64,000 nt of DNA, from positions 1-64,000 of the forward strand of contig NZ_JACJSZ010000009.1 of the NCBI RefSeq assembly GCF_014698445.1, written 5' to 3'. The position numbers and the translations under genes are program-made. The DNA is from Microcystis elabens FACHB-917. Its GTDB lineage: Bacteria > Cyanobacteriota > Cyanobacteriia > PCC-6307 > Cyanobiaceae. Positions 1 to 64,000 of this stretch are shown in pieces. The first letter of the stretch is position 1. Every line of letters begins with the position of its first letter. The notes under the pieces are model-generated. The model made no database searches. It was not told where the DNA came from and worked only from the letters and a program-made list of their open reading frames with translations.

Positions 1-173
1 TTGGCTCCATAGAAGCGGAAGACGTTGCTGCCCAGGTCGATCGCCACCGAGCCATTGTTCACGCTGCTCAGGTCGGTGAGGCTCACCACACCGGCGGCGC
101 CGGGCACCAGGTCGATCGCCTGATAGGCAGTGCTTTCGGCCCGGTAGCGGGAGAGTGGGTCGAAGATGCTCAT
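1..173 (-). CDS. Partial unrecognised protein, N-terminal 57 codons
   Basis: An open frame starts with ATG at 173-171 and runs off the left edge of the window. The first residues read MSIFDPLSRYRAEST, followed by a segment rich in Gly, Ser, Val and Asp (VVSLTDLSSVNNGSVAIDLG). The alternating hydrophobic/polar pattern resembles beta-rich secreted or cell-surface proteins, but the fragment is too short to name a family. There is no signal peptide at this start. It is the last gene before an AT-rich spacer and is transcribed away from that spacer. The start is inferred from the only ATG in frame; the rest of the gene lies outside the window. Confidence 0.5.
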   Translation of the reverse strand, partial: MSIFDPLSRYRAESTAYQAIDLVPGAAGVVSLTDLSSVNNGSVAIDLGSNVFRFYGA

Positions 174-467
174 CAGCTACAATAAAGAAAGACTATATAT
201 TAATATAATGACCGCACAGATTTTCTTGTCAACCAACAAGTCTCCAAATTGCAAAAAAACTTAACAATGCGAGCAATCGGGCATGATTTGTTAAATTATC
301 ATATATTCTTGAGCACCCATCGTTGCAAGCCTTGTACTCGCTCACCGTCCACTTTTCTCATTTACTTGTTATTGTCAATTCCCTGTTCCATCTGCCCATT
401 CGGCAGGCCGCCTGATGGGCAGTTCTCTGAGCCCCACCTTGGCATTCCCTCTATGCCCTGATCAACC
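174..467. other. AT-rich intergenic spacer
   Basis: About 290 bases separate the partial gene from the 3' end of chlB. The first 130 bases are strongly AT-rich (for example ctatatattaatataatg near 192-210), in clear contrast to the roughly 65-70% GC of the rest of the window. It probably holds the promoter of the partial leftward gene. A possible 70-codon plus-strand frame at 249-461 has no recognisable features and atypical composition, so I do not call it. An inverted repeat at 392-422 is listed separately. Confidence 0.6.
392..422 (-). terminator. Inverted repeat downstream of chlB, possible terminator
   Basis: CTGCCCAT at 392-399 pairs with ATGGGCAG at 415-422, with an inner CAGG/CCTG pairing in the loop. 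It lies about 45 bases past the chlB stop on the minus strand, where a terminator is expected. No clear run of T follows, so intrinsic termination is only a suggestion. Confidence 0.4.
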
Positions 468-2135
468 TCAGCGGCTGAAATGGGCCTTGGCGTCGTAGAG
501 GGTTTCGGCGTCGATCAGGGCAATGCCCCGCTCAGAGGCGAACCGCTCGGTGTTGCGCTTCACCTTGCCGCGCACGAAGAAGGGAATCTTGTGCAGCTCC
601 GCTTCGCCATCGGCGCTCCAGCGGGCCTCGCCCTCCGGCGCTGCGATGGAGGTGCCGGCAGGCGTGGTGGCAGCAGGGGCTTCGGCGACAGCCGTCGCTG
701 TGGCGCTGGCGGGGGCCGTCGCGCCGCTGGCGGCCCCATGCACCGGATCGGCGGCGGGGCTCACCGAGGGAGCGCCATCGCCGAGGTGGCTGCGGTGGCC
801 GTCGACGAACTCAAAGTCGTGGCGGAACATGCCGATCAGGTGCTCCTCCAGGCCCATCATCAGCGGGTGCACCCAGGTGTCGAAGATCACATTCGCCCCC
901 TCCCAGCCCATCTGGGGGGCGTAGCGAGCCGGCACGTCCTGCACGTGCAGCGGCGTGCTGATCACCGCGCAGGGGATGCCCAGCCGCTTGGCGCTGTGGC
1001 GCTCCATCTGGGTGCCGAGCACCAGCTCCGGCGCCGCCTCGGCCATCGCCTTCTCCACCGCCAGATAGTCGTCGCTGATCAGCGCCTCGAGGCCCAGCTC
1101 CTTCGCGGCGGCGCGCACCTCGCGGGCCTGCTCGCGGCTGTAGGTGCCCAGGCCCACCACCTCGAAGCCCAGCTCACGGCTGGCGATGCGGGCGGCGGCC
1201 AGGGCATGGGTGGCGTCGCCGAAGATGAACACCCGCTTGCCGGTGAGGTAGGTGGAATCCACCGAGCGCGAGTACCAGGGCAGGCGCGAGGCCCGCTCCC
1301 CCTCGCCCAGCTCCGGTTCCGCAAGCCCAAGCAGAGCGCAGATCTCGCGCAGGAAATCTTCCGTGGCGCCGATGCCGATCGGCACCGAGCGCACCGTGGC
1401 CATGCCGAAACTGCGCTCCAGCCAGCTGCAGAGCGGCGCCGCCAGTTCCGGGTAGAGGCACACATTCGCATCGGCGTCGGGGATGCGCCGCAGATCGGCG
1501 GGCCGGGCCCCCAGCGGCGCCACCACGGCCACGTCGATGCCATGCTCGGCCAGCATCTTCGTGATCTCGCGCACGTCGTCGCGGCAGCGGAAACCGAGCA
1601 GGCTGGGGCCGAGCAGGTTGACCCGCGGCCTGCGCCCTTCGGCACGCCAGCGCTGGGGATCGATCTTGGCGCTGCCCGGCGGTGGCACCTGCGCCTTCAG
1701 CAGCCCCCGCACCAGCTGGTAGAGGGTTTCGGCCGCACCCCAGTTCTCCTTCTTCGAATAGGCCGGCAGCTCCAGATTCACCATCGGAATGCCACCCAGA
1801 TCCATGCCGGCCGCCAGGGCGCCAGGCTGGTCCTGAATCAGCTCGGCGGTGCAGCTCTCGCCCACCAGCAGGGCCTCGGGCCGGAACCGCTCCACCGCCT
1901 CGGCGATCGAGCGCTTCACCAGCTCGGCGGTGTCACCGCCCAGGTCGCGGGCCTGGAAGGTGGTGTAGGTGACGGGCGGCCTGCGGTCGCGCCGCTCGAT
2001 CATCGTGAACAGCAGGTCGGCGTAGGTGTCGCCCTGGGGGGCATGCAGCACGTAATGCACCCCCTCCATCGAAGTGGCGATGCGCATGGCGCCCACGTGC
2101 GGGGGGCCTTCGTAGGTCCAGAGGGTGAGTTCCAT
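468..2135 (-). CDS. chlB: Light-independent protochlorophyllide reductase subunit B
   Basis: ChlB forms the NB component of the dark-operative protochlorophyllide reductase, which reduces ring D of protochlorophyllide in chlorophyll synthesis with electrons from ChlL. The 555-residue product begins [18 protein letters not shown]. Asp36 (in [11 protein letters not shown]) matches the unusual aspartate ligand of the NB iron-sulfur cluster. [15 protein letters not shown] supplies a conserved cysteine region. The C-terminal segment [19 protein letters not shown] is typical of the family. An Ala/Thr/Pro-rich linker of about 47 residues (roughly 457-503) sits before this C-terminal domain. The ATG at 2135 was chosen because it lies 7 bases after the chlN stop and matches the family N terminus; upstream in-frame sequence is chlN in another frame. 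chlL is not in this window. Confidence 0.97.
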
Positions 2136-2142
2136 CGGTGCT

Positions 2143-3468
<1,326 letters not shown>

Positions 3469-3538
3469 TTAGCGGGGAGGGCGGGGTCCTCGCCCGGGTG
3501 CTTTACATCTTTTCGGGATCGTGTGCGGATTCCCGCGT

Positions 3539-4081
3539 TCACAGCCGACGGCGGAAACCCTCGCTGAAGCCGATGCTCCGCTCCTCCCGCTCGCCATCGG
3601 CACTGCGGGTCAGCTTCCACACGTTGCGCCCCAGGCGGCGGGCCGTGAGGCCGCCCCGCTCCACCAGCGCCGCCCCCGGCCGGGCCCCCATCAGCTGGGT
3701 GACCTCGGCGGTGCTCAGGGGGGCGCCGGTGCGGATGGCCAGGTCGGTGATCTCGAGCCGCTGGCGCAGGGCCGCCAGATCGACCGGGTGGTCGGCGTCG
3801 GCGGCGTCCTTCCAGTCGGTGAAGCCATCGGCGCCGACGGCGCCCATGCGCCGCATCAGACCGAGGCCGATGAAGGCGAGGGCCTGCTCCGGCCGCACCC
3901 CCTGGTCAAGGGCGCGGGTGATCCATTCGGACACCGTGTCCTGATCGAGGGGATGGCGCAGGGGCTGGGTCTCGCCGGCCACCCCGGCGGAGGAAGCGCC
4001 GGAAGTGGCATCTCGAGTGGCAGAAGCGGTGGCATCGGAAGTGGCGTCGGGAGTGGCGGAAGCGGTGCGCCGGGTGGCCAT
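3539..4081 (-). CDS. Hypothetical protein with Ala/Thr/Ser repeat N terminus
   Basis: The gene encodes 180 residues from ATG 4081. The first 35 residues are a low-complexity repeat (TPDATSDATASATRDATSG), encoded by imperfect repeats of ggcatcggaagtggc type. After it comes a compact mostly helical region: DQDTVSEWITRALDQGVRP and FIGLGLMRRMGAVGADGF. A C-terminal segment reading APLSTAEVTQLMGARPG and LTARRLGRNVWKLTRS resembles a small DNA-binding or excisionase-like helix-turn-helix fold, but I cannot name a family. It lies 73 bases upstream of chlN on the same strand, so it could be co-transcribed or regulatory; that is inference. An ATG 22 codons upstream is possible but gives an atypical N terminus. 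Confidence 0.7.
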   Translation of the reverse strand: MATRRTASATPDATSDATASATRDATSGASSAGVAGETQPLRHPLDQDTVSEWITRALDQGVRPEQALAFIGLGLMRRMGAVGADGFTDWKDAADADHPVDLAALRQRLEITDLAIRTGAPLSTAEVTQLMGARPGAALVERGGLTARRLGRNVWKLTRSADGEREERSIGFSEGFRRRL

Positions 4082-4221
4082 GGTCGCGCCTGGAAAGGTT
4101 GAACCTGAAGGTATCGGTTGCCTTCGGAGTCGCAAGGCCCGGGACATCAGCCATCAGGATGAAGAGAAGGCCCCATTCGTGTCTCCATCGCTTCGAGACG
4201 CGTTGCCGGCTTGCCACTCCC

Positions 4222-5917
4222 ATGGACCGTTCGCTGCCTCGACCGCGTCCACCGATTCCCTGCCACCGGGGCAGCACGGCGGCACCCGGTGAGGATCCCA
4301 TCGAAATCGCCCCGGGCGTGCGGCTGGCCCACGACCACTTCCAGTGCCATCCTATTTCATCGCCAACGGTTCGGACGGCGTTCTCATCGATCCGGGTTCG
4401 CCGCTCACCATCGAGGGCACCCTGTCCAAGCTGCGCGCCATCACCGATCTCGACGCGATCCGCTGGCTCGTCTTTCACCATTCCGATCCCGACATCTGCG
4501 CCGCCCTGCCCAGGCTCGGAACCGTTCTGAAGCGCCCTGACGTGCAGGTGGTCACCGAATGGCGCGCCCACGCCCTGATCCGCCACTAAGGCCATGGATT
4601 CTCCACCTATCTGGTGGAAGAGAACGGCTGGTGTCTACCCCTGGAAGGAGGACGTCGGCTGGAATTCCAGCTCACGCCGTTTCTCCATTTCCCTGGCGCG
4701 ATGGTGTCCTATGACACGTTCAGCCACACCCTCTTTTCTTCGGACCTGTTCGAAGGTTTCGTCCCCGACAACAGCGTGCTGGAGTCCAGCGATGCGTCCT
4801 ACATCATCAAGAACGCCCGGCCCTTTCATCATCACTACATGCCCAGCCGGGAAATGCTCAGCGCCGGCCTCGCCCGCATCCGCTCCCGCTGGCCACGGAT
4901 CGACCTGATCGCCCCCCAGCACGGCCACATCATTGCCGCTTCGATTATCAATGAGTTGTTCACCGCCATGGCCGCCACCGAATGCGGTGTGTATTGCCTG
5001 GCTGACGCTGACGTGGACCTGAAACGGCTGCTCCGCATCGCCGAGGCCCGGCGCCAGCTGAGCGATGCCCTCATGCACCAGAGCAGCCCTCTGGGCATGG
5101 TCCATGCCATGGCCACCATCCTCGAATCCTCCGGCCAGCCCGGAGAGTGCGAGCTGGCCATGAACATGCCCATCGACGGCTGGACCACCTGGGATGCCTT
5201 CACCGACCATCCCGAACTGCGGGAGCCGCCCGCCGACTGGCACCACATCTGCCTGCTCGGCTGTCCCGCCATGGTGCTGGCCCTGAAGAGCGAGGGGGGG
5301 GGCAGCACACGTTCGATCCCGACATGGAACGGATGCTGCGGGAGTTCACCGAATCGATGCGCCCCTGGGTGGACCATCTGCTGGAGGACCAGCGCAAGGC
5401 CGTCGAGGTGGCCGCCCTCAACCTGGCGGCCCTCACTGATCCGCTCACGGGGCTGGCCAACCGGCGGGCCCTGGCTGAGGCGACGTTGCCGGCCAGCTAT
5501 TCCCTGATCGAGCTGGATCTTGACCATTTCAAAGACGTGAACGACACCTTCGGCCACGAAGCCGGCGACCGGGTGCTCAAGCAGCTGGCCCGGGTGCTGA
5601 ACGCCTCGGTTCGGGAGCAGGACCACACGCATCGTCTAGAAGGTGAGGAGTTCCTGGTGCTGTTGCCGGAAGCCGACCGGGAGACGGCCCTGCTGGTGGC
5701 CGAACGGATCCGCCTCTCGGTGCGGCAGCTCAATCTGGAGGGGGCGGCCCCCGGAGTGCGCATCACGGTCAGCCTGGGGGTCAGCACCAAAAAGGCCTCC
5801 CAGCCGTGCGACTTCTCCCGGCTGATGGAGCAGGCCGATCGGGCCCTTTATGCGGCCAAAGGCTCCGGCCGCGATCGGGTCTGCATGGCCGATGGAACCA
5901 GCCTGGGCTGCGCCTAG
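4222..5917 (+). pseudogene. Broken oxygen-binding di-iron domain / GGDEF protein
   Basis: Three segments in different states together make one protein. (1) From ATG 4222: IEIAPGVRLAHDHFQCH. A one-base loss near 4350 then shifts the frame to SYFIANGSDGVLIDPGSP. (2) An in-frame TAA at 4587-4589 interrupts ALIRH and GHGFSTYLVEENGW. (3) A nine-G run at 5294-5302 shifts the frame before QHTFDPDMERMLREF. The N-terminal part carries the di-iron, metallo-beta-lactamase-like oxygen-sensor motifs (FHHSDPDICAALP, LFSSDLFEGF, HHYMPS, IAPQHGHII). The C-terminal part is a GGDEF domain (LTDPLTGLANRRA, ELDLDHFKDVNDTFGH), but its signature reads LEGEEF rather than GGDEF or GGEEF. An intact version would be an oxygen-responsive diguanylate cyclase or a degenerate relative. 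The lesions could be real decay or base-calling errors at homopolymers; the TAA is harder to explain as an indel error. Confidence 0.85.
5294..5302 (+). repeat. Nine-G homopolymer at GGDEF frameshift
   Basis: GAG is followed by a run giving nine consecutive G in total before CAGCACACG. Seven or ten G would join the sensor and GGDEF frames. Candidate slipped-strand site. Confidence 0.8.
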
Positions 5918-6060
5918 ACCAGGACACCCCCGCCGCCGGCCCGCCCGGGAGTACCCTCCCTGTCTGGACTGTCCCTGGCGGCGGCCAGGAATCCCGGTGC
6001 TTCAACCACCCCGGGGATCGCAACGACCATTTGTTCCGGGGGTTGGCGCCTCGCGCCGTG

Positions 6061-6861
6061 ATGGATCCGCAGAGTGCCCGTTCCTTCCTTCGCGACGACC
6101 GGTCGGACGCCCGCAGGAAGGCGGCGAGCCTACGGATCACGGGTACCGATGTGAGCGGCGAGGCCTCCGGGGCCAGCTGCGTGATCACCACCGACAGCGA
6201 AGGCCGCCGCCTGGCGCGCCAGTCGAGCCATGTGCAGTCGATCGAACTGCGCACCTACGTCTTCCTGGATTCCCTCCAGCCCCAGCTGGCGTCGTACATG
6301 GGCACGGTGTCCCATGGCTTCCTGCCGATCCCGGGGGATGCCTGCCTCTGGCTGGAGGTCTCCCCGGGCATGGCGGTGCACCGGGTCACCGACATCGCCC
6401 TCAAGGCCAGCACAGTGCGGCTCGGCCAGATGGTGGTGGAGCGGGCCTTCGGCTCCCTGGCCCTTTACCACCGCGACCAGAGCAACGTCCTCCACTCCGG
6501 GGACGTGGTCTTGGAGGCGATCGGCAGCCGGGTGGAGCTGCGCAGCCGCTGCGAGGTCACCTGGACCGAGATCATCCGGGCGATCACTCCCGACCACGCC
6601 GTGCTGATCAACCGCCAGAACCGCCGCGGCTCGATGATCCAGGCCGGGATGAGCATGTTCATCCTCGAGACCGAACCGGCGGGCTACGTGCTGATCGCCG
6701 CCAACGAGGCGGAGAAGAGCTCCAACATCACCGTGGTGGACGTCAAGGCGGTGGGGGCCTTCGGCCGGCTCACCCTGGCGGGCAAGGAGGGCGACGTGGA
6801 GGAGGCCGCTTCCGCCGCCATGCGCGCCGTGGCCCAGATCAACGCCGGCGCCCGCGGCTGA
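6061..6861 (+). CDS. csoS1D: Carboxysome shell protein CsoS1D (tandem BMC domains)
   Basis: CsoS1D is a pseudohexameric (trimeric) double-BMC shell protein that stacks face to face and forms a gated pore in alpha-carboxysomes. The 266-residue product from ATG 6061 has a variable N terminus (about 50 residues), then [37 protein letters not shown] and [19 protein letters not shown] of the first BMC domain. The second domain contains [20 protein letters not shown] and [19 protein letters not shown]. These segments match CsoS1D very closely as I know it. As in other picocyanobacteria, it stands a few kilobases upstream of the main cso operon with rdgB in between. The open frame extends further upstream in the wrong context (over the pseudogene end), so ATG 6061 is preferred. 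Confidence 0.96.
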
Positions 6862-6909
6862 GCGGCGGCGGCCTGCGGCTGAACGGCGACGGCCCGGGGC
6901 CCGGCCGGC

Positions 6910-7590
6910 TCAGGCCAGCCCCAGCAGCAGCCGCAGACCCGGGGCCATCGCCCGGGCCGCCTTGCCGCGGCTGCCGAGCCGGCTCCTGAGATGCTCGCCC
7001 ATCTCGGCATAGCTGCAGCCGGCCTCCCGCACATGGAAGATCGGGTCGTAGCCAGCGCCGGGGCCGGAGGGTTCCCGCAGGATCAGGCCCCGGCAGACCC
7101 CCTCCGACTCCAGCACCACCTCACCGGCGGGGTTGGCCAGGGCCATGGCGCTGACGAAGCTGCCGCCGCGGTACGGGGAATCGCCGAGCTCATGGAGCAG
7201 CCGGTGGATCCGCTCGTGGTCGGTGGGGGCGTAGCGGGCCGAATGGAGACCGGGGCGGCCATCGAGGGCATCCACCTCCAGGCCCGAATCATCCGCCAGC
7301 GACCAGCAGCCGGTGAGCGACGCCACCGTGGAGGCCTTGAGTCGGGCGTTCTCGGCGTAGGTGAGGCCCGTCTCCTCGATCGCCAGATCCCTGGGCTGCT
7401 GGCGCACCTCCAGACCCGCCTCCGGACCCACCCCCTCGAGCATGGCCGTGATCTCGGCCACCTTGTGGGGGTTGCCGCTGGCGATCACCAGCACCGGCGG
7501 GGAAAGGAGTTGGGACAAGCGGGGCCCACGGGGGGCCCCATTGTGGTGCAGCGTGGTGCGGGAAGGGGTGGGGCAGGACGGGTTGAACAT
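6910..7590 (-). CDS. rdgB: Non-canonical purine NTP pyrophosphatase (RdgB/HAM1)
   Basis: The enzyme hydrolyses dITP, ITP and XTP to monophosphates and keeps deaminated purines out of nucleic acids. The core starts at LVIASGNPHKVAEITAML (family motif SGNxxK), followed by EETGLTYAENARLKA, LADDSGLEVDALDGRPGLHS and PSGPGAGYDPIF, all diagnostic. The C terminus reads LGSRGKAARAM. The first 30 residues from ATG 7590 are not conserved, so an alternative GTG/TTG start nearer the SGNPHK motif is possible. It is the only minus-strand gene inside the carbon-concentrating cluster, convergent with csoS1D and divergent from sbtA. The same gene sits at this place in other alpha-cyanobacteria, from memory. 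No direct link to carboxysome function is known to me. Confidence 0.95.
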   Translation of the reverse strand: MFNPSCPTPSRTTLHHNGAPRGPRLSQLLSPPVLVIASGNPHKVAEITAMLEGVGPEAGLEVRQQPRDLAIEETGLTYAENARLKASTVASLTGCWSLADDSGLEVDALDGRPGLHSARYAPTDHERIHRLLHELGDSPYRGGSFVSAMALANPAGEVVLESEGVCRGLILREPSGPGAGYDPIFHVREAGCSYAEMGEHLRSRLGSRGKAARAMAPGLRLLLGLA

Positions 7591-7746
7591 TCCACCCCCG
7601 GAAAGCTCCAGGGTTCCTGCCCCGCGCGGACGATAGGGAATTCGCCACCGATCGGACGGACGGGCGGAGCAACGTTGCGCGACCGGTGACGGTCGACGTG
7701 GCCATTCGCCCCTAGGTTGCCCCCACCCTTGGGGCGCCGGAGGGCG

Positions 7747-8763
7747 ATGCAGTCGAGCCTGGTCCTACAGAACCTTCTCTCCGCGCCGGTTCTCTTCTTC
7801 TTCCTGGGAATCCTGGGGGTGCTGGTGGGCTCCGACCTGGAGATTCCCTCGCCGCTGCCCAAGCTGTTCTCCCTGTATCTGCTGCTGGCCATCGGCTTCA
7901 AGGGGGGCATGGAACTGGCCCAGAGCGGCCTGGGCCCCCAGGTGCTGCTGACGGTCGCGGCGGCGGTGGCGATGTCGCTGCTGGTGCCGCTGAGCAGCTT
8001 CCTGTTCCTGCGGCTGCGCCTCGACGGCTACAACGCCGCCGCCATCGCCGCCTCCTACGGATCGATCAGCGCCGTCACCTTCATCACCGCCGAGAGCTTC
8101 CTCAATGTCGTTGAGGTCAACTTCGATGGCTTCATGGTGGCGGCCCTGGCGCTGATGGAATCCCCGGCGATCGTGGTGGGGGTGATCCTGGCGAGGCTCT
8201 CAGCACCGACGGAGGATGCGGAGATCGCCGCCGATCAGCAGAACGGCGGCGGCAACCTGCGCTGGCGGGAGATTCTCCAGGAGGCCTTTCTGAACGGCTC
8301 GGTGTATCTGCTGATCGGCAGCCTGGTGATCGGATATGTGGTGGCGGCCTTCAGTCCGGCGGGCCTGGCGAAGATGGATCCCTTCACCGAAAAACTGTTC
8401 TACGGAGCCCTGTGCTTTTTCCTGCTCGACATGGGGATCGTGGCGGCCCAGCGGCTGCGGGACCTGAAGCAGGCGGGGGCTTTCCTGATCGGCTTCTCCC
8501 TGCTGGCCCCTCCCCTGCACGCCCTGCTGGGGCTGCTGGTGAGCCTGCTTCTGGGGCTGGGCCAGGGCAACACCCTGCTGTTCATGGTGCTCTGCGCCAG
8601 CGCTTCCTACATCGCCGTGCCGGCGGCGATGCGCATGACCGTCCCCCAGGCGAACCCGAGCCTCTACATCTCCACCGCGCTGGGTCTCACCTTCCCGTTC
8701 AATGTGGTGATCGGGATTCCCCTCTACATGGCGCTGAGCCGTCAGTTCATTCCCCTCGGCTGA
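7747..8763 (+). CDS. sbtA: Sodium-dependent bicarbonate transporter SbtA
   Basis: SbtA imports bicarbonate with sodium across the plasma membrane and feeds the carboxysome. The 338-residue protein starts MQSSLVLQNLLSAPVLFFFLG at ATG 7747, with ggagg a few bases upstream. It is almost entirely hydrophobic helices, in two inverted halves of about five segments each. AIAASYGSISAVTFITAESF and ASASYIAVPAAMRM are the conserved substrate-site stretches of the family. Between the halves lies a cytoplasmic loop (APTEDAEIAADQQNGGG) where regulatory sites are expected. It is followed 48 bases later by sbtB, the usual regulator pair. It is divergent from rdgB across about 156 bases that should hold its promoter. 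Confidence 0.95.
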   Translation: MQSSLVLQNLLSAPVLFFFLGILGVLVGSDLEIPSPLPKLFSLYLLLAIGFKGGMELAQSGLGPQVLLTVAAAVAMSLLVPLSSFLFLRLRLDGYNAAAIAASYGSISAVTFITAESFLNVVEVNFDGFMVAALALMESPAIVVGVILARLSAPTEDAEIAADQQNGGGNLRWREILQEAFLNGSVYLLIGSLVIGYVVAAFSPAGLAKMDPFTEKLFYGALCFFLLDMGIVAAQRLRDLKQAGAFLIGFSLLAPPLHALLGLLVSLLLGLGQGNTLLFMVLCASASYIAVPAAMRMTVPQANPSLYISTALGLTFPFNVVIGIPLYMALSRQFIPLG

Positions 8764-8811
8764 AGCCGGCCGTCCCCTGTCCGCCCCGTCCCGACCCGTC
8801 GCCCCGCCCCC

Positions 8812-9093
8812 ATGAAGCGCATCGATCTCTTTCTCAGCGAACGGGAACTCAACCGTGTCTGCCGCACCCTCATCGCGGCCGGGGCGAAGGGCTATTCGGT
8901 GATGCGCCATGTGACCGGCATGGGCCCCTCGGGCGAGATCTCCGAGGCGATGGACTTCAGCGGGCTGGGGGCCAATGCCCATGTGATCGTGTTCGTGGAG
9001 GACGATCTGCTCGCGGCCGTCGGCACCGCCCTGCGTCCCCTGCTGAAGCGCTACGGCGGGGTCGGGTTCGTCTCCAGCGCCGAGCCGCTCTGA
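8812..9093 (+). CDS. sbtB: PII-like carbon sensor SbtB
   Basis: SbtB is a trimeric PII-like protein that binds adenine nucleotides (cAMP, AMP, ADP, ATP) and gates SbtA. The 93-residue product begins MKRIDLFLSERELNRVCRTL. AAGAKGYSVMRHVTGMG corresponds to the start of the T-loop, and ANAHVIVFVEDDLLAAV to the conserved core strand. It ends at SSAEPL and has no C-terminal cysteine hairpin of the CGPxGC type found in some SbtB proteins, so redox control of nucleotide hydrolysis through that loop is not expected. The 48-base gap to sbtA indicates co-transcription. Confidence 0.92.
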   Translation: MKRIDLFLSERELNRVCRTLIAAGAKGYSVMRHVTGMGPSGEISEAMDFSGLGANAHVIVFVEDDLLAAVGTALRPLLKRYGGVGFVSSAEPL

Positions 9094-9259
9094 TCCGGCA
9101 TCGAGCCGCTGGGACCGGGCGGGAGGGGCTGCGGTGGCACCGGCGGCGGGACGCGGCGGGCGGGGGGCAATCACGCCAACCTTGCTTTTTGTGTTGCACT
9201 GATCAGCTGCCCTTATCAGCCGATCCGGAAACCTTGATGGCCGCCCGGCTCCCAATCGC

Positions 9260-9281
9260 TTGACGGAGGGTTTGACGGAGG
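9260..9281 (+). promoter_or_regulatory. Direct repeat TTGACGGAGG upstream of csoS1
   Basis: TTGACGGAGG occurs at 9260-9269 and again at 9272-9281, a 12-base period, about 50 bases before the csoS1 start. It could be a tandem operator for a LysR-type regulator (CbbR/NdhR-like), or part of the promoter, since TTGACG resembles a -35 box. The 236-base gap between sbtB and csoS1 contains no gene. A good ribosome site (caggag) lies at 9319-9324. Confidence 0.45.
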
Positions 9282-9329
9282 AGCAAGGTTGCGAACGAAC
9301 ATTCCACCCCCCTCCTCCAGGAGCAGGTA

Positions 9330-9641
9330 ATGGCAAACGAAACCATGGGCATCGCCCTCGGCATGATCGAGACACGCGGTCTGGTGCCCGCCATCGAAGC
9401 GGCGGACGCCATGACCAAAGCCGCCGAGGTGCGCCTCATCGGTCGTGAATTCGTCGGAGGCGGCTACGTGACCGTCCTGGTCCGGGGTGAGACCGGTGCC
9501 GTCAACGCCGCCGTCCGTGCCGGCGCCGATGCCTGCGAGCGGGTGGGCGACGGCCTGGTGGCCGCCCACATCATCGCCCGTCCCCACCGTGAGGTGGAGC
9601 CGGCGCTGAACAGCAGCTTCGGCCTGGGATCGAAGGACTGA
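9330..9641 (+). CDS. csoS1: Major carboxysome shell hexamer CsoS1
   Basis: A single-BMC protein of 103 residues that forms the hexagonal tiles of the alpha-carboxysome facets. The sequence MGIALGMIETRGLVPAIEAA and LIGREFVGGGYVTVLVRGE is the canonical CsoS1 core; ADACERVGDGLVAAHIIARP completes it. It is the first gene of the operon and is followed 51 bases later by cbbL. It is nearly identical over the BMC domain to the C-terminal part of csoS1E (16158-16835), which shows a gene duplication within the operon. Confidence 0.98.
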   Translation: MANETMGIALGMIETRGLVPAIEAADAMTKAAEVRLIGREFVGGGYVTVLVRGETGAVNAAVRAGADACERVGDGLVAAHIIARPHREVEPALNSSFGLGSKD

Positions 9642-9692
9642 GCGGTCATCTGACCCTCTGAGTTATCCATCCGAACCCATCCGAACAAACCC

Positions 9693-11105
9693 ATGAGCAA
9701 GAAGTACGACGCCGGGGTCAAGGAGTACCGCGACACTTACTGGACTCCCGATTACGTCCCCCTCGACACCGACCTGCTGGCCTGCTTCAAGTGCACCGGC
9801 CAGGAAGGCGTGCCCAAGGAAGAAGTGGCTGCCGCCGTGGCCGCCGAGTCCTCCACCGGCACCTGGTCCACCGTGTGGTCCGAGCTCCTCACCGATCTCG
9901 ACTTCTACAAGGGCCGCTGCTACCGCATCGAGGACGTCCCTGGTGACAAGGAGTCCTTCTACGCGTTCATCGCCTATCCCCTCGACCTGTTCGAGGAAGG
10001 CTCCGTGACCAACGTGCTCACCTCCCTGGTGGGCAACGTGTTCGGCTTCAAGGCCCTGCGCCACCTGCGCCTGGAAGACATCCGCTTCCCGATGGCCTTC
10101 ATCAAGACCTGCCCCGGCCCGCCGAACGGCATCCACGTCGAACGCGACCGGATGAACAAGTACGGCCGTCCGCTGCTGGGCTGCACCATCAAGCCGAAGC
10201 TCGGCCTCTCCGGCAAGAACTACGGGCGGGTGGTCTATGAGTGCCTCCGCGGCGGCCTCGACTTCACCAAGGACGACGAGAACATCAACTCCCAGCCCTT
10301 CCAACGCTGGCAGAACCGTTTCGAGTTCGTGGCCGAAGCTGTCCAGCTCGCCCAGGAAGAGACCGGCGAGAAGAAGGGGCACTACCTCAACTGCACTGCC
10401 GCCACTCCCGAGGAGATGTATGAGCGGGCCGAGTTCGCCAAGGAGCTCGGACAGCCGATCATCATGCACGACTACATCACCGGTGGCTTCACCGCCAACA
10501 CCGGTCTGTCGAAGTGGTGCCGCAAGAACGGCATGCTGCTCCACATCCACCGCGCCATGCACGCGGTGATCGACCGCCATCCCAAGCACGGCATCCACTT
10601 CCGTGTGCTGGCCAAGTGCCTGCGCCTCTCCGGCGGCGACCAGCTGCACACCGGCACGGTGGTGGGCAAGCTCGAGGGTGACCGTCAGACCACCCTGGGC
10701 TTCATCGACCAGCTGCGCGAATCCTTCATCCCCGAAGACCGCACCCGCGGCAACTTCTTCGATCAGGACTGGGGTTCCATGCCCGGCGTGTTCGCCGTGG
10801 CCTCCGGCGGCATCCACGTGTGGCACATGCCCGCCCTGGTCGCCATCTTCGGAGACGACTCCGTGCTCCAGTTCGGTGGTGGCACCCACGGTCACCCCTG
10901 GGGTTCGGCCGCCGGCGCCGCCGCCAACCGGGTGGCCCTCGAAGCCTGCGTCAAGGCCCGCAACGCCGGCCGCGAGATCGAGAAGGAAGGCCGCGACATC
11001 CTCACGGAAGCCGCCAAGCACAGCCCCGAGCTGGCCATCGCCCTCGAGACCTGGAAGGAGATCAAGTTCGAGTTCGACACCGTCGACAAGCTCGACGTCG
11101 GCTGA
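9693..11105 (+). CDS. cbbL: RuBisCO large subunit, form IA
   Basis: Catalyses CO2 fixation onto ribulose-1,5-bisphosphate inside the carboxysome. The 470-residue protein starts [36 protein letters not shown] holds the active-site lysine, and [17 protein letters not shown] the carbamylated lysine with its Asp-Glu magnesium ligands. [17 protein letters not shown] is loop 5 and VVGKLEGDR is loop 6. The N terminus is short and lacks the plant-type extension, consistent with form IA. cbbS follows 101 bases later. Codon use is strongly biased, as expected for a very highly expressed gene. Confidence 0.99.
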
Positions 11106-11206
11106 TCCGACACCACGGCCTCACGCCCTGCCACCGCTGACCGACGGTGCTCCCACCCACGGTCGGCGGGGCCGGGTTCCCCAACCCATTCCCCAAAAGG
11201 ATCCCC

Positions 11207-11548
11207 ATGCCCTTCAAGAGCACCGTGGGTGACTATCAAACAGTCGCCACCCTGGAGACCTTCGGCTTCCTCCCGCCGATGACCCAGGACGAGATCTATG
11301 ACCAGATCGCCTACATCATTGCCCAGGGCTGGAGCCCCTTGGTCGAGCACGTCCACCCCAGCCGCTCCATGGCCACCTACTGGTCGTACTGGAAGCTGCC
11401 CTTCTTCGGTGAGAAGGATCTCGGTGTGATCGTCAACGAGCTGGAGTCCTGCCACCGGGCCTACCCCGACCACCACGTGCGCCTCGTCGGTTACGACGCC
11501 TACACCCAGAGCCAGGGCGCCTGCTTCGTCGTGTTCGAAGGCCGCTGA
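11207..11548 (+). CDS. cbbS: RuBisCO small subunit, form IA
   Basis: The 113-residue small subunit caps the L8S8 enzyme. From ATG 11207 it reads MPFKSTVGDYQTVATLETFGF, and LPPMTQDEIYDQIAYIIAQG, WKLPFFGEKDLGVIVNELE and VRLVGYDAYTQSQGACFVVF are typical. An aaaagg ribosome site lies just upstream (11196-11200). The open frame extends 20 codons upstream, but those residues are not family-like. A strong hairpin follows the stop codon. Confidence 0.98.
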   Translation: MPFKSTVGDYQTVATLETFGFLPPMTQDEIYDQIAYIIAQGWSPLVEHVHPSRSMATYWSYWKLPFFGEKDLGVIVNELESCHRAYPDHHVRLVGYDAYTQSQGACFVVFEGR

Positions 11549-11563
11549 TCCAGCGACCACAGC

Positions 11564-11588
11564 GGATCCCGGCCGGCGGTCGGGATCC
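11564..11588 (+). promoter_or_regulatory. Hairpin between cbbS and csoS2
   Basis: GGATCCCG (11564-11571) and CGGGATCC (11581-11588) form a perfect 8-base stem with a nine-base loop, followed by atcacttttgatc. Its place between very highly expressed RuBisCO genes and the less abundant CsoS2 suggests an RNA-processing, stabilising or partial-termination element. The inference rests only on position and pairing. Confidence 0.55.
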
Positions 11589-11620
11589 ATCACTTTTGAT
11601 CATCCATTCACGGGGCGGAC

Positions 11621-13993
11621 ATGGCCAGAACCACCAGTCGGGAAGCAGCTCTGGAGCGCCGCAAGGCCCTCACCAACGGCGGCAAGAAAGCTTCCGCCCA
11701 GTTCATGTCCTCCCCGGGACGGGTGCGTACGGCTGCCGACGCCCGGCGCAGCCGCACCGAAGCGGAGACGGCCGCTCCGGCGGCCCCTGCCCCCGCCCCC
11801 ACCCGTGTCCCGGCCGCGCCGCGGCGGAGTCCTTCGGCCTCTCTGGCGTCGACCTCGGCCTCCGGCCATCGCAGCAACGCCAAGCCGTTGGCGAACCCCA
11901 GCCGGAATCTGGTGCTGGAGCGCCGTGAAGCCCTCTCCCGCCGCGGCAAGCGGGCCGACACCTCCAGCGACCGCACCCGCCAGGAGGTGATGCGCGCCGC
12001 AAAGGCCACCGCCGCCAAGACCAGCGCCCCCGCCGCGGCCGCCGCCCCCGCCGCCGCCGCCGCCCCCGCCCTGAGCGGCAACGGGTCCGGCCTGGGCTCG
12101 TCCCTGGCCAGCCGCGGCGGCGGCGAGCGCCGCAACGGCACCAAGCGCACCGCCCAGCACAACCCCAGCCGGGCCATTGTCATGGCCCGCCGTGAGGCCC
12201 TCTCCAAGCGGGGCAAGTCCGCCAACGCCCCCACCAGTTCCGTCGCCGCCTCGGTGGCCCGCCAGGCGAACCCCGACATGACCAGTCGCGAACTGGCCCA
12301 GAAGGTGCGCGAGCTGAAGTGCAAGGTGGGCTCCGCCGGCTGCGCCCGCAGCGGCGGCAGCCGGCCCACCGGCCCCCGCCGCGGTCAGGCCAAGATCGAT
12401 GCCGCCGCCGATGCCCACTGGAAGGTTGGGGCCAGCCAGACCCTCTCAGGCCAGACCGTCACCGGCACCCAGGCCAACCGATCCCCCCGCACCACCGGCA
12501 ACGAGGCGGCCACCTGCCGCACCATCACCGGCACCGAGTACCTCGGCGCCGAGGTCTTCCAGACCTTCTGCGGCACCCAGCCCTCCACCCCGATCCAGCC
12601 GCCCAAGGTGCGGGTCACCGACACCAGCCACGGCAACCGGGTCACCGGCAACGAGGTGGGCCGCAGTGAGAAGGTCACCGGCGACGAGCCCGGCACCTGC
12701 AAGAACGTCACCGGCACCGAATACATCTCCGCCAACCAGTCGGCCGCCTGGTGCGGCGGCGTCAACCCCTCCGTGCGCAAGGTGGGCCGCAGCCAGACCC
12801 TGGGCGGCCAGCCCGTGAGTGGCGTACTGGTCGGCCGCAGCGAAAAGGTCACCGGCGACGAGCCCGGCTCCGGCCGTCAGCTCACCGGTGACCAGTACAT
12901 CGGCGCCGAACCTCCGGCCCCCGGCCGGGCCCCCACCAAGGTGAGCAGCCTGCAGACCCTCCGCGGCACCGGCATCACCGGTACCCATGTGGGCCGCAGC
13001 GAGCATGTCACCGGCGACGAACCGGGCTCCTGCCGGCTGATCACCGGCGACGAGTACATCGGCAGCCAGCAGTACGAGCGCTTCTGCGGCACCAAGCCGG
13101 CCCCGGAGGCGGCCAAGGTGGGCTTCAGCGTCACCAACAGGGCGATAGTGGTGAGCGGCACCCGCACCGGCCGGAGCGAGAAGGTGACCGGCGACGAGCC
13201 CGGCACCTGCAAGGCCGTCACCGGCACCCCCTACGCCGGTGTCGAGCAGGCCGGCGCCTGGTGCCCCTCCGACCGGGTGAAGGAGATCCGCCAGCGCACC
13301 CCGGTGCGCATGGGCACCGTGATGACCGGCATCCAGCCGGGGATCGGTGGTGTCATGACCGGTGCCGAGCGGGGCGCCTGCGAGGACGTGACCGGCACCC
13401 CTTACGTGGGTCCCGACCAGCTGCGGGAGACCTGCGGCGCCGCCGGCAGCCAGGACCCCGACTTCCCCCAGCCGCTGGCCAGCCAGCCCTGGCAGCAGTT
13501 CAGCGTCCAGTCCCCGGCCCGGGCCGCCCAGAGCGCCCGCCAGCGGACCGGTGGGGTCACCGGCAACAGCTACGAGCAGGGCAACCGCATCACCGGTCCC
13601 TTCGACATGGCCGCCGACAAGGTCACCGGCACCGAGCAGTTCCGCTTCGACCGTCCCGGCCAGGAACGGGTGCGCCTCCGCCCGCCTGCGGCGGCAGCGA
13701 CCGTGACCGCGGACGAGGATGCCCGTCCCACCTCCCGGGTCACAGGCGAGGGCATCTCCGCCGGTCTCAACATCACCGGCGACGACTGGGACCGGGGCAA
13801 GCACGTCACCGGCACCGAAGGGGCCTCGGCCCGCCGCCGCAACCCCAGCCGTGTCGGCCCGATGTCGGCGATGCCGGGCTTCCAGCCCAAGCGCAACGAG
13901 TCCCTGCCGGAACCCACCAACAAGATCACCGGATCCAGCGGCAGCACCAGCGCCGGCTCCCTGATCACGGTCTCCGGCGGAGCCCGCGGCTGA
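11621..13993 (+). CDS. csoS2: Carboxysome scaffold protein CsoS2
   Basis: CsoS2 is the disordered, repetitive linker that binds RuBisCO through N-terminal motifs and the shell through its middle and C-terminal regions. The 790-residue protein shows at least three N-type motifs (EAALERRKALTNGGKKA near 8-24; NPSRNLVLERREALSRRGK near 92-110; NPSRAIVMARREALSKRGK near 183-201). A related fourth copy, TSRELAQKVRELKCK, lies near 227-241. Six M repeats follow, each with the pattern VTGxxxGRSxxVTGDExGxCxxVTGTxY and several with a cysteine near the end. The C-terminal region contains repeated ITG/VTG units and ends NKITGSSGSTSAGSLI. Ala-rich linkers separate the N motifs. I see no clear programmed frameshift site as in some proteobacterial csoS2, so a single isoform is likely. 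ATG 11621 was chosen because the first N motif begins at once. Confidence 0.97.
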   Translation: MARTTSREAALERRKALTNGGKKASAQFMSSPGRVRTAADARRSRTEAETAAPAAPAPAPTRVPAAPRRSPSASLASTSASGHRSNAKPLANPSRNLVLERREALSRRGKRADTSSDRTRQEVMRAAKATAAKTSAPAAAAAPAAAAAPALSGNGSGLGSSLASRGGGERRNGTKRTAQHNPSRAIVMARREALSKRGKSANAPTSSVAASVARQANPDMTSRELAQKVRELKCKVGSAGCARSGGSRPTGPRRGQAKIDAAADAHWKVGASQTLSGQTVTGTQANRSPRTTGNEAATCRTITGTEYLGAEVFQTFCGTQPSTPIQPPKVRVTDTSHGNRVTGNEVGRSEKVTGDEPGTCKNVTGTEYISANQSAAWCGGVNPSVRKVGRSQTLGGQPVSGVLVGRSEKVTGDEPGSGRQLTGDQYIGAEPPAPGRAPTKVSSLQTLRGTGITGTHVGRSEHVTGDEPGSCRLITGDEYIGSQQYERFCGTKPAPEAAKVGFSVTNRAIVVSGTRTGRSEKVTGDEPGTCKAVTGTPYAGVEQAGAWCPSDRVKEIRQRTPVRMGTVMTGIQPGIGGVMTGAERGACEDVTGTPYVGPDQLRETCGAAGSQDPDFPQPLASQPWQQFSVQSPARAAQSARQRTGGVTGNSYEQGNRITGPFDMAADKVTGTEQFRFDRPGQERVRLRPPAAAATVTADEDARPTSRVTGEGISAGLNITGDDWDRGKHVTGTEGASARRRNPSRVGPMSAMPGFQPKRNESLPEPTNKITGSSGSTSAGSLITVSGGARG

Positions 13994-14000
13994 ATCCCTG

Positions 14001-15539
14001 ATGCCCCGCCGCCCGGCCCCCACCCTCCGATCCCCCGCTCCCCGAGCCCCCCGGCGTCGGCCCGACGCCTCCTCCGGTCCCGATCTTTCGCGGCGCCTTG
14101 CGGCGGTGCGACGCGGCCAGGGGGCCACCGGCAGCGCCCATCCGCTCACCGACCAGGCCGCCAATGCCGCCCTGGAGAGCTACGACCGGGGCGTCAAGGA
14201 GGCCTTCGACCGGATCGTGCCCGTGCTCAAGCGGCTCTCCGCCCTGCAGCACGAGGATGACTTCGTGGAGCGGGCCCAGGCCCTGGCCCAGGCGGAACTC
14301 GGCTTCAGCCTGCCCCTGCCGATCCTGGAGAAGGCCTGGGTCAGCCAGCTCGACATGCGCAGCCTGTTCGCCTGGTGCGTCTTCGAGACCTACGAGCAGA
14401 CCAGCGACGGTTTCTTCCGCGACGATCCGCTCCACGGCCAGCCAGGGAGTGCGGCCGCCGAGGACTTCAACGCCTTCCTGCTGTCCTGCGGCTTCCACCT
14501 GCTGGATGTGACCCCCTGCGCCGACGGTCGTCTGGCCCATGCCATCGCCTTCGCCCTGCGGCTGCCCTTCAGCTCGGTGCGGCGCCGGCCCCATGCCGGC
14601 GCTCTGTTCGATGTGGAGAACACGGTCAACCGCTGGGTCAAGACCGAGCACCGCCGCTACCGCGAGGGCGTCCCCAACCCCGCCCACGACGACACCCGCT
14701 ACCTGAAGGTGGTGCTTTACCACTTCAGTTCCCTCGACCCGGCCCACGAGGGCTGCGCCGCCCATGGCAGCGACGACGCCCTGGCGGCCAGCTGCGGGCG
14801 CCAGCGGCTGATGGAGTTCCAGCAGGCCGTGGAGAACAGCTTCTGCTGCGGCGCCTCCGTCGACCTGCTGCTGCTGGGGATCGACACCGACACCGACGCC
14901 ATCCGGGTGCACGTGCCGGGCATGGACGGCAGCACGCGCCTGGATCACTGGCTCGATGCCGCCACGGTGTACGAGGCCACGCGCCATCTGCACCCCGAGG
15001 AGGCGCGGCGGAGGATCGCCGAATTGGCGGAAGACGCGGCGGCCAGCACCCCGGATCCTGGGATGGTGCGCCTGATCGCCCGGTTGCTGGAGCACAACAT
15101 CTCCCAGATCGACTATGTGCGCGAGTACCACGGCGGCCACTACGCCGATGCGGGCCATGCCGAGCGCTTCATCGGCGTGGGCATCGGCTTCAAGGAGATC
15201 CACCTGCGCAACCTCACCTACTTCGCCTACATGGACACGGTCGAGGAAGGTGCGCCCGACATGGACGTGGGCGTGAAGATCTTCAAGGGCCTCAACGTCT
15301 CCCGGGGTCTGCCGGTTCCGGTGGTGGTGCGCTTCGACTACAACGGCAAGGTACCCGGTGCGCGGGAGCGGGCCGTGCGCCACGCCCGGCGTGTGCAAGA
15401 GGCGATCGAGAACCGCTACCCCGACCTCTTCGCCCAGGGCCTGCTCCATGCCCTGCTCACCGTGCGCGACCAGGAGCTCCATGCCCCCGCCGAGGCGGTA
15501 GGTTCCACCATCACGATCACCACCGCAGGAGGGCACTGA
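14001..15539 (+). CDS. csoSCA: Carboxysomal carbonic anhydrase CsoSCA
   Basis: CsoSCA dehydrates bicarbonate to CO2 inside the shell. The 512-residue protein has a basic, Pro/Arg-rich N terminus (about residues 1-40), which in this family contacts RuBisCO. An alpha-helical domain follows, then the catalytic domain, with LDVTPCADGRLAHAIAFALR (zinc-ligand cysteine plus the Asp-Arg pair). GCAAHGSDDALAASCG carries the expected zinc-ligand His and Cys. The C-terminal half is the inactive duplicated domain. It begins 7 bases after the csoS2 stop and ends 2 bases before csoS4A, so it is translated within the operon. Zinc ligands are assigned by motif, not by alignment. Confidence 0.96.
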   Translation: MPRRPAPTLRSPAPRAPRRRPDASSGPDLSRRLAAVRRGQGATGSAHPLTDQAANAALESYDRGVKEAFDRIVPVLKRLSALQHEDDFVERAQALAQAELGFSLPLPILEKAWVSQLDMRSLFAWCVFETYEQTSDGFFRDDPLHGQPGSAAAEDFNAFLLSCGFHLLDVTPCADGRLAHAIAFALRLPFSSVRRRPHAGALFDVENTVNRWVKTEHRRYREGVPNPAHDDTRYLKVVLYHFSSLDPAHEGCAAHGSDDALAASCGRQRLMEFQQAVENSFCCGASVDLLLLGIDTDTDAIRVHVPGMDGSTRLDHWLDAATVYEATRHLHPEEARRRIAELAEDAAASTPDPGMVRLIARLLEHNISQIDYVREYHGGHYADAGHAERFIGVGIGFKEIHLRNLTYFAYMDTVEEGAPDMDVGVKIFKGLNVSRGLPVPVVVRFDYNGKVPGARERAVRHARRVQEAIENRYPDLFAQGLLHALLTVRDQELHAPAEAVGSTITITTAGGH

Positions 15540-15541
15540 CC

Positions 15542-15856
15542 ATGTTGATCTGCAAGGTGGTCAAGCCCCTGGTCTCCACCAACCGCATCCCCGATTTCGA
15601 GCACAAGCACCTCCAGGTTGTGCAGGACGGCAGCACCCAGAAGGTGGCCGTCGACGCGGTGGGCTGCATCCCGGGCGACTGGGTGATCTGCGTCGGCAGC
15701 TCCGCCGCCCGCGAGGCGGCGGGGAGCAAGTCGTACCCGAGCGACCTCACGATCGTGGGGATCATCGACCACTGGGACCCCGAGGCCGGCAAGGCCAGCC
15801 CGCCACCGAGCAGCGCCCCCAGCGGAGCCCCTGCGCCCCAGGGAGGCAAAGCCTGA
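15542..15856 (+). CDS. csoS4A: Carboxysome vertex protein CsoS4A
   Basis: A BMV (EutN/CcmL-type) pentamer that closes the icosahedral vertices. The 104-residue product reads MLICKVVKPLVSTNRIPDFE, with GCIPGDWVICVGSSAAREAA and LTIVGIIDHWDPEAG as core motifs. It has a longer Pro/Ala/Ser tail (about 20 residues) than CsoS4B. Its TGA stop shares one base with the csoS4B ATG, implying translational coupling. Confidence 0.96.
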   Translation: MLICKVVKPLVSTNRIPDFEHKHLQVVQDGSTQKVAVDAVGCIPGDWVICVGSSAAREAAGSKSYPSDLTIVGIIDHWDPEAGKASPPPSSAPSGAPAPQGGKA

Positions 15857-16107
15857 TGGAGATCATGCAGGTGACCGGCTCCCTGGTCTGCACCCAGCGG
15901 GTGCCGGGCCTCGAGCACTGGAACCTGCGGGTCCTGCGCAGCACCAAGGGCAAGCTCAGTGTCGCCGTCGATCCGGTCGGGGCCTCCCCCGGCAACTGGG
16001 TGTTCACCGCCAGCGGCTCGGCCGCCCGCTTCGCCTGCGGCAACCCCGAGACCTACACCGATCTCACCATCGGCGGGATCATCGACTTCTGGGAACCGGA
16101 CGGGTAG
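15856..16107 (+). CDS. csoS4B: Carboxysome vertex protein CsoS4B
   Basis: The second BMV pentamer, 83 residues, starting MEIMQVTGSLVCTQRVPGLE. ASPGNWVFTASGSAARFACG and LTIGGIIDFWEPDG match the family. It overlaps csoS4A by one base. CsoS4A and CsoS4B are paralogues made as a pair in alpha-carboxysome operons. Confidence 0.96.
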   Translation: MEIMQVTGSLVCTQRVPGLEHWNLRVLRSTKGKLSVAVDPVGASPGNWVFTASGSAARFACGNPETYTDLTIGGIIDFWEPDG

Positions 16108-16157
16108 GCGCCCCTCTCATCGCCTCCTTCCCCGTTCCCCTTCTCCCCGCCCGTCCC

Positions 16158-16835
<678 letters not shown>

Positions 16836-16840
16836 TCCCC

Positions 16841-17308
16841 ATGGACGCCGCCCATCCGCGCGTCCTCGGCTACCTCGGCCGCGCGTTGAGTCTCGAGCTG
16901 TCCGCCGTGCAGCAGTACATGACCCAGGCCTCCCTCGTGGAGCTCTGGGGCGACACCCACGCCGCCGAACGGTTCCGCCAGGAAACCGTCGAGGAGATGC
17001 GGCACGCCGAACGCCTGGTACAGCGCATGCTGCAGCTCGGGGTGGCCCCCGCCGCCTCCCAGCTGCGCCCGGTCGCCCACGCCGCCGACCTGGAGGGTCT
17101 GCTGCGCCTGAATGCGGTCCTCGAGGAGGACCTGATCCAGCACTACGGCGAGGCGATGCGCTTCTGCCTGCTGATCGGCGATGGCAACAATGAAACCTTC
17201 TTCCGGGCTCTGCGGGACGAAGAACAGCAGCATGGGGAAGAGCTCGCCGCCTGGCTCGGCAGTCTTGGCGCCGCCCCGTCCAGGGCCCTGCAACGGGCCA
17301 CCTTCTGA
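16841..17308 (+). CDS. Bacterioferritin-like protein of the carboxysome operon
   Basis: A ferritin-superfamily protein of 155 residues. By eye, all di-iron ligands of bacterioferritin are present at equivalent spacing: Glu19, Glu52, His55, Glu95, Glu128 and His131. Met53 falls at the position of the bacterioferritin haem ligand. Motifs: LSLELSAVQQYMTQ, EEMRHAERLVQRML and RDEEQQHGEELAAWL. It starts 5 bases after csoS1E and lies 14 bases before ndhF4, so it belongs to the operon. Such genes recur in alpha-carboxysome loci, but the role is not established. Possibilities are iron or oxygen handling near RuBisCO, or supply of iron for NDH-1. It could be a ferritin-like protein that does not store iron. 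Confidence 0.88.
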   Translation: MDAAHPRVLGYLGRALSLELSAVQQYMTQASLVELWGDTHAAERFRQETVEEMRHAERLVQRMLQLGVAPAASQLRPVAHAADLEGLLRLNAVLEEDLIQHYGEAMRFCLLIGDGNNETFFRALRDEEQQHGEELAAWLGSLGAAPSRALQRATF

Positions 17309-17322
17309 GGTCCCTCCCCCTC

Positions 17323-19167
17323 TTGCCGGACACCCTTCCCCTGTCGATCCAGCTCAGCTGGCTGATTCCCCTCTACGGGTTCAGCGGCATGCTGCTGTCG
17401 CTGCCATGGGCGGCGGGCTGGATCCGGCGCAACGGCCCCCGTCCGGCGGCCTATCTCAATCTCCTGGTCACCCTGCTGGCGGTGCTGCACGGCAGCCTGG
17501 TGCTGCAGGCCGTGCTGGCCCTCGGCCCCCAGCATCTCGACATCGCCTGGTTCTCGGCGGCGGATCTGGATCTGCGCATCGGTTTCGACCTCTCGCTCAC
17601 CAATCTGGCCGCCCTGGAACTGGTGACCGGCCTGAGCCTGGTGGGCCAGGTGTTCACCCTCGGCTACCTCGACAAGGAATGGTCCCTGGCCCGCTTCTAC
17701 GCCCTGCTCGGCTTCTTCGAAGGGGCCATGGCCGGGGTGGTGCTGAGCAGCAACCTGTTCATGAGCTATTTCCTGCTGGAGATGCTCACCCTCTCCACCT
17801 ACCTGCTGGTGGGCTTCTGGTACGCCCAGCCCCTGGTGGTCACCGCCGCCCGGGATGCCTTCCTGACCAAGCGGGTGGGGGATGTGCTTCTGCTGATGGG
17901 GGTGGTGACGCTGTCGGCCTGGGCCGGATCGCTGGAGTTCAACGATCTCTACGCCTGGTCGGCCAATGAGACCCTGCCGGCCCTCGGCGCTTCGCTGCTC
18001 GGCCTGGGCCTGATCGCCGGCCCGATGGGCAAGTGCGCCCAGTTCCCGATGCATCTGTGGCTGGATGAGGCGATGGAGGGCCCGAATCCGGCCTCGATCC
18101 TGCGCAATTCCGTGGTGGTGACCTGCGGCGCCGTGGTGCTTCTCAAGGTGATGCCGCTGCTGCTGATCTCCCCGGCGGCCATCGACGTGCTGCTGGCGGT
18201 GGGCACGATCAGCGCCCTGGGCGGCGCCCTGGTGGCCATCTCCCAGGTCGACCTCAAGCGGGCCTGCTCCTACTCCACCACCTCCTATCTGGGGCTTGTG
18301 TTCATCGCCATCGCCCTGCAGCAGCCCTTCATCGCCCTGCTGCTGCTCTTCTCCCATGCCCTGGCCAAGGCCGTGCTGTTCATGAGCGTCGGCAGCATCA
18401 TCGCCACCACCAACTGCCAGGACCTCACCGAACTGGGCGGCCTCGGCTCCCGCATGCCCGCCACCACCACCGGCTTCCTGGTGGGGGCCGCGGGCCTCAC
18501 CGGCCTGCTGCCCCTGGGCTGCTTCTGGAGCTTCGGCCTGATGGTGGAGGGGCTGGGCTCGCGGGCCCCGTTCTTCGCCGCCGTGGTGCTGCTCACCAAC
18601 GCCCTGACGGCCCTCAACCTCACCCGGGTCTACCGCCAGGTGTTCCTGGGCGCGCCCCACCCCAAGACCCGGCGGACCCCGGAGGTCAACTGGCTGATGG
18701 CCCTGCCCATGGTCAGCGTGGCCGTGCTGGTGCTGGTGACGCCCCTGGCCATGGCCCGCATCGACCGGGTCCCCGGCATCGGCGCCTTCTCGGGGGGCAC
18801 CGCCCTGGTTCTGGTGGGCAGCGGCCTGGCCGGTCTGCTGGTGGGCAGCCTGGTGCCCCTGGACACCTTCTGGTCCCGCTCCGTGCTGCGGCCCCTGCGG
18901 GTCCTGCAGGACCTGCTGGCCTTCGACTTCTACACCGACCGCATCTACCGGGCCACGATCGTGGCCTTCGTGGCCGGCCTGGCCCGCCTCACCAACGGGT
19001 TCGACCAGCTGGTGGTCAACGGCATGGTCAACCGCATCGCCACCGTTTCGATGGGCTCGGCCGAGAGCCTCAGGCTGGGGGTGAGCGGCCGCCTGCAGAC
19101 CTACGTCTTCACCGTCGTGGCCGCCATCGTGCTGCTGGTGGGCAGCCTCTCCTGGCTGGGGGGCTGA
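17323..19167 (+). CDS. ndhF4: NDH-1 subunit NdhF4 (constitutive CO2 uptake complex)
   Basis: A proton-pumping antiporter-like membrane subunit of the NDH-1MS' complex that drives CO2 hydration to bicarbonate. The 614-residue protein has many predicted membrane helices. GPMGKCAQFPMHLWLDEAME and GPNPASILRNSVVVTCGAVV are the NdhF/NuoL core motifs, and LKRACSYSTTSYLGLVFIA the next helix. The C terminus has a long amphipathic segment followed by a last helix (VFTVVAAIVLLVGSLSW). The start is TTG 17323; no strong ribosome site is visible, so coupling to the upstream gene is possible. It is followed 7 bases later by ndhD4, and chpX makes the F4 assignment. Confidence 0.93.
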   Translation: MPDTLPLSIQLSWLIPLYGFSGMLLSLPWAAGWIRRNGPRPAAYLNLLVTLLAVLHGSLVLQAVLALGPQHLDIAWFSAADLDLRIGFDLSLTNLAALELVTGLSLVGQVFTLGYLDKEWSLARFYALLGFFEGAMAGVVLSSNLFMSYFLLEMLTLSTYLLVGFWYAQPLVVTAARDAFLTKRVGDVLLLMGVVTLSAWAGSLEFNDLYAWSANETLPALGASLLGLGLIAGPMGKCAQFPMHLWLDEAMEGPNPASILRNSVVVTCGAVVLLKVMPLLLISPAAIDVLLAVGTISALGGALVAISQVDLKRACSYSTTSYLGLVFIAIALQQPFIALLLLFSHALAKAVLFMSVGSIIATTNCQDLTELGGLGSRMPATTTGFLVGAAGLTGLLPLGCFWSFGLMVEGLGSRAPFFAAVVLLTNALTALNLTRVYRQVFLGAPHPKTRRTPEVNWLMALPMVSVAVLVLVTPLAMARIDRVPGIGAFSGGTALVLVGSGLAGLLVGSLVPLDTFWSRSVLRPLRVLQDLLAFDFYTDRIYRATIVAFVAGLARLTNGFDQLVVNGMVNRIATVSMGSAESLRLGVSGRLQTYVFTVVAAIVLLVGSLSWLGG

Positions 19168-19174
19168 TCCGGCC

Positions 19175-20707
19175 ATGCTGAGCGCCCTGCTGCTGATTCC
19201 CTTCGCCGGCGCCCTCGGCCTGCTCTGCTGGCCTGGGGAACTGGCCACCGAGCGCATCCGTCGCGCCGCCCTGGCGCTGCTGGGCCTGCAGCTGCTCTGG
19301 AGTTTGCGGGTGCTGCTGGCCTTCGACCCCGGCCAGGCGGGCCTTCAACTGCAGGAGTCGTTCGCCTGGGTCGACAGCATCGGCCTCGACTACCGCCTCG
19401 GCGTCGATGGCCTGGCCATGCCCCTGGTGCTGGTGAACGCCGCCCTCACCCTGGTGTCGGGGATCTGCACCCGCGACCTCAGCCAGCGCCCCCGGCTCTA
19501 CTTCGCCCTGCTGCTGACGATCAGCGGAGCGGTCAACGGGGCGTTCCTGTCCGAGAACCTGCTGCTGTTCTTCCTCTTCTATGAGCTGGAGCTGATTCCC
19601 CTCTGGCTGCTGATCTCCATCTGGGGCGGCGCCAACCGCAGCTATGCCGCCACCAAGTTCCTGATCTTCACGGCCGTCTCCGGGGTGCTGATCCTGGGCG
19701 CCTTTCTCGGCCTCTCCCTGTTCACCGGCCAGGCCGACTTCAGCATCAACCCGGTGACCACCACCCAGCTGGGCATGGGCACCCAGCTGGCCCTGCTGGG
19801 GGCGCTGCTGATCGGCTTCGCCATCAAGATCCCCCTTGTGCCGTTTCACACCTGGCTGCCCGACGCCCACACCGAAGCCTCCACCCCCGTGTCGGTGCTG
19901 CTGGCGGGGGTGCTGCTGAAACTGGGTACCTACGGCCTGCTGCGCTTCTGCCTGGGGATGTTCCCCGAGGCCTGGGCCCTGCTCGCCCCCTGGCTGGCGG
20001 GCTGGGCGGCGGTGTCGGTGCTGTACGGCTCCCTGGCGGCCATCGCCCAGCGGGACATGAAGCGGATGGTCGCCTACAGCTCGGTGGGGCACATGGGCTA
20101 CATCCTGCTGGCGGCGGCGGCCGCCACCCCGGTGAGCATGCTGGGGGCCGTCTTCCAGATGGTCAGCCATGGGCTGATCTCCGCCCTGCTGTTCCTGCTG
20201 GTGGGCATCGTCTACCGCAAGACCCGCACCCGGGACCTGGAGGTGCTGCGGGGCCTGCTCAACCCCGAGCGGGGCCTGCCGTTCACCGGCACCCTGATGA
20301 TCCTGGGGGTGATGGCCAGTGCGGGCATGCCCGGCATGGCCGGTTTCATCTCAGAATTCCTGGTGTTCCGCGGCAGCCTGGGCGCCTTCCCGGTGGCCAC
20401 CCTGCTTTGCATGGTGGGATCAGGCCTCACGGCGGTGTATTTCCTGCTGCTGGTCAACCGGGCCTTCTTCGGGCGCCTGGCGGTGACCCCGCCCAGCGGC
20501 GATCCGGTGGCGGACTCCCGCCTGGAGGTGCGGCTGCCGGCGGTGGCCCTGCGGGAAACCCTGCCCGCCCTGGCCCTGGCCAGCGGGGTGGTGGCCCTGG
20601 GGGTGCTGCCCTTCGGCCTGGGCCGGCTCAGCGAACAGGCCACCACCGCCATGGCCCGGTTGCCGGCTCTTCTCGCGACGCTCCAGGGGGCGGCGCCGCT
20701 GTCATGA
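19175..20707 (+). CDS. ndhD4: NDH-1 subunit NdhD4
   Basis: The second antiporter-like subunit of the CO2-uptake NDH-1 complex, 510 residues. ENLLLFFLFYELELIPLWLL has the conserved Glu of helix 5. KIPLVPFHTWLPDAHTEAST and RDMKRMVAYSSVGHMGYILL are diagnostic for NdhD/NuoM. Its stop overlaps the start of chpX by 4 bases (ATGA), showing translational coupling and supporting assembly of NdhD4, NdhF4 and ChpX in one complex. The 4 subtype rests on context rather than alignment. Confidence 0.94.
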   Translation: MLSALLLIPFAGALGLLCWPGELATERIRRAALALLGLQLLWSLRVLLAFDPGQAGLQLQESFAWVDSIGLDYRLGVDGLAMPLVLVNAALTLVSGICTRDLSQRPRLYFALLLTISGAVNGAFLSENLLLFFLFYELELIPLWLLISIWGGANRSYAATKFLIFTAVSGVLILGAFLGLSLFTGQADFSINPVTTTQLGMGTQLALLGALLIGFAIKIPLVPFHTWLPDAHTEASTPVSVLLAGVLLKLGTYGLLRFCLGMFPEAWALLAPWLAGWAAVSVLYGSLAAIAQRDMKRMVAYSSVGHMGYILLAAAAATPVSMLGAVFQMVSHGLISALLFLLVGIVYRKTRTRDLEVLRGLLNPERGLPFTGTLMILGVMASAGMPGMAGFISEFLVFRGSLGAFPVATLLCMVGSGLTAVYFLLLVNRAFFGRLAVTPPSGDPVADSRLEVRLPAVALRETLPALALASGVVALGVLPFGLGRLSEQATTAMARLPALLATLQGAAPLS

Positions 20708-21864
20708 GACCGATCCCCCGCTCCCCCAAACCACCCCTGACCTACGCCGGCGGGCGCCCCACCAGCGACGATCTGGTGGAGACCCTGCTGGCCGGAGACA
20801 CCCTGCTGGCCGAATCCCCCGACCACCTGCTCCAGGTGGTGGATGTGCTGGAGAGCTACGGCGAGGTGCTGGATGCCTACAGCATCAACCTCATCTACCA
20901 GGCGGAAAAGCAGTTTCTCAATCCCTTCCCGGTGTTCCGCTTCCTCGACGGCGACCTCAGCCCTGCAAAGATCTGGCGCCACCTGCTGCACGACCGGATC
21001 AACTTCGAGTATGCGGAGTACTGCCAGAAGGCGATGCTCTGGCACGGCACCGGAGGCCTCGATGCCTATCTCGACAGCGAGGCCTTCGCCGCCAACTGTG
21101 CCGCCATCGTCGCCCGCAAGACCCGGCGCGATCCCCTGCTGGCGACGCTCAACCCGCTGTTCCCCCAGTTCCTGAACGAACTGATCCGCTCGGCGGCCAC
21201 CACCCACGCGCTGGGCCAGTTCTGGCGGGTGATGAGCGATCTGTTCCTCGATCTGGCCCGGGCCGAGCGGGACGGGCGCGTCGATTCGATCGCCGCGGTG
21301 GTGACCTTCATCAAGGAGGGCCTGGTGGCGGCGGCGGCGGCGCCGATCAACTACGCGGTGGAGATCGCCGACACCTCCTTCTGGGTGCTTCCCCCCGAGG
21401 CCGGTCTCACCTTCCTGGGGGATGTGGCCGTGCCCTATGTGGAGGCGGTGTTCCTGCGCGGCACCCCGTTCCTCGGCACCGTGTCGTTCAACGCCCAGGC
21501 CCAGCAGATCTCCCCCGACCAGGCCCAGTTCATGTACGGCGCCCTCTACGCCGACCCGCTGCCCACCATGGGATCGGGCATCCCGCCCAGCCTGCTGATG
21601 CAGGACATGTACCGTCACCTCCCCGAACGGCTGCGCAACCGATACCTGGCGGGCATCCGCGGCGACGGGGACATGCGGGTGAAGATCTGCATGAGTTTCC
21701 AGAAGGCGATGTTCTGCGTCACCAACGCGGCCATCGCCGGCACCTTCCCCCACCCGCTCAGCACCGAGGTGCCAGCGGAGCAGGCCGCCAACCGGGCCCA
21801 TGCCGCTGCCTGGGCCGCCCGCCTCTGCGTGGCCCGCACCGACTGCCTCGACGATCCGGGCTGA
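20704..21864 (+). CDS. chpX: CO2 hydration protein ChpX/CupB
   Basis: ChpX (CupB) is the zinc-containing, carbonic-anhydrase-like subunit docked on NDH-1 that converts cytosolic CO2 to bicarbonate. The 386-residue product contains QVVDVLESYGEVLDAYSINL, FLNPFPVFRFLDGD, VTFIKEGLVAAAAAPINYAV and RGDGDMRVKICMSFQKAMFC, all typical. It is linked to ndhD4 by an ATGA overlap and lies 15 bases before acRAF. The choice of ChpX over ChpY/CupA rests on its place in an alpha-cyanobacterial cso locus and on the F4/D4 partners; from sequence alone the two are hard to separate. Confidence 0.93.
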   Translation: MRPIPRSPKPPLTYAGGRPTSDDLVETLLAGDTLLAESPDHLLQVVDVLESYGEVLDAYSINLIYQAEKQFLNPFPVFRFLDGDLSPAKIWRHLLHDRINFEYAEYCQKAMLWHGTGGLDAYLDSEAFAANCAAIVARKTRRDPLLATLNPLFPQFLNELIRSAATTHALGQFWRVMSDLFLDLARAERDGRVDSIAAVVTFIKEGLVAAAAAPINYAVEIADTSFWVLPPEAGLTFLGDVAVPYVEAVFLRGTPFLGTVSFNAQAQQISPDQAQFMYGALYADPLPTMGSGIPPSLLMQDMYRHLPERLRNRYLAGIRGDGDMRVKICMSFQKAMFCVTNAAIAGTFPHPLSTEVPAEQAANRAHAAAWAARLCVARTDCLDDPG

Positions 21865-21879
21865 TCTAGGGTCGGACCC

Positions 21880-22125
21880 ATGGATCAGCCCTGGACCCGA
21901 CGGCCCCGTCCCGATCGGCTCGAGCGCCGCATCGAGTTCGATGACTACGAAAGCACCCGCGGCTTCCTGGAGCGCCTGAACGGGCTCTCGGAGCAGGAGG
22001 GCCGCTTCCCCGACATCAGCTTCGGCCGCACCTACGTGAACCTCACCGTGCGGGCCGAAGCCGACGAGGACCCCATCGGCGAACCGGAGGAAACCTTCGC
22101 GCGGGCCATCGATGGTCTCCTCTGA
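21880..22125 (+). CDS. acRAF: Alpha-carboxysome RuBisCO assembly factor (acRAF)
   Basis: A small protein of 81 residues related to pterin-4a-carbinolamine dehydratase, acting as a RuBisCO assembly chaperone. [35 protein letters not shown] and [11 protein letters not shown] match the acRAF form. The catalytic histidine motif of true pterin dehydratases is absent, so enzyme activity is not expected. It overlaps cbbX by 14 bases, pairing assembly factor and activase. Confidence 0.9.
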
Positions 22126-23080
22126 GGGCACCGCTGCCGACGGGGACGACGGGGAGGCGCCCCAGGAGACGCGGCTGGTGGATCTGCGGGCGGCCTACGA
22201 CGCCGCCGGCATCAAGGAGGTGCTCGACCAGCTCGACCGGGAGCTGATCGGCCTGCGGCCGGTGAAGGCCAGGATCCGCGAGATCGCCGCCCTGCTGGTG
22301 ATCAACCGGGCCCGTACCCAGGTGGGGCTCGACACGGCGCCCCCCAGCCTGCACATGTCGTTCACCGGCCGCCCCGGCACCGGCAAGACGACGGTGGCCG
22401 AGCGGATGTCGAAGATCCTGCACGGCCTGGGCTATGTGCGCAAGGGCCATGTGGTGACGGCCACCCGCGATGACCTGGTGGGCCAGTACATCGGCCATAC
22501 CGCCCCCAAGACCCGGGAGATGCTCAAGAAGGCGATGGGCGGCGTGCTGTTCATCGACGAGGCCTACTATCTCTACCGGCCGGAGAACGAGCGGGACTAC
22601 GGCGCCGAGGCGATCGAGATCCTTTTGCAGGTGATGGAGAACAACCGCAACGACCTGGTGGTGATCTTCGCCGGCTACAAGGAGCGGATGGATGTCTTCT
22701 ACCAGAGCAATCCGGGCCTCTCCTCGCGGGTGGCCAACCACATCGATTTTCCTGATTACACCGCCAGCGAACTCCTGGAGATCGCCCAGCTGATCCTGGC
22801 GGCGGAGAACTACCGCTTCAGCCCCGAGGCCGCCGCCGCCTTCGCCGAATACATCCAGCGGCGCATGCAGCTGCCCTTCTTCGCCAATGCCCGCTCGATC
22901 CGCAACGCCATCGACCGGGCCCGGATGCGCCAGGCCAACCGCCTGTTCAGCGGCATGGGGCGGGCCCTCTCCAAGACCGACCTGATGACGATCGAGGCCG
23001 AGGACATCACCGCCAGCCGGGTGTTCCACGGGGAGGTGGAGGGGCTGGATCCGGCCCGGCCCCTCACCGGCGCTGGCTGA
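22112..23080 (+). CDS. cbbX: RuBisCO activase CbbX (AAA+)
   Basis: CbbX is an AAA+ ATPase that threads the large-subunit C terminus to remove inhibitory sugar phosphates from RuBisCO. The 322-residue protein has Walker [17 protein letters not shown], Walker [14 protein letters not shown], a pore-loop candidate around LVGQYIGHT, and [19 protein letters not shown] near the C terminus as sensor 2/arginine region. The first 25 residues are acidic and variable. It is the last gene of the cluster. Its stop and the opposite dnaA stop lie 3 bases apart inside the palindrome GCTGAGCCTCAGC. Confidence 0.96.
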
Positions 23081-23083
23081 GCC

Positions 23084-24517
23084 TCAGCGGCGCTGGCGGC
23101 AGGCGATCTGCAGCAGGTCGCGCACCTGCTGCACACGCCGCGCCAGGGCGGGATCGGTGCTGAGCTTCTTCTCCACCTGCTCCACCGCGTACATCACGGT
23201 GGAGTGATCCTTGCCCCCGAAGGCCTCGCCGATGCGCGGCAGCGACAGATTCGTGTTCTGGCGCATCAGATACATGCCCACCTGGCGCGACTGGCTGACG
23301 GCCCGCTTGCGGCTGGGGCTGAGCATCTCCTCGATGCGCACCTCGAACACCTCCGCCACCTTCTCCAGAACCTGCTGGGGGGTGACCGCCACCTCGTTGC
23401 CGACCGGATCAAGCATCGGGGCGAGCGATTCCACGGTCATCGGCAGGCCCGTGATCGAGGCGAAGGCCACCGCCCGGGTGAGGGCCCCCTCGAGTTCGCG
23501 GATGTTGGAGGTGAAGCGTCCGGCGATGTACTGAATCAGCTCCCTGGGCAGGGCCACATGCTCCGCCTCCGCCTTCTTGTGCAGGATCGCCATGCGGGTC
23601 TCCAGATCGGGGATCTGGATGTCGGCGATCAGCCCCATCGAGAAGCGGGAGATCAGCCGCTCCTGCAGCCGGGGGATCTGGCTGGGGGGGCGGTCGCTGG
23701 CGATGACAATCTGGCGGCCGGCCTCGTGCAGGGCATTGAAGGTGTGGAAGAACTCCTCCTGGGTGTACTCCTTGCCCTCGATGAACTGGATGTCGTCCAC
23801 CAGGATCAGATCGGCCGCCCGGTAGCGATCCCGGAAGGCCTGCATGCCGTCCTTGCGGATCGCCTGGATGAGGTCATTGGTGAAGGTTTCGGTGCTCACA
23901 TAGAACACCCGCGCCTCCGGATCGATCTCCAGCCGGTAGTGGCCGATGGCCTGCATCAGGTGGGTCTTGCCGAGTCCCACCCCGCCGCAGATGAACAGGG
24001 GGTTGAACTCCCGGCCCGGGGCCTCGGCCACCGCCAGGGAGGCGGCATGGGCCATGCGGCTGTTGGCCCCCACCACGAAGCGGTTGAACACGTAGCGGTT
24101 GTTCAGGCCCGCCCCGGGGCGCTGGTGGACCGGCAGCGACCGGGCGGGGGGAGCACCGGGGGTGGCACTTGGGGTGGCACCGGCCAGGGAGCGCTCGGGG
24201 GGCGGCGGCGGCGAGCCGGCGCCGTTCTCGGCGGCGATGTCCGGGGGGCCGCCGCCCAGGGGTCCGGCCTCCGGGGCCACCTCCACCTCCACCTGCACCT
24301 GCCGGCCGGCGTGCTCGCTGGCCACCGCGGCGATCATCACCAGGTAGTTCTTGCGCAGCCAGCCGCAGGCGAAGCTGTTGGGGGCCTCCAGGCGCAGCAG
24401 CCCATCGGCGTAGTCACGGCACCGGGCCTGGCGGATCCAGGTCTCGTAGGTGGGCTTGCTCAGCCTGCCCTGAAGATCCTGGCTCACCCGGTGCCACAGC
24501 TGATCACCCTGCTGCAC
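23084..24517 (-). CDS. dnaA: Chromosomal replication initiator DnaA
   Basis: DnaA binds the replication origin and opens DNA. The 477-residue product starts at GTG 24517 ([20 protein letters not shown]), matching the normal DnaA N terminus. Domain I is followed by a Pro/Ala/Gly-rich domain II (about 90-145), then domain III with Walker [19 protein letters not shown] and Walker [14 protein letters not shown]. Domain IV has the signature [18 protein letters not shown]. The long open frame upstream of the GTG is antisense to htrA and not part of the gene. No DnaA-box cluster or dnaN is visible nearby, so an origin here is not supported. Confidence 0.96.
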
Positions 24518-24608
24518 CAGGAGCCCACGACGCGATGGTCGAATATAGGCATCCCAGGCCAGGAGGTTCGTCTTTAATGACTCCCTCAGCGCCGAGCGCC
24601 CACCTCCG

Positions 24609-25736
24609 ATGGTCCAGCCCCGTTTCCTGTCACGCCTCACCCTGCTGGCGGCCGCGGCAGGCCTGCTGACCTCCTGCACCGGCGCCCGCCTGGCCCTGCC
24701 GGGAGTACGCCAGCCCGAGCAGCCCCCGATCAGCGATGCGGCGCCGGGCCCCTCCCTGCAGCACAGCAGCTCGGTCATCGTCGACGCCGTCGAGAAGGCG
24801 GGTCCGGCAGTGGTGCGCATCGACACCGTCAAGCGCACGGTGAACCCCCTCGGGGGCATCTTCGGCCGCGGTCCGGCGATCCAGCAGCAGCAGGGCCAGG
24901 GATCGGGCTTCATCACCCGCTCCGACGGGGTGCTGCTCACCAACGCCCATGTGGTGGAGGGCGCCAGCGAGGTGAGCGTCACCCTCCCCGACGGCCGCAG
25001 CTTCACCGGCAAGGTGCTGGGGGCCGATCCCCTCACCGACGTGGCGGTGGTGAAGGTGGTGGCCTCCAAGCTGCCGGTCGCCACCCTGGGTGACTCCAAC
25101 AAGGTGCGGCCAGGGGAATGGGCCATCGCCATCGGCAACCCCCTCGGCCTCGACAACACGGTGACGGCGGGGATCATCAGCGCCATCCAGCGCACCAACG
25201 CCGTCGGGGAGGGCCAGCGGGTGCCGTACATCCAGACCGATGCGGCCGTGAACCCCGGCAACAGCGGCGGCCCCCTTATCAATGACCGGGGCCAGGTGAT
25301 CGGCATCAACACCGCCATCCGCCAGGCGCCGGGAGCGGGCCTGAGCTTCGCGATCCCGATCAACACGGCCCGGCAGATCGCCGCCCAGATCCTGGAGCGC
25401 GGCTACGCCAGCCACCCCTACATCGGCGTGCGCCTCCAGGCCCTCACCCCTCAGCTGGCCAAGGAGATCAACGCCACCACCAACGAGTGCCGCCTGCCGG
25501 AGGTGAACGGGGTGGTGGTGGTCGAGGTGATGGGCAACAGTCCCGCGGCCAGGGGCGGCCTGAAGCCCTGCGACCTGATCGAGAAAGTGGGCGACAAGCC
25601 CGTCCGCAACGCTTCGGAGGTGCAGCTGGGGGTGGACCGGGGCAAGGTGGGCGAGCCCCTGACGATCACGGTGCAGCGCAACGGCTCCCGCCAGAACCTC
25701 ACCGTTCGGCCCGCCGAACTGCCGCGCGAGGGTTGA
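24609..25736 (+). CDS. htrA: HtrA/Deg-family serine protease, putative lipoprotein
   Basis: A periplasmic or membrane-anchored protein-quality protease of 375 residues. The N terminus is a signal with a lipobox-like LLTSC (Cys23). The trypsin-like domain carries His in [14 protein letters not shown], Asp in [13 protein letters not shown] and Ser in [16 protein letters not shown] single PDZ domain follows (about 270-370: [20 protein letters not shown]). It is divergent from dnaA over 91 bases that should contain both promoters. The downstream glycosyltransferase gene overlaps its stop if a TTG start is used. Confidence 0.94.
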
Positions 25737-26398
25737 GACCGCCGAGGGAGAGGGGCGGCGGTCCCCCCCAGCTGGTGATGCTGGCCCGCTGGCCGGCGCC
25801 CGGCCGCTGCAAGAGCCGCCTCGTCCCCGGGGTGGGGACGGGGCGGGCGGCCGCGATCCAGGCCCGCCTCACCCGGCACGGCCTGGCCGCCGCGGCCGAG
25901 GCCCGTCGGCTGTTGGCCAGCGCCGCCGGCAGCGAAGGCCTCGGGGCCGCGCCGAGGCTGGTGCTGGCCACCAGCGGCCTCGGTCCCGGGGCCGCCGGTC
26001 GCTGGGGTCGCCGCCTCGGGGTCGACCGGGTGGTGGACCAGGGGCCGGGCAGCCTCGGCTTGCGGATGCAGCGCCAGATGCGGCGCGGCTGGCGGGAGGG
26101 GGCCGCCGCGGTGGTGCTGATCGGCAGCGACCTGCCGGAGCTGGCGGCCGACGACCTGCTGGCCGCCTTCCGGGCACTCGAGCACAGCGCCCTGGTGCTG
26201 GGTCCCGCCGGTGACGGAGGCTACTGGCTGATCGGACGGCGCCGACCGACGCCCCAGGTGTTCGCCGGCATCGACTGGGGCAGCGACCGGGTGCTGGAGC
26301 AGACCCTCGCGCAGGCCCGGCGGGCGGGCTTGAGCACCGCCCTGCTGGCGGAGCGCCACGACCTCGACCGCCCCGCCGATCTGGACCGCTGGCGATGA
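25733..26398 (+). CDS. DUF2064/TIGR04282-type glycosyltransferase
   Basis: A small GT-A-fold nucleotide-sugar-transferase-like protein of up to 221 residues. LVMLARWPAPGRCKSRLVP is the family N-terminal motif (usual form xFxxxPxxGxxKTRL). AVVLIGSDLPELAADDLL and LVLGPAGDGGYWLIG match the GSDxP and GPAxDGGYxLIG motifs. TTG 25733 overlaps the htrA stop and is my choice; GTG 25775 or ATG 25778 are alternatives that begin nearer the conserved core. It overlaps the next gene by 4 bases. These two genes are often annotated as arsenosugar biosynthesis glycosyltransferases; the arsenic link is by family name only, since no arsenic genes are here. Confidence 0.82.
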   Translation: MRPPRERGGGPPQLVMLARWPAPGRCKSRLVPGVGTGRAAAIQARLTRHGLAAAAEARRLLASAAGSEGLGAAPRLVLATSGLGPGAAGRWGRRLGVDRVVDQGPGSLGLRMQRQMRRGWREGAAAVVLIGSDLPELAADDLLAAFRALEHSALVLGPAGDGGYWLIGRRRPTPQVFAGIDWGSDRVLEQTLAQARRAGLSTALLAERHDLDRPADLDRWR

Positions 26399-27141
26399 GC
26401 CCACCCCTGAGTGTGGTGATCGCCGCCCTCAACGAGGCTCAGGGTCTGCCAGGCCTGCTCGCCGATCTGGCCACGGCGCCGGCCCTGGTCCAGGAGGTGC
26501 TGGTGGTGGATGGGGGCAGCACGGACGCCACCGCGCGGCTCGCCGCCCTGGCCGGTGCGGTGGTGCTGCACGAGGGGGGGGGCCGGGGCGGGCAGCTGGC
26601 CGCCGGGGTGGCTTGCAGCACCGCCCCGTGGCTGCTGCTGCTGCATGCCGACGTGCGGCTTCCGCCGCGATGGGCCGAGGCCCTGGCCGCCGCGATCGCT
26701 GCAGGGGAGAGCACCGCCTGGGCCTTCCGGCTGCGCATCGCCGACGACGATCCGGCCCTGCGCCTGGTGGAGCTGGCGGTGGCGCTGCGCAGCCGCTGGC
26801 GCCAGCTGCCCTACGGCGACCAGGGACTGCTGCTGGCCCGGCGCCTGCACGACGCCGCCGGCGGGATCGCCCCGCTGCCCCTGATGGAGGACCTGGAGTT
26901 CCTGCAGCGGCTGCGGTCCCTGGCCCGGATCGCCCTGCTGGCGCCGGCCCTGCGGGTCAATGGCCGCCGCTGGCGTCGGCTGGGGGTGTGGCAGACCATG
27001 CTGGCCAATGCCCGCCTGCGGCGGGACTGGCGCCGCGGCACACCGGTGGAGGAGCTGGCCGCCCGCTACTACGGGCCCACCCCTCAGGGGGCGTACCAGA
27101 AGGCGCAGCGGCGCTGCAGGGGCTCCAGCTCCCAGCCCTGA
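26395..27141 (+). CDS. TIGR04283-type family 2 glycosyltransferase
   Basis: A GT2 enzyme of 248 residues starting MSPPLSVVIAALNEAQGLPG. VQEVLVVDGGSTDATARLAA is the nucleotide-sugar binding stretch and PWLLLLHADVRLPPRWAEAL has the HAD form of the DxD motif. The C terminus is WRRLGVWQTMLANARLRRDW. It overlaps the previous gene by 4 bases, as in many TIGR04282/TIGR04283 pairs. The 3' end overlaps the convergent GNAT gene by 58 bases, so the last 19 codons are antisense to it. The reading frame holds a nine-G run at 26574-26582 that stays in frame. Confidence 0.85.
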   Translation: MSPPLSVVIAALNEAQGLPGLLADLATAPALVQEVLVVDGGSTDATARLAALAGAVVLHEGGGRGGQLAAGVACSTAPWLLLLHADVRLPPRWAEALAAAIAAGESTAWAFRLRIADDDPALRLVELAVALRSRWRQLPYGDQGLLLARRLHDAAGGIAPLPLMEDLEFLQRLRSLARIALLAPALRVNGRRWRRLGVWQTMLANARLRRDWRRGTPVEELAARYYGPTPQGAYQKAQRRCRGSSSQP

Positions 27142-27554
27142 GCGGCATAGAAGCCCACCACATCGGGGTCGGCGAACAGGCTCACCCGGTCGATGCCCAT
27201 GGCCCGCAGCTGCTCGAGCACGTAGTCCATCAGCTCCTTGCCCAGGCCGGCGCCCTGGTAGCGGGGGTGGACCGCCACATCCCAGACGGTGGCCTCCACC
27301 ACCCCGTCGCCGGTGCAGCGGGCGAAGCCCACCAGCCGCGGCAGGCGGGCGTCATGGCGCCAGAGTCCCACCTGCAGGAGGCTGTGCTGCAGGGCCTTGC
27401 GCACCCGCCGCAACGGGCGGCGGCTCCAGCCCACCGCATCGCAGAGCGCCTCCAGCTCGATCAGGTCGATCGGGCGGGTCTGGCTGAGCACCAGCTCCAG
27501 GCTGGGGTTGGGGCAGGCGCAGAGGCGGTGTCCGGGCCCATAGAGGTCGGTCAT
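27084..27554 (-). CDS. GNAT N-acetyltransferase, Ycf52-like
   Basis: A GNAT-fold acetyltransferase of 156 residues. ELEALCDAVGWSRRPLRRVR is the N-terminal region typical of the cyanobacterial/plastid Ycf52 (NSI/SNAT) family. VWDVAVHPRYQGAGLGKELM is the acetyl-CoA binding motif (Q/RxxGxG/A), and VSLFADPDVVGFYAAQGW is the C-terminal motif. ATG 27554 is chosen because it fits the family; the open frame extends upstream without similarity. Substrate is unknown; homologues acetylate protein lysines and arylalkylamines. Confidence 0.86.
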   Translation of the reverse strand: MTDLYGPGHRLCACPNPSLELVLSQTRPIDLIELEALCDAVGWSRRPLRRVRKALQHSLLQVGLWRHDARLPRLVGFARCTGDGVVEATVWDVAVHPRYQGAGLGKELMDYVLEQLRAMGIDRVSLFADPDVVGFYAAQGWELEPLQRRCAFWYAP

Positions 27555-27636
27555 CAGCGGAAGGGTCCCGGGCACGGCGAGAGGGCTACGCGTTCTGAAG
27601 ATCCTGGCGGATGCCGGCCGGACTGCGGCAGGGTGG

Positions 27637-28500
27637 GTGATTGACGCAGTAACCGTCCTGAGCGTCCCCCCCAGCAGCTCCGATCGAACCCCGGCGGTGC
27701 CGGCGTCGCCGGCACCGGTGTCCCCCCTGCTGGTGGGTGTGCACGGCTGGTTGCTGGCGGGCCGTCTGTGGCACCCGCTGCGGCGGGAACTGGTCCCCCG
27801 CTGGACACTGTGGTGCCCCGACCTGCCCGGGTTCGGCACCAGCGACCGGCCCAGGGGATTGCAGGCCAGCCTGGCCAGCTACGGGCGCTGGCTGGCGGAG
27901 GCCGTCCAGCGGGAGACCGCCGGGCGGCCGGTGGTGCTCCTGGGCCACTCCCTGGGGGGCAGCGTGGCGCTGCATGCAGCACCCCTGCTGGGGGAGCAGC
28001 TGCGGGGCCTGGTGCAGATCGCGGCAGGGGGCGGCGTGTTCCAGCCCCGCCCCTTCGCCCGGGTGCGTCGGGGCGGGGCCGCCTTCCTGCGCTGGCGGCC
28101 GGCCTGGCTGGCCCGGGTGCCCGGCACGGAGGCGATCCGCAGCCCGCTGCTGGCCGACGGCCGCGCCGCCCGGGGACTGCTGGCCTGCAGCACCAACCGG
28201 GGCGCCGTGCGTCAGCTGCCGAGGCTGGCCGCGGCGCTCACGGTGCCCAGCCTCTGGATCGCCGGCAGCCGCGACCAGGTGATGGAGCCCCGCTACGTGC
28301 GCCATCTGGCCGGCTACAGCCCCCGCCACCAGCTGGCGATCCTCTCCGGGGTAGGCCACCTGCCGATGGTCGAGACCCCCCGCGCGCTGGCGGCCCTGAT
28401 CGACACCTGGCTGGAGGACGACCTGGCCCTGCCGGCCCAGCCGTCCGGTCTTCAGAGGGTGGCCAGTCCCTTCTCCTGCAGTTCGGCCAGCTGGGCGTAG
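27637..28500 (+). CDS. Alpha/beta hydrolase
   Basis: A 287-residue alpha/beta-hydrolase-fold protein starting at GTG 27637. LLVGVHGWLLAGRLW gives the oxyanion-hole strand, VVLLGHSLGGSVALHAA the nucleophile elbow (Ser in GHSLGGS), LWIAGSRDQVME the acid position and LSGVGHLPMVETP the catalytic His. Substrate cannot be inferred. The last 17 codons (49 bases) overlap the 3' end of the convergent ABC exporter gene and encode a Ser/Cys-rich tail that is probably not functional. It is divergent from the GNAT gene. Confidence 0.87.
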   Translation: MIDAVTVLSVPPSSSDRTPAVPASPAPVSPLLVGVHGWLLAGRLWHPLRRELVPRWTLWCPDLPGFGTSDRPRGLQASLASYGRWLAEAVQRETAGRPVVLLGHSLGGSVALHAAPLLGEQLRGLVQIAAGGGVFQPRPFARVRRGGAAFLRWRPAWLARVPGTEAIRSPLLADGRAARGLLACSTNRGAVRQLPRLAAALTVPSLWIAGSRDQVMEPRYVRHLAGYSPRHQLAILSGVGHLPMVETPRALAALIDTWLEDDLALPAQPSGLQRVASPFSCSSASWA

Positions 28501-30251
28501 AGCCCGCCGACGGCCCGGAGCTCCCGGTGGTTGCCCTCCTCGATCAGGCGGCCGCGGCGCAGCACCAGGATGCGGTCGGCGGCCTCGACGGTGGCCAGGC
28601 GGTGGGCGATGACGATGGCGGTGCGGCCGCTGAGAAGGGTGTCGAGGTCCCGCTGCAGGGTGGCCTCGGTGGAGGGATCCATGAAGGCCGTGGCCTCGTC
28701 CATCACCAGCACCGACGGGTCGCGGATCGCCACCCGCGCCACCGCCAGCAGCTGGCGCTCACCGGAGGAGAGGTTGCCGCCCCTCTCCCGCAACTCGGAG
28801 GCCAGGCCGTCCCCCAGCCGGGCCAGCAGGGGTCCGAGGCCGAGCTCGCCGCAGAGGCGCTCCAGATCGGCATCGCTGATGGCCGCATCGAGGCGCAGGT
28901 TCTCGGCCACGTTGCCGCTGAACAGGAACGTGTCCTGCAGCACCACCCCCAGGCGCCGTCGCAGGGTGGCGATCGGCAGTTCGCGGATGTCGACCCCATC
29001 GAGGCGGATGGTGCCCTGCTGCGGTTCGTAGAGCCGGCAGAGGAGGCGGATCACGGTGGTCTTGCCGGATCCGGTGGGGCCCACGATCGCCACGTGCTCG
29101 CCGGGGGCGATGCGGAAGGAGAGGTCGGTGAGGATCGGGTCGTCGGGGCGGTAGGCGAAGGAGACGTTCTCGAACTCCACCTCGCCGGGGCTGAAGCGTT
29201 CCGCGCCCGACACCACGGCGGCGTGGCTGCGCTGGCTGGTGGGCAGATCGGCGATCTCGATCGGCTGCTCGAGCAGTTCCCCGATGCGCTCCACTGCGGT
29301 GAGGCCCCCCTGGATCTGGGTGAAGCGCTCCGCCAGCTGGCGCAGGGGGTCGAACACCCGCTGCGAGAAGAGGATGAAGGTGGTGAGGGTGCCCAGGCCC
29401 ATGGCACCGCCGGTGACCATGGCGCCGCCGAGGGCCAGCACCATCGCGACGGCCGCCAGGGCCACCCATTCGATGAAGGCGGAGATGGCGCTGTCGTAGA
29501 AGATCGTCCCGGTGACGGCCCGGCGGTAGGCGTCGGTGGTGCGGGAGAAGCGCTCGCCGTTGACGGCCTCGCGGCGGAACATCTGCACCACCTCCAGGCC
29601 CTGGAGGTTCTCCTGCAGGTCGGCATTGAGCTGGGCCAGCTCCTCCCGCACCCGGTAGTTGGCCCTGCGGTAGCGGCCCTGCAGCCAGAGAACGCCGAGC
29701 GTCACGGGGATCTGGCTGACGAGCAGCAGCAGCCCCAGTCGCCACTCGATGGAGAGCATGGTGAGGCCGATCACCAGCAGGGTGACCAGATCGGAGAGCA
29801 CCCCCACGGCGCCGCTGCCGAACACCTCGGCCAGGGCATCCACGTCGCTGGTGAGTCGGGTGAGCAGCTTGCCCACCGGCGTACGGTCGTGGAAGCGCAG
29901 CGACAGGGCCATCGCATGGCGGAACAGGTCGTCGCGGATCCGCGCGGTGAGGCGCTGCCCCACCACCTGCACGTTGTAGGTCTGGGTGCCCTGGAGGGAG
30001 AGACGCACCAGCACCGCGACCAGCAGCAGCAGCACCAGCACCCGGAGGGCGGTCGGCACCGGCAGGGGATTCAGCCAGGCCATCACCGCCTCGCCCCGGA
30101 GCTTGGAGATCACCTGGCCCACGAGGAGCGGCTGCACCGAGGCCGCCAGGGCCAGGGGAATCAGCAGCAGCAGCGAAAGCAGCAGGCGCTGGCGATCCCG
30201 GGCCAGATAGGGCAGCAGGCGCCGCAGACGCTGGCGGTCGAGACGGCTCAT
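28452..30251 (-). CDS. ABC exporter, fused membrane and ATPase domains (MsbA/MdlB-like)
   Basis: A half-size exporter of 599 residues that should work as a homodimer or with another half-transporter. The membrane domain (about 1-320) holds six predicted helices, with [20 protein letters not shown] first. The ATPase domain has Walker [18 protein letters not shown]-loop [12 protein letters not shown], signature [15 protein letters not shown], Walker [15 protein letters not shown] and H-loop VIAHRLATV. The signature serine is normal and a catalytic-type Glu follows Walker B. Lipid or peptide export is likely but not provable. Its ATG overlaps the hisG stop (ATGA), so both are co-translated despite unrelated functions. 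Confidence 0.93.
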
Positions 30252-30928
30252 CGGGCCGGCACCGGGGCGGGCATCCCGGCGGTGGCGACCCGCTCCACCA
30301 GAGCCTGGAGGGTGCCGTCGTCGAGCCGCAGGGCCAGGGGATGGCCGATCAGCCGGGCCGTGCTGGTGAACAGGTCCTCGATGGCCACCAGTCCGTTGTC
30401 CCGCAGGGTGCGGCCGGTGGCCACCAGATCGACGATCGCCTCGGACATGCCCGTGATCGGCCCGAGCTCCACCGATCCGGTGAGGTGGATCAGCTCCACC
30501 GGCAGATCCAGCTGCTCGAAGAAGGCCTCGGCGCAGCGGGTGAACTTGCTGGCCACGCGGCAGTGGGCCGGCAGATCCGCAGCCCGGCGGTAGCCGCTGT
30601 TCGCCTTCACCGCCACCGCCATGCGGCAGCCGCCGAACCCCAGATCCACCAGCTGGGCCACCGGCAGCTGGTGCTCCCGCAGCACGTCGTACCCCACCAC
30701 ACCGAGCTGGGCCTGCCCATAGGCCACGTAGACCGGCACGTCGGCGTTGCGGACCAGCAGGGCCCGGGCCGTGCCGCAGCGGCTGGGCACCATCAGCAGA
30801 CGGTTGTCCTCCTCCAGCAGGGCGGAGAAATCGAGGCCGGCCGCCCGGAAACGGCGCACCGAGTCCTTCAGCAGGGCGCCCTTGGCCAGGGCGACGGTGA
30901 TCGGGGACCGCTGGTCGGCGGTGATCAT
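30248..30928 (-). CDS. hisG: ATP phosphoribosyltransferase, short form
   Basis: HisG catalyses the first step of histidine synthesis, joining ATP and PRPP. At 226 residues it is the short form, which needs the HisZ regulatory subunit (not in this window). [20 protein letters not shown] is the N terminus. [20 protein letters not shown] and [20 protein letters not shown] (PRPP loop) are diagnostic. The ATG at 30928 was chosen as the first in-frame start giving the family N terminus. It is divergent from gloB with only 29 bases between starts. Confidence 0.94.
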
Positions 30929-30957
30929 GGAAGCCAGCAGCAACCTGGACTGTAACG

Positions 30958-31752
30958 ATGCCGGATCCCGCCGAAGCGGCCGTCGACGCCGGACCCCCGG
31001 TGCCACGTCCGGCGCCACTCCCCGCCCCGCTGCAGGTGGCGCTGCTGCCGGTGCTGCGGGACAACTACCTGTTCGTGCTCCACGACGGGCGTGAGGCCGC
31101 CCTGGTGGATCCGGCAGTGGCGGAGCCGGCGATCGCCTGGCTGAAGCAGCGCGGGCTGGAGTTGGCGGCGGTGCTGCACACGCACCACCACAGCGATCAC
31201 ATCGGCGGCACCCCCGGGCTGCTGCGGGAGTGGCCGCGGGCCGCGGTGGTGGCGGCGCGGGACGACCGGGAGCGGATCCCCTTCCAGACCCGGGGGGTGG
31301 CGGACGGCGATCGCTTCACCCTGCTGGGCCAACCGGTGGAGGTGCTGGCGGTGCCGGGCCACACCCGCGCCCACATCGCCTTCCACCTTCCCCTGCAGGG
31401 GGAGCTGTTCTGCGGCGACACCCTGTTCGCCGGCGGCTGTGGCCGGCTGTTCGAAGGAACCCCCGCCCAGATGCACCGTTCCCTGCAGCGGCTGGCCGCC
31501 CTGCCGGAGACGACCAAGGTGTGGTGCGCCCATGAGTACACCGAGGCCAACCTGGGCTGGGCGGCGGCGCAGCGGCCGGAGGACCCCGCCATCGCCGAAC
31601 GGCTGGCCGCCGTGCGGCAGCTCCGTGCCCGGGCGCGGCCCACGATCCCGAGCAGCATCGGTGAGGAGCGTCGCACCAATCTGTTCCTGCGGGCGGTGGA
31701 TCCGGCGGAACTGGCCGCCCTGCGCCGCAGCAAGAATGACTGGACGGGCTGA
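30958..31752 (+). CDS. gloB: Hydroxyacylglutathione hydrolase (glyoxalase II)
   Basis: A metallo-beta-lactamase-fold enzyme of 264 residues that hydrolyses S-lactoylglutathione in methylglyoxal detoxification. [17 protein letters not shown] is the metal-binding THxHxDH motif. [30 protein letters not shown] and [15 protein letters not shown] supply the remaining metal ligands and glutathione-site residues. The C terminus ends with the glutathione-binding RRSKNDW-type segment. The first 25 residues are a Pro/Ala-rich extension, so a later start is possible. Confidence 0.95.
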
Positions 31753-31881
31753 TCCGCGACGGCGGACCGTCATGTGTTGCACAACACAACGCCAGGTGCT
31801 TTCGCTCTGGTGATGCCATTGGACGGGTAATCTTTTCGGGTCGAACTTCCAGCGGACAGCATTGATTCGGCTTTCATCCGA

Positions 31882-32229
31882 TTGGACGAGGTCCTCGAGG
31901 CCGACGGTTCGATCAGGCTGAGGAAGGTGGTGCTGTCGGGCCGCCTCGACATGCTCGGGATGGAAGAGATTTCCCTGAAGCTCACCTCGCTGACGGCGAT
32001 CAAACCCCTCCCGGTGATCGTCGATCTCCGGAATGTCAGTTTTCTGGCCTCCATTGGGATCCGCAGCATCATCAGCAGTGCCCGCGCCCTCGATCAGAAA
32101 GGTGGCCGCATGGTGATCCTGCTGGGCGACAATGACCTGGTGAGGGCTACGCTGGAATCCACAGGCATCGATGATCTGATTCCGATGGTCGCTGATGCGG
32201 AGCTGGCCGAGCAGACAGCGCTGGCCTGA
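31882..32229 (+). CDS. STAS-domain anti-sigma factor antagonist
   Basis: A small STAS protein of 115 residues, the antagonist of a partner-switching module. LRKVVLSGRLDMLGMEEISL is the first strand and helix, and VIVDLRNVSFLASIGIRSII is the phosphorylation loop; by analogy with SpoIIAA/RsbV the serine in LASIGIR is the kinase target. The best start visible is TTG 31882; no ATG or GTG precedes the core in frame after the upstream TAA at 31828, so the start is uncertain. The three genes of the module follow in order with a 10-base gap and then a 4-base overlap. Confidence 0.87.
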   Translation: MDEVLEADGSIRLRKVVLSGRLDMLGMEEISLKLTSLTAIKPLPVIVDLRNVSFLASIGIRSIISSARALDQKGGRMVILLGDNDLVRATLESTGIDDLIPMVADAELAEQTALA

Positions 32230-32239
32230 GTCCGGCTCC

Positions 32240-32698
32240 ATGGCGTCCCCCCCGCCCGGCACCATCAGCCTCGACCTGGGGCTCAGTTCTCTTGAACTGC
32301 GGCGCTGCTCCGACTGGCTCCAGGACAACTGCCGGCGGCTGGAGGTTCCCCCGGGTCCCACCGGCAAACTCGACCTCTGTCTCAATGAGGTCCTGGCCAA
32401 CCTGATCGACCACGGAGGAGCCCGCCGGTCCAGCTGTCCGGTGCAGCTCACCCTGGAGCGGACCGACCATGATGACCGGGGGGTCGCCACACTGACCATC
32501 TGCGATGCAGGCCCGGCCTTCGACCCCCTGTCCGTCGGCCAGGGTCCGCGCCCCCGCAGCCTTGCAGAGGCTGAGCCCGGCGGCCTGGGACTGCTGCTGG
32601 TCAATCGATTCATGGATGAGCGCAGCTACCAGCGGGAAGGGGGCAGAAACGTGCTTAAGCTCGGCATCCACTGGTTGAACAGCCCCTCACCGGTATGA
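32240..32698 (+). CDS. Anti-sigma factor serine kinase (RsbW-like HATPase)
   Basis: A GHKL ATPase of 152 residues that should bind and phosphorylate the STAS antagonist and sequester a sigma factor or other target. CLNEVLANLIDHGG is the N box, TICDAGPAFDPLSV the G1 box and PGGLGLLLVNRFMDE the G2 box. The start at ATG 32240 gives the normal N-terminal strand. It overlaps the phosphatase gene by ATGA at 32695-32698. No sigma factor lies in this window, so the target is unknown. Confidence 0.88.
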   Translation: MASPPPGTISLDLGLSSLELRRCSDWLQDNCRRLEVPPGPTGKLDLCLNEVLANLIDHGGARRSSCPVQLTLERTDHDDRGVATLTICDAGPAFDPLSVGQGPRPRSLAEAEPGGLGLLLVNRFMDERSYQREGGRNVLKLGIHWLNSPSPV

Positions 32699-32909
32699 GC
32701 GTTGAGCCCCCGCTCTCGGCCCCGTCGACAACGGCTTCCCTGCCCTTCAAGGAGATTCCACTCTTTCGAAATGTCAAGAAAAAACATCTGAAGGCGGCCG
32801 TCAGTCGTTGTGAGCTGCTGCCGCTGACGCCGGGCCATGTGCTGCTCAGCCCAGGTCAGCCGAACGATGACATCTTCATCATCATGGCAGGAATCGTCAC
32901 GGTTCATCT

Positions 32910-32949
32910 GGGCGGCGATGGTTACCGGTGGGCGGCGATGGTTACCGGG
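32910..32949 (+). repeat. 20-bp tandem duplication inside phosphatase gene
   Basis: GGGCGGCGATGGTTACCGG occurs at 32910-32928 and again at 32930-32948, a period of 20 with 19 of 20 bases equal (the last base is T, then G). Twenty is not a multiple of three, so the reading frame breaks. Confidence 0.9.
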
Positions 32950-33664
32950 GCAAGGGGATCGCGATTCCTGTAGGGCAGTGCATCGGCGAGTTCTCCGCCA
33001 TCGACGGACGGCCGGCTTCCGCCCTGGTAAGAGCCGAGGATGAGGCGATCGTGCTGAGGATTCCCAAACATGTCCTCTGGTCACACATGGTGCAGTTGCC
33101 GGGAGTCGCCTGCAACATGATGATCTCCCTGGTGGACCGCACCCGGCTCACCAACCAGCTGACCCAGGAGGCCCAGCGGGAGGCCCTGGAACTCTCCCAT
33201 CTGCGCAAGGAACTGGACCTGGCCCGCGACCTGCAGCGGGCCATGCTGCCGCCCCAGGGGACTCTGTTCGGCGAGCACCCGGAGATCGAGCTGGCCTGTC
33301 TGATGGAACCGGCCACCACGGTGGCCGGGGATTTGTTCGATGCCTTTTTCATCGATGACGACCGGCTGTTCCTCTGCATCGGCGACGTCTCCGGCCATGG
33401 TCTCGGCGCCGCTCTGTTCATGGCCCGCACGGTCGGTCTGCTGCGGGTTCTCGCCAACAACGAATCGTCACCGGACGCGGTGCTTCAGCGTCTCAATCAC
33501 AGCCTCAACCAGGGGAATGACGCGGCTCTGTTCGTGACGATGTTCTGCGGTTATCTGGATGTGGCCTCCGGTCGGTTCACCTACTCCAACGGGGGCCATT
33601 GCCCGCCGCTGCTGCTGCAGGGGGCTGGATGCCGGCCGATCCCCCTGCCCCGGGGGTCACTGCT

Positions 33665-33673
33665 GGGGGGGGG
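33665..33673 (+). repeat. Nine-G homopolymer at phosphatase frameshift
   Basis: CTGCT is followed by nine G and TTCCCGACC. Eight G would keep the frame LLGGVPDRSYRSLVLELEPG. A second run of nine G at 33826-33834 in the same gene stays in frame. Confidence 0.8.
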
Positions 33674-33946
33674 TTCCCGACCGGAGCTACCGGAGCCTGG
33701 TCCTGGAGCTCGAACCCGGCGACCTGCTGATGGTGTACACCGACGGCGTCACCGAAGCGGAGAACAGCATCGGCGGCGAACCCTTCGGCGTACCGGAGTG
33801 CCAGCGTCTCCTCGAGGGGGGGGGCCAGGCCCCCCTCGAAGCCCTGATCGACAGGCTGCGCGAGAGTCTGCGAGGCTTCACCAGCAGCGACCACCTGGAG
33901 GATGACGGCACCCTGATGCTGCTGCGGCGACGGACGACCGCCGGCC

Positions 33947-35176
33947 TCAGGAAGACGTGAGGGGAGGCCCCGGGGTGCGTCCGGCCGGCAGCGTCAGCAG
34001 CGGCCTTCCACCGGGGAACAGCAGGGCCGTCTCCCCGGCTCGGAAGCACAGCCGCCCTCGGCGGCCATGGGGGTGGTCGGCGTCGAGGGGCGCCCGCCAG
34101 CGCAGCCGCTGGTCGCCGAGCTGCACCTGGTAAAGCCATTCGCGGCCGAGGAACTCCCTGCCGGTGATCCAGGCGGATCCCTCCTCCCTGGGCAGGAACT
34201 CCAGGGCCTGGGGTCGGACCATCACCTCGACGGCCTCGGATCCCCCGCGGCCCTGATCCCCATCGGCGAGGGGCTCGAGCTCACCGAGGGCCGTCTGCAG
34301 CCGCCACCCACGCCAGCGGGCCGGCAACAGGTTGGCCTGGAGCACGAACTGACCGACGAAGGCGGTGGCAGGCCGGTCGACCAGCTCGCGGGGAGGGGCG
34401 CACTGGTGCAGCACCCCGTCGCGGAGCACGCCCACCCGGTCGCAGATCGCCAGCGCCTCCTCCGGGTCGTGGGTCACCATCAGCCCGCTGGCGCCGCAGC
34501 GGGCCAGCACGGCCGGAAGCTCGCTGCGCAGCCGCAGGCGCACCTCCACATCCAGGTTGGAGAAGGGCTCATCGAGCAGCACCACCGAGGGGGACGGCGC
34601 GAGGGCGCGGGCCATGGCCAGGCGCTGGCGCTGGCCGCCGGAGAGCTCATGGGGATAGCGCCGCTCCAGCCCCGCCAGCCCCAGCAGATCGAGCAGCCAG
34701 GCCACCCGGGCGGTGTCCTGGCCGCGGCGCAGGCCGAAACAGGCGTTGCGCCAGGCATCCAGGTGGGGGAAGAGGGCATCGTCCTGGAAGACCATGCCGA
34801 CACCGCGCCGCTCGGGGGGGAGCAGGCGGTCCGGAGCCGCCACCTGCTGGCCGCCGATGCGGATGCTGCCGCGGCCGGGGCGCTCGAAGCCGGCGATCAG
34901 GCGCAGCAGGGTGGTCTTGCCGCAACCGGAGGGGCCCAGCAGACCCACCAGCTCACCGGCAACGAGGGCGAGGTCGATGCCCTGGAGGGTCCAGGCGCTG
35001 ACGTCGCGCCCCGGGTAGCGGTACCAGAGGTCCTCGATGCGGACATGGGCTCCGTGACCGGCCTCTCCGGCGTGGGAAACCGTGCCGGCGGCCGTGGCGG
35101 AAGGGGTGGCTGCCGCGGTGGCAGGAGTGACGGACGGCTTGGCGATGGCGTGAGCAATAAGATCCCAGTCCCGCAT
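33947..35176 (-). CDS. futC: Iron(III)-type ABC transporter ATP-binding protein (FbpC/FutC-like)
   Basis: A cytosolic ATPase of 409 residues for a periplasmic-binding-protein import system. Walker A is LLGPSGCGKTTLLRLIAGFE, Q-loop GVGMVFQDDALFPHL, signature HELSGGQRQRLAMARAL, Walker B SVVLLDEPFSNLDVEVR, and the switch His is in VTHDPEEAL. The C-terminal extension (about 270-409) is a TOBE-like regulatory domain. Order and motifs fit the FbpC/FutC ferric-iron group, but the permease and binding protein are not in the window, so the substrate is inferred. The first 40 residues are Thr/Ala-rich and non-conserved; a later start is possible. Its 3' end overlaps the phosphatase pseudogene by 14 bases. 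Confidence 0.88.
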   Translation of the reverse strand: MRDWDLIAHAIAKPSVTPATAAATPSATAAGTVSHAGEAGHGAHVRIEDLWYRYPGRDVSAWTLQGIDLALVAGELVGLLGPSGCGKTTLLRLIAGFERPGRGSIRIGGQQVAAPDRLLPPERRGVGMVFQDDALFPHLDAWRNACFGLRRGQDTARVAWLLDLLGLAGLERRYPHELSGGQRQRLAMARALAPSPSVVLLDEPFSNLDVEVRLRLRSELPAVLARCGASGLMVTHDPEEALAICDRVGVLRDGVLHQCAPPRELVDRPATAFVGQFVLQANLLPARWRGWRLQTALGELEPLADGDQGRGGSEAVEVMVRPQALEFLPREEGSAWITGREFLGREWLYQVQLGDQRLRWRAPLDADHPHGRRGRLCFRAGETALLFPGGRPLLTLPAGRTPGPPLTSS

Positions 35177-35187
35177 TGTTACCCGTC

Positions 35188-35616
35188 ATGAGCACCAGCG
35201 CCGGCGAGGGTGACCAAAGGCACAGCCCCTTGTCTCATCCGGTCAACACCCCGGCCGCCCCCGCCCCGGTGGGCCCCTACAACCAGGCCGTGCTTGCCGG
35301 TGGGGTGCTTTACTGCTCCGGCCAGATCGCCCTGGACCCGGAGAGCGGCAGCCTGGTGGGAGACGGCGACGTGGAGGCCGAGACCCGCCAGGTGCTGAGC
35401 AATCTGCAGGCAGTTCTGGCGGCAGCCGGCTGCCGCCCCGATCAGGTGGTGCGCACCACGGTCTACCTGGTCGACCTGGGCGATTTCGCCCGAGTGAACG
35501 CCCTCTACGCCGAGCTCTTCAGCGAAGGCGTCGCTCCGGCCCGGGCCTGCGTGCAGGTGGCGGCCCTGCCCAGGGGCGCCCGGGTGGAGATCGACGCCAT
35601 CGCTCTGGTCGCCTGA
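35188..35616 (+). CDS. ridA: RidA/YjgF family enamine/imine deaminase
   Basis: A trimeric small protein of 142 residues that hydrolyses reactive enamines and imines from pyridoxal-phosphate enzymes. The core from residue 20 reads VNTPAAPAPVGPYNQAVLAG, then LYCSGQIALDPESGSLVGDG and RTTVYLVDLGDFARVNALYA. VAPARACVQVAALPRGARVE carries the conserved Arg and the C-terminal Glu. ATG 35188 was chosen; the first 20 residues are not conserved and an internal TTG is an alternative. It is divergent from futC with only 11 bases between starts. Confidence 0.94.
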   Translation: MSTSAGEGDQRHSPLSHPVNTPAAPAPVGPYNQAVLAGGVLYCSGQIALDPESGSLVGDGDVEAETRQVLSNLQAVLAAAGCRPDQVVRTTVYLVDLGDFARVNALYAELFSEGVAPARACVQVAALPRGARVEIDAIALVA

Positions 35617-35641
35617 GCCGGCTCCCAGCGGAGGCTCAGGC
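35611..35641 (+). terminator. Inverted repeat at end of ridA, possible terminator
   Basis: GCCTGAGCC (35611-35619) and GGCTCAGGC (35633-35641) are a perfect 9-base inverted repeat with a 13-base loop, covering the ridA stop codon. No T run follows, so it is at most a weak or factor-dependent terminator. Confidence 0.45.
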
Positions 35642-35684
35642 CTGGCCGCTGGCTGGGGGGGACGGGCTGAGGCAACCTGGAACG

Positions 35685-35960
35685 ATGGAGACCCCGTTCG
35701 GCACCTGGTTTCACGAGGTGGTGGTGATGACACCGGGCCGCTTCGAGGAGGCCGTGGATGCGGTGCTGGCGGTGCAGCAGTTCAAGACGGTGGTGCTCCA
35801 CCTCAGTGCCATGGCCCCGGAGGAGGCCCAGCGCACCATCGATTTCGTCTCCGGCGGCGTCTTCGCGCTGGACGGGCAGTCGGAGCGACTGGGGGACACG
35901 GTGTTCCTGTTCGCCCCGGCCCTGGTGACGATCAGCCGGGACGGGGACGAACCGGCCTGA
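35685..35960 (+). CDS. Short SepF-like protein
   Basis: A 91-residue protein consisting of little more than the SepF core domain (DUF552). EVVVMTPGRFEEAVDAVLAV, TVVLHLSAMAPEEAQRTIDF and FVSGGVFALDGQSERLGDTV align with SepF motifs for polymerisation and FtsZ binding. The usual N-terminal amphipathic membrane helix and long linker are absent, so it cannot anchor FtsZ as normal SepF does. It may be a paralogue acting as a modulator. The full-length sepF is not in this window. Confidence 0.8.
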   Translation: METPFGTWFHEVVVMTPGRFEEAVDAVLAVQQFKTVVLHLSAMAPEEAQRTIDFVSGGVFALDGQSERLGDTVFLFAPALVTISRDGDEPA

Positions 35961-36037
35961 GGCTTCGGTGACCGGCACCCCCGCCCTTGTGGCCCCTCTG
36001 CCGGGGCGATAACACGGGCGTTGGCGTCGTGCTGTCC

Positions 36038-36592
36038 ATGAAGCGTTCCACAGGCCAGGTCCCGCTGGTCCTCGCATGGGCCCTGGGGCTGGTCCTGGCC
36101 GGTTCCGCCCCATCGGGCCGGGCCGCCCAGTCTGCCCGGGTGGTGACGCCCGGCAGCGGCCGGATGGTGCTGGTGCGCACCGACCGCCAGCTGCCCGTCA
36201 CCGGCGATCCGGTCTGGGAGCTTCAGCTGCTGCTCCCGGGCCAGCCGCCGCGTGCCTACGAGGCGCTGGTGGGCCGCGTGCGCCGACAGGAGAGCGATCG
36301 CCACCAGCTGGGCAGCAAGGCCCCGCTGCCGCGGGGCCGCTATGCCGTGAGCGAGATCATCCCGGTGGAGCCGACGGATGACGTTGAGCTCGGTCGCTTT
36401 CTCTGGATCGGCCTGGAGCCCGACTTCCCCACCGCCCGCCGGGGCCTCGGCATCCATCACGACCCCAGTGCCGGCCGGGGGCGAGGCAGCGGTACCGACG
36501 GCTGCATCGGGCTGATCCATGGCAACGACCTGCTGGTGCTGGGCGATCTTCTGCGCCGCAGCGGCACTATGGAGCTGGTGGTGAAGGACTGA
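36038..36592 (+). CDS. L,D-transpeptidase-like secreted protein (YkuD fold)
   Basis: A 184-residue exported protein. A signal peptide is clear: MKRSTGQVPLVLAWALGLVL followed by AGSAPSGRAAQ. The rest fits the YkuD fold of L,D-transpeptidases that cross-link peptidoglycan: RRGLGIHHDPSAGRGRGSGT followed by DGCIGLIHGNDLLVL. The catalytic motif is usually SHGCIRL with an upstream His; here it reads TDGCIGL, keeping the Cys but changing neighbours. Activity is therefore plausible but not certain. ATG 36038 was chosen because the signal peptide begins there. Confidence 0.78.
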   Translation: MKRSTGQVPLVLAWALGLVLAGSAPSGRAAQSARVVTPGSGRMVLVRTDRQLPVTGDPVWELQLLLPGQPPRAYEALVGRVRRQESDRHQLGSKAPLPRGRYAVSEIIPVEPTDDVELGRFLWIGLEPDFPTARRGLGIHHDPSAGRGRGSGTDGCIGLIHGNDLLVLGDLLRRSGTMELVVKD

Positions 36593-36637
36593 AGCCGGAG
36601 CGGGAGCCGCGTCAGGGGCCCGCCGCGGCGAGGGCAT

Positions 36638-36868
36638 TCAGGAGCGGCCGGCCAGGGCCTCCTTGAGCCGGGGCTCCAGCTCGTTGCGCTGGGCGGGATC
36701 CCCCACCAGCATCAGGGTGCCGGTTCCGGGCCACCAGTTGAGGCGCAGGTTCGAGACGCCGTCCTCGATGACCAGCATCTTGAACGCCCCTTCGTGCACC
36801 CAGTGACCGAAACAGCCGAGGCCCTCGACCAGTGACTGCAGTTCCTCCAGGGTTCCGTTGAAGGTCAC
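36638..36868 (-). CDS. Small hypothetical protein
   Basis: A 76-residue acidic protein: LEELQSLVEGLGCFGHWVHE, LVIEDGVSNLRLNWWPGTGT and NELEPRLKEALAGRS. It looks like a compact alpha/beta domain with a conserved-looking NWWPGTGT loop. I recognise no family, though it resembles small conserved cyanobacterial proteins. It is divergent from the magnesium chelatase H gene, sharing a 129-base upstream region. Confidence 0.65.
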   Translation of the reverse strand: MTFNGTLEELQSLVEGLGCFGHWVHEGAFKMLVIEDGVSNLRLNWWPGTGTLMLVGDPAQRNELEPRLKEALAGRS

Positions 36869-36997
36869 AGGGCCTTGACGATTGCCGCGAGTTTACGGAA
36901 AACGGCCGAATCCGGTCCGCCACCTGCCGCCGCTCCGGCGACGGACCAGGGGTCCGTCCGCGCCCCAGAATTGAGAGGTGGCTCGCACGGCACGGCC

Positions 36998-39900
36998 ATG
37001 AAACGCATCGTTCTGATCGCCGGGTTCGAAGCCTTCAACACCGGTCTGTACCGCGAGGCGGCGGACCAGGCCATGGCCCGCTGCCCCCAGCTTGCGATCG
37101 AGGTCTTCAGCGACCGGGACATCGGTGCACGTCCCGGCGAGCTGAGCGCTGCGCTGGCGGGCGCCGACGCCGTCTTCGCCAGCCTGATCTTCGACTTCGA
37201 TCAGGTGGAGTGGCTGCGCCAGCGGACGGAGGCGATCCCGATCCGCCTGGTGTTCGAATCGGCCCTCGAACTGATGGCGCTCACCCGCTTCGGCCGCTTC
37301 ACGATCGGCGGCGGCAGCGCCGGCATGCCGAAGCCGATTCAGTCCCTGCTGGCCAGGTTCAGCGGCGGACGGGAGGAGGACAGGCTCGCCGGCTACATCG
37401 GCTTTCTCAAGGTGGGGCCGAAGCTGCTGCGCTTCCTTCCCTCCCGCAAAGCCCAGGACCTGCGCCACTGGCTGGTTCTCTACGGCTACTGGAACGCCGG
37501 CGGCACCGCGAACGTCACCGCCCTGTTCCTCTACCTGGCCCGCCACGGCCTGGGGCTGACACCCGGAGCGATCCCGCCCCCGGTGGAGACTCCGGCACTG
37601 GGCCTGCTCCATCCGGACCACCCCGGCCCCTTCCTCAGCCCCCGGGAGTACCTGAGCTGGTTCCACCGCACCCGGCCCGAGAGCCGGCCGGACCGCCGGA
37701 ACTGGCCGGTGGTGGGGCTGCTGCTCTACCGCAAGCACGTGGTCACCGATCAGCCCTACATCCCCCAGCTGATCCGTGCCTTCGAGGCCGCGCAGCTGGT
37801 CCCGCTGCCGGTGTTCATCAACGGAGTGGAGGCCCACATGGCCGTGCGCGACTGGATGCGGGGACCCGGCGAGGACACCGGACGGGAGGCGGTGACCGTG
37901 GAGGCGATCGTCTCCACCATCGGCTTCCCCCTCGTGGGCGGGCCGGCCGGTTCGATGGAGGCGGGCCGGCGCGAGGAGGTGGCCCAGCGCATCCTGCGGG
38001 CCCGCAACGTCCCCTACGTGGTGGCCGCCCCGCTGCTGATCCAGGATCTCCACTCCTGGACCCGCCAGGGCATCGGCGGCCTGCAGGGGGTGGTGCTGTT
38101 CGCCCTGCCCGAACTCGACGGGGCCATCGATCCAGTGCCGCTGGGCGGGCTGGTGGGGGATCGCATCCACCTGATTCCGGAACGGCTGAAGCGGCTCACC
38201 GGACGGCTGAACGCCTGGATCGCCCTGCGCCGCAAGCCCCCGGCCGAGCGCCGGGTGGCGATCGTGCTCTACGGCTTCCCCCCCGGCTACGGCGCCACCG
38301 GCACCGCCGCCCTGCTCAACGTGCCGGCATCCCTGGTGGCACTGCTGCGGGCCCTGGCCGCCGCGGGCTACGCGGTCGGCCCCCTGCCCGAAAGCGGCGA
38401 GGCCCTGATCTCCCGGGTGAAGGAGGCCGACGAGACCTGGATCTCGCACCTGCCCACCGGCGAACGCTTCGAGGACACCGACACCACCACGGTGGCGGTG
38501 GACACCCTGCGCGCCTGGCTGGGGCCATGGCACACCGCCCGCATCGAGAAGCAGTGGGGGCCGCTGGTGGGCACGGGTCTGCGCACCCTGGGGGATCGCT
38601 TCCTGCTGGGGGGCGTGCGGCTGGGGAACCTCTGGATCGGCGTGCAGCCGCCGCTGGGGGTGGCGGGCGATCCCATGCGGCTGATGTACGAGCGGGACCT
38701 CACCCCCCACCCCCAGTACGCCGCCTTCTACGGCTGGCTGCAGCACGGCTTCCGGGCCGACGCGGTGCTGCATTTCGGCATGCACGGCACGGTGGAGTGG
38801 CTGCCGGGCTCCCCCCTGGGCAACACCGGCTCCTCCTGGCCCGACCTGCTGCTGGGGAACCTGCCGCACCTCTACGTCTACGCGGCCAACAACCCCTCCG
38901 AATCGATGCTCGCCAAACGGCGCGGCTACGGGGTGATCGTGTCCCACAACGTGCCTCCCTACGGCCGGGCCGGCCTTTACCGGGAACTGATCGCCCTGCG
39001 GGATCTGATCGCCGAGTACCGGGAGGATCCGGAACGCAACGCCGCCCTGCGCGAGGGCATTCTCAAGCAGGTCGCCGACAGCGGCCTCGACGCCGACTGT
39101 CCCGCCCCCGGGAGCGCCGACACCGACCCGGAAGCCTTCGGCGCCTGGCTGGTGCGGCTGGGCACCTACCTGCAGCTGCTGGAGAACCGCCTGTTCTCCA
39201 GCGGGCTCCACAGCCTCGGCGAAGCGCCGGACGCGGAGCAACGGCTCGGCTACCTGAAGGCCTGGGTCGGCGATGGGCTGCCCTCCGATCTCCTGGAGGC
39301 GATCGCCGCCCTGCCGCCGCAGGCCGACGAGAAGGCCCTGCGGCAGCGGGCCAGCGAGCTGGAACGCCGCCATCCCTGCCCTGCCGCTCTCAGCACCGAC
39401 GACGCCGGCGAACGGTCAGGGCGTCTCCTCGAAGCCCTGCGCATCTGCCAGCTGCTGGCCCGCAGCACCGAGGAGATCACCCAGTTGCTGCGGGGTCTGG
39501 GGGGGGAGTACATCCCACCCGCCCCCGGCGGGGACCTGCTGCGCGACGGCCCCGGAGTGCTTCCCACCGGCCGCAACATCCACGCCCTCGACCCCTACCG
39601 CATGCCTTCGCCGGGAGCCCTGGCCCGGGGCCAGGCCATCGCCCGGCGCATCCTGGAGAAGCACCGGGCCGAGAACGACGGCGCCTGGCCTGAGACCGTG
39701 GCGGTGATGCTCTGGGGGCTCGATGCGATCAAGACGCGGGGTGAATCGCTGGCGATCCTGCTGGAGCTGGTGGGGGCCGAACCGGTGAAGGAGGGCACCG
39801 GACGGATCGTGCGCTACGAACTGAAACCCCTGGACAGCCTCGACCACCCCCGCATCGACGTGCTCGTGAACCTGTCGGGAATCTTCCGCGACAGCTTCGT

Positions 39901-40771
39901 GAACATCGTCGAGCTGCTCGACGACCTGTTTCGCCGTGCGGCGGCGGCGGAGGAACCGGTGGAGAGGAACGCCATCCGGCGCCATGCCCTCGAACTGCAG
40001 GCCCGGGGCATCGAGAACCCCACGGCCCGGCTGTTCTCCAATCCGGCCGGTGACTTCGGCTCCCTGGTGAACGACCGGATCACCGACGCCAACTGGGAGA
40101 GCGGCGAGGAGCTGGCGGGCACCTGGCAGGACCGCAACGTCTTCAGCTACGGCCGCGGCGACAGGGGCCAGGCCAGGCCCGAGGTGCTGGCCTCGCTGCT
40201 GGGCAGCACCGACCGGGTGGTGCAGCAGATCGACTCGGTGGAGTACGGCCTCACCGACATCCAGGAGTATTACGCCAACACCGGGGGGCTCAAACGGGCG
40301 GCGGAGGTGGCCCAGCAGTTCCGCCGGCCGGGGGGCCGGGTGGCGGCCAGCTTCGTGGAGTCCTTCTCCCGGGACACCACCCCCCGCGACCTGGAGGAAC
40401 TGCTGCGACTGGAGTACCGCACCAAACTGCTCAATCCCCGCTGGGCCGCCTCGATGGCGGCGATGGGATCGGGCGGCGCCTACGAGATCTCCCAGAGGAT
40501 GACGGCCCTGATGGGCTGGGGCGGCACCACCGGGTTCCGCGACGCCTGGGTCTACGACCAAGCCGCCGACACCTACGCTTTGGATCCGGCGATGGCGGAG
40601 CGGCTGCGCCGGGCCAATCCGGAGGCCTTCCGCAATGTGGTGGGCCGGATGCTGGAAGCCAGCAGTCGCGGCCTGTGGAACGCTCCCGCCGAAAAACTGG
40701 AGAAGCTCCGCCAGCTGCACGACCTCACCGATGCCGAACTGGAGGGCGTGGCCGTGGCCGCCGTTCCCTAG
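36998..40771 (+). CDS. bchH: Magnesium chelatase subunit H, BchH-like form
   Basis: The porphyrin-binding subunit of magnesium chelatase inserts Mg into protoporphyrin IX. From ATG 36998 the protein has 1257 residues, shorter than the roughly 1330 of typical cyanobacterial ChlH. It begins MKRIVLIAGFEAFNTGLYRE. The core reads VLHFGMHGTVEWLPGSPLGN and LYVYAANNPSESMLAKRRGY. In plant and cyanobacterial ChlH the equivalent is, from memory, HFGTHGSLEFMPG and YYYAANNPSEATIAKRRSY. The C-terminal half contains ENPTARLFSNPAGDFGSLVN, DSVEYGLTDIQEYYANTGGL and MAAMGSGGAYEISQRMTALM, like purple-bacterial BchH. CobN can be excluded on these motifs. It overlaps chlD by one base. This may be a second H subunit beside a normal chlH elsewhere. 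Confidence 0.9.
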   Translation: MKRIVLIAGFEAFNTGLYREAADQAMARCPQLAIEVFSDRDIGARPGELSAALAGADAVFASLIFDFDQVEWLRQRTEAIPIRLVFESALELMALTRFGRFTIGGGSAGMPKPIQSLLARFSGGREEDRLAGYIGFLKVGPKLLRFLPSRKAQDLRHWLVLYGYWNAGGTANVTALFLYLARHGLGLTPGAIPPPVETPALGLLHPDHPGPFLSPREYLSWFHRTRPESRPDRRNWPVVGLLLYRKHVVTDQPYIPQLIRAFEAAQLVPLPVFINGVEAHMAVRDWMRGPGEDTGREAVTVEAIVSTIGFPLVGGPAGSMEAGRREEVAQRILRARNVPYVVAAPLLIQDLHSWTRQGIGGLQGVVLFALPELDGAIDPVPLGGLVGDRIHLIPERLKRLTGRLNAWIALRRKPPAERRVAIVLYGFPPGYGATGTAALLNVPASLVALLRALAAAGYAVGPLPESGEALISRVKEADETWISHLPTGERFEDTDTTTVAVDTLRAWLGPWHTARIEKQWGPLVGTGLRTLGDRFLLGGVRLGNLWIGVQPPLGVAGDPMRLMYERDLTPHPQYAAFYGWLQHGFRADAVLHFGMHGTVEWLPGSPLGNTGSSWPDLLLGNLPHLYVYAANNPSESMLAKRRGYGVIVSHNVPPYGRAGLYRELIALRDLIAEYREDPERNAALREGILKQVADSGLDADCPAPGSADTDPEAFGAWLVRLGTYLQLLENRLFSSGLHSLGEAPDAEQRLGYLKAWVGDGLPSDLLEAIAALPPQADEKALRQRASELERRHPCPAALSTDDAGERSGRLLEALRICQLLARSTEEITQLLRGLGGEYIPPAPGGDLLRDGPGVLPTGRNIHALDPYRMPSPGALARGQAIARRILEKHRAENDGAWPETVAVMLWGLDAIKTRGESLAILLELVGAEPVKEGTGRIVRYELKPLDSLDHPRIDVLVNLSGIFRDSFVNIVELLDDLFRRAAAAEEPVERNAIRRHALELQARGIENPTARLFSNPAGDFGSLVNDRITDANWESGEELAGTWQDRNVFSYGRGDRGQARPEVLASLLGSTDRVVQQIDSVEYGLTDIQEYYANTGGLKRAAEVAQQFRRPGGRVAASFVESFSRDTTPRDLEELLRLEYRTKLLNPRWAASMAAMGSGGAYEISQRMTALMGWGGTTGFRDAWVYDQAADTYALDPAMAERLRRANPEAFRNVVGRMLEASSRGLWNAPAEKLEKLRQLHDLTDAELEGVAVAAVP

Positions 40772-42822
40772 TGGCGGCGCCGGCACGGGACGGTCTGCCC
40801 AGCTCCTTTCCCCTGAATGCGGTGGTGGGTCACCAGGCGATCCGCACCGCCCTGCTGTTACTGGCGGTGGATCCGGACCTGGGGGGGGTGGTGATCGCCG
40901 GACGGCGCGGGACCGCGAAATCGGTGATGGCCCGCGCCCTGCACGCCCTGTTGCCGCCGATCCGGGTGATCCGCCATTCCTGCTGCAACGCCGACCCCCG
41001 GGCGCCGGCGGACTGGGATGACGCCACCTGGGCCCACCGGGCCCGCCTCAGCCGCACGCCCGTCAGTGAATGGGTGCCCGCCCCCTTCGTGACGGTGCCC
41101 CTGGGGGTCAGTGAGGATCGCCTGCTGGGGTCGGTCGATGTGCAGGCCTCGATCCGCAGGGGACGGCCCGTGTTCCAGCCGGGGCTGCTGGCGGCGGCCC
41201 ACCGCGGGGTGCTGTACGTGGATGAGATCAACCTGCTGGAGCGGGGACTCGCCGACCTGCTGTTCGCGGTGGTGGCCGCCGGCTTCAACCAGGTGGAGCG
41301 GGAGGGGATCAGCTTCCGCCATCCCTGCCGTCCCCTGCTGATCGCCACCTACAACCCCGCCGAGGGGGAACTGCGGCCCCATGGGATCGACCGCTTCGCC
41401 ATGGTGCTCAGCGCCGATGCGCCGCTCTCCCTGGAGGAACGGGTGGAAGCCGTGGGACGGGTGCTGCAGCACAGCGACGACCCGGCAGGCTTCTGGAGCC
41501 GCCACAGGGCGGGGCTGGAGGGGCTGAAGCGACGGGTCGCGGCAGGTCGACGCCGGCTGGGGCGGGTGCGCCTGGCGCCGGCGCAGGTGCGCTACCTGGT
41601 GGAGGAGGCGAACCGGGCGGGCACCCAAGGCCAACGGGCCGAACTGTTCGCCGTGCGGGTGGCCAGGGCCCACGCGGCCCTGCAGGGACGGCTGGTGGTG
41701 AACGCGGAGGATCTGCGCCGGGCGGTGGAGCTGGTGATCCTGCCGAGGGCGGCCGTGGCCACCGTTCCCCCCGCCACGCCCCCAGCCCCTCCCGGGGAGG
41801 ACGAGCGGGAGCGTGCTGACGGGTCGGCGGCGGAGGAGGTCCCGCCAGCCGACGCCGCCGCTGAGGAACCCCTCTCCGGAGCGGTCCCGGAGGAGTTTCT
41901 CTTCTCTCCCGAGGGGGTACCGCTCGATCCGAAGCTGCTGGAACTGGCGGTCCGCAGCCAGCGGCGCCATGGCAAGGCCGGCGGACGGGGCGTGGTGCTC
42001 TCCCAGGAGCGTGGCCGCTACGTGAAGCCCGTGCTGCCCCATGGACCGATCCGCCATGTCGCCATCGACGCCACCATGCGGGCGGCCGCGCCCCATCAGC
42101 GGGCCCGGCGGCGCAGGACCCTGCCCGGCCGGCGTCACGGGGCCACAGGCCGCCTGCTGCTGCGCGAGGAGGACCTGCGGGTCAAGCTGCTGGCCCGCAA
42201 GGCCGGTGCCCTGGTGATCTTCGTGGTGGATGCCTCCGGTTCGATGGCCCTGCACCGCATGCAGGCCGCCAAGGGAGCCGTGCTGCAGCTGCTGGCCGAG
42301 GCCTACCGCAGCCGCGACCAGGTGGCCCTGATCACCTTCCGTGGCCGACGGGCCGAGGTGCAGCTGCCGCCGACCCGCTCGATCACCGCGGCGTCCAGGC
42401 GGCTGGAGCGGCTGCCCTGCGGTGGGGGTTCGCCCCTGGCCCATGGGCTGGCGGTGGCGGCACGGATGGGGCAGAACGCGCACTCCGCCAAGGATGTCGG
42501 CGAGGTGATCCTGGTCCTGATCACGGACGGGAAGGCCAATGTGTCTCTGGGTCGATCCCTGGCCTCCAGCGGGGCCGATGGCCCGGAGTCCATGGGCCTG
42601 GAGGGCATCCGCCTCGAAGTGCTGGGCCTGGGGGACGCCATCCGCCGGCTGGGCATGGAGCTGCTGGTGATCGACACCGGCCCGCTGCACGGGGCCAGCG
42701 GGCTGGGTCAGGAGCTGGCGCGGCACGCCGGCGGCCGCTGCGTGCCCCTACCGCGGGCCAGCCAGCGGCAGATCGCCGCCACCGCTCGCGGTGTGCTGGG
42801 GCGGGGATCGCCGCTCCGCTGA
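40771..42822 (+). CDS. chlD: Magnesium chelatase subunit D
   Basis: ChlD forms the AAA+ double ring with ChlI that powers Mg insertion. The 683-residue product starts at GTG 40771, one base overlapping the H gene. The AAA+ domain includes FPLNAVVGHQAIRTALLLLA, Walker-A-like AGRRGTAKSVMARALHAL and GVLYVDEINLLERGLADL. A Pro/acidic linker (about 335-385) precedes the integrin-I domain with the MIDAS motif LVIFVVDASGSMALHRMQAA and VILVLITDGKANVSLG. Length and motifs fit cyanobacterial ChlD. Pairing of H and D in one operon is common in anoxygenic bacteria, whereas cyanobacterial chlH and chlD are often apart. Confidence 0.95.
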   Translation: MAAPARDGLPSSFPLNAVVGHQAIRTALLLLAVDPDLGGVVIAGRRGTAKSVMARALHALLPPIRVIRHSCCNADPRAPADWDDATWAHRARLSRTPVSEWVPAPFVTVPLGVSEDRLLGSVDVQASIRRGRPVFQPGLLAAAHRGVLYVDEINLLERGLADLLFAVVAAGFNQVEREGISFRHPCRPLLIATYNPAEGELRPHGIDRFAMVLSADAPLSLEERVEAVGRVLQHSDDPAGFWSRHRAGLEGLKRRVAAGRRRLGRVRLAPAQVRYLVEEANRAGTQGQRAELFAVRVARAHAALQGRLVVNAEDLRRAVELVILPRAAVATVPPATPPAPPGEDERERADGSAAEEVPPADAAAEEPLSGAVPEEFLFSPEGVPLDPKLLELAVRSQRRHGKAGGRGVVLSQERGRYVKPVLPHGPIRHVAIDATMRAAAPHQRARRRRTLPGRRHGATGRLLLREEDLRVKLLARKAGALVIFVVDASGSMALHRMQAAKGAVLQLLAEAYRSRDQVALITFRGRRAEVQLPPTRSITAASRRLERLPCGGGSPLAHGLAVAARMGQNAHSAKDVGEVILVLITDGKANVSLGRSLASSGADGPESMGLEGIRLEVLGLGDAIRRLGMELLVIDTGPLHGASGLGQELARHAGGRCVPLPRASQRQIAATARGVLGRGSPLR

Positions 42823-43053
42823 CGTCCCGGCCCCATCCTGCGGCGGCAGGCGCTGCCAGCCCGGCAGCCAGGCGCTGCGGTCTCCCAGCTCGCGCTCGGG
42901 CACCAGCAGCCGGAAGGTGGGGTCCAGCACCGCCTGGAGCTCCAAGGTGCGCTCCCGGCCCCGGCCCCGCTGGCCCAGCAGGGCGAAGTGGCGATAGCCG
43001 CCGCAGCCGGCGGCCCTGGCGGGCTGGCAGGTCCAGGCGGCGGAGAGCTTCAT
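42748..43053 (-). CDS. Trp-rich small protein (TIGR02450-like)
   Basis: A 101-residue protein whose first 70 residues fit the TIGR02450 Trp-rich family: MKLSAAWTCQPARAAGCGGY, RHFALLGQRGRGRERTLELQ, RLLVPERELGDRSAWLPGWQ. These proteins have no known function. The last 30 residues overlap the chlD 3' end on the opposite strand and are probably not conserved. It is followed by the FAH-family gene on the same strand after 22 bases, though the gap is in the order FAH upstream, Trp-rich downstream. Confidence 0.7.
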   Translation of the reverse strand: MKLSAAWTCQPARAAGCGGYRHFALLGQRGRGRERTLELQAVLDPTFRLLVPERELGDRSAWLPGWQRLPPQDGAGTSAERRSPPQHTASGGGDLPLAGPR

Positions 43054-43075
43054 CGGGCGGGGTGGGCAACGGCCC

Positions 43076-43903
43076 TCAGCGGGCCGGCGGTGGGGTGGAC
43101 TCCTCCAGCACCGGGTTGCGCAGCACGCCGATGCCGTCGATCTCCACCTCGACCGTATCGCCGCGGCGCAGCCAGCGGGGCGGATCGGCCGCCATGCCGA
43201 CGCCGCTGGGGGTGCCGGTGAGGATCACCGTGCCGGCCGGCAGCGTGGTGCCGGCACTCAGAAATTCGATGATCTCCGACACCGTGAAGATCATGTCGGC
43301 GGTGCTGGCCGCCTGCACCATCGCGCCGTTGAGGCGGGTCGTCAGCGTCAGGGCCTGGGGGTCGGGGATCGCCGCGGCGGTCACCAGGCAGGGGCCCAGG
43401 GGCGCGAAGGTGTCGAAGCTCTTGCCGCGGCACCACTGGCCGCCGCCGAGCTGGGGCTGCTTCTGCCAGTCGCGGGCGCTGACGTCATTGGCACAGGTGT
43501 AACCGAGCACTGCCCCCAGGGCCTCGGAGCGCGGCACGTTGCGGCAGGTGCGGCCGATCACCACCGCCAGCTCGCCCTCGTAGTCGACCTGGTGGCTGGC
43601 CAGGGTGGTGGGCAGGGTGATCGGCGCATCCGGATGCTGCACCGCCCCCGGCACCTTCATGAACAGAACCGGCCAGGTGGGGATCGCAGCGCCGGTCTCA
43701 GCGGCATGGCGGCGGTAGTTGAGGCCGATGCAGAGGATGGCGCGCGGCTCGAGGGGGGCCAGGATCCTGGCCGCCGCGGCCGGCTCGCCCGTGGGCTCGA
43801 GAGCGCCGAACAGGTCGCCCGCCAGGCGCTCCAGGCTGCCGTCGGCATGGCGACAGGCGAGGTGGATGGCGCCCGCCGCCTCCTGGTAGCGCACGATCTT
43901 CAT
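43076..43903 (-). CDS. Fumarylacetoacetate hydrolase family protein
   Basis: A 275-residue metal-dependent enzyme of the FAH superfamily (C-C hydrolases, oxaloacetate or acylpyruvate decarboxylases). ILCIGLNYRRHAAETGA is the usual N-terminal motif; HQVDYEGELAVVIGR holds the Asp/Glu metal ligands and YTCANDVSARDWQ the third Asp. GGQWCRGKSFDTFAPLGP and TGTPSGVGMAADPPRWLRRG are conserved. Substrate cannot be told; in cyanobacteria an acylpyruvase or oxaloacetate decarboxylase role is plausible, and the next gene encodes malic enzyme on the opposite strand. Confidence 0.92.
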   Translation of the reverse strand: MKIVRYQEAAGAIHLACRHADGSLERLAGDLFGALEPTGEPAAAARILAPLEPRAILCIGLNYRRHAAETGAAIPTWPVLFMKVPGAVQHPDAPITLPTTLASHQVDYEGELAVVIGRTCRNVPRSEALGAVLGYTCANDVSARDWQKQPQLGGGQWCRGKSFDTFAPLGPCLVTAAAIPDPQALTLTTRLNGAMVQAASTADMIFTVSEIIEFLSAGTTLPAGTVILTGTPSGVGMAADPPRWLRRGDTVEVEIDGIGVLRNPVLEESTPPPAR

Positions 43904-44055
43904 GGGGACTGCAGTGGGGGCTTCAGGGGGACGGCAGGGCGGGCTTCGGGGAGGATCTGCCGGGGCGCGCCCGTGGGCAGCCCGGCTCCCGCGGCGACCA
44001 CTCTGGCCCGTGGACCCGTGGATGATGGGGTCACCAGCGGAACCAGGAGCACGCC

Positions 44056-45810
44056 GTGGTCGCCGAACCCCGTCGCCAGCGGAGCACCACCCTCCGGGGC
44101 GCCGAGCTGCTCAACGATCCGCTGCTCAACAAGGGCACGGCCTTCAGCCGGGCGGAGCGGCGGGAGCTGGGGCTGGAGGCCCTGCTGCCCTGGCAGGTGG
44201 AGACCATCGAGGCCCAGGTGGAGCGCTGTCGGCTGGCCTTTGGCGCCATGGGCAGCGACCTGGAGCGCTACGCCTATCTCCAGACCCTGCGGGAGAGGAA
44301 CGTCACCCTCTTCCACCGCTTCCTGGCCGACCACATCGAACTGGCGATGCCGATCGTCTACACCCCCACGGTGGGACAGGCGATCCAGCACTTCAGCCAC
44401 ACCTACCGCAGCCCCAGCCAGGGGATCTATCTGGCGGCACCGCAGCAGGAACGGCTCGAGGAACTGCTGGCCCAGGCCTGCGGCAGCTCCGACGGCCACG
44501 GCCCGGACCTGCTCCTGGTCACCGATGCCCAGGGGATCCTCGGCATCGGCGACCAGGGGGTGGGGGGCATCCAGATCTGCCAGGGGAAGCTGGCCGTCTA
44601 CACCCTCTGCGCCGGGCTCGATCCGGCCCGGGGCCTGCCGGTGATGCTCGACGTGGGCACCGACCGGCCCGAACTGCTGGCCGACCCCTGCTACCCCGGC
44701 CTGCGCCGCCCCCGGCTGCAGGGAGAGGCCTACACCGCCTTCCTCGACCGCTTCATCGACGCCGTCCAGGCGGTGTGCCCCGGCGCCCTGGTGCACTGGG
44801 AGGACTTCGGCGCCGCCCACGCCCGCCCCGTGCTCGAGGCCTACCGGCAGCGGGTGCCGAGCTTCAACGACGACATCCAGGGCACCAGCAGCGTGGCCGC
44901 GGCGGCGATCCTGGCCGGCCTGCGGGGCCTCGGGAAGCCCCTGGCCGACCAGCAGATCGTCATCTTCGGGGCCGGCAGCGCCGGCTGCGGCATCGCCGAA
45001 CGGCTCTGGCGCCTGCTGCAGCGCCAGGGGCTCTCCGTTGCCGAGGCCGCCGACCGCCTCTGGCTGATCGACCGCGACGGGCTGATCCACACCGGCACCG
45101 AAGGCCTCAGCGGCGGCGCCCGTCCGTTCGCCAAGGGCCCCGAGGCGCTGGCGGCACGGTTCGGGGCGGCGGCCGCCGCCGGCGGCCCGGGACCGGGCCT
45201 GCGGGCGGTGATCGAGGCGGTGCGGCCGGGGGTGCTGATCGGCACCTCCACCGCCGCCGGGGCCTTCGACCGGTCGGTGGTGGAGGCGCTCTGCGCCGGC
45301 GGCGGGCGGCCGATCGTCCTGCCCCTCTCCAATCCCACCCCCCTGGCGGAGATCACCCCGGAGAACCTGCTGCGCTGGAGTCGGGGCCAGGCCCTGGTGG
45401 CCACCGGCAGCCCCTTCCCCCCGGTGGCCTGCGACGGCAGCGCCGGCGAGCCGATCGAGCGGGTCATCGGCCAGTGCAACAACTGCTTCGTGTTTCCAGG
45501 CCTGGGCTACGGCGCGGTAGCGGTGGGCGCCACGGAGGTGAGCGACGCCATGATCGACGCCAGCATCGAGGCCCTGGCCGGGGTGATCCCGGCCGCGACC
45601 GACCCCGACGCACCCCTGATGCCCCCCCTGGTGGCCGTCCAGGCGGTGTCCAGGGCCGTGGCAGAAGCGGTGGCGATCCAGGCGGTGCGTGAGGGCCTGG
45701 CCCGCCACGCCGCCACCCCCGAGGCCGCCCTCGCGCGCCTCGACGGCTGCCGCTGGAGGCCCGAGTACGTCGAACTGCAGGGCCGAGAGAAACGTCAAGC
45801 TGCAGATTAG
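44056..45810 (+). CDS. maeA: NAD-dependent malic enzyme
   Basis: Oxidatively decarboxylates malate to pyruvate. The 584-residue protein (GTG 44056) starts with a region typical of long-form malic enzymes (RGAELLNDPLLNKGTAFSRA). MPIVYTPTVGQAIQHFSHTY holds the catalytic Tyr; LLLVTDAQGILGIGDQGVGG and VPSFNDDIQGTSSVAAAAIL carry the substrate and metal sites. VIFGAGSAGCGIAERL is the nucleotide-binding GxGxxG and QCNNCFVFPGLGYGAV is near the end. The length matches eukaryotic/E. coli MaeA type rather than the short or MaeB-fusion types. Confidence 0.95.
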   Translation: MVAEPRRQRSTTLRGAELLNDPLLNKGTAFSRAERRELGLEALLPWQVETIEAQVERCRLAFGAMGSDLERYAYLQTLRERNVTLFHRFLADHIELAMPIVYTPTVGQAIQHFSHTYRSPSQGIYLAAPQQERLEELLAQACGSSDGHGPDLLLVTDAQGILGIGDQGVGGIQICQGKLAVYTLCAGLDPARGLPVMLDVGTDRPELLADPCYPGLRRPRLQGEAYTAFLDRFIDAVQAVCPGALVHWEDFGAAHARPVLEAYRQRVPSFNDDIQGTSSVAAAAILAGLRGLGKPLADQQIVIFGAGSAGCGIAERLWRLLQRQGLSVAEAADRLWLIDRDGLIHTGTEGLSGGARPFAKGPEALAARFGAAAAAGGPGPGLRAVIEAVRPGVLIGTSTAAGAFDRSVVEALCAGGGRPIVLPLSNPTPLAEITPENLLRWSRGQALVATGSPFPPVACDGSAGEPIERVIGQCNNCFVFPGLGYGAVAVGATEVSDAMIDASIEALAGVIPAATDPDAPLMPPLVAVQAVSRAVAEAVAIQAVREGLARHAATPEAALARLDGCRWRPEYVELQGREKRQAAD

Positions 45811-45854
45811 CGTCAACCAATGATAGCGTCAGCAACAAGATAACCGCCTGATCC

Positions 45855-47204
45855 ATGCATCACAGAACACTGGAAAAGCGCTTTCATTCTTTCGGCGAGG
45901 GTCTTGGTTATCTGTTGGCAATCGGCAGCTTTCTCTTCATCCTGCTGTCCCTGCTTATCTATGCCGTTCCCTCTGTTCAGGAATGGCAAAGCCTGGCCTT
46001 CGCACCCATCCGGCGCATCGCCATGGTCAGCCCACCCTTCGCCGACCTGGCCATGCTCACCCACAGCGCCCGCTGTGAAGGCAGCCTGGTCGATCGTTTT
46101 GAGGGGGTCGTGAACTGCGATCCCTACGGACGGCTGTTCACCTACCCCCCGATGGCGCTGTGGATGTTCAACGTTCTCGGCCTTTCGAGCGCCAGCCTGG
46201 GCTGGCTGGGGTTGGGCCTGGGTCTGGCGGGGGCCCTGTTCATCGCCGACTTCTTCTTCGCCCTGATCCCATCGACCCTTGGGGCGGGCCTCCTGCTGAC
46301 CCTGGCCTACCTGTCGCTGCCCTTCCAACTGATCCTGGAGAGGGGAAACAACGATCTGATCGTCTTCCTGCTCCTTGGTCTTCTGGCCCACGCCATGGCA
46401 GGGGAGAGGCGGCGATCCGCCGCCGCCGCCGCCGGCCTGGCCTTCCTGGCGGTGGCCACCAAGATCCTTCCCCTGTTCGGCATCGTCGGCACCCAGATTC
46501 TTCAGCAAAGATCGGGGACCGGACAGGGACCTTCTTCACGCAACCTCCGCTGGGCCCTCCTGGGGGCGGTGGCCGGACTTTCCCTGGTCCTGCCCTGGAT
46601 CGGCCTGATCCTGAGGAATTCACCCAGCCCCGCCGGAGCCCTGCTCAGCCATGGCCTGCTCGCCGGGCTGTCCACCTCCGGCAGCGTTGCCGGTCTCCCC
46701 GGGTCCAGCTGGCTGCCGATGAAGCTGGCGTTCCTCGTGGCGGGGGCCGCGGGCGCCTGGCGGCAGGGCATGCCCCGGCACCTGCGGACCTTTCTCATCG
46801 GAGGGGTGCCCGGGGTCGCGTCCCGGCGGATCGCCGTGACCCTCTGCCTGTTCACGGCGACCTGGATCGGCACCTACCTGTTCACCCGATCCTTCGATTA
46901 CAAGTTCATCTTCCTGATGCCGGCGCTTGGCGTCAGCGGGGCCCTGCTGTGCCAGGGCGGCAGCGAGGGCGGCCGGCGGGGCTGGATCACCCTGGTCCTG
47001 GTGCCGATCCTGTGCGCCTGGTTCCTTCCCTATCTGAGCATCACCTTCCTCCTGCCCCTGGGTGAACAGCTCGAGCTGGCCAACGACAACGTGCTTCTTC
47101 CGCTCCTTGCCGGCGCCCTCTCCACCACCCTGCTCGGTTGCCGGTCCCTGGCCGGCCGCCCCCCCAGCCCCGCCATGGGCCCGCAGGGGCATGGGGATCA
47201 ATAA
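45855..47204 (+). CDS. Polytopic membrane protein, GT87-like
   Basis: A 449-residue integral membrane protein with about ten predicted helices. GEGLGYLLAIGSFLFILLSL is the first helix. The sequence after the first loop (GVVNCDPYGRLFTYPPMALW) and LPFQLILERGNNDLIVFLLL are typical of the GT-C/GT87-like mannosyltransferase superfamily that use polyprenol-linked sugars. LFTRSFDYKFIFLMPALGV is near the C terminus. Function is inferred from these weak motifs. It lies between malic enzyme and pyrFE without obvious functional link; codon use is less extreme than its neighbours. Confidence 0.75.
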   Translation: MHHRTLEKRFHSFGEGLGYLLAIGSFLFILLSLLIYAVPSVQEWQSLAFAPIRRIAMVSPPFADLAMLTHSARCEGSLVDRFEGVVNCDPYGRLFTYPPMALWMFNVLGLSSASLGWLGLGLGLAGALFIADFFFALIPSTLGAGLLLTLAYLSLPFQLILERGNNDLIVFLLLGLLAHAMAGERRRSAAAAAGLAFLAVATKILPLFGIVGTQILQQRSGTGQGPSSRNLRWALLGAVAGLSLVLPWIGLILRNSPSPAGALLSHGLLAGLSTSGSVAGLPGSSWLPMKLAFLVAGAAGAWRQGMPRHLRTFLIGGVPGVASRRIAVTLCLFTATWIGTYLFTRSFDYKFIFLMPALGVSGALLCQGGSEGGRRGWITLVLVPILCAWFLPYLSITFLLPLGEQLELANDNVLLPLLAGALSTTLLGCRSLAGRPPSPAMGPQGHGDQ

Positions 47205-47273
47205 GTCCTGTGTCACGCCCTCGCGTCGGCGCCGGCCCACGGCCTAGCACCTTGGGCACCAACCCCCCGTGCG

Positions 47274-48833
47274 ATGGGCTTCTTCGTCCAGCTCACCGAC
47301 GCCATCGCCGCCCGTCAGTCGCTCCTGGTCACCGGCCTGGACCCCAACCCGGAGATGCTGCAGGCCTGGGCCCATCGGCGCGGCATGGGCGGCCGCTCAT
47401 TCCTCTCCCAGGCGCGCCATTGGATCAAGGCGGTGGTGGAGGCGACCGCCGACCACGTCTGCGCCTACAAGCCCAGTCTCGGCTTCTACCAGGCCCTCGG
47501 CCCGGTGGGGCTGGACCTGCTGCGGGAGGTGCGGGAGCTGGTCCCGCTCGACATCCCCCTGATCATCGACACCAAGCACGGGGACCTGAACAGCTCCTCG
47601 GCGCTGGCGCACTACCTGTTCCGTGAACTCGGCGCCGATGGCGTCACCCTCTCCCCCCTGGCCGGCCAGGACATCGCCGCCCCGTTCCTGCTCTATCCCG
47701 AGAAGGCGGTGGTGATCACCTGCCACAGCTCCAATGCCGCCGCCCGGGTGCTGCAGCACCACCCCGACGAGAGCGACCCGCTCTACCTGCGCATCGTGCG
47801 GGAATGCCAGCTGTGGGCCACCCCCGATCAGCTGCTGCTGGAGGTGGGCACCAGTGACCCGGCGATCCTGGCCAGGGTGCGCCAGGAGGCCCCTGAGCGC
47901 TTCCTGATCCTGCGCAGCCTCTGGGGCGAGGAGGACCGGCTCGAGGCCCTGCTGGAGGCCGGGCTGAGTCCGGCCGCCGACGGCCTGCTGATGCCCCTGC
48001 CCCAGAACCTCCTGGTGGAGGACGACATCGCCGTCCGGGCCGCTGCCCTGAAGCAGCGCATCAGCGAACGGCGGGACCGCTGGCTGGAGGGGCGGGGGCG
48101 GGACCAGAGCGATGTCTGCAGCCTCTGGCTGCCGGCCCGACAGAACGAGGGCTCGGCGCCGGTCGGGACGGCCACGGACGCGGAGGCCATGGCAGACCCC
48201 CTGGCCAGCCTGATCCTCGACCTGTTCGACATCGGCTGCCTGCTGTTCGGCGACTACGTGCAGGCCTCCGGGGCCGTCTTCAACTACTACGTGGATCTGC
48301 GCCAGATCATCTCGGATCCCAACCTGTTTCACCGGGTGCTGCATGCCTACGCCGGCCAGCTGGGTGAACTGGTCTTCGACCGCATCGCCGGCATCCCCTA
48401 CGGCTCCCTGCCCACCGCCACCGGGCTGTCGCTGCAGCTGCACAAGCCTCTGCTCTATCCCCGCAAGGAGGTGAAGGCCCATGGGGCCCGCCGCCTGATC
48501 GAGGGGGACTTCGAGGAGGGGGACCGGGTGGTGGTGGTGGACGACATCCTGATCACCGGCACCTCCGTGCTCGAAGGGATCGCCAAGCTGGAAAGCTCCG
48601 GCCTGGAGGTGGAGGACGTGGTCGTGTTCATCGACCACGGCGGCCAGACGGACACCAGCGCCCGCGAGCGCCTGGCCCGGGCCGGCTACCGCTGCCATGC
48701 CGTCCTCGACATCGCCCGCATCACCGCCGTGCTGCATGCCGCCGGACGGCTCAGCGATGCCCAGGCCGCCACCCTCGGCCATGCCCCCCCGGCGAGGGCC
48801 ATGGACGTCGAGGGGATCCTGGCCGGCTCGTAG
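47274..48833 (+). CDS. pyrFE: Bifunctional OMP decarboxylase / orotate phosphoribosyltransferase
   Basis: A fusion of the last two steps of UMP synthesis, 519 residues, in inverted order compared with animal UMP synthase. The N-terminal half (about 1-275) is OMP decarboxylase: SLLVTGLDPNPEMLQAWAHR and IPLIIDTKHGDLNSSSALAH with the Asp-Lys-Asp catalytic set. The C-terminal half (about 310-519) is orotate phosphoribosyltransferase with the PRPP motif RVVVVDDILITGTSVLEGIA and LQLHKPLLYPRKEVKAHGAR. The PyrF-PyrE order is known from cyanobacteria and kinetoplastids. No other pyr gene is near. Confidence 0.92.
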   Translation: MGFFVQLTDAIAARQSLLVTGLDPNPEMLQAWAHRRGMGGRSFLSQARHWIKAVVEATADHVCAYKPSLGFYQALGPVGLDLLREVRELVPLDIPLIIDTKHGDLNSSSALAHYLFRELGADGVTLSPLAGQDIAAPFLLYPEKAVVITCHSSNAAARVLQHHPDESDPLYLRIVRECQLWATPDQLLLEVGTSDPAILARVRQEAPERFLILRSLWGEEDRLEALLEAGLSPAADGLLMPLPQNLLVEDDIAVRAAALKQRISERRDRWLEGRGRDQSDVCSLWLPARQNEGSAPVGTATDAEAMADPLASLILDLFDIGCLLFGDYVQASGAVFNYYVDLRQIISDPNLFHRVLHAYAGQLGELVFDRIAGIPYGSLPTATGLSLQLHKPLLYPRKEVKAHGARRLIEGDFEEGDRVVVVDDILITGTSVLEGIAKLESSGLEVEDVVVFIDHGGQTDTSARERLARAGYRCHAVLDIARITAVLHAAGRLSDAQAATLGHAPPARAMDVEGILAGS

Positions 48834-48876
48834 AGTGCACCAGCACCCATGCAGAACCCGGGTGCCCCCCTCCGCC

Positions 48877-49098
48877 ATGCCCCAGGTTCAGGGTCAGCCC
48901 CCCACGATCGGCGAGCTCGAGGCGAAATATTCCCTGTATTGCAAGGCGATGCGGCTGCTGCTCAAGGAAGGCCGCACCATGGAGGCGATCCAGCGGACGG
49001 TCTGCTGGAGTCGGCTGGAGCAGCTGCACATCTGCCTTCCCAGCCGCTATAAATCCCCGGATTATCTCTACGCCGTGCTGAAACGCGATCTGCGCTGA
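48877..49098 (+). CDS. Small conserved cyanobacterial protein (DUF3136-like)
   Basis: A 73-residue protein starting at ATG 48877: TIGELEAKYSLYCKAMRLLL, KEGRTMEAIQRTVCWSRLEQ and LHICLPSRYKSPDYLYAVLK. From memory the pattern (IGELExxYxLYCKAxRxLL, CLPSRYKxPxYLY) fits the picocyanobacterial family DUF3136, whose function is unknown. Helical, with two cysteines in the centre. It is preceded by a short gap after pyrFE and is followed 69 bases later by the RND pump gene. Confidence 0.75.
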   Translation: MPQVQGQPPTIGELEAKYSLYCKAMRLLLKEGRTMEAIQRTVCWSRLEQLHICLPSRYKSPDYLYAVLKRDLR

Positions 49099-49167
49099 TC
49101 ATGGGGCTGCCGCCGCGCCTGCCAGGATCAAGCGGCGATCTGGGTCGGTGCCCAACCAGGCGTTTCC

Positions 49168-52100
49168 GTGAAGTCCATCTCCGACCCCTTCCTGCGCCGG
49201 CCGGTGCTGACGCTGGTGCTCAGCCTGCTGGTGCTTCTCGGCGGGTTGATCAGCCTACCCGGGCTCAAGGTCGAGAACCTGCCGCCGATCGCCCCGGGCC
49301 GGGTGTCGGTGAGCGCGAGCTATCCGGGTGCCAGTCCGGAGGTGGTGGAGCAGGGGGTGACCACGCTGCTGGAGCGGCAGTTCAACGGCCTGGAACGGCT
49401 CGATTCGATCCGTTCCACCAGCTCGGCCAACGGCAGCAGCATCTCCCTCGGCTTCGAGGGGGGCAACCCCGAGCTCAACCAGATCAACACCCAGAACGAG
49501 GCGGCGGTGGTGAGCCGCCAGCTGCCCGCCCAGGTGGCGCGCTTCGGGGTGCAGGTGCGACGCACCTCCGACGACCTGCTGATGGTGCTGAGCTTCAGTG
49601 CCAGCCGCGACCGGTACGACGACACCTTCCTGAGCGGCTGGGTGGATCAGGTGATCCGCGACCGGCTGCAGCGGGTGCCGGGCGTCGGTGAGGTGCGACT
49701 GTTCGGCGGCAGTTCGCTCGCCTTCCGGCTGTGGCTGGATCCGCTGCGCCTGGAGGAACGCAATCTCACCATCAGCGAGGTGCGCGACGCCCTCGAGGAG
49801 CAGAACGTGCTGGCCGCCCTCGGCCAGGCCGGCGTGGCCCCCTCCCCCGCCGATCAGCTGGTCACCCTGCCGCTGCGGATGGAGGGACGCCTGCGCTCCC
49901 CCCAGGAATTCGAGGCTCTGGTGGTGGCCCGCAGCGCCAACGGGGGCATCACCCTGCTGAAGGACGTGGGCCGGGTGAGCCTGGGCAGTGAGAACTACGA
50001 ATCGATCGCCACCGACCTGAACGGCAAGACCGCCGTGGCCGTGGGGATCTTCCAACGGGACGGCAGCAACGCCCTGGAGGTGAGCCAGGGGATCAATGAC
50101 GCCCTGACGGACCTGGGCTCCCGCTTCCCGCCCGGGGTGGATCTGCAGGTGATCGTCGACGAGGCGGCCACGATCCGAACCAGCATCGATCGCACCACGG
50201 CGAGCCTGCGGGACGCCGTGCTGCTGGTGTTCCTGGTGCTGCTGCTGGGGCTGGGCAACAGCCGTCTTGCCCTGATCAGCGCCGTGGCGGTGCCGGTGGC
50301 CCTGATCGGCTCCCTGGCGGTGCTGCGCCTCAGCGGCGACTCGATCAACACCCTCACCCTGTTCGGCATGGTGCTCGCCAGCGGCCTGGTGGTCGATGAC
50401 GCCATCGTGGTGAGCGAGGACATCGGCCGTCGCCTGGAGAACGGCAGCCCCCCCCTGCAGGCTGCCCGGGAAGCCATGGCCGAGCTGGGAGGCGCGGTGA
50501 TCGCCACGTCCCTGGTGCTGATCGTGGTGTTCCTGCCGGTGCTCACCCTGCAGGGCACCCTGGGCCGCCTCTATGCCCCGATCGCCCTGACGATCGGCGG
50601 CACCATCGTGTTCTCCACCTTCAACGCACTCACCTTCACCCCGGTGGCCGCCAGCCGGCTGCTGCATGCCGAGCGCCGCGAGCCCGGCTGGCTGCTGCGC
50701 TGGATCGATCCCCCCCGGCGGGCCCTGGAGCGGCTGGAGCTCCCCTACGACCGGCTGCTCACCCGCGTACTCGGCTGGCGGCGACGGGTGGTGGTCGGCC
50801 TGCTGATCGGTCTGCTGCTGACGGGCCTGGCATTCCAGGAGCGGCCCAAGGCCTTCATCCCCCAGGAGGACAGCGGCCAGCTGCGGGGGGTGGTGCTGCT
50901 GCAGGACGGCATCGCCCTGCCCCGCACCCAGCAGGTGATGGAACAGGTGCGGGCGGTGGTGGACGAGGAGCCCCTGATGCGGTTCGCCAACTTCTACGCC
51001 GGTCGTTCCTTCGGCGACAGCTCCCCCAACAAGGGCATCTTCTTCCTCAGGCTCCGGCCGATCGAGGAACGCCCCGGCGCCGACCAGAGCGCGGCCGCGG
51101 TGGCCGAACGGCTCAACAAGCGCCTGCGTCAGACCATCACCGACGCCACCGTGATCGTGAGCGAATCCCCCACGGTGCGGGGCTTCAGCAGCGAAAGCGG
51201 GCTGGAGTTCGACCTGCTCGACACAAGCGGCGGCCGCCTCAGCCTCGGGGAGTTCCAGCAGGAGGCGGAGGCCTTCATCGCCGCCGCCCGCGACAGCGGC
51301 TCCTTCGACCAGGTGGGCACCCGCTTCAGCGCCGACGCCCCGTTGCTGCGCCTCCTCCCCGACCGGCTGCGGATGGCCTCGCTGGGGGTCGATCTCGATG
51401 AGCTGGTGAGCGTCCTGGGCGCCAGCTTCGGCAGTGACTACGTCAACGACAGCTTCGAAGGGGACCAGGTGCGACGGGTGATTGTGCAGCTCGAGGGAAC
51501 CTCCCGCCGCAATGCCGCCGACGTGCTCGCCCTCCAGGTGCGCAGCCGTGGCGGCCAGCTGATCCCCCTGGCCCAGGTCGTGCGGGTGGAGGAGGGTACC
51601 GGCCCCACCACCATCAACCACACCCGCCTTGTGCGCTCCATCAGCATCCGGGCCAAGCCCGCCCGGGGGGTCAGCAGCGGCCAGGCCATCACCCTGCTGG
51701 AGCAGCTGCAGCGGGACCGGAGCAACGACGCCACCGACCTGGAGTGGGCCGGCCTGGCGCGGGAGGAGGCCCGGGCGGGCGGCGGCAATCTGCAGGTCTT
51801 CGCCCTGGCGGTGGTGGTGATGTTTCTGGTGCTGGCGGGTCTGTACGAGAACTTCGCCGACCCCTTCATCATCCTGGTCACGGTGCCGATGGGGGTGCTC
51901 GGGGGGATCCTGGGACTGGCGCTTCGCGGTCTGCCCCTCGATGTCTACGGCCAGATGGGCCTGCTGGTGCTCGTCAGCCTGGCAGCGAAGAACGCGATCC
52001 TGATCGTCGAATTCGCCAACCAGCGCCTCGCCGAAGGCATGCCGCTCGACCAGGCCATCCACGGTGCCGCCGTTGCCCGGCTGCGGCCCATCCTGCTCAC

Positions 52101-52311
52101 CGCCTTCTCGTCCCTGGCCGGCTTTTTGCCCCTGCTGTTCGCCAGTGGGGCCGGCGCCGCCAGCCGCACCAGCATCGGCACGGTGGTGTTCTTCGGCCTG
52201 CTGGTGGCCACGGGGCTCACCCTGGTCCTGGTGCCCACCCTCTACCGGATCGTCAAGGGCTGGGAGCTGGGCCTGCGGCCCGGCGGCCTGGGCCAGCGCC
52301 AGCAGGCCTGA
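49168..52311 (+). CDS. RND-family efflux transporter (AcrB/HAE1-like)
   Basis: A trimeric inner-membrane proton-driven pump of 1047 residues. The start is GTG 49168 (MKSISDPFLRRPVLTLVLSL, first helix). Two large periplasmic loops alternate with two six-helix bundles. GMVLASGLVVDDAIVVSEDI in helix 4 has the Asp-Asp proton relay; LFGMVLASG and LGLGNSRLALISAVAVPVAL are typical. The second half contains YGQMGLLVLVSLAAKNAILI, with the conserved Lys, and RLRPILLTAFSSLAGFLPLL. No membrane-fusion or outer-membrane partner is in this window, so substrate and complex partners are unknown. Confidence 0.95.
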   Translation: MKSISDPFLRRPVLTLVLSLLVLLGGLISLPGLKVENLPPIAPGRVSVSASYPGASPEVVEQGVTTLLERQFNGLERLDSIRSTSSANGSSISLGFEGGNPELNQINTQNEAAVVSRQLPAQVARFGVQVRRTSDDLLMVLSFSASRDRYDDTFLSGWVDQVIRDRLQRVPGVGEVRLFGGSSLAFRLWLDPLRLEERNLTISEVRDALEEQNVLAALGQAGVAPSPADQLVTLPLRMEGRLRSPQEFEALVVARSANGGITLLKDVGRVSLGSENYESIATDLNGKTAVAVGIFQRDGSNALEVSQGINDALTDLGSRFPPGVDLQVIVDEAATIRTSIDRTTASLRDAVLLVFLVLLLGLGNSRLALISAVAVPVALIGSLAVLRLSGDSINTLTLFGMVLASGLVVDDAIVVSEDIGRRLENGSPPLQAAREAMAELGGAVIATSLVLIVVFLPVLTLQGTLGRLYAPIALTIGGTIVFSTFNALTFTPVAASRLLHAERREPGWLLRWIDPPRRALERLELPYDRLLTRVLGWRRRVVVGLLIGLLLTGLAFQERPKAFIPQEDSGQLRGVVLLQDGIALPRTQQVMEQVRAVVDEEPLMRFANFYAGRSFGDSSPNKGIFFLRLRPIEERPGADQSAAAVAERLNKRLRQTITDATVIVSESPTVRGFSSESGLEFDLLDTSGGRLSLGEFQQEAEAFIAAARDSGSFDQVGTRFSADAPLLRLLPDRLRMASLGVDLDELVSVLGASFGSDYVNDSFEGDQVRRVIVQLEGTSRRNAADVLALQVRSRGGQLIPLAQVVRVEEGTGPTTINHTRLVRSISIRAKPARGVSSGQAITLLEQLQRDRSNDATDLEWAGLAREEARAGGGNLQVFALAVVVMFLVLAGLYENFADPFIILVTVPMGVLGGILGLALRGLPLDVYGQMGLLVLVSLAAKNAILIVEFANQRLAEGMPLDQAIHGAAVARLRPILLTAFSSLAGFLPLLFASGAGAASRTSIGTVVFFGLLVATGLTLVLVPTLYRIVKGWELGLRPGGLGQRQQA

Positions 52312-52351
52312 CGCCGCTGCAGGATGGGGGCAGCACCGCCCCGGATGGCAG

Positions 52352-53899
52352 ATGCCCCCGAAGCCTCCCCTCTGGCCCGACCGCTGGAGCGCCGGGTTGG
52401 CCCTGGCCGAGCGGCTGCTCGACCGGGAGGCGAAGGGATGCACCACATCCCTGGTGGCCCTCCCCCGGGGCGGGGTGCCGCTGGCGGCGGCCTTGGCCGA
52501 ATCGCTGCACCTGCCGCTGGTCACCTGGGCCGTGCGCAAGATCGCCGAGCCCTGGGCGCCGGAGGTGGCCGTCGGCGCCATCGCCCGGGGGGTGGTGCTC
52601 TGGGCCGACGAGCCGCCCGGCGCCCGGCCACGGAGCCACACCGTCCTCCGCCGCGACCTGGAGAGGGAACAGCGCCTGGAGCTGGAGCGCCGGCGGGAAC
52701 GCTTCGGCGATCCCCCGGACGCTGCGCTGGCGGGCCGCCACCTGATCGTGGTCGATGACGGCATCGCCACCGGCCTGACCGCCCGGGCCGCCCTGCAGTC
52801 CCTGCGCCTGATCGCTCCGGCCTCCCTGAACCTGGCGGTGCCGGTGGCCGACCGCCGCCTGTTGCCCGGCCTCGGCCGCCTGGTGGAACGGCTGGAGGTG
52901 CTCCATGCCGTGCCGGAGCTGCGCTCCGTCGGGGAGTGGTACGAGCGCTTCGAGCCGCTGGACGATGCCGAGGTGCTGCGCTTGCTGGCCCTGGTCCTTC
53001 GGCAGGGCGATCAGACCCTGTCCGCCCAGCAGGTCCAGCAGCCCCACCTCCACCAGGTTGTCGTCCTGGCGGCGCAGAAACCCGCGGTCGGGGGCCACCC
53101 AGGAGGCATTACGCCGGGCCAGCAGCCGCTGGAACAGATCGGGCCGCGTCGGTACTCGGCGAGCAGCAGTTCATCGAGGCGGGTGAGATCGACGGCGCGC
53201 CAGGCCTGCTTGAGGGTCTCGAGGTGCGGCCCCACCGCGTCGAGTTCCTGCAGGGTGAGTTGCAGCAGCTCCAGCTGGTCCCCCCGGCAGCCCGTCGAAC
53301 AGCTCGAATTGCTGGGACGGTGTCTCCAGCCCTTCGATGGGCTTGTGATCAGCCGCCGCCCGGGACTGGAGCTGGGCCTCCTCACCGCTGGAGACGTCAT
53401 GTCATTCCGTATTCAGCTCGGCGGAGGCCAGCTGGAGGGCCACAGCCCCGGGCTTGAAGCGGTCGATGACCTCGGCGGGCAACCCCAGACCGGCCATGCG
53501 GGGCTGCAGGGACCGCCAGCTGCCGGCAGGGAGGTTGGAGCGCAGAGAACGGCCTTCGGGATCCATGGTCCTCTCCACCAGCTCCGCGGCCAGGGCCGCC
53601 GGGCTGATGGCGTCCATGTCGAGCTCCTGGGCCAGCTGCTCAGCATCTCCGCAGGACTGGCCCTAGGGCAGTGGTGGGGCATTCTGGTCGCGGCGAAGCT
53701 GATACAGGGAGCCGGTGATGAACACCGTGCCTGCCCCGCACCCGCCAGAGCGTGCCGATCCCGTTTCCCACCGCCGGGGCGGCCATGGACGCCGGGGAAG
53801 GAAGCTGTGCCAATAACAGGGCTACCAGGGCAAGGCAGCGACGCAGCGCCGACGCCGGCACGGGGCGGCGGATGCGAAGAATCTCGGCACTGCCGTTAG
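52352..53899 (+). CDS. Phosphoribosyltransferase-like protein with run-on C terminus
   Basis: Residues 1-213 are a phosphoribosyltransferase-fold protein of the DUF-type found beside erythromycin-esterase or alpha/beta hydrolases: SLVALPRGGVPLAAALAESL, LAGRHLIVVDDGIATGLTAR (PRPP motif) and RSVGEWYERFEPLDDAEVLR. Such proteins normally end at this point (about 210-220 residues, near 52990). Here the frame stays open for about 300 more codons, all antisense to the TraB/GumN pseudogene (for instance SASSSSSRRVRSTARQACLR), with no natural-looking composition. So the stop codon was probably lost with the decay of the neighbouring gene, and the real protein may be 213-515 residues long. Start ATG 52352 is chosen by family N terminus. 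Confidence 0.78.
   Translation: MPPKPPLWPDRWSAGLALAERLLDREAKGCTTSLVALPRGGVPLAAALAESLHLPLVTWAVRKIAEPWAPEVAVGAIARGVVLWADEPPGARPRSHTVLRRDLEREQRLELERRRERFGDPPDAALAGRHLIVVDDGIATGLTARAALQSLRLIAPASLNLAVPVADRRLLPGLGRLVERLEVLHAVPELRSVGEWYERFEPLDDAEVLRLLALVLRQGDQTLSAQQVQQPHLHQVVVLAAQKPAVGGHPGGITPGQQPLEQIGPRRYSASSSSSRRVRSTARQACLRVSRCGPTASSSCRVSCSSSSWSPRQPVEQLELLGRCLQPFDGLVISRRPGLELGLLTAGDVMSFRIQLGGGQLEGHSPGLEAVDDLGGQPQTGHAGLQGPPAAGREVGAQRTAFGIHGPLHQLRGQGRRADGVHVELLGQLLSISAGLALGQWWGILVAAKLIQGAGDEHRACPAPARACRSRFPPPGRPWTPGKEAVPITGLPGQGSDAAPTPARGGGCEESRHCR
52975..53861 (-). pseudogene. TraB/GumN-family protein, decayed
   Basis: On the minus strand a TraB/GumN-like (Tiki-type protease fold) exported protein can be traced in pieces. 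GTG 53861 begins a signal peptide (ASALRRCLALVALLLAQLPS). After a frameshift near 53735 comes AGTVFITGSLYQLRRDQNAP, matching the GSxH-containing N-terminal motif, but with Tyr in place of the usual His. A TAG at 53663-53665 and a TGA at 53402-53404 interrupt the frame. Frameshifts follow near 53283 and 53143. Conserved pieces include RAAADHKPIEGLETPSQQFE, LELLQLTLQELDAVGPHLET and LARRNASWVAPDRGFLRRQD. Five lesions make decay certain. Divergent from the ATPase gene. Confidence 0.85.
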
Positions 53900-53959
53900 C
53901 GACGGTCCCGGAGAGCGTTTCCTCACGGCCATGCTGATCAGGGCTTTCGCTGTCGAACG

Positions 53960-56848
53960 GTGCTGCTCGCCGCCTCCCAGCCGATCTGGTCCCTGCCGCT
54001 GGAGAGGGTCTACCCCGCCCTGCAGGCCTCACCCGAGGGCCTCAGCAGCGAGGAGGCGACAAGGCGAATGGTGCGCTATGGGCCCAACCGGCTGCCTCCC
54101 CTGAAGCGGCGACCGCTCGCCCTGCGCTTCGTGGATCAGATGGTTCACTTCATGGCCCTGCTGCTGTGGGTGGCGGGCGGGCTCGCCTTCGCCGCCCGCA
54201 CCCCCCAGCTGGGCTGGGCGATCTGGGCGGTGGTGCTGATCAACGGCCTCTTCTCCTTCTGGCAGGAATTCCACGCGGAGCGCACCCTGGCGGCCCTCAC
54301 CAGGGCCCTGCCCAGACAGGTGCAGGTGTGGCGGGACGGCGCGCTCTGCTTCCTGCCGCTGGAGGACCTGGTGGCCGGGGACCGGCTGCTGATCGAGGAA
54401 GGCGACAAGGTACCGGCAGATGCCCGGGTGAGCCGGGCCGTCGGGCTCTACGTCGATCTCTCGGTGCTCACCGGCGAGTCCCTGCCCGTGGCCCGCGACA
54501 GCGCCCCCCTGCCGGAGAACCGTTCCAGGGCACCGGTGGCCACCAGCGAACGCTCCAATCTGCTGCTGGCCGGCACCACGGTCACCTCGGGGCGTGGGGA
54601 GGCGATCGTCTATGCCACCGGCGCCGAGACCGAATTCGGCCAGGTGGCCCGGCTGGCGGCCGCCACCCAGCGCAGCGCCAGCACCCTGGAGGCGCAGGTG
54701 GGTCGCATCGTGCGCACCATCACCAGCATCGCCCTGGCGACCGGGGCGGTCGTGTTCACTCTCGATCTGCTGTTCGTCGGCATGCCCCCCCTCGAAAGCC
54801 TGGTGTTTGCGATAGGGATCATCGTGGCCTTCGTACCCGAGGGCCTCCTGCCCCAGGTCACCCTCACCCTGGCGCTCAACGTCAAGCGGATGGCGAAACG
54901 CCACGCCCTGGTCCGGCGTCTCTCGGCGGTGGAGACCCTCGGCTCGGTCAGCGTGATCTGCAGCGACAAGACCGGCACCCTCACCGGCAACCGCATGGCG
55001 GTGGAGGACACCTGGCTGGCCGAGGCCGCAGAGCCGCTGCGGCGGCTGCTCCTGCGCGGAGCCGCCCTCTGCTCCAATGCCCGCCTGGAGCGATCCGTCC
55101 CGAACGCCGGCGCGCCCCCGGAACCATGGCGGGCCGTGGGGGATCCCACCGAAACCGCGCTTCTGCTGGCGGCTGCCGCCGCCGGGCTGACACCCGAGGA
55201 ACAGCAGAGGCGCCATCCCCGCCGCCGGGAGATCCCCTTCGATTCCCACCGCCGGCGCATGACCGTGGTGGTGGACTGGAACCCCGAAGCCGACGACCTT
55301 CCCCCGTTGGCCCCCACCCCCCCGGCTGCGGCCACACAGGCCCTGGTGATCACCAAAGGGGCCCCCCTGGAGGTCCTCGAACACTGCAGAGGCTGGATTA
55401 CCGCGGGAGGGTACGAAGCTTTTGACGCCGCCCGGCGCGGGCAGGTGATGGCGGCCAACGACGCCCTGGCGGCCCGGGGCTTCCGGGTGCTGGCCCTCTC
55501 CCTGCGGCCGGGCGATGCCTCTCTCGACGACTCCCCCGCTGAGGAGCTGGAGGCGGAGCAGCTCTTCCTGGGCCTTATCGGTCTCTACGACCCGCCGCGG
55601 CCGGAGGTGCCCGAGGCGATCCGGCGGTGCCAGGAGGCCGGCATCCGGGTCACCATGGTGACGGGCGACTACGGCCTGACGGCCCAGGCGATCGCCCAGC
55701 AGATCGGTCTGCTCGATGCCCCCGCCTCTGCTCAGGAGCATGGAGCCGTCCACCCTGGCAGCAGCCACCACCGGGCCGGTGCCGATCCGGTCCGGGTGAT
55801 CGAGGGGGCCACCCTGAGCCGGGTCAGTGACGTGCAGCTGCGGCAGCTGATCAAGTACCGCCAGCGCCTGGTGTTCGCCCGCATGGCCCCGGAACAGAAA
55901 CTGCGGCTCGTGCAGGCCTACCGCGCCCTGGGGGAGGTGGTGGCCGTCACCGGCGACGGGGTCAACGACGCCCCTGCCCTGCGGGCGGCCGATGTGGGCG
56001 TGGCCATGGGCTGCAGCGGCACCGACGTGGCCCGGGAAGCGGCCGACGTGGTGCTGCTGGACGACAACTTCGCCACCATCGTGGAGGCCGTGCGCTATGG
56101 CCGCTCGGTGGTGGCCAACATCGGCAAGTTCATCACATACATCCTGGTGGCAAACGTGTCGGAGGCAGTGCCCTTCCTGGCGATGGTGGTGCTGCGGATC
56201 CCTGCCGCGCTCACCGTGCTGCAGATCCTGGCTGTGGATCTGGGCACCGACATCCTGCCGGCCCTGGGCCTCGGGGCCGAACTGCCCGAAGCGGGTCTGA
56301 TGCGGCGCCCCCCCCGTCCCCACGATCGGCCGCTGCTCAACCGGGCCGTGATGGTGCGCGGCTATCTGGTGCTGGGCATGGCGGAGGCCCTGACGGCCCT
56401 GGCCGGCTACCTGCTGGTGTGGCAACAGGCAGGCGTCGACTGGAGCACGCTCCGGACCCTGGCCCCCCAGCTGCTGCACGGCACGGCCCCGGCGGCCACC
56501 CTGGCGATCCAGGACAGGGCCGGCACTGTGGCCTTCTGCCTGATCGTGGCCGGTCAGATGGGGGCACTGCTCTCCTGCCGCAGCGACACCCGCCCCGCCT
56601 GGGAGATGCTGGAGTTTCCCAACCGACTGCTCGTCCTGGGTCTGCTCAGCGAGCCCGTCGTGGCGGGGACCCTGGTGCTGGGGCCTCCCCTGGCCGCGAT
56701 GTTCGGCATGGTGCCGTTCCCCCCGGGCTGGCTAGCTCTGATGGCGCTCGCGCCCCTGCTGGTGATCGCTGCCGACGCCCTCCACAAGCGCTGGCAGCGT
56801 CCATCGGGTGCCCCGCGGGCTGAAGGGGGACGTTCAGCGGTGTCCTGA
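53960..56848 (+). CDS. P2-type cation-transporting ATPase
   Basis: A 962-residue P-type ATPase. The cation-pump N-terminal domain is followed by helices, the actuator motif VDLSVLTGESLPVARD, helix 4 GIIVAFVPEGLLPQVTLTLA, the phosphorylation site VICSDKTGTLTGNRM, a KGAPLEVLE nucleotide-binding motif and VVAVTGDGVNDAPALRAADV. The helix-4 sequence VPEGLLPQVTL is closest to the Na,K/H,K-ATPase (P2C) group rather than the PEGLPxxV of calcium pumps such as PacL; sodium or potassium transport is therefore a possibility. C-terminal residues are Arg/Gly-rich. GTG 53960 is the chosen start. There is a small upstream AUG-less leader shared with the pseudogene. Confidence 0.92.
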   Translation: MLLAASQPIWSLPLERVYPALQASPEGLSSEEATRRMVRYGPNRLPPLKRRPLALRFVDQMVHFMALLLWVAGGLAFAARTPQLGWAIWAVVLINGLFSFWQEFHAERTLAALTRALPRQVQVWRDGALCFLPLEDLVAGDRLLIEEGDKVPADARVSRAVGLYVDLSVLTGESLPVARDSAPLPENRSRAPVATSERSNLLLAGTTVTSGRGEAIVYATGAETEFGQVARLAAATQRSASTLEAQVGRIVRTITSIALATGAVVFTLDLLFVGMPPLESLVFAIGIIVAFVPEGLLPQVTLTLALNVKRMAKRHALVRRLSAVETLGSVSVICSDKTGTLTGNRMAVEDTWLAEAAEPLRRLLLRGAALCSNARLERSVPNAGAPPEPWRAVGDPTETALLLAAAAAGLTPEEQQRRHPRRREIPFDSHRRRMTVVVDWNPEADDLPPLAPTPPAAATQALVITKGAPLEVLEHCRGWITAGGYEAFDAARRGQVMAANDALAARGFRVLALSLRPGDASLDDSPAEELEAEQLFLGLIGLYDPPRPEVPEAIRRCQEAGIRVTMVTGDYGLTAQAIAQQIGLLDAPASAQEHGAVHPGSSHHRAGADPVRVIEGATLSRVSDVQLRQLIKYRQRLVFARMAPEQKLRLVQAYRALGEVVAVTGDGVNDAPALRAADVGVAMGCSGTDVAREAADVVLLDDNFATIVEAVRYGRSVVANIGKFITYILVANVSEAVPFLAMVVLRIPAALTVLQILAVDLGTDILPALGLGAELPEAGLMRRPPRPHDRPLLNRAVMVRGYLVLGMAEALTALAGYLLVWQQAGVDWSTLRTLAPQLLHGTAPAATLAIQDRAGTVAFCLIVAGQMGALLSCRSDTRPAWEMLEFPNRLLVLGLLSEPVVAGTLVLGPPLAAMFGMVPFPPGWLALMALAPLLVIAADALHKRWQRPSGAPRAEGGRSAVS

Positions 56849-57095
56849 CCCTGGGCAGGTCCTGCGGCCGGCAAGAGAAAGCAAGGGCCTGTGGGTTTGA
56901 AGGAATGTGAGCGGCCTGGCCCGTCAACCGGCCCCGACGCAGCTCGGAATAAAATGAGATCAGAGAGGGGCCGTCCTCACGGGCCCCTGCCTTCCGACCC
57001 AGCACCGGCCCGAGTCCCCCGCGGCCCGAGCCACCCGTCGATCCCAGGCAGCCCGGACATGTCCCTCTGATCGTTCCGACAGAGGAGTCAGCACC
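56849..57095 (+). promoter_or_regulatory. Leader and promoter region of hsp20
   Basis: About 250 bases between the ATPase stop and hsp20. aataaaatgag at 56948-56958 is the only AT-rich stretch and could include a -10 element. A ribosome site (agaggag) lies at 57080-57086. Small heat-shock genes of cyanobacteria often have a 5' RNA thermometer; I could not confirm one by eye. Confidence 0.4.
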
Positions 57096-57545
57096 ATGGC
57101 CATCATTCCCACCGAAACCCTCAGGGACGTCGAAGAACTCTTCGACCGCTACACCCGCTCCCTGCCCTGGCCCTGGCCCGGAAGTCGTGCCGGTGCCGGC
57201 GGCCTCCTGGCCGACTGGCATCCCCGGGTCGACATCGTCGAAACCGAAGGCGGCTACGAGATCCAGGCCGACATCCCCGGGGTCCGCAAGCAGGACCTGA
57301 AGGTGACCGTCGACGACGGCGTGCTCACCGTGGAGGGGGAACGGCAACAGGAGAAGAAGGAAGAGAACGCCCGCATGCACCGTGTCGAGCGCTCCTACGG
57401 CCACTTCTCCCGCAGCTTCACCCTGCCGCAGGACGCCGACAGCTCCGGCCTGCAGGCCACGGCCCGCGAAGGGCAGCTGACGGTGACGGTGCCGCGCCGG
57501 GGGCCCGCCCCGGGCGCTGAGCCGACCCAGGTTCCGGTGCAGTAA
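57096..57545 (+). CDS. hspA: Small heat-shock protein Hsp20
   Basis: A holdase chaperone of 149 residues. Its alpha-crystallin domain spans about 45-135: HPRVDIVETEGGYEIQADIP, GVRKQDLKVTVDDGVLTVEG and AREGQLTVTVPRRG. The N terminus (MAIIPTETLRDVEELFDRYT) and a Pro/Gly-rich segment precede it; the C-terminal IxI/V motif appears as VPV near the end. It stands alone between the ATPase and the convergent hypE. Confidence 0.95.
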   Translation: MAIIPTETLRDVEELFDRYTRSLPWPWPGSRAGAGGLLADWHPRVDIVETEGGYEIQADIPGVRKQDLKVTVDDGVLTVEGERQQEKKEENARMHRVERSYGHFSRSFTLPQDADSSGLQATAREGQLTVTVPRRGPAPGAEPTQVPVQ

Positions 57546-57575
57546 GCATCGGGGCCGGAAGCAACGGGGCCGGAA

Positions 57576-58616
57576 TCAGCAGATCCTGGGGAGCAGTTCC
57601 CCGCTCAGCGGCACCAGCACCCGTTCGCTACCGAAGGGGGTGCGCAGCAGCACACGGCCCCGGGGCATACCCCCGGGGCCTTTGCCGTTTGAGCCCCCGC
57701 TCACCGCTCCGATCCAGGCACCGCCACCCGGCGCCAGTACCGCCAGGGCCCGCTCCCGTTCGGCTTCGGGAACCACCGCCACGAACCGGCCCTCGTTGGC
57801 CATTTGGAGCGGATCGAAACCGAGCAGCTCACAGGTACGGCGCACCGGCTCGGCCACCGGGATGCGCTCCTCCTCGACCAGCAGCTCCAGCCCTCCGGGG
57901 GCCGCCAGTTCCTGCAGGGCGCTGGCCAGCCCCCCCCGGGTGAGATCCCGCAGGCAGTGGAGCCGCACCCCCGCGGCCAGCAGGGCCTCCACCGCCGGCC
58001 ACAGGGGCATGCAATCGGTCGCCAGGGGGGGCTGCAGGTCGAGGCCATGGCGGGCGGCCAGGATCGCTACTCCGTGGCGGCCCAGATCACCGCTCACCAG
58101 CAGCTGGTCGCCGGGAGCGATGGCCAGCGGATCGATCGGATCGGCCACCTCCAGCACGCCGATGCCGCTGGTGTTGAGGAAGGCCCCGTCGCCCTTGCCC
58201 CGCTCCACCACCTTGGTATCGCCCGTGACGATGCTCATCCCGCAGCGCCGGGCGGCCTCCCCCAGGGACGCCACGATGCGGCGCAGCACGGCCAGCTCCA
58301 GCCCCTCCTCCAGGATCAGGCCCAGGCTCAGCACCAGGGGCCGGGCGCCGGCCATGGCCAGGTCGTTGGCGGTGCCCGTCACCGCCAGGGTGCCGATGTC
58401 GCCCCCCTTGAACTCCAGCGGCTGCACCACGTAGCTGTCGGTGGTGAAGGCCAGGCGGCCGTGGGGCAGGGCCAGGCGGGCGGCATCGTGCAGCACCTGG
58501 TCGGGGTCGGCGTAGAGGCAGCGCAGTTCGGCGTCGATCAGCTGCTGCATCAGGGTGCCTCCGCCGCCGTGGGCCAGCTGGATGCGCGGCGTGGCGGGCA
58601 GTCCCGGCTCAGCCAC
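57576..58616 (-). CDS. hypE: Hydrogenase maturation protein HypE
   Basis: HypE makes the thiocyanate/cyanide ligand of [NiFe] hydrogenases by dehydrating a carbamoyl group that HypF puts on its C-terminal cysteine. The 346-residue product (GTG 58616) ends LPRIC, with the required terminal Cys. AFTTDSYVVQPLEFKGGDIG, RRCGMSIVTGDTKVVERGKG and CLRDLTRGGLASALQELAA are AIR-synthase-type motifs of the family. It overlaps hypD by 8 bases. The open frame upstream is not part of it. Confidence 0.95.
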   Translation of the reverse strand: MAEPGLPATPRIQLAHGGGGTLMQQLIDAELRCLYADPDQVLHDAARLALPHGRLAFTTDSYVVQPLEFKGGDIGTLAVTGTANDLAMAGARPLVLSLGLILEEGLELAVLRRIVASLGEAARRCGMSIVTGDTKVVERGKGDGAFLNTSGIGVLEVADPIDPLAIAPGDQLLVSGDLGRHGVAILAARHGLDLQPPLATDCMPLWPAVEALLAAGVRLHCLRDLTRGGLASALQELAAPGGLELLVEEERIPVAEPVRRTCELLGFDPLQMANEGRFVAVVPEAERERALAVLAPGGGAWIGAVSGGSNGKGPGGMPRGRVLLRTPFGSERVLVPLSGELLPRIC

Positions 58617-59745
58617 GGCGGCCGTAGCGGTGGTAGGCCGCACAGGCCCCCTCCGAGGACACCATCGGTGCCCCCAGGGGATGCTCCGGCGTGCAGGCGC
58701 CCCCGAAGGCCGGGCAGTCCATGGGCCGGGCGCGGCCCTGCAGGATGCGGCCACTGATGCAGACCCCCTCAGCCCCAACCGCGGCCCCCGGCTCCACGCC
58801 GGCCTCGGGCCCACCGGGCAGGTGGGCGAAGCGGGCCCCGGCCTCCAGGTGGCCAAAGGGCGCCCGCAGCCCCAGTCCACCCTCCGGGATAAGGCCGAAG
58901 CCCCGCCAGGGCCGGTCGACGGGCTCGAACACCGACGTCAGCAGGGCCCGGGCCGCCGGATTGCCCTGCGGCCGCACCACCCGGCCGTAGGCATTGGCCA
59001 CCCGGGCCTCGCCCCGCTCCAGCTGGCACACGCAGGCCACCAGTCCCCGCATCAGGTCCAGGGGCTCGAAACCGCTCACCACCACCGGCACCCGGTGCCG
59101 ATCCGCCAGGGCCTCCAGCTCAGCGGTGCCCATCACGGCGCAGACATGCCCCGCCGCCAGGAACCCCTGCACCTGGTTGCCCTCGGACGTGAGAATCGAC
59201 GCCATGGCGGGGGGCACCCGCACATGGGCCGCCAGCAGGGAGAGGTTGGCCACTCCCGCCCCCACCGCCTGGCGCACCAGCAGGGCCGTGGCCGGGGCCG
59301 TGGTCTCGAAGCCCACCGCCAGGAACACCACATGACGTTCGGGATGGCGCCGGGCGAGGACCAGGGCCTCCAGGGGGGAGGTGAGCAGGCGCACGTCGCC
59401 CCCCTCGGCCCGCACCCCCAGCAGATCCCCCGGCCCTCCGTCGGCGCCATCGCCCGGCACCCGCAGCATGTCGCCATAGGAGCAGACAATCACCTCGGGC
59501 CGCCGGGCCAGGGCCCGGGCGGCATCGATCGTGGCGCCGGGCGTGACGCACACCGGGCAGCCGGGCCCGTGGATCAGCCGCAGCCCGGGGGGCAGCAGCT
59601 GGTGAAGGCCCCAGCGCACGATGGCGTGGGTCTGGCCGCCGCACACCTCCATCAGTGTCCAGGGACGGGTGGTGATCGCCGCCAGCTCGGCCGCCAGCTC
59701 CCGCACGGCGGCCACCTCCGCCGTCGCCGCCAGCGGAGCGCTCAC
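58609..59745 (-). CDS. hypD: Hydrogenase maturation protein HypD
   Basis: HypD is the [4Fe-4S] scaffold on which Fe(CN)2CO is assembled with HypC. The 378-residue product starts at GTG 59745, coupled by 4 bases to the upstream DHOD-like gene. LMEVCGGQTHAIVRWG, IHGPGCPVCVTPGATID, GFETTAPATALLVRQA and HVCAVMGTAELEALADRH are conserved. The C-terminal cysteines appear in RPMDCPAFGGACTPEHPLG. Together with hypE it implies a [NiFe] hydrogenase elsewhere in the genome. Confidence 0.95.
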   Translation of the reverse strand: MSAPLAATAEVAAVRELAAELAAITTRPWTLMEVCGGQTHAIVRWGLHQLLPPGLRLIHGPGCPVCVTPGATIDAARALARRPEVIVCSYGDMLRVPGDGADGGPGDLLGVRAEGGDVRLLTSPLEALVLARRHPERHVVFLAVGFETTAPATALLVRQAVGAGVANLSLLAAHVRVPPAMASILTSEGNQVQGFLAAGHVCAVMGTAELEALADRHRVPVVVSGFEPLDLMRGLVACVCQLERGEARVANAYGRVVRPQGNPAARALLTSVFEPVDRPWRGFGLIPEGGLGLRAPFGHLEAGARFAHLPGGPEAGVEPGAAVGAEGVCISGRILQGRARPMDCPAFGGACTPEHPLGAPMVSSEGACAAYHRYGRRG

Positions 59746-60772
59746 CAGGGACCGGGCGCCGCCGCGGCCTCGGCGGGCAGGAAGGTCTGGACGGCGCGCA
59801 TGTACTGGGAACGCTCGTACTCGCTCGGATCGGGGCAGCGCTGCTGGCTCATGCAGCCGATCAGCTCCCGGGCCGTGGCGTGCTCGTGCTCCAGCAGCCA
59901 CTGCTCCAGCTCCTCCTCCAGGCCGGTGAGCCGGGCGGGACCGTGGCGCAGAAGGGCGGCCACCACCTGGGTGATGGCCGCACCCGCCATCAGCAGGCGC
60001 ACCACGTCGGTGCCGCGGTGCACGCCGCCGGTGGCCGCCAGATCCAGCGGGTGCCGGCCGTGCAGCAAGGCGATCCAGCGCAGGGGCAGCCGCAGATCGT
60101 GGGGGGTGGAAAGCAGCAGGTTGGGGCGCACTTCCAGCTCCTCGATGTCGATGTCGGGCTGGTAGAAGCGGTTGAAGAGCACCAGGCCATCGGCCCCGGC
60201 GGCGGCCAGCCGCTTGGCCATGGCGCTGAAATTGGTGAAGAAGGGGCTGAGCTTCACGGCCAGGGGCAGGGTCACCTCGGCGCGCACCTCGGCGACGATC
60301 TCCAGCACCTGGTTCTCGATCGCGGCGCTGGAGAGGTCGGGGTCGGTGGGGACCGAATAGATGTTCAGCTCCAGGGCGCTGGCGCCGGCCGCCTCCAGGC
60401 GCCGCGCCACCTGCACCCACTGGCCGGGATGGGCGCCGTTGAGGCTCGCGATCACGGGCACCGTCAGCCGGGAGCGGGCCTGCTCCAGGTGGCGCAGGTA
60501 GAGGTCGTGGCCCACGTGGAAGATCGAGGGCTCGGGGAAGTAGCTGAGCGCCTCCCCGTAGCTGTCCGCACCCTGGATGGTGACCCGGTGCAGCTCCAGC
60601 TGGTCGCGCTCGATCTGCTCCTCGAACAGGGAATGCAGCACCACGGCGGCGGCGCCGGCCTCCTCAAGCCGCAGCAGCTGGTCGATGTCCTCGCTGAGGG
60701 GTGCCGCGGCCCCCACCACCAGCGGACTGCGCAGCTCCAGCCCCAGATAGGTGACGGAAAGATCGGGACGGT

Positions 60773-60776
<4 letters not shown>
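59742..60776 (-). CDS. Dihydroorotate-dehydrogenase-like protein linked to nifJ
   Basis: A 344-residue FMN-binding TIM-barrel protein related to class 1B dihydroorotate dehydrogenase. LSVTYLGLELRSPLVVGAAA is the N terminus; VPVIASLNGAHPGQWVQVAR, LPLAVKLSPFFTNFSAMAKR and LAATGGVHRGTDVVRLLMAG are the phosphate-site strands. Homologues regularly accompany nifJ and are annotated dihydroorotate dehydrogenase, but the gene order suggests a redox role with pyruvate:ferredoxin oxidoreductase. Its start overlaps the nifJ stop by 4 bases and its stop overlaps the hypD GTG, so the four genes form one operon. Confidence 0.9.

Positions 60777-64000
<3,224 letters not shown>

Follow-up and report, generated by a model that had tools for sequence, protein, structure and literature searches.

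A ferritin-like protein encoded in cso operons keeps a bacterioferritin-type di-iron site and often ends in a conserved C-terminal tail

The ferritin-like protein encoded in the alpha-carboxysome (cso) operon of Microcystis elabens FACHB-917 is a member of a separate ferritin subfamily that is linked to cso operons. Its gene lies in a stretch of 64,000 nucleotides (contig NZ_JACJSZ010000009.1, positions 1 to 64,000, forward strand), here called the window, where a first-pass annotation had described a bacterioferritin-like protein with complete ferroxidase ligands inside the operon. That observation is right and the link with the operon is known, but the bacterioferritin label is too narrow; a conserved C-terminal tail is the new, testable part of the finding. 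The association of bfr with the cso operon is already in print: in their accessible text, Marin 2007 and Axen 2014 report it, and Marin 2007 sees the gene as encoding an iron-storage protein co-transferred with the operon. The carboxysome-linked bfr of Paulinella, Synechococcus WH5701 and chemoautotrophs has, as far as the available portions of the sources go, the same operon place in related taxa. The bfr of Marin 2007 and Axen 2014 is probably the same gene family as the window ferritin, a comparison made by descriptions and, for Nitrococcus mobilis (L080) only, by sequence. The label used in the accessible text of both papers is bacterioferritin, and the non-haem state, missing helix and tail are not described there.

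The open reading frame is a real gene rather than a chance ORF, because it is matched by Pfam, by PDB sequences and by fold and is present in 36 of 37 same-genus genomes (own genome counted; the sole miss is a genome 64% complete). The match to Pfam Ferritin (PF00210; E 2.8e-18, 66.6 bits against a cut-off of 24.5), together with a four-helix bundle, places the protein in the ferritin superfamily, and its best PDB sequence matches are solved bacterioferritins (1.4e-16). The spacing first given for the gene was accurate, with the csoS1E stop at 16835 falling 5 nt before it and the ndhF-type ORF beginning 14 nt after it (Table 1). For three of the neighbours we use the names csoS1E, ndhF4 and ndhD4 as working labels. 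The operon also encodes RbcL, which aligns with the annotated form I RbcL of Thiodictyon. There the ferritin gene lies in a plasmid-borne cso operon and is annotated merely as a "ferritin-like domain-containing protein", and the acRAF counterpart is annotated as a 4a-hydroxytetrahydrobiopterin dehydratase. The N-terminus of CsoS1E is predicted to be unstructured, according to the accessible text of PMC10689251.

Table 1. Positions in the window of the ferritin-like gene, its sequence features and neighbouring genes
Feature	Position	Strand	Basis or comment
csoSCA, shell carbonic anhydrase	14001..15539	+	TIGR02701, 664.6 bits
csoS1E-like shell protein gene, directly 5' of ferritin	16158..16835	+	NCBIfam: CsoS1-family with N-terminal extension
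Ferritin-like di-iron protein gene, 155 aa, cso-linked subfamily	16841..17308	+	ATG to TGA; ORF list, Pfam, PDB, NCBIfam, alignments
Codon of ligand E19 (E. coli Bfr E18)	16895..16897	+	Present in 140/140 relatives
Codons E52, M53, R54, H55	16994..17005	+	Ligands E52 and H55: 140/140 each
Codon of ligand E95	17123..17125	+	139/140 relatives
Codons E128-Q-Q-H131	17222..17233	+	Ligands E128 140/140, H131 138/140
Linker, residues 145-151, sequence-variable, low-confidence, where Bfr has helix E	17273..17293	+	Alignment, model
Conserved C-terminal tail R-A-T-F	17294..17305	+	RAxF in 76/140 relatives
ndhF-type subunit (ndhF4), secondary linkage	17323..19167	+	NCBIfam NdhF3-type; TTG start putative
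NuoM/NdhD-type subunit (ndhD4)	19175..20707	+	NCBIfam
chpX-type CO2 hydration protein (ChpXY)	20707..21864, putative start	+	TIGR01964
acRAF-like (pterin dehydratase-like) ORF	21880..22125	+	Weak NCBIfam match, 20.6 bits
cbbX	22112..23080	+	TIGR02880

The claim that all six di-iron ligands are intact holds for the window protein, and nearly all of its 140 distinct relatives, 62 from cyanobacteria and 78 from elsewhere (identical proteins counted once), retain them. E19, E52, H55, E95, E128 and H131 align without gaps, at a constant offset of +1, with E18, E51, H54, E94, E127 and H130 of E. coli Bfr, residues that we take to be its ferroxidase ligands. A one-residue insertion shifting the second Glu-x-x-His pair is ruled out by the same gapless alignment. 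Y26, W36, Q24, Y102 and W138 are each found in 140 of 140 relatives, and the retention of the ligands and Tyr26 in nearly all of them points to redox chemistry. The haem position fared differently from the ligands. Met53 does sit where bacterioferritin has its haem-binding Met52, as first noticed, but it carries no weight since the residue is not conserved: the relatives have Met in 89 cases, Leu in 49, Ile in one and Lys in one, and the position changed at least 28 times on a quick family tree (139 of 140 rows scored). Leu cannot act as a haem ligand, and therefore haem is no requirement of the family. We rejected on these counts the designation of the window protein as a haem protein on the strength of Met53.

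In the strict sense the protein is not a bacterioferritin, because it scores below the cut-off of the TIGR00754 equivalog profile and because two structure models lack the fifth helix. The window protein reached 58.3 bits against a cut-off of 125.55, compared with 279.7 for E. coli Bfr and 187 for Pseudorhodobacter Bfr as controls. All 62 members of alignment A4 (61 of 76 listed references plus the window protein; L080 and L094 lie outside that list) matched the profile, the best with E 2.1e-27, or about 96 bits by interpolation against the same cut-off. AlphaFold2 models of the window protein (mean pLDDT 92.1) and of the Thiocapsa imhoffii relative (L138; 91.3) have four helices each, at residues 6-35, 39-65, 84-111 and 115-144 in the former. 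The fifth (E) helix is absent from both monomer models, in which helix D ends at residues 144 and 143 and the tail has a pLDDT of about 44-64. Bacterioferritins nevertheless ranked first in fold comparisons with Foldseek (E 1.6e-8) and VIA-align 2, and the predicted fold resembles that of E. coli bacterioferritin 1bcf (Z 21.7, rmsd 2.0 over 150 residues).

The six ferroxidase ligands and the equivalents of Tyr25 and Trp35 are thus shared with bacterioferritin (Bfr, TIGR00754; E. coli b3336), whereas the cso-linked protein differs in its low profile score, optional haem Met and lack of a fifth helix in the models, and has a signature of W138, Y102 and Q24, a C-terminal RAxF and cso linkage. Several E. 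coli pore and Bfd-contact positions are altered as well. L68 and E81 of P. aeruginosa BfrB, which we take to be Bfd contact residues, correspond to A69 and A82 in the window protein, and a true cyanobacterial Bfr (L065) lacks both too; N17, W133 and N148 are likewise absent from both proteins. These changes weigh little because the true Bfr differs at many of the same positions, so that the only clean separators from Bfr are the profile score, the optional Met and the fifth helix. A search of the own genome for Bfd (PF04324) gave no match, and a control search did pick it up in 7 of the 14 genomes tried, E. coli among them. The own genome does hold three other ferritin-fold genes at separate loci on other contigs, judged by eye to be FTN-like (L149 and L151) and Dps-like (L150), which share only the ferritin superfamily with the cso-linked protein and are likely to encode housekeeping iron proteins.

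Encapsulin cargo ferritins offer a second comparison, as ferritin-like servants of a protein compartment, which here would be the carboxysome; they use C-terminal targeting peptides. The window protein did not match the encapsulin cargo profiles EncB_fam (NF058679) and TIGR04535 at E 0.01. Weak matches occurred among the 62 members of A4 (36 for EncB_fam and 25 for TIGR04535; best E 5.9e-9 and 1.8e-8), and true Bfr also weakly matches EncB_fam. This weak similarity hints that compartment-associated ferritins may share features.

The link with carboxysome genes, for which the first-pass annotation had no explanation, is real and old, with the gene in the same slot in cyanobacterial and in mainly gammaproteobacterial loci. 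We assessed linkage in 63 cyanobacterial loci and in a genome_contigs scan covering the best 80 of 260 relatives, as ranked with an alignment headed by Thiodictyon. Genes for cso shell, scaffold or carbonic-anhydrase proteins lie on 79 of these 80 mainly gammaproteobacterial fragments; the exception (L084) has only 104 nt upstream, with acRAF downstream. Its contig is labelled "Halobacteria archaeon", carries cbbR besides acRAF and encodes a ferritin nearly identical to that of a gammaproteobacterial locus (L083), and is probably mis-binned. Among the cyanobacterial loci (window genome included; two loci from one genome), cso genes are upstream in 62 of 63, and the exception (L050) has only 8 nt upstream and keeps the operon genes downstream. 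In most proteobacterial loci the gene immediately downstream of the ferritin gene is acRAF, and the start of acRAF lies at +462 to +762 in 78 of the best 80 of 260; L128 has no detected acRAF, and that of the cyanobacterial L137 comes after the NDH genes. Nine stretches from viral contigs scanned for relatives did not encode one.

The ferritin gene may not be universal in cso operons. The cso operon on plasmid 1 of Nitrobacter hamburgensis (L148) has no annotated ferritin in the PLSDB gene tables, which are incomplete; 420 nt without a listed gene (11712-12131) separate its last BMC gene from an acRAF-like gene. In a sample of 300 host-family genomes, a match was found in 126 (93 of 197 good genomes; 18 of 59 genera) and none in 174, some of them incomplete. 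Eight of these (1.7 to 2.4 Mb, from 20 listed of the 174) were checked, and all eight have csoSCA with no ferritin nearby, so the operon persists without the protein. There the operon closes up, through csoS1E-acRAF junctions in five genomes and csoS1E-ndhF4, csoS4B-ndhF4 and csoS4B-acRAF junctions in one each. These gene orders indicate that ferritin and ndhF4 come and go independently.

The C-terminus of the protein is conserved beyond its surroundings. The strict RAxF ending is present in 46 of 62 cyanobacterial and 30 of 78 other relatives and missing from 64 of the 140. In cyanobacteria, Arg occupies position -4 in 53 of 62 sequences, Ala position -3 in 52 and Phe position -1 in 50 (3.2 to 3.4 bits), against 0.9 to 1.6 bits at positions -6 to -13; in the other 78 relatives the counts are 40, 42 and 39 (1.6 to 1.8 bits), against 0.5 to 1.0 bits at positions -6 to -14. 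Six different codons specify the tail Arg in cyanobacteria, which shows that it is the protein and not the DNA that is conserved here. Allowing the wider pattern [RGK]AxF brings the total to 81 of 140 (46 cyanobacterial and 35 other), compared with 2 of 6,223 non-ferritin ORFs of at least 100 codons from the window and 99 loci. The presence of the tail, scored by a relaxed pattern, switched at least 16 times on a tree from which the tail columns had been left out. RATF is the ending in the window's group and RAYF in many Chromatiaceae. In the accessible open-licence PMC literature we found no description of a C-terminal motif on a cso-linked ferritin.

Members with the strict tail mostly have 16-18 residues after W138 (range 16-29), a distance that approximates the length of the lost helix E, whereas in members lacking the relaxed tail this stretch runs to between 4 and 48 residues, in many cases 4 to 10. 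Such a near-constant spacing would suit docking and cage assembly equally well. We also searched for residues that track the tail in RbcL, RbcS, CsoSCA, CsoS4A, CsoS4B, CsoS1, acRAF and CsoS1D, with CsoS2 left out. The search comprised 1,498 column-residue tests, of which the top 25 were taken further, and with at most three independent pairs on supported branches it had no power; no partner was inferred among these proteins.

Taken as a whole, we tentatively favour a non-haem ferroxidase dedicated to the alpha-carboxysome, which would be docked by its tail and would remove Fe2+ and oxidants near Rubisco. This proposal starts from what the sequences and models indicate: the predicted fold, the ligands, the operon linkage, the fixed position, the conservation of the tail and the absence of the gene from some lineages that keep the operon; the carboxysome as target we infer from the operon alone. 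A ferritin-like subfamily inherited with the cso operon would have kept a Bfr-type di-iron site without needing haem, and its four-helix body would bear a flexible linker ending in R-A-x-F. The tail might dock the protein on a carboxysome component, either the shell or Rubisco/CsoS2 cargo, where the di-iron site could oxidise Fe2+ with O2 or H2O2 and so may keep Fe2+ and oxidants from Rubisco. Fe2+ is able to take the place of Mg2+ in Rubisco and can also fuel Fenton chemistry. The kept di-iron site and tyrosine, the optional haem, the predicted loss of the fifth helix, the lack of a Bfd match, and an added disordered linker whose end is fixed fit a site-directed ferroxidase better than a store. 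With still more reserve, we suggest that RAxF may be an ancient targeting peptide of cyanobacteria and gammaproteobacteria that recruits the non-haem ferroxidase to the alpha-carboxysome, where it would shield Rubisco from Fe2+ and oxidants.

An iron or oxygen partner of the adjoining NDH-1 CO2-uptake complex (ndhF4-ndhD4-chpX), the other role first proposed, would account for the 14 nt gap to ndhF4 in the window and for the presence of ndhF4 downstream of ferritin in 62 of 63 cyanobacterial loci. Gene order across the scan loci and in three cyanobacterial genomes gives that proposal no support, however: 70 of 79 non-cyanobacterial loci among the best 80 of 260 have no NdhF match, and the other nine have no more than weak matches (83-100 bits; the cyanobacterial L137 scores 852), none of them adjoining ferritin. 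The cyanobacterial L051 (G140) has the order csoS1E-ferritin-acRAF-cbbX with the NDH genes missing between; its ferritin still ends in RATF, although H131 is replaced by Leu and the haem position is occupied by Ile. Conversely, L163 and L167 have ndhF4 and no ferritin. The NDH-1 role is thus largely refuted by gene orders in cyanobacterial and non-cyanobacterial loci; we rejected it and consider it very improbable. Another possibility is that a common iron-storage (bacterio)ferritin became trapped in the cso operon and has been transferred along with it while serving no function in carboxysomes; this draws on the bacterioferritin fold, the intact ferroxidase ligands, the dispensability of the gene in operons that lack it and the view of Marin 2007, in its accessible text, of a co-transferred iron store. 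Yet nearly every locus examined, across two phyla, has the gene in the same slot, so hitchhiking alone would be insufficient to maintain it; moreover, it encodes a distinct subfamily with its own tail and no fifth helix in the models, in a host with three other ferritin-fold genes and no Bfd match. We therefore regard a passenger ferritin as somewhat unlikely.

Two further alternatives concede a tie to the carboxysome and differ in what the tail or the metal does. Instead of a docking tag, RAxF could be a cage-assembly element that, for example, plugs a fourfold or twofold interface, which would leave a carboxysome-linked ferritin of unassigned location. In bacterioferritin helix E lines the fourfold axis, and the tail stands in the place of this helix at a fairly constant distance from W138; VIA-align also matches the model to bacterioferritin chains as far as residue 151. 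But even the relaxed tail is absent from 53 of 140 members, and many of these stop 4 to 10 residues after W138, so that an assembly role would have to be optional, and the monomer models leave the tail unplaced; we judge this unlikely. The protein might instead be a ferritin-fold factor for assembly or maintenance of Rubisco or carboxysomes, acting beside acRAF, with metal that is structural or secondary. Its gene adjoins that of the Rubisco assembly factor acRAF in 78 of 80 scan loci (the best 80 of 260), the conserved tail suggests protein-protein contact, and removal of acRAF from a reconstituted CCM causes a growth defect, as the accessible text of PMC7714395 reports. Against such a role, almost every sequence retains the six iron ligands and Tyr26, and acRAF directly follows csoS1E or csoS4B in 6 of 8 checked operons without ferritin and is therefore independent of it. 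An assembly factor is distinctly unlikely.

If the tail does dock the protein as in the favoured ferroxidase reading, iron or oxidant control would join carboxysome biology, engineered carboxysomes that omit the ferritin may be short of a protective part, and a four-residue C-terminus would become a candidate loading tag for alpha-carboxysomes. Were the targeting reading true, the ferritin would be an overlooked accessory cargo or shell partner; even without docking, the bacterioferritin label gives way to a testable family definition. The gene sits in cso operons of two phyla, yet "ferritin" and "bfr" are absent from the main text of a 2026 alpha-carboxysome review, and from the main texts of carboxysome stoichiometry and structure papers (supplements outside the search). 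The accessible text on purified Cyanobium carboxysomes (PMC10689251) names nine building proteins; neither word occurs in its main text, which concerns a strain that may or may not carry the ferritin gene. This silence counts against the favoured reading, as do the 64 of 140 relatives without the strict tail and the operons that do without the gene. Published expression data, which speak for it, come from the bfrA of A. ferrooxidans, a putative member of the subfamily. According to the available portions of the sources, bfrA lies in cbb1, which RT-PCR with a bfrA primer showed to be a single transcription unit (PMC2942843), and cbb1 RNA falls as CO2 rises, as measured on other genes of the operon (PMC6458275).

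We built a quick ferritin tree from 144 columns, with SH-aLRT support only and no bootstrap, in which the cyanobacteria form one clade (98) whose sister is a group of 18 rows, mostly purple sulphur bacteria (92). Nitrococcus falls further out than the purple sulphur rows; the accessible text of Marin 2007 had it nearest, on the data of that time. An RbcL tree (57 rows, 6 of them cyanobacterial, midpoint root) neither confirmed nor refuted this sister group.

Several ORFs 5' of the cso operon were assigned by eye. Just upstream of it lie an SbtA-like bicarbonate transporter (7717-8763) and then an SbtB-like PII protein (8812-9093), the latter with only a weak NCBIfam match, to an unrelated-looking model. 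A Ham1/RdgB-like ORF (6910-7590, minus strand) also lies 5' of the cso genes; a "Ham1" protein is mentioned for purified alpha-carboxysomes in the accessible text of the 2026 review. Also 5' of the sbtAB-like genes, an ORF at 5806-6861 (putative start) has a C-terminal part that resembles CsoS1D.
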